From Desulfurellaceae bacterium (lineage in GTDB: Bacteria; Desulfobacterota; Binatia; Bin18): DNA of 33,195 nucleotides. Position numbers and translations under genes: made by a program. The notes beneath the pieces are model-generated. The model saw only the letters and a list, made by a program, of their open reading frames with translations. It was not told where the DNA came from and did not search any database. The DNA lies in assembly GCA_021296095.1 (NCBI GenBank), contig JAGWBB010000058.1:12095-45289 (forward strand), given 5' to 3'. This document shows, piece by piece, positions 1-33,195 of this stretch (positions are counted from its first letter, which is position 1; the number at the start of each line of letters is the position of its first letter).

Positions 1-72
1 CAAGCCTCAACCGACCCCGTCGTCCAGCAGTTTATCACCGGCCAGACCCAGGGGCCGATTGAGGCGCAATAG
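1..72 (+). CDS. mlaF: MlaF, phospholipid ABC transporter ATPase (C-terminal end only)
   Basis: Frame 1 is open from the window edge and encodes 23 residues before TAG at 70-72. The tail carries the pattern DPVVQQFITG...GPI, which is typical of the extreme C-terminus of MlaF/Ttg2A ATPases, where the sequence QF..G...GP recurs. MlaF is the cytoplasmic ATPase that drives the MlaE permease in lipid transport between the inner and outer membranes. The next gene is mlaD, whose ATG starts one base after this stop, so the two are translationally coupled. Only the tail is visible, so the call rests on this motif plus the mlaD-mlaA-mlaC context. Confidence 0.75.
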   Translation, partial: QASTDPVVQQFITGQTQGPIEAQ

Positions 73-73
73 G

Positions 74-577
74 ATGAAACTGGACTCAGAACTTGTGGTC
101 GGTTGGCTGGTCGTACTGGCGCTGGGCGGCTTGGTCTATCTGTCTCTACAGTTCGGCCAGGTCAGCTTTGCCGGCACCCAGCACTACCGCCTCACGGCCG
201 AGTTCTCCGATGCCGGCGGCCTGCAGAGCGGAGCCCGGGTCGAGGTAGCTGGGGTGGAAATCGGGCGGGTTGAGTCTGTGACCCTGACCGACAGCCTGAC
301 ACAAGCTCGGGCAACACTGAGTATCCAGCCCGACATTCGGCTCCCCCAGGACAGCCGGGCGGCGATTAAAACGGCCGGTCTGATCGGCGAGCGCTTTATT
401 GACATTGAGGTTGGGCCAGCAGCCGAAACCATCAGCCCCGGCGGTCGGATTCGGCACACCGAGTCTGCCACCGACATCCTTGACACCGTCGGCCAGGTCT
501 TGTTTGGCAACCTCAACGCGCCCGAGCAGACCGACGGTGCTGCGGCAAACGACGCGTTCGATCTCGGTCTTGATTAG
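74..577 (+). CDS. mlaD: MlaD, MCE-domain lipid-binding protein
   Basis: This 167-residue protein has one N-terminal transmembrane anchor (about residues 8-28) and then a single MCE/MlaD domain. The domain includes the characteristic stretch LTAEFSDAGGLQSGARVEVAG, followed by VEIGRVESV. MlaD forms a hexameric ring attached to MlaE in the inner membrane and holds phospholipid in transit. I chose ATG 74 over the in-frame TTG at 59 because GAGG at 61-64 is well placed as a ribosome-binding site and because the ATG follows the mlaF stop directly. Length is normal for a one-domain MlaD. The C-terminal ~35 residues after the MCE domain are polar and weakly conserved. Confidence 0.9.
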   Translation: MKLDSELVVGWLVVLALGGLVYLSLQFGQVSFAGTQHYRLTAEFSDAGGLQSGARVEVAGVEIGRVESVTLTDSLTQARATLSIQPDIRLPQDSRAAIKTAGLIGERFIDIEVGPAAETISPGGRIRHTESATDILDTVGQVLFGNLNAPEQTDGAAANDAFDLGLD

Positions 578-584
578 GAGAGCC

Positions 585-1370
585 ATGCACCATATTAGGC
601 TGATTAGCACCACACGCAGGAGGGACAGAGTGTCTGTCGTATTCATCACCGCTATGCTCCTCATCGGTCTTTTGAGTACGGGCTCCGCTCCGGTCTGTGC
701 CCAGGTCCAGAATTCTGCCCAAGACTCCTATGAAGCCGGGGGGCCAGACCTGCGGACGCCGGACGACCCGTGGGAATCGTTCAACCAGCCCATGTTCAGC
801 TTCAACCTCAAGCTCGATGAATATGTGTTGCGACCGGTGGCGACCGGCTACGCCGAAGTGGTTCCTGAGCCCGGCCAGCACGGCATTGACCGGTTCTTCA
901 AAAATCTGGGCGTGCTGCCCCGGGTCGTGAACAGCGTGCTCCAGGGAAAAATTGACGGGGCTGGACGCGAAATCGGTCGCTTTGCCGTGAATACCATCCT
1001 GGGTGGCATCGGCTTTTTTGATGTTGCCGACAGTCTGTTCGGCTGGCGGCCGAGCGAGGAAGACTTCGGCCAGACCCTGGGCCACTACGGCATTTCGTCC
1101 GGCCCGTATCTGGTCCTGCCCTTCTACGGTCCCTCAACGGTTCGCGACACCTTTGGTTTTGCCGTTGACAGCGCGATGAATCCGATGAACTATCTGTTGG
1201 CAGCCTTAGACATATTTGCCATTCAGAGCGGCCAGACGGTCGGCAATGCCGTCAATACCCGCTCGCTCAACCTGGAACTCTTTGAACAGGTTGAACTGGT
1301 CTCGGTTGACCTGTATGGGGCGGTTCAGGACGGCTACTTGCAGCGGCGAGCCAACGCCGTCAAGGAGTAG
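585..1370 (+). CDS. mlaA: MlaA/VacJ family outer-membrane phospholipid-removal protein
   Basis: The protein is 261 residues. From about residue 58 it follows the MlaA pattern closely: DPWESFNQPMFSFN, later FFKNLGVLPRVVNS, FAVNTILGGIGFFD and ED.GQTLGHYG...GPYLVLP. MlaA sits in the outer membrane and lets outer-leaflet phospholipids leave towards MlaC. ATG 585 has AGGAG at 576-580 in front. An in-frame GTG at 630 also has an excellent AGGAGG six bases upstream and could be the true start, giving 246 residues. The N-terminus is hydrophobic (VVFITAMLLIGLL) and ends near APVCAQ. The Cys there lacks a good lipobox, so lipidation is uncertain. Here mlaA lies between mlaD and mlaC, unlike in E. coli, where vacJ is unlinked. 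Confidence 0.92.
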   Translation: MHHIRLISTTRRRDRVSVVFITAMLLIGLLSTGSAPVCAQVQNSAQDSYEAGGPDLRTPDDPWESFNQPMFSFNLKLDEYVLRPVATGYAEVVPEPGQHGIDRFFKNLGVLPRVVNSVLQGKIDGAGREIGRFAVNTILGGIGFFDVADSLFGWRPSEEDFGQTLGHYGISSGPYLVLPFYGPSTVRDTFGFAVDSAMNPMNYLLAALDIFAIQSGQTVGNAVNTRSLNLELFEQVELVSVDLYGAVQDGYLQRRANAVKE

Positions 1371-1396
1371 GGCATGCGGGGAGTGAGGGGGTTGTG

Positions 1397-2029
1397 GTGA
1401 ACACGGTGAGGAGAACACTGGTCAAGAGTATCGGCATTGGACTGCTGGGGCTGGTCTTTCCCGGCCTGGCCACAGCCACAGACTCGCCCCTCGCGGTCAT
1501 ACGAACGACGATGTACGAGATCGTCGCCATTCTCCAGGATCCAGCCTATCAGGAGCCGGACCAGAGCCAGGTCCGCATCCAAAAAGTCCGCGAGGTTGCC
1601 CTCCCCCAGTTTGACTCTCGGGAAATTGCCAAACGCACCCTAGGGGTGCACTGGCGAGATCGGACAGAGGAACAGCGACAGGAATTCATCAGACTTTTTA
1701 CGGACTTAATAGAAAAGACGTATAGCAGTACCTTAGACCGTTACCGCGAGGATACCGAAATTTTCTTTGACCGTGAGCATATCGACGGCAGCTATGCCGA
1801 GGTTGATTGTCGGATTCTGGCCCCCTCGTTGAAAAAAACCTTCTCGCTGAGCTACCGTCTGCACCTGGTCGAAGGACGCTGGTTGATCTACGACGTGGTG
1901 ATTGAAAACGTCAGTATGGTCCGCAACTACCGGACTCAGTTCAACCGGATCATCAACAAATCGTCGTATGAAAACCTGGTGCAGAGCATCGAGAGCAAGC
2001 TGAAACAGCTCGCCGCCTCGCCCTCATAG
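1397..2029 (+). CDS. mlaC: MlaC, periplasmic phospholipid-binding carrier
   Basis: This ~210-residue protein has an N-terminal signal peptide (about 27 residues, ending near ATA-TDS) and a Tol/MlaC-type body. Recognisable segments are FDSREIAKRTLGVHW, EFIRLFTDLIEKTYSSTLDRY and, late, WLIYDVVIENVSMVRNYRTQF. MlaC shuttles phospholipid through the periplasm between MlaA and MlaD. Two GTG codons are adjacent (1394 and 1397). I prefer 1397 because GAGGGG at 1385-1390 is then about six bases upstream. It follows mlaA by 26 nt and is the last visible gene of the operon. No MlaB-type STAS gene follows; the next gene is convergent. Confidence 0.9.
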   Translation: MNTVRRTLVKSIGIGLLGLVFPGLATATDSPLAVIRTTMYEIVAILQDPAYQEPDQSQVRIQKVREVALPQFDSREIAKRTLGVHWRDRTEEQRQEFIRLFTDLIEKTYSSTLDRYREDTEIFFDREHIDGSYAEVDCRILAPSLKKTFSLSYRLHLVEGRWLIYDVVIENVSMVRNYRTQFNRIINKSSYENLVQSIESKLKQLAASPS

Positions 2030-2075
2030 CCTCGTCCTGATAGTCGCCAGCAGGGCCTCCGCTACCCGATTCGTC

Positions 2076-2795
2076 TCAGTCCGCCTGAGGGGGACGCCGG
2101 CCCAGGGCTCCCAGCAGCAGGTGGGGAAAATCAACGGTCATCCCGTCCACCCCGGCCGCCATTGCGGCCCGCATCAGCTCGGGGTCGTCGACCCCCCAAG
2201 CCCGGATGTCCAGCCCCAGGTCTTGCCAGGCGCGGACTTGATCGGGCGAGACAGCCTTGGCCGGAGGACAGAACTGGTCGAGCCCGGCCGCAATGACCCG
2301 CTCGACCGTCTGCTCCTGCACGTCAGAGGCCAGAAATCCCACCTTGACCTCTGGCGCCAGCGTCTTGAGATTTTGCACGACCGGGAAATAGAACGAGGTA
2401 AAAGCGACCGCGTGCAGCAGGCCATATTCCCGGACCAGCTCCAGGACACGGACCTCAAGGTCGAGCTGCTTGACCTCGATGATCAGCGGAATCCGCCCGC
2501 CGTAGTGAAGCAGGGTGTCACCGAACAACGGTACCCGGGCGCCCCGAAACTCGGCGCCAAACCACCCCCCGGCATCCAGCTCTCTAATCGCCGCCCACGG
2601 CGTCTCGCGCGCGAAGCCCTGACCGTTGGTAGTCCGGGCCAGCCGTTCATCGTGGAGCAGGATCAATTCTCCGTCGCTGGTCGCCCGCACATCGGTTTCA
2701 ATCGCGTCCACTCCCAGAGACACGGCCAAGTCAAAGCTGGCCCAGGTATTTTCAGGCGCCAGAGCCGCCGCCCCCCGATGTCCGATCACCTGCAT
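2076..2795 (-). CDS. Glycerophosphodiester phosphodiesterase family protein
   Basis: The 239-residue protein is a GDPD TIM barrel, which hydrolyses glycerophosphodiesters to an alcohol and glycerol-3-phosphate. The motif HRG (residues 6-8), APENTW, the metal ligands in IETDVR and the LLHDERLARTTNG segment are all present near the N-terminus. EVK appears mid-chain, and the C-terminus keeps the usual GVDDPELMRAAMAAGVDGMTVDFP strand arrangement. I chose the ATG at 2795 because it places GHRG right at the start as in bacterial UgpQ-type enzymes. An upstream extension to 2909 would add 38 unconserved residues. There is no signal peptide, so a cytoplasmic location is likely. It converges with mlaC; a link to phospholipid turnover is suggestive only. 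Confidence 0.88.
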   Translation of the reverse strand: MQVIGHRGAAALAPENTWASFDLAVSLGVDAIETDVRATSDGELILLHDERLARTTNGQGFARETPWAAIRELDAGGWFGAEFRGARVPLFGDTLLHYGGRIPLIIEVKQLDLEVRVLELVREYGLLHAVAFTSFYFPVVQNLKTLAPEVKVGFLASDVQEQTVERVIAAGLDQFCPPAKAVSPDQVRAWQDLGLDIRAWGVDDPELMRAAMAAGVDGMTVDFPHLLLGALGRRPPQAD

Positions 2796-2914
2796 GACCC
2801 CAGCTGTACCAGATTCGGACCGTCCCCGCCATTGCGAACCGGCCTCACTCGAGTCCATCACGACTTGCCAGGCCACCGGACGGAGGCTAGGCTGACAGGC
2901 TACGGTCAAGACAC

Positions 2915-3871
2915 ATGGAGCCGACCGGACTGAGTATGAAAAAGCGCTGGATCACAATCTTTCTGGGCGGCCTGCTGGGTCTTTTTATGCTGAGCCTGGC
3001 GGTCTTGTCCCTGTTTCCCGGCTTTGTTCTGTCCCTGGCCGTTGAGGCGGACCGGACAGCCGCCGGCCTGGAAGAGCGGACGGTGCAGGTCGCCGAGCAC
3101 CGGATTCAGTATCTCTCCGGAGGAAGCGGAGAACCCCTGGTGCTGCTGCACGGCTTTGCCGCCAACAAGGACAACTGGACCCGCGTCGCCGCCTATCTGA
3201 CTCCCCATTTCCGCGTCATCGCTCCAGACCTGCCGGGCTTTGGCGAGAGTAGCCGGGACGCCCAAGCCCGCTATGCGGTCGCCGATCAGGTCGAGCGGCT
3301 GCACGCCTTTGCCCGTGCCCTGGGTCTGGCCCAGTTTCATCTTGGCGGCAATTCAATGGGCGGCTGGATAGCCGGCGCCTATGCCGCCGGCTATCCACAC
3401 CAGGTCCAGAGTCTGTGGTTATTGGCGCCCGGCGGAGTAGCCTCGGCCCAAGCCAGCGAACTCGCCCAGCACCTGGCCCGGGGCGAGAATCCCCTCCTCG
3501 TCAACCGGCCTGAGGACTTCGACACGATGTTCGACTTCGCGGCCGTCACACGTCCCTGGATCCCCGGTCCGATCAAGCGTTACCTGGCCCAGCAAGCCAT
3601 ACGTCAACGCGATTTCAACGCCAAAGTTGTCCGGGAGCTGGCCGAAACCCCGCTCTCCCTAGAACCGCTCTTACAAGATCATCCAGTCCCAGCCCTGATC
3701 GTGTGGGGAGAGCAAGACCGCATCTTACACGTTTCAGGGGCGGCGATACTGGCAGGGCTGATGCCGAACGCCCAAGCCGTGGTCATGCCCCACACCGGCC
3801 ATATTCCCATGATCGAGCGGCCCCGGGAAACCGCCGAACGCTTCCTGCGCTTTCAGCACATTGACTTCTGA
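2915..3871 (+). CDS. Membrane-anchored alpha/beta-fold hydrolase
   Basis: The 318-residue protein has an N-terminal hydrophobic anchor (about residues 12-40) and an alpha/beta-hydrolase fold. The oxyanion segment is LLHGFAANKDNW. The nucleophile elbow is GNSMGG, with Ser as nucleophile. A likely acid lies in WGEQDRI and the catalytic His in HTGHIPM. The substrate cannot be told from sequence; the closest general types are MhpC-like and lipase/esterase-like hydrolases. ATG 2915 was used. ATG 2936 (MKKRW) is also possible and gives a cleaner positively charged anchor; neither has a clear ribosome-binding site. It is divergent from the GDPD gene across 119 bp and convergent with the DUF4149 gene five bases after its stop. 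Confidence 0.85.
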   Translation: MEPTGLSMKKRWITIFLGGLLGLFMLSLAVLSLFPGFVLSLAVEADRTAAGLEERTVQVAEHRIQYLSGGSGEPLVLLHGFAANKDNWTRVAAYLTPHFRVIAPDLPGFGESSRDAQARYAVADQVERLHAFARALGLAQFHLGGNSMGGWIAGAYAAGYPHQVQSLWLLAPGGVASAQASELAQHLARGENPLLVNRPEDFDTMFDFAAVTRPWIPGPIKRYLAQQAIRQRDFNAKVVRELAETPLSLEPLLQDHPVPALIVWGEQDRILHVSGAAILAGLMPNAQAVVMPHTGHIPMIERPRETAERFLRFQHIDF

Positions 3872-3876
3872 GCGTC

Positions 3877-4389
3877 TCAGTCTGTGGCCGTCCGTCTCTC
3901 GCACGCCGACAAAAACACAAAGCCCAGCCCGAGCAGCAGGTTGGCTGAGACCAGCCGGGTATACCAGGCGTGCAGGCGGGCAAATTCATCCCGAAAGACC
4001 TGTTTTGCCGGGTCGAAATTGTCAAAATCCTGGATCTCAACCGTCCGCAGGTATTCCAGCCGGTCGGCAATCGGGATGGCATAGATCAGCAGCCCGGCCA
4101 GCATCAGCAGCCATAGGGCAGCTTTAGCCACCCGCAGCCGGGTTCGTTCGGCCGGGTGCAGCACAAAGTACATCGCGCCGAATCCCATGCAGGCCGCAGC
4201 CACGCCCTCCAGGCGATTGAGCTTGGCCAGAATGACGGCGTTGATATTCCCGGCCACATTGATGCTGGGCGCCTCCTGGAACACACTCCCGGCCACCGCA
4301 AAACCAAAGCCTGCCAAGGCTCCGATCCAGACCCCGGCCCCCAGGTTCTCAACAAAGAACACCAGCGTATGCAGCGTGCGTTTGCCCAT
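3877..4389 (-). CDS. DUF4149-type integral membrane protein
   Basis: The predicted protein has 170 residues and about four membrane segments (near 8-33, 55-70, 84-104 and 143-162). The pattern LGAGVWIGALAGFGFAVA near the start, then NRLEGVAAACMGFGAM and an acidic/aromatic loop before the last helix, resembles the small DUF4149/TMEM205-like family, whose function is unknown. ATG 4389 is chosen because AGGAGG lies six bases upstream. The open frame runs further upstream to 4563, but there it overlaps the end of the permease gene. The start is 28 nt downstream of the permease stop, so it is probably co-transcribed as the last gene of that unit. Confidence 0.7.
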   Translation of the reverse strand: MGKRTLHTLVFFVENLGAGVWIGALAGFGFAVAGSVFQEAPSINVAGNINAVILAKLNRLEGVAAACMGFGAMYFVLHPAERTRLRVAKAALWLLMLAGLLIYAIPIADRLEYLRTVEIQDFDNFDPAKQVFRDEFARLHAWYTRLVSANLLLGLGFVFLSACERRTATD

Positions 4390-4417
4390 GCCTGTCCTCC
4401 TGGCCCTATTCCTGGCC

Positions 4418-7000
4418 CTACTCCTCTCGCAAGGCCAGCGCCGGTGAGGTCCGGGACATCTTGAAGGCCGGATAGACCCCGGCCAACAGCGCGGCCAGCA
4501 CGGCCAGCAGCACGGCCTGAACGAGCAGGCCGGGGACAATTTCCAGCTCCAGGGTCCAGCCAAACGAGCGCCGATTTATCACAAACACCAACACCGAGGC
4601 CAGCAGCAGGCCGACCGGCAGGGCCAGCAGGCCGGCCAGCAGACCCATCACACCGGTCTGGGCGGTGACCAAGCCCCAGACCTGACGCGGCGTAAAGCCG
4701 GTCGCCCGCAGTACGCCGAATTCGCGTTCGCGTTCCAGCTGCAAGGCCATCAGCGCACTCAGGACACCGATAAACGCCACCGCCGTGGTCAGCAGGTGAA
4801 GCACCGAGGTAATGGTGAAGGTGCGGTCAAAAATCTCCAGCGAGGCCTGGCGCAGGGACCGGTTCGAGCGGAGCTCGACCTCCTGCACCGAGCCGACCAG
4901 CCGCCGCAGCGAGGCCACCATTGCCGCCACATCCCGGTCAGGACTCAGCCACAGCCCCAGCGACGACACGCCCCGGTCGTGCCAGAACTGCTCATAGGTC
5001 CGGCGGCTCATCATCACCAGCCCCCGGTCCGAGCCGTAATCGGCAAAAATCCCGGCGACCCGAAAATCGTGTACGCCCCGGTCGGTCCGCAGACGGACAG
5101 CGCCGCCCACCCGCAGCCGGTGATGGTAGGCGTACGGCTCTGACACAATGACCGTGTGTTCAGCCTCAAAGGCCGGCCATACCACCTCCGGCCGGCCTTC
5201 AACAAAGCGGTAGGAAGAATACCTGTCGACATCGAGCCGCAGGGCCACCAGCTGGACCCGGCCGGTCGGTGATTCGACCGACACCCGCCGGTAGGTACTC
5301 ACCGCCTCCACCCCCGGGGCGGCTGACAGACGGGCGACAACGGCCGGGTCCAGGCTGCCCTCATTCCAGCGCGACACCAGGCTGGGAGGAGCAATATAGA
5401 TATCGGCCTGGAGAGCGTTCTCCAGCCAATAGGCCACGGTCTGCCGAAAACTCTCAATCATGATGCCCACCCCAACCGTCACCGACACGGCGACCATCAG
5501 GGCTGCAATCGCCACCGCAGTCCGGCTCAGCGAGGCCAGCACGCTGCGAATACACAGCCGTCCGACAATATCCGTCCGTGTCCCGATCAACAGCTGGACC
5601 ACCCGCAGCAGGCCAACCACGGCCACCGGCGTGACCAGCACACAGCCCAGGAAGATGGTGAACAGACCGCCAAAGCTCAGGATCAGGTCACGGCTGGGCA
5701 GCAGCAGCAAACCCGCCCCGACCAGCATCAGGCACACGCCAGCCACGGCCGCCCAGGGCAAAACCCGTTGCGACCGGGCTTCGAGTGTCGAGCGGTTCAG
5801 CACCGCCCGCGGCTGGGTGGCCGTGGCCTCCAGCGCCGGAGCCAGGGCGGCCACCAGGCTGGCCCCGAGTCCCAGCCCCAAGCCCTTGAGCAGCCCCAGC
5901 CCGCTGATCGTCAGCTCACGCACGCTGACGACAAAGTACAGATCGGTGATCGTCTGGGTCACCAGCCGGACCAGGCCCTGGGCCAGGGCGACCCCCAGCA
6001 CGAGTCCGGCGGCCGTACCCAGCAGACCCAGCAGGGCGGCTTCGGCCACAATCAGGCTGAAAATTTCCCGGCGGGTGACGCCGACAACCCGCAGGGCGCC
6101 GATCAGGCTGCGACGCTGGACGACCGAAAAAGTCATCGTGTTATAGATCAAAAACATGCCGACAATCAGAGCCAATAAACTCAGCGCGCTCAGGTTCAGG
6201 CTGAAGGCGCGGGTCATCTGGGCTACCGACTGCGAACGGGCGGCCGCGCTGCGGACCTCGGCGCCGGGCGGCAACACCGCCCTGATTTTGGCCAGCTCGG
6301 CCTGGCCCGGCGGACCGGCCGGAATCATCAGATCGATCCGACTCAAACGCCCGGTCAGGCCCAGCAGTTCCTGAGCGGTGGCAATATCGGTCACCAGCAG
6401 GCTGTCCAGCGCCCGGCGGCTCAGCGCATCGGCCGGCTCCAACAGGGCGATGATGCTGAGCCGCTGACGGACGCCGCCGGCCCGAACGGTGAGCTGGTCG
6501 GCCTGCCCTTCTGCGGCTTTGTCTCCGGCCAGCCCGAGACCCAGCTCACGACCCGTCCCGTAGGACATGATGGCGGTTGCCGGCCGGGTCAAAAACGACA
6601 CCAACGCGGTCTGCCCCCGGCTGTTCAGCCCGGCCAGATAGGGCCGAAACGGCGCCTCGGCAAACGGGTCAACACCCAGCACCCGAAAGGTCCGGCCCGG
6701 ATAGTCGGGTGCCGCCACATCGCCCTCGACAACCGGCGCCGCCAGCCGGACACCAGCCTCAATCCGCACGGCGCGAAAGATGTCCTCGGGAATCCCCCGC
6801 GAGCCACCGACAATCTGGTGCGTCGCCCGCCCCACCACACTGTCGGTTGACAGCAAGAAGGCGCGCTGGGCGCTGGTATTGGCCAGATCGATGGCCACCA
6901 CAACCGCCACCCCCAGGGCCACGCCGACAAAAGACAGGCCCATCTGCCACGGATGGCGGAGCAGATAGCGCAGGCTGGCCCGCCACAGCACACGGCTCAT
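4418..7000 (-). CDS. FtsX/MacB-type ABC transporter permease (two-module)
   Basis: At 860 residues this is a double-length permease. An N-terminal helix (about 17-40) leads into a MacB-type periplasmic domain. Then come the FtsX helices around 270-390, with the family phrase [21 protein letters not shown], a middle pair of helices around 412-470, a second periplasmic domain, and C-terminal FtsX helices from about 740, with [21 protein letters not shown]. Such permeases act in lipoprotein, lipid or peptide export and work with a LolD-like ATPase. The ATPase gene lies directly upstream and overlaps by 4 nt (ATGA). This size class is often genetically linked to an AttH/CrtC-like secreted protein; one such gene lies at 13136-14326. 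Confidence 0.9.
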
Positions 7001-7716
7001 GGCGATTTCCCGGCCAGCCGTTCCAGCAGATGTCCGTCCTGGATGCTGAAAATGCGGTCGGCCATGCCGATGACCTCTTGGCTATGGGTCACCATCAGCA
7101 GGGTCTTGCCGGCCTGGCGGGTCAGACGGTCGAGCAGCCCGAGCACCGTGCGGCCGGTCTCAATATCCAGATTGCCGGTCGGCTCATCGGCCAGAATCAG
7201 GAGTGGCTCATGCACCAGGGCACGGGCAATCGCCACCCGCTGCTGCTCCCCCCCGGACAGGCGGTCGGCAAAGTCGCCCGCCCGGTCGGCCAGACCGACC
7301 CGGTCGAGCATGGCCAGACTGGCCTGCTCGGCCCGTTCCGCGTCCCAACCGTTCAGCTCCAGGGGCAGCAGGATATTTTCCTGAATGCTGAGGGTGGGCA
7401 GCAGATTGAAAAACTGAAAGACAAAGCCGATATGCCGGCGGCGGAAGAGGGTGCGTTGCTGCTCGCTGAGCCGGGCCAGGGACAGCGGACCGGACTCGTC
7501 CAAGCCGGGATAGACCACCACCTCGCCCGCGGTCGGCATGTCGATACCGCTGATCAGATTCAGCAGGGTGGACTTGCCCGAACCGCTACGGCCCAGCAAC
7601 ACGACGAACTCGCCAGCCTGAATCGTCAGGTTGACCTCACGCAAGACCGTGTGGGAGCGTTCGCCCTCCTGGTAGACCTTGGTCAGGCGGCGCAGTTCGA
7701 TCAGTGGGGGAGCCAT
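6997..7716 (-). CDS. LolD-like ABC transporter ATP-binding protein
   Basis: This 239-residue ATPase has Walker [10 protein letters not shown] (residues 42-50), a Q-loop region [10 protein letters not shown], the signature LSGGEQQR, Walker [14 protein letters not shown] and the switch His in MVTHS. These identify the MacB/LolD exporter subfamily, which partners with FtsX-type permeases. I used ATG 7716. The frame is open to a TTG at 7752, but that adds 12 residues with no family resemblance. No strong ribosome-binding site is visible at either start. Its stop overlaps the permease start (ATGA), giving an obligate expression pair. Confidence 0.93.
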
Positions 7717-7994
7717 GCAGGGGAAGTGTTTCAGAAACTCGGCCGGGGTCAAGCCGGGGGCGAAAACCCGACCGCCGGCAGGAATAGCAGACGGCTATCG
7801 CCCTCAGTCATAGAGTCCGCTTCTGCCACCGCCGCTATGTTCATCCCTCCGGCTAACCCTTCAAGAAGACACGCAACAGGCAGGAGAAAAAGCCGACCCA
7901 ACCGCCATACTATGAGAGCTGGGTTCAGGTGTATTTCAATCAGCGCGTTCGCCCATTCCCCGCGTCTCTCCTGCCTCTCTTGTCCACCCCTGTG
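7717..7994. other. Intergenic stretch, no gene seen
   Basis: About 280 bases separate the ATPase start from the stop of the CaiB/BaiF gene; both are on the minus strand. I see no conserved protein, RNA gene or clear terminator. It should contain the promoter of the ATPase-permease unit, but I could not pick out a convincing -35/-10 pair. Confidence 0.5.
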
Positions 7995-9173
7995 TCAGCC
8001 GAACACGCCGCCGGCTCGGAGGTCAACGATCTGGGCCGACGACAGCCCTATCTCGGTCAAGACCTGCTCGGTATGTTCACCCAGCATTGGCGCGGGCAAA
8101 CGCAGCTCGGCCGGGGTTTCGGCAAACCGGGCTGCCGGGCGGGTCATGCGCGTGCGACCGACGTGCGGATGCTCGGACTCGACGATCAGCCGGTTGGCCA
8201 CGATCTGCTCGTTGGTCAGCATGTCCTGGCGGCTCAGGGCCGGCGCGCACGGCACCTGCTCGGCATCGAGCCGGGCCAGCCACTCGGCGCTGGTGCGTGT
8301 CTTCATGACCTCGGCCGTCATGTCGAGCCGGGCGTCGGCGTGTTTCATCCGCCCGGCCGGCGTGCGAAAGCGCTCGTCCTCAAGCCACTCGGGTTTGTCC
8401 AGGGCTCGGACCATGCCGGCCCACTCCTTGTCCGACATCGCCCCGGCGGTGATATAGCCGTCGGCCGTCTCGAAGATCAGGTCACGCGTGTCGGGCGGCC
8501 GCGACACAGCCTCGCCGTTGCGCACAAAGGTGTGGTAGGCCATGCCCTCCGGCCACAAAAACGATACCACCGCATCCAGCATCGCCAGGCGCACGTGCTG
8601 GCCCGTCCCCGTCCGCTCGCGGGCCAGCAGCGCGGCAGTCATGGCCTGGGCGGCGGTCAGGGCCGTCACCTTGTCCGGGATGACCAGACGCATCATCTTG
8701 GGCCGTCCGGTCACGGGGTCGCGCTGGATATCGGTCAGGCCGGACAGGGCCTGAATCACCGGATCGTACACCCGCTTATGCGTATACGGACCGACCTCGC
8801 CAAAGCCGCTGATCGAGACATAGATCAGCTCGGGCTTGACCCGGCGCAGGGTCGGCTCGTCTATGCCCAGACGCTCGACCGCGCCGGGCCGAAAGTTCTG
8901 GACAAACACATCCGACTCGGCCACCAGCTGTTTGAGCAGGCTGACTCCCCGCTCGCACTTGAGGTCGATGGCCACCGAGCGTTTGTTGCGGTTGATCATG
9001 CTGAAGGTCGGCGAGATGCCTGTGCTGCTGAAGGCCCGGGTCAGGTCTCCGGCCTGGGGTGGCTCGACCTTAATCACGTCGGCCCCCTGATCGCCCAGGA
9101 TCATGGTCGACATCGGGCCAGACAGCATCTGTGTCACATCAATCACACGGTAGCCGGCAAGCGGTCCAGGCAT
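7995..9173 (-). CDS. CaiB/BaiF family (class III) CoA-transferase
   Basis: The 392-residue protein begins with the family signature PLAGYRVIDVTQMLSGP, followed by LGDQGADVIKVEPP and NRNKRSVAIDLK. The catalytic Asp is expected in AMLDAV, matching the position of the formyl-CoA transferase aspartate. These enzymes move CoA between carboxylic acids; the acids here cannot be deduced. ATG 9173 is preferred because AAAGGAGA lies upstream at good spacing. It is divergent from an amidohydrolase gene across 141 bp, so the pair may serve a shared catabolic route. That is inference from position only. Confidence 0.9.
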   Translation of the reverse strand: MPGPLAGYRVIDVTQMLSGPMSTMILGDQGADVIKVEPPQAGDLTRAFSSTGISPTFSMINRNKRSVAIDLKCERGVSLLKQLVAESDVFVQNFRPGAVERLGIDEPTLRRVKPELIYVSISGFGEVGPYTHKRVYDPVIQALSGLTDIQRDPVTGRPKMMRLVIPDKVTALTAAQAMTAALLARERTGTGQHVRLAMLDAVVSFLWPEGMAYHTFVRNGEAVSRPPDTRDLIFETADGYITAGAMSDKEWAGMVRALDKPEWLEDERFRTPAGRMKHADARLDMTAEVMKTRTSAEWLARLDAEQVPCAPALSRQDMLTNEQIVANRLIVESEHPHVGRTRMTRPAARFAETPAELRLPAPMLGEHTEQVLTEIGLSSAQIVDLRAGGVFG

Positions 9174-9314
9174 AGGCGCGTCTCCTTTGGCGCCTATCCT
9201 AGCGAAGGCCGGGACTGAGGGGAACAGGCACACCCCACTTCTTGGCTAGGGCTCTTCAAAAGTCCGCCCAGGTATGCTTTTGATCGGAGAGCCTGAATCG
9301 AAAGGAGGGAGACG

Positions 9315-10481
9315 ATGACGCCTCCACAACTGCCGAGCCTGCCCATGTCCGGCGCGATTGACGCCGACGGCCATATTCTCGAAGCCCCGGATCTGTGGGA
9401 AACATACCTGGAAGCCCAGTACCGCGACCGGGCCGTCCGCATCCGCAAGGACGCCGACGGCCTCGAATACCTCGAAGTCAACGGCAGCCCGTGCAAAATG
9501 GTCCGACGCGGGGCTCCCTCCAGCCTGGGCGTGATGGACCAGCTGGGCGGCTTCACCTACCAGCGCGAACCGACCGGCAGCGGCTATGTTGACAACGCCT
9601 CGTTTGGCTCAATGGACCCCACCGAGCGTCTCCAGCGCCTGGACATTGAGAACATCGAACGCGCGTTCCTGTATCCAACCCTGGGACTGTTGTGGGAGCC
9701 CGAGTGCGAGGATCTCGAGCTGTCGATGGCCTACGCCCGGGCCTACAACCGCTGGATCGTCGATTTTTGTTCCGATTCCGGCGGCCGTCTGATCCCGATC
9801 GCCCATATTCCGTTCGGCCTGCCCGAGCTGGCCGAGGCCGAGCTGCGTCGGGCGGCCAAAGACGGCGCCAAGGGCTTTTTCGCGCCACCGTTTATCTGGA
9901 GCCGCAAGGCTCACGGCCATCCCGACCACCACCCCATCTTTGCCGCCGCCCAGGAGCTGGGCCTGCCGTTCGGGATTCATCCGTCGTTTGAGCCGCACTG
10001 GGCCGCCCCGACCCGCTTTGGCAAGATGACGGGCAAAGACACCGCCTTTTTTCAGAACGTCGCCCTGGGCAACGTCATCCGCGAGGGCTTTACCACCCTG
10101 TTTCAGTACGGCGTATTCGACTTGTTTCCCGAACTCAAGGTGATTGTCCTGGAGGTTGGCGCGGGCTGGGCCGGCTACTGGATCGAGCGCATGGACGCCG
10201 CCTACGAGTCACCCCTGGGCAAGAGCGTGCCGCTCAAGCACAAGCCCAGCGACTACTTTCGGCGCCAGTGCTGGATTTCGGGTGACCCCGACGAGCGTTC
10301 GGTGGCCGGGGTGATTCCCTTTGTGGGTGAGGACCGGTTTTTCTGGGCCAGCGACTTCCCCCACTCCGACCACCCGCCCGAGTACATCCCCAACCTGATC
10401 GAACTCGTCTCCCTGCTGCCGGACTCGGCCCGGCCCGGCCTGCTGGGCCAGAACGTCCTGGACTGTTACGGCCTGAGCTGA
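9315..10481 (+). CDS. Amidohydrolase_2 family metal-dependent hydrolase (first copy)
   Basis: The 388-residue TIM-barrel protein has the N-terminal metal motif DADGHI followed by EAPDLW, a mid-barrel His segment FGIHPSFEPHW and the C-terminal metal/catalytic segment FWASDFPHSDHPPEY. This is the Amidohydrolase_2 (ACMSD-like) pattern, which covers decarboxylases and hydrolases of aromatic or cyclic acids. The start has a perfect AAAGGAGG ribosome-binding site ending six bases before the ATG. A paralogue with the same layout is at 23848-24990. Substrate unknown. It precedes the glutamate dehydrogenase gene by 30 nt on the same strand. Confidence 0.88.
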   Translation: MTPPQLPSLPMSGAIDADGHILEAPDLWETYLEAQYRDRAVRIRKDADGLEYLEVNGSPCKMVRRGAPSSLGVMDQLGGFTYQREPTGSGYVDNASFGSMDPTERLQRLDIENIERAFLYPTLGLLWEPECEDLELSMAYARAYNRWIVDFCSDSGGRLIPIAHIPFGLPELAEAELRRAAKDGAKGFFAPPFIWSRKAHGHPDHHPIFAAAQELGLPFGIHPSFEPHWAAPTRFGKMTGKDTAFFQNVALGNVIREGFTTLFQYGVFDLFPELKVIVLEVGAGWAGYWIERMDAAYESPLGKSVPLKHKPSDYFRRQCWISGDPDERSVAGVIPFVGEDRFFWASDFPHSDHPPEYIPNLIELVSLLPDSARPGLLGQNVLDCYGLS

Positions 10482-10511
10482 GTTGAAACGCTGCCGGGGC
10501 TCGGGGGAAGC

Positions 10512-11756
10512 ATGACCACCAATCTGTACGCGGCTGCGGTTCGACAGTTTGATAAAGCCGCCCGCTATCTCGATCTGAACCCCGGCCTTGCCGCCTATCT
10601 GCGCCTGCCAAAACGGGAACTGACGGTCAACTTCCCGGTTGAGATGGACGACGGGTCGGTGCGGGTGTTTACCGGCTATCGGGTCCACCACAGTGCCGCC
10701 TTGGGGCCGACCAAGGGCGGGCTGCGCTACCATCCTTCGGTCAGCCTGGACGATACCCGCGCCCTGGCCATGTGGATGACCTGGAAGTGCGCGGTCCTGG
10801 GCATCCCCTACGGCGGGGCAAAGGGCGGGGTGGTGTGTGCGCCGCAAGAGCTGTCGGTCCGAGAGCTCGAAAACCTCACCCGCCGCTACGCGACCGAAAT
10901 CAGCGTGCTGATGAATCCCCAGGGCGATATCCCGGCCCCGGATGTCGGGACCGGCGAGCGGGAAATGGCCTGGATCATGGATACCTATTCCATGCACCAC
11001 GGCTATTCCGTCCCGGCCGTGGTGACCGGCAAACCCCTGGCCATCGGCGGCTCGCTGGGTCGGCGCGAGGCCACCGGTCGGGGGGTCATGCTGACCACCC
11101 TGGAGGCCCTTAAACGCAAGAGAATTACAATCAAGGGCGCCCGGGTCGCAGTCCAGGGGTTTGGCAAGGTCGGGGCGCCGGCCGCGTATCTGACCCAGGA
11201 GCGTGGGGCCAAAATCATCGCCGTCAGCGATGCCCAGGGCGGCGTGTATCATCCCGGCGGGCTGGCCTGCCGCGAGCTGGTACGCCATGCCGACCAGCAC
11301 GGCACGGTCAGCGGCTATCCCGGGGCAGAGCCGATCAGCAATGCCGACCTGCTCCAGCTGGAGTGTGACGTGCTGATGCTGTGTGCCCTGGAAAATCAGG
11401 TTACGGCCGCCAACGCCCCGTCTGTTCGGGCTCGCATCATTGCCGAAGGTGCCAACGGCCCGCTCACCCCCGAGGCTGACGAACTCCTGATCGATAGAGG
11501 GGTGTTCATTATCCCCGACGTGTTGTGCAACGGCGGCGGGGTGAGCGTGTCGTATTTCGAGTGGGTCCAGGGCCTGCAATCCTTTTTCTGGACCGAAGAC
11601 GAAATCAACGAACGTCTGCGTCAGATCATGGTCCGCGGCTTTCATCAGGTCTCGCGCCTGGCCCACGAAAAACGGGTCGATAACCGGACCGCGTCCCAGA
11701 TTCTGGCTATCGAACGGGTCGCCGCCGCCATGACCCAACGCGGGATCTATCCCTAG
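10512..11756 (+). CDS. gdhA: Glu/Leu/Phe/Val dehydrogenase family, probable glutamate dehydrogenase
   Basis: The 414-residue protein matches hexameric NAD(P)-dependent glutamate dehydrogenases in length and motifs. These are TKGGLRYHPS (about 67-76), the catalytic-Lys loop GGAKGG (Lys ~104), PQGDIPAPDVGTG (about 137) and a Rossmann GFGKVG (about 215-220). The C-terminal part has VSYFEWVQGLQSFFW, typical of glutamate dehydrogenases rather than leucine dehydrogenases. It interconverts glutamate and 2-oxoglutarate plus ammonia in the cytoplasm. Its TAG shares bases with the stop of the convergent epimerase gene (CTAG at 11753-11756). NAD versus NADP preference cannot be judged safely. Confidence 0.93.
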   Translation: MTTNLYAAAVRQFDKAARYLDLNPGLAAYLRLPKRELTVNFPVEMDDGSVRVFTGYRVHHSAALGPTKGGLRYHPSVSLDDTRALAMWMTWKCAVLGIPYGGAKGGVVCAPQELSVRELENLTRRYATEISVLMNPQGDIPAPDVGTGEREMAWIMDTYSMHHGYSVPAVVTGKPLAIGGSLGRREATGRGVMLTTLEALKRKRITIKGARVAVQGFGKVGAPAAYLTQERGAKIIAVSDAQGGVYHPGGLACRELVRHADQHGTVSGYPGAEPISNADLLQLECDVLMLCALENQVTAANAPSVRARIIAEGANGPLTPEADELLIDRGVFIIPDVLCNGGGVSVSYFEWVQGLQSFFWTEDEINERLRQIMVRGFHQVSRLAHEKRVDNRTASQILAIERVAAAMTQRGIYP

Positions 11757-13132
11757 CCTTGCTTGCCCAGACAGTGGCGCAGCGCGCCCTCCAGCTCGGG
11801 CTGACGGAAGCTGTAGCCGCTGGCCAGCAGTCGGGCCGGCTCGACCCGGGTACTGGCCAGCAGCAGCGCGTCGGCCATCTCGCCGAGGACCAGACGAGCC
11901 GCAAAGCCCGGCAGCGGCACAAGCGTCGGGCGACCGAGCACCGTGCCCAGGGTTGTGGTGAAGACCCGGTTGGTAACGGGCTGGGGCGCCACGGCATTGA
12001 CCGCCCCCTCAAGCGCATCGTGTATCAGGGCGTGATGGATCGCCCCGATCACGTCATCCAGGCCGATCCAGCTCCAGTACTGGTCTCCGCTGCCGATCAC
12101 CCCGCCGGCTCCCAGCCTGAACGGCAGCAGCAGCCTGGCCAGGGCACCGCCGGCCGGGCTCAGCACCACCCCGATGCGGAGCAGGACGGTGCGGATGCCG
12201 GCGTCCCGGGCCGGCTGGCTGGCCGCCTCCCAGGCTTCGCACACCTCGGCCAGAAATCCGCTGCCGGCCGGACTGTCTTCCGACATCAGGTCGGCCCCCC
12301 GGTCGCCGTAGAAACCGATGGCCGAGGCACACACCAGGACCTTGGGCGGCCGGGAGAGTTTGGCCAGGGTTTCACTCAGCAACCGGGTCGAGTTGATCCG
12401 GCTGTCCCGAATACGAGCCTTTTGTCCGGCGGTCCAGCGTCCGGCGGCGATATTCTCGCCGGCCAGATGGACAAACCCGTCCAGCCCCTCCAGGCTGCTC
12501 GGTTCCAGGCGCCCGGCTTGGGGATTCCACTCGATCTCGGCAGCGCCCGCCGTGGCCGGCGAACGGACGAGACGGGTCAGGCGGTGTCCCCCGCCGGCCA
12601 GAAAAGATACCAGCGCCGATCCGAGCAGTCCGCTGGAGCCGGTCACGGCAATATGCATAGGCGAGCCTCCTTGTGCAGCAGCGTGGGCGACCATATCCTG
12701 CCGGGTCACGGTATGTCGATAGGTGAACAGGCGGTCGAGGGTCCGGCGGGTGAAGGCTCCGCCACACACCGCGCCGAGCGGCCCGAGGGGCAGTGCGTAG
12801 TCGATACGATCCTCAAGATAACACGCCGCGTCTCCGTCCGGTTCGATCCGATGGGTATGATCCCAGCGCGCAAACGGCCCCTTCAGCTGGCGGTCGCGAA
12901 ACTGCCGACCGGGTGCATAATCCCAATGTTCGGCAACCCAGGTCCGAGCAAAAGGACCGGCCCGCAGGCGCAGGACAACCCGCGCGCCGTCCTCAATCCC
13001 TCCGCTCCGTTCCACGATCTCGACCGACTGCCAGGGGGGAGTCAGGCGCTCAAAAGCCCCCGGACGTGCGTGCCAGGCAAAGACCTCCTCGGCCGGGGCC
13101 GGAATACGGGAACGACGGGTGAAAATCGGCAT
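11753..13132 (-). CDS. SRPBCC domain fused to TIGR01777-type NAD-dependent epimerase
   Basis: This 459-residue protein joins two domains. Residues 1 to about 150 form an SRPBCC/START-type ligand-binding domain (RIPAPAEEVFAWHARPGAFERLTPPW at its start). From about residue 159 an SDR-like domain begins with MHIAVTGSSGLLGSAL. It continues with HLAGENIA, SAIGFYGDRG and a C-terminal DUF1731-like segment (VTNRVFTTTLG...RPTLVPLPGFA). This second half resembles YfcH/SulA-type epimerases of unknown substrate. It starts three bases after the stop of the AttH-like gene and is the third gene of the operon. Its stop overlaps that of the convergent gdhA. The N-terminal domain may deliver a hydrophobic substrate to the epimerase domain (inference). 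Confidence 0.88.
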   Translation of the reverse strand: MPIFTRRSRIPAPAEEVFAWHARPGAFERLTPPWQSVEIVERSGGIEDGARVVLRLRAGPFARTWVAEHWDYAPGRQFRDRQLKGPFARWDHTHRIEPDGDAACYLEDRIDYALPLGPLGAVCGGAFTRRTLDRLFTYRHTVTRQDMVAHAAAQGGSPMHIAVTGSSGLLGSALVSFLAGGGHRLTRLVRSPATAGAAEIEWNPQAGRLEPSSLEGLDGFVHLAGENIAAGRWTAGQKARIRDSRINSTRLLSETLAKLSRPPKVLVCASAIGFYGDRGADLMSEDSPAGSGFLAEVCEAWEAASQPARDAGIRTVLLRIGVVLSPAGGALARLLLPFRLGAGGVIGSGDQYWSWIGLDDVIGAIHHALIHDALEGAVNAVAPQPVTNRVFTTTLGTVLGRPTLVPLPGFAARLVLGEMADALLLASTRVEPARLLASGYSFRQPELEGALRHCLGKQG

Positions 13133-13135
13133 GGG

Positions 13136-14326
13136 CTAATGAGAGCGTACCTGGCGTGATGCGCCCTGAGCGGACGGGGCATAGCCGGTCAGTTCCACAT
13201 AGCCGTGGCCGTGCAGGGGTCGGCCGTCGGCCTGCCCCCGAACCGCCACCGCCCCCTCCCAGTAACGGATGGACAGGGGCAGTTCCTGGTCGGCCACATG
13301 GGGCCACAGCTCGAACGCGATCCGCTCGGCCGGAATCTGGAACCGCCAGCGGGCCGGATAGCGTCCCCCGCCGCGTGGACTGTCCCAATAGGCGTCCACC
13401 TCAATACGGACATCAGCCTGTCCCAGCCGCAGGGTCTCACCGTTGGCACGAACCAGGGTGCCGCTGCTGAACCCGTCGGGCTGACCATCGACTCGTCGCA
13501 GCCGAAAAAACATCAGCTCGCTGCCGTCGGACAGCTGGAGCCCAAACCAGTCCCAGCCGCGATACTCTTCGCCCAACACGCTGGTACTCCACTCGCGGTC
13601 CATCCAGCTCGTGCCGCTGACCTCAAACGTCTCATCGGCGATGCGCAGCGTCCCCCGGGTCGGCATCCGGGTCAGCGAATAGTAGTACGACGCGTTGCCC
13701 GCCTCGGGTCCCTTGTGGCTCAGCCCCCGGTCGCCGTGCAGCACCACCGGCTTGGCGCTGTGGAGTTGCAGCTCGAGGCCAATCTCGCCCTGGCCGGCCC
13801 GCAGACGGACCGGCAGACCGTCGGCAGTCTGAGCCCGGGCCGACCAATCCTCGACCCACACCGCAAACGGCTGAGCCTGCGCGCCGGCCAGCCCCAGAGC
13901 CGCGCGGCTGAAACGCTCAAAGGCGTAAAAGCGTCCGGTCTCCACATCAGTCAGCGCCAGGTGGGCCATATACACCTGGGCTGTGGCCCAGGCAGACTTA
14001 CGGGCCGCCACCTGGGGGGCCAGGGCGGACCGAAAAAAGGTCAGCTGAAACCCGAAATGCCGACCGTCCGCAGTCTCCACGTTGCCGGTGTAATACCACC
14101 ACTCGGTGCGGTACTCGGGATGCGGCCCGTGGTCACGCGGAAACGACAAAACACGCGGCCTGAGGGCCCGGGCAAAGCCGGTCGTATCGCCGCCCAGCAC
14201 CTGGCTCACCGACAGGCTGGCCTGGATCGCCCCGGGCTGGTGCGGCCGACTCAAGACGTACACACCGCCCAGCAGCACGCCCAGCAGCGCCAGGCCAGCG
14301 GCCACCCACACCACACCACGAGACAT
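13136..14326 (-). CDS. AttH/CrtC-like lipocalin-type protein (predicted secreted hydrolase, COG5621-like)
   Basis: The 396-residue protein has an N-terminal signal anchor (about residues 5-25) and then the family hallmark of a conserved FPRDHGPHPEYRTEWWYYTG region, with GFQLTFFR soon after. Later come SGTSWMDREWS and GWDWFGLQLSDGSELMFF. This is the AttH / hydroxyneurosporene-synthase-like fold, two lipocalin-type barrels. The family includes carotenoid hydratases and uncharacterised envelope proteins linked to ABC exporters. No carotenoid genes are nearby, so a role in envelope lipid or isoprenoid handling is more likely (inference). AGGGGAGGGG precedes the ATG. It follows the UbiA-type gene by 15 nt and precedes the epimerase by 3 nt. 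Confidence 0.82.
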   Translation of the reverse strand: MSRGVVWVAAGLALLGVLLGGVYVLSRPHQPGAIQASLSVSQVLGGDTTGFARALRPRVLSFPRDHGPHPEYRTEWWYYTGNVETADGRHFGFQLTFFRSALAPQVAARKSAWATAQVYMAHLALTDVETGRFYAFERFSRAALGLAGAQAQPFAVWVEDWSARAQTADGLPVRLRAGQGEIGLELQLHSAKPVVLHGDRGLSHKGPEAGNASYYYSLTRMPTRGTLRIADETFEVSGTSWMDREWSTSVLGEEYRGWDWFGLQLSDGSELMFFRLRRVDGQPDGFSSGTLVRANGETLRLGQADVRIEVDAYWDSPRGGGRYPARWRFQIPAERIAFELWPHVADQELPLSIRYWEGAVAVRGQADGRPLHGHGYVELTGYAPSAQGASRQVRSH

Positions 14327-14341
14327 TGCCCCTCCCCTTCC

Positions 14342-15355
14342 TCAGTCCAGCCAGGCCAGCTGCCGCAGCCCGGCTTCGAGCCCCAGACCGAGCAGAAAAA
14401 GCCCGCCGAATTTCCGGTTGTGCAAAAACGCAAAGGCGACAAACCACAGCGGCCAGATATCGGCCCGGTACTCGGGCGGCATGTGTTCCGGTCGGGGCTG
14501 GCGATAGACCCGGATCACCAGCCCAAAGGTCCGGGTCGCCAGCAGCACCAGCAGCAGAACCGGGCTGAAAAACCGGCTGGCGACCAGACAGCCCACCAAC
14601 GCGTACTGGGCCGCCATCATCCCGATGACCGCATAACGCGCGGTCCGCTCCCCGATCAGGACCGGCAGGGTGTAGATGCGCTTGGCGCGGTCGGTACTCA
14701 GCTTGTCGATGTGTTTGCCGAAGATGACCGTGGTTGCTCCCAGGCCGTAGGGCAAACTCGCCAGCACGACCGACCACGTCCAGCCGCCGGTCAGCACATA
14801 ATAGCCCCCAGCGATCATGAGCGGTCCCCACACCACCAGCACGGCCAGCTCGCCGAGGCCGAAATACTTGAGCGGATAGCTGTAGAACAGCACAAAGAAA
14901 GCGCCGACCGCCAACAGCACCAGGACGCCGCTGCCCCCCACACTGACCAGATAGCCACCCGCGGCGACGGCAATCAGGCCGGTGACCAGCGCGTAGCATA
15001 GATTTTCCCGCCGGCTCATCAGCCCGTGCTCAAGCGGCTGTGGGCCGTACTGGCTGCGGAAGGAGTTGTCCGTATCGGCGCCGGTCAGGTGATCGGTCAG
15101 ATCGTTCAGCAGGTTATTGGTGGCATGGGCCATCAGCAGACCGAGCGTCAGCACCAGCCACAGCTGCCAGCTGAACTGTCCGGCCCGGTAGGCCAGCAGA
15201 CCGGCAATCGCCGCAGACAGCAGGGTGATGATGAGGACGGCCGCCCGGGTGGCGATCAGCCACCGCGCGATCAGGTCCAAGCCGTTCCACTCGTCTTTAT
15301 CGAGTCGGGGAATGACCCGGATGGCTCTCCACCACATGGCCGGATTGAGCAGCAT
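14342..15355 (-). CDS. UbiA/MenA-type membrane prenyltransferase
   Basis: The 337-residue protein is very hydrophobic, with roughly eight or nine helices. It carries the first Asp-rich motif NDLTDHLTGAD and a second motif DKLSTDRAKRIYTLPVLIGE, both typical of UbiA-superfamily enzymes and closest in style to MenA-like ones. These attach polyprenyl groups to aromatic or other acceptors at the membrane. The acceptor is unknown. ATG 15355 is preferred because AGGGAGA lies just upstream. The open frame extends to 15448, but the added 31 residues are basic and unlike the family. It is the first gene of a three-gene minus-strand operon, with the AttH-like and epimerase genes behind it. Confidence 0.85.
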   Translation of the reverse strand: MLLNPAMWWRAIRVIPRLDKDEWNGLDLIARWLIATRAAVLIITLLSAAIAGLLAYRAGQFSWQLWLVLTLGLLMAHATNNLLNDLTDHLTGADTDNSFRSQYGPQPLEHGLMSRRENLCYALVTGLIAVAAGGYLVSVGGSGVLVLLAVGAFFVLFYSYPLKYFGLGELAVLVVWGPLMIAGGYYVLTGGWTWSVVLASLPYGLGATTVIFGKHIDKLSTDRAKRIYTLPVLIGERTARYAVIGMMAAQYALVGCLVASRFFSPVLLLVLLATRTFGLVIRVYRQPRPEHMPPEYRADIWPLWFVAFAFLHNRKFGGLFLLGLGLEAGLRQLAWLD

Positions 15356-15448
15356 GTCTGTCTCCCTGAGTCGTCCTCCCCCACCTATAGCACGAATAAG
15401 GGCCCGGCGGACTCGGCACGGCTCCCAGGCTCGGGCTTGCGGTTCCAC

Positions 15449-16183
15449 TCAGTAACGCCAGTCTGCGTGAGCGAGCGACGCCCGGTTGAGTTCGTCCCGA
15501 TGCATGCGCCAGTGTGGCATGAGTCTGTCCATCAGATCTCGAAACCGATCATTGTGAGATCGCTCAATCAGGTGGACCATCTCATGCACCACGATGTACT
15601 CCAGGCAGGAGACCGGTTTCTTCACCAGCTCAAGATTCAGCCACACACGCTTGGCCTCGATGTTGCACGAACCCCAGCGGGTCTTCATCCTCTTGATTCG
15701 CAGGTCATCGACCGTCACGCCAACTTTCGGCTCCCATTTGGCGAGGAGGGACGGCAACTGGCTGCGTAACTGGCTGCGGTACCACTGATAAAGTACAGCC
15801 TCCCGGGTGTCCCGATTATCGCCTGGACGGGTGTGCAGTTCCAGAGTCGTGTTGTTAAGGACACGCACCCTCGGCCGTCCGGCGTGCTCCGTCACGCTGA
15901 GCCGGTAGCGGCGGCCCTTGAAGTAATGGCTTTCGCCGGTCACGAACTCCCGCCGAGACTGGCACTCCTGCCGCTCGAACTCGGCCTGCCGCCGCCGAAT
16001 CCATCCCAGGCGCGAGATAAGGGCCAGGCGCACGGCTTCGTCGTCAAGACGGAGCGGCGCGGCCACCCGCACATGACCGCTCGGCGGGTACACGCCAACA
16101 TGGAGATTCTTGATGTCCTTGTGGACGACCTCGACCGCTATCCCACGAATGTCGAGGCAGGAGCCCTTGGCTTTAGTAGTCAC
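15449..16183 (-). CDS. YgjP/DUF45-type metallopeptidase linked to type I RM
   Basis: This ~244-residue protein has the zinc-binding HExxH motif in VVHEMVHLIERSHNDRF near the C-terminus, preceded by RIKRMKTRWGSC, the standard YgjP (M48/SprT-like, DUF45) arrangement. It appears full length. GTG 16183 is chosen because AAGG lies just upstream and the start overlaps the hsdR stop by 11 nt. The frame is open to 16228, but that stretch is inside hsdR. Genes of this family commonly sit directly downstream of hsdR; their role there is not established. Unlike most genes of the island, it shows no visible damage. Confidence 0.88.
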   Translation of the reverse strand: MTTKAKGSCLDIRGIAVEVVHKDIKNLHVGVYPPSGHVRVAAPLRLDDEAVRLALISRLGWIRRRQAEFERQECQSRREFVTGESHYFKGRRYRLSVTEHAGRPRVRVLNNTTLELHTRPGDNRDTREAVLYQWYRSQLRSQLPSLLAKWEPKVGVTVDDLRIKRMKTRWGSCNIEAKRVWLNLELVKKPVSCLEYIVVHEMVHLIERSHNDRFRDLMDRLMPHWRMHRDELNRASLAHADWRY

Positions 16184-17810
16184 CCTGCGCCTTGACGATC
16201 TCGAAAATCCTGTCCACCAGAGTGTCATCCCGGAGCACTTTTTTGATGGCGTTGCGGACTTGCTTCGCCTTGAACCTGTTCCCCCGCCAGTCCGCTTTCT
16301 TCACAAGACGGATGTCTTCGTCTACGGCCAAGGCAGCAGTTTCAGCCACGGCGCTCTCGGCGGCGCAGAAGAAGCGCACATAGGCCGCCGTGTCTCGCGG
16401 CGGCTCGACCGGCTCACACAGCGCCTTGACCGCCTCACGGGTTTCCTCCAAGCGCTCCCGGCCCTGCTGAAGCCGATCCTTCAGCAAGCCCTCTACGTCG
16501 GCCTTGTCGTAGCCGTCGAAAGCCTCACCTGTATAGTCCTTGATGGACTGCTCCAACGACCGGAACAGGTCCTTATAGTCGATGATATAGCCGTATTCCT
16601 TGTCCTCGCCGTCGAGGCGATTGACCCGACAGATAGCCTGGAACAGACCGTGGTCTTGCATCTGCTTGTCGATGTACAGATAGGTCGCCGGCGGCGCGTC
16701 GAAGCCGGTCAGCAGCTTGTCCACGACGATCAGCAGCTTCATCCGCCCCGGTTCCTTGACAAAGCGTTTCTTCACCTCCCGCTCGAACTGCTCGACCTTG
16801 TGCATTGCGGTGTCTTCAGGCTCGTCGAAGTGGGCCGCCAGCATCTTGCGGTAGATGTCGTACTGGCGCAGCTTCTCGGTGAGCCCCTCACCGCTCTCTT
16901 CACCCTTGATGTCGGCCGGGGCCGGTTTGTAGGAAGTCACGATGGCGCACTTGCCGGCCAGATCGGTCTGCTGAAACAGCTCGAAGAAGCGGCAGGCTGC
17001 ATAGATGCTGTCCGAGACCAGTATCGCGTTGCCGTGACCGCTCTTCAGGCGGTCGCGCGTCTCCATATCGAACAGGATATCGGCGACGATCTTCGCCAGC
17101 CGGTCCTGCGCACTCAGTACCTTCTGCACCGTGCCCCAGCGCTGCTTGAGCTGGGCCTTGGCGACATCGGTCAGCCCCTGGGTTTTGCTCTCGAACCACT
17201 GACCGATCCTGGCCTGCGAGGTGCCGTAGCGCAGCCCCTCCGTATCGTTGCCGGCCATCACGAGTTGAACGGTGGTGAAGAACGGCTGGATGAACTCCCG
17301 CTTCTGGTTGTCGAGGTTCTGGCGTATGCCCTCGGTCACCGAGACGGTCGAGCGCTTCAGTTCCAACACGCCCAGGGCGATGCCGTTGACATACAGCACG
17401 AGGTCGGGCCGCTTTGTGTTCCGGGTGACGACGGTTACCTCTTCGGCGAGGGCAAAGTCGTTGTTGTCGGGGTTCGCCCAGTCAATCAGCCAGACGGTGA
17501 CGTGCTGCTCGCCAACGTCCGGCTGGACCTTCACTCCGTAGCGGAGCAGGTCATAGACCATACGGTTGGCGTCGTAGAGGGTTGTGCTGCCACCGAGTGC
17601 AGCGGCTTTGTCGAGTTCGCGCCGGACTTTGGTGATGATGCTGTCGTCGTGCCCCTGGCGTTTGAGCCAGTCGGTCAGCAAATCCGGCTCGATGTTGCGG
17701 TTGTTGGGACGGTCCTGCCAGTCGCCGAGGCAGGTGTAGCCGAGGGCGTCCTGGAAGAACGCGAGCACGCGCCGCTGGGTGAGGATTTCCCGCTGGCTGA
17801 CGACGTTCAT
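16173..17810 (-). CDS. hsdR: Type I restriction subunit HsdR lacking the first motor domain (internal deletion)
   Basis: The open frame encodes 545 residues, about half the usual ~1000-1100. Residues 1-195 carry the N-terminal nuclease domain, with a PD...ExK site: RPDLVLY (Asp136) and GVLELKR (Glu150, Lys152). At about residue 196 the sequence jumps from GNDTEGLRYG, which normally precedes the ATPase, to TSQARIGQWFESKTQGLTD, which normally follows it. The Walker A, DEAD-box and TGTP motifs of RecA domain 1 are therefore absent. Domain 2 (LTGFDAP; QAICRVNR) and the C-terminal helical part remain. The frame is preserved across the join, near 17220. DNA translocation and ATP-dependent cleavage should be lost. 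The start overlaps the preceding remnant by 4 nt (ATGA). Confidence 0.92.
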   Translation of the reverse strand: MNVVSQREILTQRRVLAFFQDALGYTCLGDWQDRPNNRNIEPDLLTDWLKRQGHDDSIITKVRRELDKAAALGGSTTLYDANRMVYDLLRYGVKVQPDVGEQHVTVWLIDWANPDNNDFALAEEVTVVTRNTKRPDLVLYVNGIALGVLELKRSTVSVTEGIRQNLDNQKREFIQPFFTTVQLVMAGNDTEGLRYGTSQARIGQWFESKTQGLTDVAKAQLKQRWGTVQKVLSAQDRLAKIVADILFDMETRDRLKSGHGNAILVSDSIYAACRFFELFQQTDLAGKCAIVTSYKPAPADIKGEESGEGLTEKLRQYDIYRKMLAAHFDEPEDTAMHKVEQFEREVKKRFVKEPGRMKLLIVVDKLLTGFDAPPATYLYIDKQMQDHGLFQAICRVNRLDGEDKEYGYIIDYKDLFRSLEQSIKDYTGEAFDGYDKADVEGLLKDRLQQGRERLEETREAVKALCEPVEPPRDTAAYVRFFCAAESAVAETAALAVDEDIRLVKKADWRGNRFKAKQVRNAIKKVLRDDTLVDRIFEIVKAQGDY

Positions 17811-17998
17811 GGTTTCTCTCGCTCAGACCTGACGCGTGTGGCCACGGCTCGTCCCCTGTCCGTCATGACCATCTCACTATCGTCCAGCACGCCAAGAGCA
17901 CGGATGAAGAACTGATAGGACTCGCGAGCTTGCCGGCGAACGTGATTTGGGAGGCGTCGATATGTATCCCAGAAGCTGGCTTGTGCGAACGAACGCAC
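17807..17998 (-). pseudogene. Truncated RelE/HigB-like toxin remnant
   Basis: The 63-codon frame starts with GTG 17998, two bases after the antitoxin stop. Its first ~31 residues (MRSFAQASFWDTYRRLPNHV, then RRQARESYQFF) look like the N-terminus of a RelE/HigB-type toxin. The usual central strands (a PxHPSL...YSVRV-like stretch) are missing. The remaining 32 residues contain RALGVLDDSEMV, which could be either a late piece of the same toxin or the tail of a winged-helix protein joined by deletion, and then an unrelated MTDRGRAVATRV tail. It ends in an ATGA overlap with hsdR. At this length it should not fold as a working toxin. Confidence 0.55.
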
Positions 17999-18000
17999 CC

Positions 18001-18225
18001 CTACAACTCTTCTATATTGACTGGTCGAGTTCGTCCCGATCGGTGGGCTGCCAAAGTTTCGTCGGCCAGGCGCTCCAGCAAATCCTCCGATTCAGGTCGC
18101 GCAAACAACTCGGCCCAGCGCTGGTCTGACTCCAGTGTAGCCAGCAGAAACTGTGCAAATCTGTTCTGTTCCTCTTGCGGGAGTTTGGCGATTCGCTCGA
18201 AAGCTTCCTGTAGAAGTCGGGTCAT
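18001..18225 (-). CDS. Antitoxin of a RelE-type toxin-antitoxin pair
   Basis: This 74-residue protein (MTRLLQEAFERIAKLPQEEQ at its start) continues with RFAQFLLATLES, ELFARPESEDLLERLADETL and a basic/proline-rich end. This helical, acidic pattern is common among small antitoxins encoded directly before RelE-like toxins. ATG 18225 has AAGGAGAG at ideal distance; the frame is open to 18252, but that adds only nine residues. The toxin remnant begins two bases after its stop. The antitoxin itself looks complete even though its toxin is broken. Confidence 0.7.
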   Translation of the reverse strand: MTRLLQEAFERIAKLPQEEQNRFAQFLLATLESDQRWAELFARPESEDLLERLADETLAAHRSGRTRPVNIEEL

Positions 18226-18247
18226 CGTTCTCTCCTTCCACACGTCA

Positions 18248-18277
18248 CACATACTTCAATGGCCGACACAACGTCAA
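18248..18277 (-). promoter_or_regulatory. Possible promoter of the antitoxin gene
   Basis: On the minus strand a TTGACG hexamer (18277-18272) lies 18 bases before TATGTG (18253-18248), which is about 22 bases upstream of the antitoxin ATG. The -35 is good and the -10 is poor. A 5-bp inverted repeat, ACGTC/GACGT, overlaps the -35. Suggestive only. Confidence 0.3.
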
Positions 18278-18337
18278 ACGCTGTAGACGTATGCCTTTCG
18301 TTTCGGAGTCGGGTAAGGGAATATGGCCGGACACACT

Positions 18338-18490
18338 TTAGCTTTTGTCGTCTGGCTCTGGCCTAACCAGCCGCACCCGCCCAGTGAGAAGCTGTTGCAT
18401 CATGCCCTGTTTGATAGCGCGGACTTTGTCCCGGCGGCGCTCCAGAGCGGCAATCTCGGCATCCATGTCGGAGAGGACGGTAGCTATCAA
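18338..18490 (-). pseudogene. hsdS: HsdS C-terminal remnant
   Basis: Read on the minus strand in the frame ending with TAA at 18340-18338, this encodes ATVLSDMDAEIAALERRRDK, then VRAIKQGMMQQLLTGRVRLV and a short acidic tail. That is the highly conserved coiled-coil end of type I specificity subunits. It follows the N-terminal HsdS fragment immediately but in a different frame, with two stop codons at the join. Nearly all of TRD1's second half, the central conserved helix and TRD2 are missing. It has no start of its own. Confidence 0.85.
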
Positions 18491-18876
18491 TATTTCAAGT
18501 AGTCACGGTCACACTGTATGCTTGTAATGCGGTCAGCGTTCTCGGTGAGGTTTGCGCCACTAAGATTCGGCGGAACAACGCCAACGATCCCCAGGGTGCC
18601 AGCGACACTGATGAAGATGTCTTCGCTATAGATACGATAGCTCCGAATCGCTGGAAACGCCCGCTCTGGTACATACTTAATTTCCGACTGGTTGACACCA
18701 CCGGAAAACATGTCTGTGACCCGCACGTATGGGTGTGGCGTCGGTGTATCGACAAGAACAAAGCCAGGTGGAAGTCTCTTGCCTCCCTTTACCCTAGCCA
18801 CATCGCCCACGCAGGCATGGTCCCAATCCTGTGGAATCACCCCTACTTCAGTCTGCTTGTAACCTGGGGGGATGAC
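18487..18876 (-). pseudogene. hsdS: HsdS N-terminal remnant (start of TRD1)
   Basis: The minus-strand frame reads VIPPGYKQTEVGVIPQDW, then GDVARVKGGKRLPPGF, VRVTDMFSGG and SGANLTENADRITSIQ before stopping at DYLKY. This is the opening of an HsdS first target-recognition domain. Resemblance begins at about 18876, but the first usable start codon is GTG 18840; the original start appears lost, since a TGA closes the frame near 18904. The protein should continue for about 300 residues, and instead it stops at a join with the C-terminal remnant. Base composition here is visibly more AT-rich than in the flanking chromosome. Confidence 0.82.
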
Positions 18877-18929
18877 GGTCGCTTCATTGGCATTAGAGCA
18901 TTTTCAGCAATTTCCGATGCGTCTGAAGA

Positions 18930-18948
18930 GGCGGGCGGGACGCCCGCC
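18930..18948. repeat. GC-rich perfect hairpin
   Basis: The arms GGCGGGCG and CGCCCGCC (8 bp, perfect) surround a 3-base GGA loop, and CCTCCCAGG-like sequence follows. Short palindromes of this look are often dispersed in large bacterial genomes. It might work as a transcription stop, but no T-run follows on either strand. Confidence 0.55.
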
Positions 18949-19014
18949 CTCCCAGGTTGCCCGTCCGAAGCAGCCCCTGATGACGGCGCCCAGCCGGCCA
19001 TGACTCAAGATAGC

Positions 19015-19061
19015 GTGAAAATGCGCTCCGTTTGCGGTACGGAGGTCATATCAATTTTCAC
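19015..19061. repeat. Nested inverted repeat
   Basis: Outer arms GTGAAAAT (19015-19022) and ATTTTCAC (19054-19061) are perfect. Inside them CTCCG (19026-19030) pairs with CGGAG (19040-19044). The structure is symmetric enough to fold as a stem with internal loops. Function unknown. Confidence 0.45.
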
Positions 19062-19142
19062 CCCGGTCATTAACGTCTTTGTAGGCCAAAAGAATAGAGA
19101 GCCTTCGGGCCGTGCCGACTCGCCTCGGAGGTCGTTGACGCT

Positions 19143-19300
19143 CAGCCGTCCATCCTGATCTCTCGCGCATGGGTGATGTCCGTGCGCGCGCCAAGCGCAC
19201 CTGTGACGGTCACACCGTGGCGAGCGCTGCGGTGTGACCGTCGAGGGCCAGGAACTTCACCTCGAAAGCTTCTGCGTTGGGATAGACTCGGTTGGGACCA
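19143..19300 (-). pseudogene. DUF4926-like remnant
   Basis: A minus-strand frame reads VYPNAEAFEVKFLALDGHTA followed by ALATV and then TGA at 19212-19210. After that stop the same frame gives PSQVRLARA, and a shifted frame gives TDITHAREIRMDG before a stop at 19145-19143. The sequence resembles small DUF4926 proteins (HVYP.GEAYEVEF...DG.T.AV.T...QVR). The N-terminal half is missing and there is at least one nonsense and one frame change. Recognition is by eye on a short family, so moderate to low certainty. Confidence 0.35.
19205..19242. repeat. 13-bp perfect inverted repeat inside the DUF4926-like remnant
   Basis: The arms GACGGTCACACCG (19205-19217) and CGGTGTGACCGTC (19230-19242) are exact complements with a 12-base loop. 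On the minus strand the premature TGA of the remnant lies in one arm. The second arm may be a templated inverted copy of the first, a known mutational route to perfect palindromes (inference). Confidence 0.6.
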
Positions 19301-19306
19301 CAGCGA

Positions 19307-19723
19307 CTACGACACGAGTTGGAAGCCTTGTTCGGCAAAGTGCTGGTCAAAGGCAAACGCCCTGACCGTGCCACGCTGGTGCATCACTGCGAAGCTTGTG
19401 CAGTCCACCAAGCTCAGGTTCCGTCTGTTGGCTCCGAGCAAGGTGGCGATAGCGTTTGTGTGAAGGGTCTCATCGAGCATGACCACGGTCACTATCGGCA
19501 GCATATCATCGAACAGCACGCGCACGGCATCCATCCCAAGTCTTGCCTGAACAAGAGCGCAGGTTTCCACACACACATAATTCGAGGTCACCAATAGTCT
19601 CCCGCCGCGGATCAGTCCTGTCCACCCCACGCGTGCCTGAGCATGCACCTCATCGTCCGCGTCCAGGACGGCGTAGAAAGCGGACGTGTCAATAAATACC
19701 TCTTCACTCCTCGGGTGTTTCAT
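19307..19723 (-). CDS. PIN-domain toxin (VapC-like ribonuclease)
   Basis: From ATG 19723 the protein has 138 residues, normal for a single PIN domain. The acidic active-site residues expected for the family are all visible: VFIDTSAFY (Asp), SNYVCVETCALV (Glu), SLVDCTSF (Asp) and AFAFDQHF (Asp). Such toxins cleave RNA and are neutralised by the partner encoded just upstream. The ATG lies inside the end of the antitoxin gene (20-nt overlap), so translation is coupled; no separate ribosome-binding site is seen. The frame is open to 19840, but that part is antisense to nothing conserved and overlaps the antitoxin. It appears intact in an otherwise broken island. Confidence 0.82.
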   Translation of the reverse strand: MKHPRSEEVFIDTSAFYAVLDADDEVHAQARVGWTGLIRGGRLLVTSNYVCVETCALVQARLGMDAVRVLFDDMLPIVTVVMLDETLHTNAIATLLGANRRNLSLVDCTSFAVMHQRGTVRAFAFDQHFAEQGFQLVS

Positions 19724-19961
19724 ACGCAGCGGCAAGATAGGTGTCATGGCGACGGGCCACATCGGCGCGCCCAGAATGGAAGCGTCCTGCGGCGGCAATC
19801 GCCCGCTGCGCTCGGCCTCCGTGCTCCCCCCGCTCGGCATGACTGAGGAGATGATCCACTCCGTTACGCACCAATTCGGAGATCGATACTCCCCGTTCCG
19901 CAGCCAGTGCTCGCAGTCGGAGCAACTGTTGTTCTGTAAGCTGTACCTGAGTCCGAATCAT
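19704..19961 (-). CDS. Ribbon-helix-helix antitoxin (VapB/CopG-like)
   Basis: The 85-residue protein starts with MIRTQVQLTEQQLLRLRALA, a beta strand and helix typical of ribbon-helix-helix DNA-binding proteins, then has GVSISELVRNGVDHLL as the second helix. The C-terminal part (GRFHSG.ADVARRHDTYLAAAYE) matches the toxin-binding tails of PIN partners. It should bind the PIN toxin and repress its own promoter. A near-palindrome starts nine bases before its ATG, and no Shine-Dalgarno sequence is visible there, so the transcript may have little or no leader (inference). Confidence 0.82.
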   Translation of the reverse strand: MIRTQVQLTEQQLLRLRALAAERGVSISELVRNGVDHLLSHAERGEHGGRAQRAIAAAGRFHSGRADVARRHDTYLAAAYETPEE

Positions 19962-19969
19962 AATTGGTA

Positions 19970-19985
19970 TGATGGCATGCTATCA
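19970..19985. promoter_or_regulatory. Candidate operator of the RHH/PIN pair
   Basis: The 16-base sequence TGATGGCATGCTATCA is palindromic except for one base pair (arms TGATgGC / GCtATCA around AT). It lies 9-24 bases upstream of the antitoxin start. Ribbon-helix-helix antitoxins usually bind such short palindromes to control their own operon. Confidence 0.5.
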
Positions 19986-20090
19986 TTTGAATAACAACAT
20001 GAAGCAACAACGGGGGACCAATAGTTCGGCTGGCTCGGTGCTGTATCTCTTCGGTGTTTGTCTGCTCATGCCCGAAACCGGATTCCTGAC

Positions 20091-20666
20091 TCATAGCGAG
20101 AGGCCCATCTTCTTCAGGTGGCCTTCAACCTTCACGCTGAATTCCTCCACCTCCCGCTCCAGCTCCGGCAGTGGGCTGGCATAGCGCTCTTCCAGCTCTT
20201 TGACACGGCCAGCGAGTTGCTGGGTCAACCGTTGCACTTCGCTGTCAAGGGCGGCCCGGATGCTGGCGAACCACTTGTCTTCGACCACCAGCGTTTTGAT
20301 CCCGGCTTCGGTGAGCACCGCGTAGTGGTCTAATACCTTCTGGTCCAGCTCGGCCTGGGCGTCTTTGACCGCCTTACCGGCGTTGGACTCGGCCTCAATC
20401 AGGGCAAGACAGCGCAGGAGGGCTTCCCGTTCCTCGTCGCTCTCCGGCTCGTCCTGAATGGTCTTGAGCCGGTCCTTCACGCTCGCCTTGGTGACCGTGC
20501 CTTTGTCATTGGTGGCGTCCGCCAGCAGGCCGTCCTCGCCGGTCTGCTCCTCAACGAACTCCCCCAGTGCGCGGGTGGCGGAGTCTTGCACGGCCTGAAG
20601 CGCTTCGAGCGCGGTCTGCTCAGCAGCGAAGTAGCGCGCAACAACCAAGGCCGGGGGAATCAGATC
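20091..20666 (-). pseudogene. hsdM: HsdM C-terminal remnant (out of frame)
   Basis: The frame encodes about 190 residues beginning DLIPPALVVARYFAAEQ and running through a long charged helical region (LADATNDKGTVTKASVKDRL, then PESDEEREALLRCLALIEAE) to KVEGHLKKMGLSL. This is the C-terminal helical end of an HsdM of the same family as the upstream part. It has no plausible start of its own. The upstream hsdM frame enters at about 20667 in a different phase, so the ~150 residues that normally separate the two parts are gone. The remaining sequence has no further stop. Confidence 0.85.
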
Positions 20667-21843
20667 TGTGCAGGTCCTCGGGGTCGCTGGAGTCAATGTT
20701 ACGCGGGATGTTGTAGTTGTTGGCGGAGCTGGCGATCTCCTCTATCGGCACCATCCTCTGCTTGGTGAACACGTCCACGATCTGGTGGATATCCTGGGCG
20801 CGCAGACGGTTCTTGTTGCCGTCCTTGAGAAAGCCCTTGCTGGCGTCAATCATGAAAATGCCGGTACGAGCGTGAGCCTGCTCCTTGTCGATGACCAGGA
20901 TGCAGGCGGGGATGCCGGTACCGTAGAACAGGTTGGCGGGCAGGCCGATGATGCCTTTGATCAGGCCGCGCTGGATGAGCTTGCGGCGGATATCAGCCTC
21001 TTTGTTGCCGCGAAACAGCACGCCGTGGGGCAGGATGATCGCGCCCTTGCCTTTGCTCTTGAGCGACGTGATGAGGTGGAGGAGGAAGGCGTAATCGCCA
21101 TTCTTGGCCGGGGGGATGCCATACTCGAAGCGCTTGCATGTGTCGTTGGCCGGGTCGAGCCCGCTGGACCAGGCTTTGGCCGAGAAGGGGGGATTGGCCA
21201 CGGCGAAGTCGAAAGTCTTGAGGCTGCCGGCGCCGTTTGTGAAGTACGGGGCGGCCAGGGTGTTGCCCTGCCATAATTCGGCGGCCATGTTCATCCGCGC
21301 CAGCGCCCAGGTAGCATTGTCCATTTCCTGGCCGTACACGCTGATACCATACGGCGCTTCGTCGGCGGATTTGAGCAGCAACGAGCCCGAACCACAGGTA
21401 GGATCGTAGATGGTCTGGTCCGGGCGGGTGTCGGTGCTGATGCCGACCACCTGGGCCATGACGCGCGAGACCTCGGCCGGGGTGTAGAACTGCCCCTTGC
21501 TCTTCCCGGACTCGGTGGCGAAATGCCGCATCAGGTACTCGTAGGCGTCGCCCAGCAGGTCGTCGCCCTCAGTCCGGTTGGCGCGGAAGCCGAGAGCGTT
21601 GAAGATGGCGACCAGCCTGGAGAGCCGGTCCTGCATCTCCTTGCCGCTGCCCAGCTTGGTTTCATCGTTAAAATCGGCCTGGTCGATGACGCCTTTGAGG
21701 TCGTTGGCCTCAGCGAGTCGGCCGATGATCTTATTGATCTTGTCGCCAATCTCCTTGTCGCCCTTGAGCTGCACCATGTCGGCAAAGCTGCCTCCGGCGG
21801 GCACGTCGAGGAGCGTATCGGGCTTGCCCGAGACGTACTTCAT
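20620..21843 (-). pseudogene. hsdM: Type I DNA methyltransferase subunit HsdM, N-terminally and internally deleted
   Basis: The 407-codon frame holds the catalytic core: FYTP (about 119), AdoMet motif I DPTCGSGSLL (147-156) and motif IV NPPF (217-220). Residues upstream of MKYVSGKPDT are missing; only TLLF of the usual upstream LLFMKYVS remains before the frame closes. Small in-frame losses seem present too: ARMNM runs straight into AAELWQ where relatives have an ILHGHPT-like insert, VFTKQ into RMVP, and NNYN into IPRNID. After EDLH (about 20668) the frame shifts into a non-family tail, RSDSPGLGCC..., that ends at 20620. The missing continuation lies at 20091-20666. Active methyltransferase is unlikely. 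Confidence 0.88.
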
Positions 21844-22076
21844 GAACAGCAGCGTAGGGAGTCTTTATGCACGGACAGGTCTTCGGGACCGGACAGAATG
21901 CCCACGAGGTCGGCCACCTGCGACAGGGCAGATTCGGCTCGTTCGGCCCTATCGGCTTGCAGATACGCCTCCAGAGCATCACGAATCAGTGCGGACTTGC
22001 TCACTCATTTTTGTCGGGCTGCGTCCTCAAGCCTGATGGCAAGCGGTTCGGGCATCTTCAGCGAAATCGTGTGCAT
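21840..22076 (-). pseudogene. Ribbon-helix-helix antitoxin interrupted by TGA
   Basis: From ATG 22076 the frame reads MHTISLKMPEPLAIRLEDAA, RQK, then TGA, then VSKSALIRDALEAYLQADRA followed by a helical tail with ADLVGILSGPEDLSVHK. This is a CopG-like antitoxin of the type paired with PIN toxins. The TGA sits at the turn between the two helices, where relatives usually have Gly. After SVHK the sequence leaves the family (DSLRCCS) and stops at 21840, its TGA overlapping the ATG at 21843 in hsdM. A deletion evidently joined the end of this gene to the inside of hsdM, removing its partner toxin. Confidence 0.7.
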
Positions 22077-22086
22077 TGCATCTCCG

Positions 22087-22117
22087 GGTATTATTGCACC
22101 GAGCGGCTCGCAATACC
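22087..22117. promoter_or_regulatory. Candidate operator before the island's first gene
   Basis: TATTGC (22092-22097) and GCAATA (22110-22115) form a perfect inverted repeat with an inner GAGC-g-GCTC palindrome, and GGTATT/AATACC extends it outwards with an offset. It lies 11-41 bases upstream of the RHH antitoxin ATG at 22076. This suits an autoregulatory site for that antitoxin, or the hsd operon promoter region. Confidence 0.4.
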
Positions 22118-22278
22118 AAGGCGACCACCTAGGTCAAAACTGCGACAGCACCACCGCTCACCATGCACCTGAAAGCGCTTGAGCCCACAATAAAAACGCA
22201 CCGGCGGGTCAACCGGCCGCTTGATTTTTTCACCCCCCGATTGTCACACCGACCGGCACGCGCTAGGACAGCCTGAGG

Positions 22279-22770
22279 ATGCCCGAAACCTCCCCACCGC
22301 CCCCGAGCCCCTGGCTGGTGCGCTTCTTCCGCCTGCCGGTTGCCGTCTACCGCCTGGGTCTGGCGGGCTACGAACGGCTGTTTGGCCAACGCTGGATTCT
22401 GGTCACCACCAAAGGACGACGGACGGGCCGGCCCCACGCGGTCATGCTCGATCTGGTCGGACATGACACAACGACGGGACGCTACTACATTCAATCCGGC
22501 TGGGGCCGCCGCGTGGATTGGGTCCGCAATATCGAAGCCCACCCCCTTGTCGAGGTCCAGCTGGGCCGGCGGCGGTTTACCGCCCGGGTGGTCAATGTGT
22601 CCGGCGCGGAAGGGACCGAGTGGGTGCTGCGCTTTATAAAAGCCCATCCTCTCCAGTCGCGTCTGATGGCTAGGTTCATGCTGGGGCTGGAGCTGGGCTC
22701 AGACGAAGAGATGCGGGCGTGGATACGCGACAAGGCCGTGGTGTTCGGCCTTGATCCCCAGCACGGGTGA
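22279..22770 (+). CDS. DUF385/Ddn-type nitroreductase family protein
   Basis: The 163-residue protein shows the split-barrel pattern of the deazaflavin-dependent nitroreductase (Ddn, DUF385) family: WILVTTKGRRTGRPHAVMLD, later YYIQSGWGRRVDWVRNIEAH and VEVQLGRRRFTARV. Members use F420, or related flavins, to reduce quinones or nitro compounds, though many are uncharacterised. The length is typical. A short GAGG lies just before the ATG. It points to a possible F420-using organism, but no F420 biosynthesis gene is in the window. It is followed by the desaturase on the same strand after about 127 nt. Confidence 0.82.
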   Translation: MPETSPPPPSPWLVRFFRLPVAVYRLGLAGYERLFGQRWILVTTKGRRTGRPHAVMLDLVGHDTTTGRYYIQSGWGRRVDWVRNIEAHPLVEVQLGRRRFTARVVNVSGAEGTEWVLRFIKAHPLQSRLMARFMLGLELGSDEEMRAWIRDKAVVFGLDPQHG

Positions 22771-22897
22771 CTGACACGGATTGACTTCCTTTGCCGGCCT
22801 GTTAGATAGGGACCCACCCCGGAACCGACCGGCTTACATGGTTCGTGCGGGTCTGCTACATAAGAGGTCCACATCGGGAGAGGGAGAGAAGATCACT

Positions 22898-23845
22898 GTG
22901 AAGCGTATTCCGTTCGTGACAACCGTGCTGCGCTACGTTGACGCCGAGGCCCGGTCGGCCAACCTGTCTTCCAAGGGGAATGAGCAGCAGCACCCCGACT
23001 GGTTTCGTATTTCCCCCTACATCGCCATCCACCTGATGTGCCTGGGTGTGATCTGGGTGGGCTGGAGTTGGGTCGCCCTGGGCGTGGCCGGTTTCCTGTA
23101 CGTCTTGCGGACGTTTGCGATTACCGGCTTCTACCACCGCTATTTTTCGCATCGGACGTTCAAGACCTCGCGCTGGTTTCAGTTTCTGTTCGGGGTGATC
23201 GGCACGGCCGCCATCCAGCGCGGTCCCCTGTGGTGGGCCGCCCACCACCGCCACCACCACGCCCATTCCGACCAGCCCGAAGACGTCCACTCGCCCGTCC
23301 AGCACGGCTTTTTATGGAGCCACATGGGCTGGTTTACGGCGCCGGTCAACTTTCCCACTAAGCTCAAGCTCATTCCCGATTTTGCCAAATTCCCGGAACT
23401 GCGCTTTCTGGACCGTTTCGACCTCCTGATCTCTTTTCTGATCGGCGCGACGGTATTCTTCCTGGGCGTCTTCCTGCCCGCCGAACTGGGCACCAGCGGC
23501 ATGCAAATGCTGGTCTGGTTCTTCATTTCGACCGTCGTCCTGTACCATTTCACCTACACGATCAACTCGCTCGCCCACGTCATCGGCACCCGCCGCTACC
23601 AGACCGAAGACACCAGCCGCAACAATCTCATGCTGGCCCTGCTCACCTTTGGCGAGGGCTGGCACAACAACCACCACTACTATCCCAACACTGCCCGGCA
23701 GGGATTCTACTGGTGGGAGATCGACCTGACCTATTACATTATCGTGCTGCTGTCGTGGGTCGGCCTGGTATGGGATGTGAAACCCGTGCCGGCCGAAATC
23801 CGCGATCCCAAGCCGGACAACGTTGCCAACATCGCCGCCGGATGA
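22898..23845 (+). CDS. Acyl-CoA/acyl-lipid delta-9-type fatty acid desaturase
   Basis: The 315-residue membrane protein has the three His boxes of the desaturase superfamily: HRYFSH (80-85), HHRHHH (116-121) and HNNHH (255-259). QRGPLWWAAHHRHHH is typical of delta-9 acyl-CoA-type enzymes. It introduces a double bond into a fatty acyl chain using a di-iron centre. GTG 22898 is preferred because a GGGAGA-rich stretch lies before it. An upstream ATG at 22838 and further extension are possible but add unconserved residues. It converges with the second amidohydrolase gene, with two bases between the stops. Confidence 0.9.
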   Translation: MKRIPFVTTVLRYVDAEARSANLSSKGNEQQHPDWFRISPYIAIHLMCLGVIWVGWSWVALGVAGFLYVLRTFAITGFYHRYFSHRTFKTSRWFQFLFGVIGTAAIQRGPLWWAAHHRHHHAHSDQPEDVHSPVQHGFLWSHMGWFTAPVNFPTKLKLIPDFAKFPELRFLDRFDLLISFLIGATVFFLGVFLPAELGTSGMQMLVWFFISTVVLYHFTYTINSLAHVIGTRRYQTEDTSRNNLMLALLTFGEGWHNNHHYYPNTARQGFYWWEIDLTYYIIVLLSWVGLVWDVKPVPAEIRDPKPDNVANIAAG

Positions 23846-23847
23846 GT

Positions 23848-24990
23848 TCAGGTCGCTCCGTCCAGCTCAATCCGGTACAAACGGGCCGCGTTCTCGGACA
23901 CCATCTTACGGGTGATGTGTTCCGGCACGCCGGCAAAGTCTCGCCCAATGACGTGGCGTGAGTTGGGCCAGGTCGTGTCGGTGTGCGGAAAGTCCGAGGC
24001 CCACATGAAGTTGTCGGCGCCAAAAAAACGATAGGTATTCGGACCGACCGGGTCGTCCTGAAAGGTGGCCCAGATCTGGCGTCGGGCATACTCGCTGGGC
24101 TTGAGCGGCAGGGGCTGCTCAACCATCGCGCCAAACTTCTCCTGGGCGTGGTCCAGACGGTGCAGGTAATGGGCAAACCAGCCCACATCGCTTTCGGCCG
24201 AGACAATCCTGAGACCCGGAAAACGCTCCAGCACCCCACCCAGGATAAAGGCGCTGAGCGACTTCTGGACCTCGTTGAAGAGGTGTACAAAGCGCAGCGC
24301 GGTGTAGTTGACCGGACCGCTCGAACCGGCGTTCATCACCACCCGGTCGTTGGCATCGCGGCTGGTCACCACGTGGAGCGAAATCGGCAGTTGAAGGTCC
24401 TGGGCCGCAGCCCAGAACGGGTCGTACAGCGGGCTGTGGTAGGGCCGGTCGGCCGGCGGCGCGCCCCAGATCATCCCGCCCTTGAGGCCCAGCCTGGCGG
24501 CACGTTGCAACTCGGCCACCGCAGCCGGAATGTCTTCGAGCGAGATCATGGCGACCGGATGGAGACGCTTGGGGCTGTGGGAGCGGAACTCGGCCACCCA
24601 GTCGTTGTAGACCCCAAAGCAGGCCTGCTGGAGATCGACATCGGTCAGCTGAAACAGGGCCAACCCCAGGGTGGTATAGATCACCTCGGCCGCAACCCCG
24701 TCGAGGTCCTGATCCTTGAGCCGTTCAACCGGGTCCCAACCGCTCGGCCGCGCCGCCTCGTAGCCGCTCTTCAGGTGCTCTTTGAGCGCCTCGCCGCTCC
24801 GTCCGGTTGAGAAGCCGCCGGCCACCGGAAACGGGGTGATCCCAGGCGCGGTGAAAAAATGGCCGGGTTTATCCGGCTTGTGTACGACCCGCGGCGCCCG
24901 GTCCTGAAACCGCCGATCCAGCCGGGTGGTCCACAGATCGGGCGGTTCGGTCATATGCGAGTCGGCCGAGATAACGCGCAGCGTGTCCAT
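23848..24990 (-). CDS. Amidohydrolase_2 family metal-dependent hydrolase (second copy)
   Basis: The 380-residue protein has the same layout as the one at 9315-10481: an N-terminal metal motif ISADSHMTEPPDLW and a C-terminal FMWASDFPHTDTTWPNS. The mid-region LPISLHVVTSRD supplies the central His. It belongs to the ACMSD-like Amidohydrolase_2 group, with substrate unknown. ATG 24990 has AGGAG eight bases upstream; the frame is open to 25050, but that adds nothing conserved. The two copies are clearly diverged paralogues, not a recent duplication. Confidence 0.87.
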   Translation of the reverse strand: MDTLRVISADSHMTEPPDLWTTRLDRRFQDRAPRVVHKPDKPGHFFTAPGITPFPVAGGFSTGRSGEALKEHLKSGYEAARPSGWDPVERLKDQDLDGVAAEVIYTTLGLALFQLTDVDLQQACFGVYNDWVAEFRSHSPKRLHPVAMISLEDIPAAVAELQRAARLGLKGGMIWGAPPADRPYHSPLYDPFWAAAQDLQLPISLHVVTSRDANDRVVMNAGSSGPVNYTALRFVHLFNEVQKSLSAFILGGVLERFPGLRIVSAESDVGWFAHYLHRLDHAQEKFGAMVEQPLPLKPSEYARRQIWATFQDDPVGPNTYRFFGADNFMWASDFPHTDTTWPNSRHVIGRDFAGVPEHITRKMVSENAARLYRIELDGAT

Positions 24991-25045
24991 GCGGTGTGCT
25001 CCTGGGGGACTTTTACCCTCAGGCGTATCGCCCCCAGTTCCAGGT

Positions 25046-25079
25046 GTCAATGTTGGGCGTCAATGTTGGGCGTCAATGT
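25046..25079. repeat. 13-nt tandem repeat, 2.6 copies
   Basis: The unit GTCAATGTTGGGC occurs at 25046-25058 and 25059-25071, and its first eight bases recur at 25072-25079. It lies in the divergent region between the amidohydrolase and the DNA methyltransferase. The units are exact. Confidence 0.85.
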
Positions 25080-25155
25080 CAGGCCAACCCTTGGGGTTTG
25101 AGATCAGGTCGGCTATAGTCATCCCACCCGCTCGGTGTAGACAGGCTCAGCACGC

Positions 25156-26454
25156 ATGCTCACCCCCGCCCTTCAGGAAGATCCCCACTACTCCTACTCC
25201 TCCGCCCAGCCGAGTCTCCAGCACGAATCGGCTCATAACCGGGTCATCTTCGGCGACAACCTGGCGGTCCTGCACGCCCTGCTGCCCGAATTCACCGAGC
25301 GCGTCAAATGCGTCTACATCGACCCGCCCTACACCACCACCTACAGCTGGACCGAGCCTGCCACCGACCTCGGGCCGACGGGCTGGCTGGACTTCATGCG
25401 GCCGCGTCTCAGCCTGCTGCGCGCGCTGCTGCGCGACGACGGGCTGCTGGCGGTGCAGATTGACGATAACGAATTCGCCCGCCTGTACCTGCTGCTGGCC
25501 GAGCTGTTTGAGGAGCGCAACCTCAAGGTCGTGTGCGTGAAAATGGCCGAACCGACCGGCCTGAAAATGGCCAGCGTGCTCAAGTACGGCGGCCTGCCCA
25601 AACTCAAGGAGTACATCATCCTGGCTGGCAAGTCGGGCGTCCGCGGCCTGCACCTCGAGCGGGTGCGCAAGGGCGGCTGGGACCGCGAGTACAACCTGTT
25701 CGTCGGTCAGGTGAGCTATGGCGAGGTGCGGCGGCTCAAAGCCATCATCGCCAAGCCAGACCGCAGCCCGGCCGACGTTGAGCAGGCCGACGCGATCTGC
25801 GCCCGGTTTCGCTTTGAGCCCATGCACAGCGCCTACCGGCGGTCAGCGCCAAGCCGGATTGGCCAGGAAGACTGGCGCTACCGCAACGCCTGGCGGATCG
25901 TCCGCACCTGCGCCACCAGCCCGACGGCCAAGCGGCTGGCCGACGCCCGCCGCACCAATCTGGACGCGGCCTGCGGCGCCTTTACGGTTGAGACGCCGCA
26001 GCGCAAGCTGTACCTGATCAAGGCCGACTACAACCCGGCCTCGGCCCAGCCCCGCATGCGCCTGCTGTTTGCCGACGATTACCTGAGCGTCCATCCCGGA
26101 GACTTCTGGTCGGATATCAAAACGACCGGGCTGGGCGACGAGGGCGGCGTCGATTTTCTCAACGGCAAAAAACCCGAAGCCCTGCTCAGGCGCATCATCG
26201 GCATGGCCACCAGCCCGGGCGACTGGGTACTCGACGCCTTTGGCGGCTCGGGCACGACCGGGGCGGTGGCGCACAAGATGGGCCGGCGCTGGCTGCTGAT
26301 TGAAAACGGTCCGCAGTGCCACTCGCACCTGCTGCCCCGCCTCCGGCGGGTGATTGACGGCACCGATCAGACCGGGGTGTCAAAGGCGGTCCGCTGGCGC
26401 GGCGGCGGCGGGTTTCGCTACTTCCGGCTGAACCCGGATCTGGAGCACGACTAG
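25156..26454 (+). CDS. Solitary type III Mod-like DNA methyltransferase (beta class)
   Basis: The 432-residue protein has catalytic motif IV DPPY at 56-59, in the context VKCVYIDPPYTTTYSW. WLDFMRPRLSLLRALLRDDG and VQIDDNEFARL follow, as in type III Mod and related N6-adenine methyltransferases. AdoMet motif I, DAFGGSGTT (360-368), is near the C-terminus, so the order is the beta class. The central 130-350 region would hold target recognition. No Res or other restriction gene is nearby, so it is an orphan methyltransferase or a remnant of a type III system. At 432 residues it is shorter than usual Mod proteins but seems complete in motifs. The otsA start follows its stop by one base. Confidence 0.85.
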   Translation: MLTPALQEDPHYSYSSAQPSLQHESAHNRVIFGDNLAVLHALLPEFTERVKCVYIDPPYTTTYSWTEPATDLGPTGWLDFMRPRLSLLRALLRDDGLLAVQIDDNEFARLYLLLAELFEERNLKVVCVKMAEPTGLKMASVLKYGGLPKLKEYIILAGKSGVRGLHLERVRKGGWDREYNLFVGQVSYGEVRRLKAIIAKPDRSPADVEQADAICARFRFEPMHSAYRRSAPSRIGQEDWRYRNAWRIVRTCATSPTAKRLADARRTNLDAACGAFTVETPQRKLYLIKADYNPASAQPRMRLLFADDYLSVHPGDFWSDIKTTGLGDEGGVDFLNGKKPEALLRRIIGMATSPGDWVLDAFGGSGTTGAVAHKMGRRWLLIENGPQCHSHLLPRLRRVIDGTDQTGVSKAVRWRGGGGFRYFRLNPDLEHD

Positions 26455-26455
26455 T

Positions 26456-27934
26456 ATGCCAACACAAACGAGCGGCCGCCTGGTCGTGGTCTCAAACCGC
26501 ACGCCGGATTTGACAACACCAAAGACGCCGGCCGAGACACGCAAGCCGGTGGCCGGCGGTCTGGTCAGCGCCCTGCGCCCGGTACTGCTGGAAACCGGCG
26601 GGATCTGGTTCGGCTGGAGCGGCAAGACGACCCGCCGTCGAGAATCCAGCGCCCCCCAGAAGCGCCAGATCGGCCCCATCCAACTCATGACGGTCAATCT
26701 GTCAGAGGAAGAGGTGCACGATTTCTACGTCAGCTTCTGCAACCGGACCCTGTGGCCGCTGTTTCACAGTTTCCCGGCCCAGGTCCGGGTCGTCAGCCGC
26801 GAGTACCGCACCTATCGCCGCATCAACCGCTATTTTGCCGCCCATCTGGCCCCGCTGCTCAAGCCCGACGACCTGGTCTGGGTGCACGACTACCATCTCA
26901 TTCCGCTGGGCATGGAGCTGCGGCGCCTGGGCTGGCAGGGCCGCCTGGGGTTTTTCCTGCATATCCCGTTTCCGCCGGTCGATATCCTGACCATCTCGCC
27001 CCATTCCCGGCCCCTGCTGGAAGACCTGGAAGCCTACGACCTGGTCGGCTTTCACACCCAGCGCTACCGCAAAAACTGCGCCGACGCCCTGGAGTCGGAA
27101 CTGGGCGGCAGCTTTGACGGCCGGCTCTACCAGCACGGCAAAGCCAGGGTCCAGCTCGGGGTGTACGCGATCGGCACCGACCCCGACAGCTTTGCCGACT
27201 GGGCGACCAGCCCCGAGGCCAGCCTGCAGGCCAGCAAACTGCGCCAGATGGTGCGCGGCCGGCGCATCCTGCTCGGCGTTGACCGGCTCGACTACACCAA
27301 GGGCATCTCTGAGCGGCTGCTGGCCTTTGACCGCCTGCTCGAACGCCACCCGGCGTGGCGCGACCAGGTGTCCATGACCCAGATCTCGGCCCCGTCACGC
27401 ACCCGGGTGCCGGAGTACGCGGCCCAGAAACGCGAGGTTGACCGTCTGGTCGGAGAAATCAACGGCCGCTACTCTGAGGACGACTGGATTCCGGTCCGCC
27501 ATCTGTACCGATCCTACACCCAGGAAGAGCTGGCCGCGTTTTACCGCGAGGCCGATGTGTGTCTGGTCACCCCCCTGCGCGACGGCATGAACCTCGTCGC
27601 CAAGGAGTATATCGCGTCTCAGACCGACAACCCCGGCGTCCTGCTACTGTCCCAGTTCTGCGGCACGGCCGAAGACCTGGTCGAAGCCGTGATCGTCAAT
27701 CCGTACGACATTGACGGCACGGCCTCGGCCCTCAACCGGGCCTTGAACATGAACCTGACCGAACGGCGCGAGCGCTGGCAGGCCCTGAACAAGCGCGTCC
27801 ACGAACGTACCGCCCAGACCTGGCGGGACCGTTTTCTGGCCGACCTGGAAAAGAGCGACCAAGCGGCCAGACCCAGCTCAAAGCCAAAAACCCGTTCGAC
27901 AAAATCGAAACCGACCGGGAAAACCAGCGCCTAG
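26456..27934 (+). CDS. otsA: Trehalose-6-phosphate synthase OtsA
   Basis: The 492-residue GT20 enzyme makes trehalose 6-phosphate from UDP-glucose and glucose 6-phosphate. Visible motifs are VVSNR near the start, GGLVSALRP (34-42), VWVHDYHLIPLG (HDYH at about 143-146), FFLHIPFPP, GVDRLDYTKGISERL (about 275-290) and LRDGMNLVAKEY (about 374). A lysine-rich tail follows the catalytic domain. No trehalose-6-phosphate phosphatase domain or otsB gene is in the window, so dephosphorylation must be encoded elsewhere. The ATG lies one base after the methyltransferase stop, implying a shared transcript. Trehalose protects against osmotic and drying stress. Confidence 0.94.
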   Translation: MPTQTSGRLVVVSNRTPDLTTPKTPAETRKPVAGGLVSALRPVLLETGGIWFGWSGKTTRRRESSAPQKRQIGPIQLMTVNLSEEEVHDFYVSFCNRTLWPLFHSFPAQVRVVSREYRTYRRINRYFAAHLAPLLKPDDLVWVHDYHLIPLGMELRRLGWQGRLGFFLHIPFPPVDILTISPHSRPLLEDLEAYDLVGFHTQRYRKNCADALESELGGSFDGRLYQHGKARVQLGVYAIGTDPDSFADWATSPEASLQASKLRQMVRGRRILLGVDRLDYTKGISERLLAFDRLLERHPAWRDQVSMTQISAPSRTRVPEYAAQKREVDRLVGEINGRYSEDDWIPVRHLYRSYTQEELAAFYREADVCLVTPLRDGMNLVAKEYIASQTDNPGVLLLSQFCGTAEDLVEAVIVNPYDIDGTASALNRALNMNLTERRERWQALNKRVHERTAQTWRDRFLADLEKSDQAARPSSKPKTRSTKSKPTGKTSA

Positions 27935-27951
27935 CCGCTGCGGGAGCACCC

Positions 27952-29085
27952 ATGCGCCTCTTGTGGACCGTCACTGTCTGTTTCCTCCTCGTGTCCGCCA
28001 CCGCACCGGCTCGGGCGGCCGCGCCGGAACACGTCAGGCTGACCTGGATGTCGGTCTCCAACTGGCTGATCGAGGTCGGCCCGACCCGCATTATCATGGA
28101 CGGCTATATCAGCCGGATTCCCGAGTCGGCCTTTTCCGGGCCGAGTTTTGCCTACGCCGAGCCCAGCCTGCCGGACACGGCCGCAATTCAGCGTGTCATC
28201 GAGGCCCTGGGCAACCCCCGGATCGACTGCATCCTGACCGGCCACAGCCATTTTGACCACTCGTTTGACGTGGCCACCTGGGCGCGTTTAACCGGTGCCC
28301 GAATCATCGGCGCCCGCTCAACGTGCTTGCAGGCCGTCGCCCAGGGCATTCGGGACGCGCGGTGTACTGCGGTTGAGGGCGGGGAGGTGATTCCGCTCGG
28401 CCCGTATGTCAGTGTCCGGGTGGTGCGCTGGAACCACAGCGGCGATACCACCACCTTCGAGGGCAAGCTGCTGCACGCGCCCCTTGAACTGACCGCGACG
28501 CCGACGCCGACCAGCGCCGGTCTGCGACCCGGTATTCTCCAGGACTTTCCCAACGGCGGGGGCGCCCGGGCGTACCTGTTTACGGCCCAGACCGCAGCCG
28601 GCCCGGTTCACTGGCTGTACTCCAACACCGGCAACGCGACGACCTTCAGTCAGCCGGTCACGATAGACGAGGCGTTTTTCAGCGAACGGGAGCTGGCCCT
28701 GGACAGTCTCGACATTGCCGAACACGCCACCCCGGCGCGCGAGCACTTACGGGCGGCCCTGACCGACGCCGGCCTTGAGCGGGTCGATCTATGGCTGGGA
28801 TTCAGCGACCGGCCGCTGGCCGAAGCCGTCCATCCGGTCCTCAAGCCCAAGGCACACATTCCCCACCACTGGGACGGTCTGTTTTCGCCGTTTTTTGACG
28901 GCGTGCCATACGCCTACAGCGCGTTCCCCATGTCCACCGGGGTGTCCGACTTCTGGGAAAAACAGCAGGTGACGTTTCTGCCCCCCCGGCAGTACATGGA
29001 TGCCTATATGCTGACCCCGACCGGCGTGCGGCCGGTGGCCAACCCGGCCGTCAAGCAGCGGCTCGGCCTGTCCGCCCCTCCCTGA
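27952..29085 (+). CDS. Secreted metallo-beta-lactamase-fold hydrolase
   Basis: The 377-residue protein has a clear signal peptide (MRLLWTVTVCFLLVSATAPA, cleaved near ARA-AAP). It continues with a metallo-beta-lactamase-like fold carrying the metal motif GHSHFDH (about 95-101) after DCILT. The later RWNHSGDTT and AEHATPAR segments may supply further His ligands. The IPHHWDG stretch near residue 303 is also a candidate ligand region. The substrate is unknown; similar periplasmic proteins are poorly characterised. It follows otsA by 17 nt with GGGAG before the ATG, so it is probably the third gene of the methyltransferase-otsA transcript. Confidence 0.8.
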   Translation: MRLLWTVTVCFLLVSATAPARAAAPEHVRLTWMSVSNWLIEVGPTRIIMDGYISRIPESAFSGPSFAYAEPSLPDTAAIQRVIEALGNPRIDCILTGHSHFDHSFDVATWARLTGARIIGARSTCLQAVAQGIRDARCTAVEGGEVIPLGPYVSVRVVRWNHSGDTTTFEGKLLHAPLELTATPTPTSAGLRPGILQDFPNGGGARAYLFTAQTAAGPVHWLYSNTGNATTFSQPVTIDEAFFSERELALDSLDIAEHATPAREHLRAALTDAGLERVDLWLGFSDRPLAEAVHPVLKPKAHIPHHWDGLFSPFFDGVPYAYSAFPMSTGVSDFWEKQQVTFLPPRQYMDAYMLTPTGVRPVANPAVKQRLGLSAPP

Positions 29086-29138
29086 GCTGGAGAGAAACAC
29101 CTGTCGAAGAGCCCAATAGACGGAGAAGATCAGCGCGG

Positions 29139-29170
29139 TTGATAACTAGTACCACACGAGATACTAGTTA
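29139..29170 (+). promoter_or_regulatory. Inverted-repeat operator overlapping a possible promoter
   Basis: TAACTAGTA (29143-29151) and TACTAGTTA (29162-29170) are a perfect 9-bp inverted repeat with a 10-base spacer, ending 11 bases before the DUF4160 ATG. A TTGATA hexamer at 29139-29144 is spaced 17 bases from TACTAG at 29162, so a weak promoter would be covered by the repeat. This geometry (19-bp centre-to-centre) suits a dimeric HTH repressor, such as the protein encoded by the second gene. Confidence 0.6.
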
Positions 29171-29181
29171 GAGCCAGCACG

Positions 29182-29376
29182 ATGGGAAAAATCAGGAGGG
29201 GCGGCTACCTGTTTGTCACGCTTATCGGTGACCATGTCCCGCGCCACGTCCACATCTACAGGGACGGCAAAGCTGTGGCCAAGTTTGATCTGGATCGCTT
29301 CGAGTGCATGACCGGAAGCATAGACCGGCGGTTACGCCGAATTCTTCAGCAACTCGTCACGGAGGGTAAGCTGTGA
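29182..29376 (+). CDS. DUF4160-like small protein, probable toxin-antitoxin component
   Basis: The 64-residue protein (MGKIRRGGYLFVTLIGDHVP at its start) has the DUF4160 pattern: a short beta strand, RHVHIYRDGK, KFDLDRFECM and a helical end (RRLRRILQQLVTEGKL). The family is small and of unknown biochemistry, and it is often found next to a small regulatory protein. Here the next gene overlaps by 4 nt (GTGA) and encodes an HTH protein, and an operator-like repeat lies upstream. A toxin-antitoxin or other two-gene regulatory module is the natural reading, but it is inference. Confidence 0.7.
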   Translation: MGKIRRGGYLFVTLIGDHVPRHVHIYRDGKAVAKFDLDRFECMTGSIDRRLRRILQQLVTEGKL

Positions 29377-29915
29377 TCATACACGAGGTGAAGGCCAACA
29401 ACAGGCAAGCCTGTTTTCAGATCAAGACCAGGAGGGGAGAGTTCTCATTCCCGTTCATCAAGCTGAAGCTGGTCCCTTCGAGCACGAATCGGATCACGGA
29501 CGTGTACGTGGACCGAGAAGCGGGCAGGCAGGCGATCACCTACGTGCTTCAGTCCGGAGATGAGGATACCGTCCACCTCGACGACTTTCTTCACTACAAC
29601 AGGGACCCCGATTACGTGCGGGATCTGACGCTCTACAATCTGACGGTGCAGGCTGTCGATCTTGTCAAGCGCTCGAAGCTGCCCAAGCGTGAACTGGCAC
29701 GAAAGCTCAAGACCTCGCCGGCTCAGGTGTATCGCCTGCTAGAGCCGACCAATTACACAAAGACCATTGATCAGATGGTGCGGCTTCTGGCCTGCCTCGA
29801 CTGTACGGTTGATGTACGGGTGAACGAGAGCAAAGACGGTGCCCCAACGAACTCTGCCGCAGACACGGATATTGCTCCAAAGCAAGCTTGTAGGTCGGCT
29901 GAGCCCGAGGTGTAA
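29373..29915 (+). CDS. HTH protein paired with DUF4160
   Basis: The protein starts with GTG overlapping the DUF4160 stop and has 180 residues. The first ~80 form a beta-rich domain (QACFQIKTRRGEFSFPFIKL, ITDVYVDREAGRQ) with an acidic stretch, SGDEDTVHLDDFL. Residues ~105-150 form an XRE-like helix-turn-helix (LPKRELARKLKTSPAQVYRL, then TIDQMVRLLACLDCTVDVRV). The last ~25 residues are not conserved-looking, and the final ones (ACRSAEPEV) are encoded by a palindromic intergenic repeat that supplies the stop codon. It probably binds the inverted repeat in front of the pair and may neutralise or regulate the first protein (inference). Confidence 0.68.
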   Translation: MIIHEVKANNRQACFQIKTRRGEFSFPFIKLKLVPSSTNRITDVYVDREAGRQAITYVLQSGDEDTVHLDDFLHYNRDPDYVRDLTLYNLTVQAVDLVKRSKLPKRELARKLKTSPAQVYRLLEPTNYTKTIDQMVRLLACLDCTVDVRVNESKDGAPTNSAADTDIAPKQACRSAEPEV

Positions 29916-29922
29916 GCCGATA
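29890..29922 (+). repeat. Palindromic intergenic repeat, copy A
   Basis: It starts GTAGGTCGG, ends AGCCGATA, and contains TCGGCT/AGCCGA arms. It matches copy B (29941-29971, opposite strand) at most positions. The shared scaffold is GTAGG.CGG.TGAGC followed by a partly conserved second arm. It covers the end of the HTH gene. Confidence 0.6.
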
Positions 29923-29940
29923 CGGACAGGCAGGGTGGAG

Positions 29941-29971
29941 TGTCGGATCACGCTCCGCTCATCCGCCCTAC
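29941..29971 (-). repeat. Palindromic intergenic repeat, copy B
   Basis: On the minus strand it starts GTAGGGCGGATGAGC and ends ATCCGACA, with CGGAT/ATCCG arms. It faces copy A head to head across 18 bases, between the convergent HTH gene and trpS. It could limit read-through between them. Confidence 0.6.
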
Positions 29972-29990
29972 TCATCTCACGTGAAACGCC

Positions 29991-30968
29991 CTAGCCCCAC
30001 AGACCAATATGGTCGCGGACCTCGTCAATTGTCTGCCGGGCGACCGCCCGGGCCTTGCGGGCGCCCTCGCGCAAGATTTCTTCAATCCGACCGGGCCGGG
30101 CCTGGAGCTCAGCCCGGCGCTCGCGGATGACCTGCAAATGGGCGATCAGATTATCGGCCAGGGCCGACTTGCACTCAAAACAGCCGATATCGGCCGTGCG
30201 GCAGCCCGAACGCACCCATTCCAGGCGCTCTTCGTCCGAGAAGAAGGTATGCAGGGTATGCAGATTGCACACATCGGGGTCACCCGGATCTTTGCGCCGT
30301 ACCCGCTGCGGGTCGGTCGCTGCGGTGGCCAGGCGTTTGCGAATCGGCTCGTCGGCCTCGCCCAGGGCAATGGTGTTGCCGAGCGATTTCGACATTTTGG
30401 CCTGTCCGTCCAGACCCAGAATTTTCGGCGTGCTGGACAGCAGGGCCTGCGGCTCAGGAAAATACTCGCCCCAGCGTTTGTTGAAGCGGCGCACAATCTC
30501 GCGCGCCAACTCCAGGTGCTGGACCTGGTCGGCGCCGACCGGCACCAGGCTGGCCTTGTACAGAATGATGTCGGCCGTCTGGAGCACCGGATAGCTGAAC
30601 AGCCCGGCATTGATGTTATCGGCCTGCTTGGCCGATTTGTCCTTGAACTGGGTCATGCGCCCCAGCTCGCCAAACGGGGTGACCGTGTCCAGAATCCAGC
30701 ACAGCTCGGTATGCTCGGCCACGCTCGACTGCACGAACACGACCGAGCGCTCGGGATCAATGCCGCACGCAATCAGGTCGGTCGCCATCTCCAGGGTCTG
30801 GCGCGACAGCGCGTCGCGCTCGTAGTCCTGGGTGATGGCGTGGTAATCGACCACGCAGAAAAAACACCGGTACTGATCCTGTAAGGCCACCCAGTGGCGC
30901 ACCGCCCCCAGATAGTTGCCCAAGTGCATCTCGCCCGAGGGTTGAATCCCGCTGAAAACTGTCTCCAT
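29991..30968 (-). CDS. trpS: Tryptophanyl-tRNA synthetase
   Basis: The 325-residue class I synthetase has the HIGH-type motif in GIQPSGEMHLGNYLGA (HLGN at 15-18) and KMSKS (about 191-195) within GQAKMSKSLGN. The typical FVQS, GELGRMTQFKDK and VGADQVQHLELAR segments lie between. It charges tRNA-Trp. The length is standard for bacterial TrpS. The ATG lies 40 nt downstream of the pheT stop on the same strand, so the two are probably co-transcribed. Confidence 0.96.
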   Translation of the reverse strand: METVFSGIQPSGEMHLGNYLGAVRHWVALQDQYRCFFCVVDYHAITQDYERDALSRQTLEMATDLIACGIDPERSVVFVQSSVAEHTELCWILDTVTPFGELGRMTQFKDKSAKQADNINAGLFSYPVLQTADIILYKASLVPVGADQVQHLELAREIVRRFNKRWGEYFPEPQALLSSTPKILGLDGQAKMSKSLGNTIALGEADEPIRKRLATAATDPQRVRRKDPGDPDVCNLHTLHTFFSDEERLEWVRSGCRTADIGCFECKSALADNLIAHLQVIRERRAELQARPGRIEEILREGARKARAVARQTIDEVRDHIGLWG

Positions 30969-31008
30969 AGCCTGTATCCTCGACTTGACCTGGCCTTCGC
31001 CTCAGCCT

Positions 31009-33195
31009 TTAGCGCAGCCGCAATCCCTGGGCGCTCAGAAAGGCGATATACTCCTGCTGAAAGACCTCGATCTGCTCACCGCTCAGAGTCTGCTGCGGCG
31101 ATTCGATCCAATACCGAAACGTATAGCTGGCCGTGCCCGGGTCGAGTCCCCGACCGGTATAGCGGGTCACAAACTCGCGTTTTTTGAGCAGCGGGTGGCT
31201 GAAGCCGTCCAGGCTGCGGACCAACTCGGTAAAGCGGGTTTCCAGCGGCGCGACAATCGAAAAATCAAACCACGAGCCCGGATAGCGGGAGGCCGGCAGA
31301 TACCGGACCTCGGGAAACAGCGGCCCCTCCAGGGCGCCAAAATCCAGCTCAAACCAGACCACCTGGGCCTTGGCGGCCAGCTCACCTAACAGCCGGCCGG
31401 CTACAAAACCCAGACTGCCGACCGGGCCGGCAGCCCGGCTGACCTGGACATGGCTGCCCGCAGTCTGCCACGGCGCAACATCCTCGGTGCCCGGCATGAA
31501 ATCCAGCTGGCCCACATTGAGCTGGACGGCCAGGGCTTCCAGCGCGCCCTTGACCGCCCGAAAATGTTCCTCCAGCGGCGTGATGCGCTCGTGCTGAAAG
31601 CTGGCCCCGGACAGGAGCAGCCGCTCTTGGCGGTCGCTCTCGCCCACCGCCCAATAGCTCGGCCCCAACTCAAAGATACGGAACCGGTCGCTGTGCAGCG
31701 CGTTTTTCCTGACCACGGCCAGGATATTCGGCATCAGGCTGGTGCGCAGCCGCACGTTCTGCTCGGCGCTCGGGTTGGCCACCCGCAGGGCGGCCTGAGG
31801 CTCATAGCCAATGGTCTTCAGCCAGGTTTCGTCAAACCAGCTGTAGTTGTGAATTTCTGAAAAGCCGTAGGCCTGGGCCAGCAGCCGGCGGGCTTTGTGC
31901 TCGGTCCGCAAACGGTCGTCAAAGGCCACCGTGTCGGCCGAAAAATCCGGCAGCCGGGGCTCAAGGTTGTCATAGCCGTTGATCCGGGTGACTTCCTCCA
32001 GAATATCGACCGGCAGCGCGATGTCCTTTTCGCTGCGAAACGGCGGGATGCCGACCCGCAGCTCGTCCGCGTCCAGCGCGGCCTCAAAGCCGAGCGAGGT
32101 CAGAATGGAGACAATTTTGTCACCGCTGATGGGGTTGCCGATGCGCCGATCAAAAAAGTCCTTGGGGATGGAAAGCCGTCGCGTGTCCTGTTTGAGATCG
32201 CCGGCATAGGTCAAGCGTGAGCGGACCTGGGGCGTGAGTCCGGCCTCGTGCAGCAGCCGCACAAACCGCTCAACCCCGAGCTTGGTCGTGACCGGCGGCT
32301 GCTGTTTCTCGAAGCGCTGGCTGGCGTCGGTTTGCAGGCCGAGCCGGGTGGCGGTGCGGCGAATGCGTGCCGCCCGAAAATTGGCGCTCTCCAGCAGCAG
32401 GCGGGTCGTGTCCTGGCCGACCTCGCTGTTCAGCCCGCCCATGATCCCGGCCAGGGCCACCGGCTGTGTTTCATTCCAGATCATCAGGTCGTCCGGCTGC
32501 ATGGCCCGGTCCTGGCCGTCGAGGGTGGTGAACGAGCCGCTGCGCCCGAACGGGGCGATGCGCACCGCCCGCAGCCGGGCGCCGTCAAAGGCGTGCATGG
32601 GCTGGGCGAGTTCGAGCATGATGTAATTGGTCAGATCGACCAGGATATTGAACGTCCGCTGACCCAGGGCGTGCAGCCGGTACTGCATCGTCAGTGGGGC
32701 CGGCAAGGCTGCCACCCCGTCGAGTTCGATGCAGCAGTAGCACGGACAGTTCTCCACGTCGTCGAGCGCGAGCGGGTAGGCCGGCAGCGCGTCATACGCC
32801 GACAGGTCGGCGCGGTCGAGCGGCCGCAGCGGCCGACCCAGGACCGCAGCCACCTCGCGGGCCAGGCCGTAGTGGCCCCACAGGTCGGGCCGGTGGGTCA
32901 GGCTCTTGTTATCAATCTCAATAATCGTGTCGGTGGGCGGAATCAGCTCGGACAGCAGACGGCCGCTGGCCAGCGAGCCGGGCAGGTCCACAATCCCCAC
33001 ATGTCCGCCGCCCATGCCGAGTTCCTCGGACGAACACAGCACGCCCTGGCTAGGACGGCCGGCGACCTGTCTGGCTTCCAGACGCGTGCCGTCGGCCAGC
33101 CGTACTCCGGCTGGGGCAAAGGCCGAGGTCATGCCCGGCCGCACATTGGGCGCCCCGCACACCGTGCTGAACGTATCGGCCCCGCACTCGACCCG
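31009..33195 (-). CDS. pheT: Phenylalanyl-tRNA synthetase beta subunit (5' end outside the window)
   Basis: The frame is open to the window edge (about 728 residues visible of ~800). In order are the end of the EMAP-like tRNA-binding domain (VCGAPNVRPGM, VLCSSEELG), the B3/B4 region (EIDNKSLTHRPDLWGHYGLA), QPMHAFD, a B5 domain, the synthetase-like core (LLAQAYGFSEIHNYSW, NPSAEQNVRLRTSLMPNIL) and a C-terminal FDX-ACB anticodon domain (SRYPGSWFDFSIVAP). It forms an alpha2-beta2 enzyme with PheS, presumably encoded just beyond the edge. The first in-frame start inside the window (33162) is not the real one, because conserved sequence continues upstream of it. Confidence 0.95.
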   Translation of the reverse strand, partial: RVECGADTFSTVCGAPNVRPGMTSAFAPAGVRLADGTRLEARQVAGRPSQGVLCSSEELGMGGGHVGIVDLPGSLASGRLLSELIPPTDTIIEIDNKSLTHRPDLWGHYGLAREVAAVLGRPLRPLDRADLSAYDALPAYPLALDDVENCPCYCCIELDGVAALPAPLTMQYRLHALGQRTFNILVDLTNYIMLELAQPMHAFDGARLRAVRIAPFGRSGSFTTLDGQDRAMQPDDLMIWNETQPVALAGIMGGLNSEVGQDTTRLLLESANFRAARIRRTATRLGLQTDASQRFEKQQPPVTTKLGVERFVRLLHEAGLTPQVRSRLTYAGDLKQDTRRLSIPKDFFDRRIGNPISGDKIVSILTSLGFEAALDADELRVGIPPFRSEKDIALPVDILEEVTRINGYDNLEPRLPDFSADTVAFDDRLRTEHKARRLLAQAYGFSEIHNYSWFDETWLKTIGYEPQAALRVANPSAEQNVRLRTSLMPNILAVVRKNALHSDRFRIFELGPSYWAVGESDRQERLLLSGASFQHERITPLEEHFRAVKGALEALAVQLNVGQLDFMPGTEDVAPWQTAGSHVQVSRAAGPVGSLGFVAGRLLGELAAKAQVVWFELDFGALEGPLFPEVRYLPASRYPGSWFDFSIVAPLETRFTELVRSLDGFSHPLLKKREFVTRYTGRGLDPGTASYTFRYWIESPQQTLSGEQIEVFQQEYIAFLSAQGLRLR

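Follow-up and report, generated by a model that had tools for sequence, protein, structure and literature searches.

Does a pair of small overlapping genes on the chromosome of a Candidatus Binatota-type bacterium encode a toxin and its antitoxin, and how would such a pair be controlled? The pair lies in a stretch of 33,195 nucleotides (the window) from a genome of 4.32 Mb (G000). The first gene, hereafter T, runs on the + strand from its ATG start at 29182 to the end of its stop codon at 29376 and encodes a 64-amino-acid DUF4160 protein, the putative toxin. The second, X, occupies 29373–29915 on the same strand, starts with GTG and encodes a protein of 180 amino acids with an N-terminal β domain and a C-terminal helix-turn-helix (HTH), the putative antitoxin and repressor. 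These coordinates agree with the 4-nt overlap (GTGA) reported in a preliminary description of the locus, which proposed an autoregulated toxin–antitoxin (TA) or defence regulator. We consider it very probable, from comparison of sequences, that T-X is a chromosomal, autoregulated type II TA operon in which the toxin gene comes first and X serves as both antitoxin and repressor.

T is a member of Pfam DUF4160 (PF13711), scoring 30.8 bits against a gathering cut-off of 23. The T proteins are uniform among relatives: 48 of 49 match PF13711 at E ≤ 0.01, all 49 listed loci encode exactly 64 amino acids, and M1, R6, D17, H18, P20, H22, H24, G45 and L58 are invariant in the 49-row alignment. The AF2 model of T (mean pLDDT 91) consists of five strands and one helix. 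A Foldseek search with this model returned nothing at E ≤ 0.001, and the best VIA Z score was 5.1, giving no convincing relative; as the fold lacks a clear match, it lends no support to a particular catalytic mechanism. The preliminary description held that neither protein has a known activity. For DUF4160 this does not hold: DhiT of Dickeya dadantii 3937, a DUF4160 protein, inhibits growth and is countered by a DUF2442 antitoxin (PMC8198452), and a Thermus pair behaves alike (PMC12724237). Against the DhiT equivalog model (NCBIfam NF048015; cut-off 100) T reaches 13.2 bits, and 6 of the 49 T proteins match that model at E ≤ 0.1. Given this weak likeness to DhiT, the predicted toxicity of T is an extrapolation across a distant family.

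X falls into no Pfam or NCBIfam family above cut-off and on its own gave only sub-cut-off HTH matches (HTH_37, 23.3 bits; cut-off 27). HTH_37 is matched by 36 of 49 X proteins at E ≤ 0.01, and the model of X (mean pLDDT 88; six strands, then helices) fits solved HTH antitoxins well in structure comparison, which bears out the HTH attributed earlier to the second gene. The C-terminal domain is closest to 6u0i (Z 11.6, rmsd 1.4, 67 residues aligned) and then to 6hpb (Z 10.9, rmsd 1.2, 66 aligned); after these HicB3 and HicB structures it resembles other XRE-type proteins, HipB among them. The N-terminal domain, which probably binds T, has middling matches to 3k8r_B (Z 8.0, rmsd 2.4, 70 aligned) and to the DUF971 protein 3luu (Z 7.4, rmsd 2.9, 73 aligned). 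T-X resembles HicAB systems whose HicB carries an HTH, both in gene order, the toxin gene also coming first in E. coli HicAB (PMC10714953), and in the HTH of its second protein. It differs from HicAB in that a Pfam scan of T at E ≤ 1 gave DUF4160 alone, with no HicA domain, and in that the listed HicB alignments span residues 84–151 of X alone.

Is the pairing kept beyond this genome? Of 145 related genomes searched, 31 contain X, and a scan of GTDB species genomes gave 136 relatives of X, of which the best 80 by similarity to X were analysed. These 80 span Binatota, Myxococcota, Nitrospirota, Actinomycetota, Gemmatimonadota, Acidobacteriota, Planctomycetota, Pseudomonadota and other phyla. 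At 68 of these best 80 loci an ORF matching T by HMM lies directly upstream of X, and within this subset the genes overlap by 4 nt at 57 of the 62 loci where the start could be placed. Two small, co-oriented, overlapping genes are thus kept as a pair, as in type II TA operons. A third arrangement of the T toxin was seen at L158, L159 and L160, where T relatives are paired with XRE-like ORFs of 181–200 amino acids; the L159 partner, the one of the three that was scanned, has a clear HTH_3, and the three partners, compared jointly, show homology along the length of X (hhalign 95%, E 4e-8).

We then considered the DNA in front of T. The perfect 9-bp inverted repeat of the preliminary description is present as TAACTAGTA-N10-TACTAGTTA (arms 29143–29151 and 29162–29170; extended operator 29143–29170), and none of 100 shuffles of the window held a perfect 9-bp repeat with a 10-nt gap. 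The surrounding 1.2-kb region contains 17 inverted repeats, and because this one is among several short ones the repeat alone would be weak evidence; comparison with relatives makes it significant. The 9-bp arms form the outer part of a site whose core, AGTACC-N6-GATACT (29148–29165), is the window's form of a family-wide (G/A)NTA(C/T)C-N6-G(G/A)TANN. The pattern TA[CT]C-N6-G[GA]TA occurs in 57 of 58 60-nt regions upstream of T, the window included, as against 0/58 inside T and 0/58 at 120–180 nt upstream. Counted within 420 nt of X, it was found at 71 of the best 80 loci (of 136) and in 21 of 1329 control windows. The exact form GTTACC-N6-GGTAAC is present in 26 of the 58 upstream regions and at 52 of 170 loci, in a single copy each, and perfect 6-bp arms with a 6-nt gap occur in 31 of the 58, compared with a shuffle mean of 0.72. 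Dyad symmetry is also raised beyond the core in relatives (position 10, 36/56; positions 12 and 13, 31/54). The Binatota relatives L003 and L004 (= L032) carry ACTAGTATC-N6-GATACTAGT or a degraded form of it, and in L039, from Actinomycetota, the left half is like that of the window and the right half is the common one. This conservation in front of homologues rules out a chance repeat, and it answers in the affirmative the search upstream of homologues on which the preliminary description had staked its claim. An antitoxin with an HTH and a conserved, predicted operator over the operon promoter is what a type II TA system would show.

The promoter itself is less sharply defined. The preliminary description placed a possible promoter under the repeat; a sigma-70 consensus scan returned no sites, and it is comparison with relatives that points to a −35/−10 pair. 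The putative −35, TTGATA (29139–29144, + strand), and the putative −10, TACTAG (29162–29167, + strand), would be 17 nt apart, the latter lying within the right half-site and aligning with TAACAT/TAACAC of relatives. The spacing of the TTG is kept: it lies 9 nt upstream of the operator core at 31 of 57 loci, and 13 others have it at 8 or 10 nt. The right half of the operator overlaps the predicted −10.

The two genes differ in their translation signals. X has a Shine–Dalgarno (SD) site, GGAGGG (29361–29366, + strand), inside the end of T, and its anti-SD pairing in the window is −10.0 kcal/mol, as against −2.1 kcal/mol for T, which has no SD site. The same imbalance is seen in relatives: the mean anti-SD energy (n = 58) is −8.15 kcal/mol for X, −4.62 for T and −3.32 for the control, and the share of cases with a four-base core SD site is 53 of 58 for X and 17 of 58 for T. 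The Glu-Gly that ends T is conserved and may account for some of the signal at X. The commonest distance from operator core to T start is 8 nt (25/57; 16 nt in the window), so that the T message is predicted to be almost leaderless, with a very short leader in the window. We propose that, with a weak ribosome site for T and a strong one for X, the antitoxin would be made in excess.

A further feature of the family is the one-sided loss of T. Among the best 80 of the 136 loci, T is intact at 55, broken at 16 and absent from 9, while X is full length at 79. The lesions are varied and include point stops (L059, L075, L105, L108), single-base indels (L064, L072, L101) and deletions (L034, L035, L069, L092, L097, L100). 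In L100, near 5965–6001, a deletion fuses the first codons of T and X at a short shared stretch and leaves the operator in place. Mapped onto a tree of 81 X proteins, the broken-T state requires 23 changes, and well-supported branches leave no alternative for 20 of these. Assembly errors can be set aside as the main cause, because at 79 of 80 loci the same contigs carry X, a gene about 2.5 times as long, at full length; the bias of ranking by X applies to this count. Several breaks fall near codons 13–38, and a programmed frameshift in T was also considered; it was rejected because the indels and stops differ in kind and place and share no common slippery sequence by eye. The loss can be followed closely in a same-genus relative, in which some 256 bp (about 29095 to 29350) are replaced by some 11 nt, the junction having been read by eye because the MAFFT alignment is poor there. 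This deletion removes the promoter, the operator and most of T, and leaves the ribosome site of X; the X of this relative is 92% identical to that of the window, with a dN/dS of 0.27.

Since X served both to find the 80 loci and, by similarity, to rank them, broken copies of X are under-represented among them. We therefore made a smaller, two-sided check in Binatota, starting once from X and once from T (145 and 141 genomes, sets that are not quite identical). Among 24 intact X of the window type, 16 are accompanied by an intact T and 8 by a broken one or none (G001, G050, G128:C300, G117:C404, G063:C117, G051, G069 and G085). Conversely, of 24 intact T with downstream sequence, 16 belonging to the window type and 5 and 3 to two related ones, every one was followed by an open X or partner gene and none by a broken one; two further T lie at contig edges. 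If lesions were proportional to gene length, the chance that all 8 of 8 would fall in T is about 5e-5 (calculated by hand). Two remnants of X that lack T, and one of T that lacks X (G059), probably represent pairs in which both genes have decayed.

Recurrent loss could also mean that T is merely dispensable. X, an orphan at 25 of the 80 loci, may have its own use, and could be an ordinary useful regulator with a site at its own promoter, T being a harmless partner such as a co-repressor or a ligand sensor. X is indeed kept where T has been lost, its dN/dS in the same-genus relative indicates purifying selection, and the operator pattern stays at 17 of the 25 loci with T broken or absent, compared with 54 of the 55 with T intact (best 80 of 136). 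Several observations nevertheless argue against a free-standing regulator. The 24-nt form of the extended operator has a single location in the window's genome, and likewise in G093 and in G068 (G001 has none), so that a wider regulon is not seen. DUF4160 relatives are toxic, and the Binatota check found no intact T without a partner. Finally, 25 rows with T broken or absent account for 23 changes, and orphan X sits at the tips of the tree rather than in large clades; orphan X therefore seems short-lived, which fits an antitoxin decaying after its toxin better than it fits a regulator. We regard the regulator explanation as quite improbable and retain the TA operon.

If T-X is a TA operon, how does it relate to the known DUF4160 systems? 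The Dickeya report (PMC8198452) describes dhiTA as chromosomal, with the toxin gene first, an overlap of −3, and a promoter repressed by the antitoxin and more strongly by the complex, the toxin acting as co-repressor. T-X is like it in that its DUF4160 gene also comes first, on a chromosome, upstream of its partner and overlapping it by a few nucleotides. The difference lies in the antitoxin, a DUF2442 protein there and here a 180-residue protein that has an HTH and in which no DUF2442 could be detected. A persistence-enhancing module of Thermus plasmids (PMC12724237) has the same order, DUF4160 (87 amino acids) first and DUF2442 (92 amino acids) second. The plasmid could not be established without the DUF2442 gene, which implies that DUF4160 is toxic there; the authors also report stable maintenance of the single-gene deletions in E. 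coli, which makes the choice of test host important. This module differs from T-X in its DUF2442 antitoxin and in being plasmid-borne and stabilising plasmids, X not having been found in the plasmid collection by tblastn at E ≤ 1e-3.

X might itself be a DUF2442 antitoxin that has diverged and gained an HTH, which would make T-X a DhiTA system. The shared toxin family, gene order and overlap speak for this, as does the homology to X of the L158–L160 partners, with the clear HTH_3 in L159. A further link is NE0471 (2auw), a putative DNA-binding protein by title with a DUF2442-like N-terminus: a DUF2442 query finds it by sequence (residues 9–81 of 170), and X finds it weakly by Foldseek (rank 25, E 0.11), whereas a sequence relation between NE0471 and X was sought and none was found. 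Against a diverged DUF2442, Pfam detected no such domain in 49 X proteins, and profile comparison of X with DUF2442 by hhalign gave probabilities of 1.5% (5 sequences) and 0.6% (21 sequences), compared with 97% for the positive control. These two negative results reject X as a DUF2442 protein in the ordinary sense; remote descent from one we hold to be possible but somewhat doubtful.

The genome itself offers a comparison. It contains five DUF4160 genes, four of which (C6, C15, C59 and C69) have a DUF2442 match 13–84 nt downstream and are, as judged by these matches, DhiTA-type pairs; the fifth, by comparison of coordinates by eye, is T, with X as its partner. A full-text literature search, with subscription papers and preprints outside its reach, found no DUF4160 protein with a separate HTH partner. 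It is thus the antitoxin-repressor family, unnamed and cross-phylum, that would be new here, the toxin family DUF4160 being known. The fuller proposal is that X represents a widespread family, separate from DUF2442 and with its own repressor domain, that neutralises DUF4160 and so defines an undescribed TA family, found here in a genome with four DUF4160/DUF2442 pairs, with a nearly leaderless toxin message, a strong ribosome site for the antitoxin and a toxin gene lost repeatedly across phyla. For this proposal as a whole we judge the balance to be even.

The surroundings of the pair bear on a role in defence. Downstream of X, on the opposite strand, lies trpS, and upstream of the pair a gene for a metallo-β-lactamase-fold protein; in a search for an empty site, the fetched flanks of the relatives of this upstream gene in G004 and G006 held neither trpS nor T-X. 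A stand-alone N6_N4 DNA methylase ORF (432 amino acids; 25156–26454, + strand) is followed by a trehalose-phosphate-synthase-like ORF, named by reading. Elsewhere in the window (16173–21843, − strand) are type I restriction genes of degenerate look. Their HsdR-like ORF (545 amino acids) passes from HSDR_N (8–198) directly to domain 3 (260–414), its motor domains seemingly missing; the HsdM-like ORF has 407 amino acids, short ORFs lie between the restriction genes, and a VapC-like PIN-domain protein (PF01850, E 3.6e-9) is encoded within the cluster at 19307–19840 on the − strand.

T-X could accordingly be viewed as a phage-defence module of the abortive-infection kind, with T an effector released when X is disturbed. 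Its TA architecture, its patchy distribution across many phyla and the degenerate restriction genes in the same window are compatible with such a role. PADLOC, however, gave no match for T and a marginal one for X (PDC-M64B, E 0.005), so that the two genes do not fall into one system; the neighbours trpS and the trehalose-phosphate-synthase-like ORF are housekeeping genes; and X was not found in plasmid and phage collections (tblastn, E ≤ 1e-3) or in an IMG/VR scan at the sensitivities used. A defence module is therefore unlikely in our estimation. Of the two possibilities in the preliminary description, the defence regulator gains nothing from these results, and the autoregulated TA operon is well supported by its conserved pairing, the operator before homologues and the repeated decay of T beside a retained X.

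Taken as a TA operon, the pair could work as follows. T would be a small growth-inhibiting protein, probably an enzyme acting through its invariant D-H-x-P-x-H-x-H cluster, and X would bind and neutralise it, most likely by its N-terminal β domain. Alone or together with T, X would use its C-terminal HTH to bind the dyad that lies between −35 and −10 and would shut its own promoter. T would be translated with little or no help from an SD sequence in its leader, and X from the strong site inside the end of T.

DUF4160 proteins are common and mostly annotated as unknown; the two published cases behave as toxins, each with a DUF2442 partner. A second, unrelated-looking partner would show that the DUF4160 toxin fold exchanges antitoxins. 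T-X would also add an uncharacterised pair, spread over several phyla, whose operator is sharply delimited and whose many naturally inactivated toxin alleles could be used to gauge the cost of the toxin to its host. Through the conserved residues D17, H18, H22 and H24 and the 28-bp site, both toxicity and repression are open to direct test.
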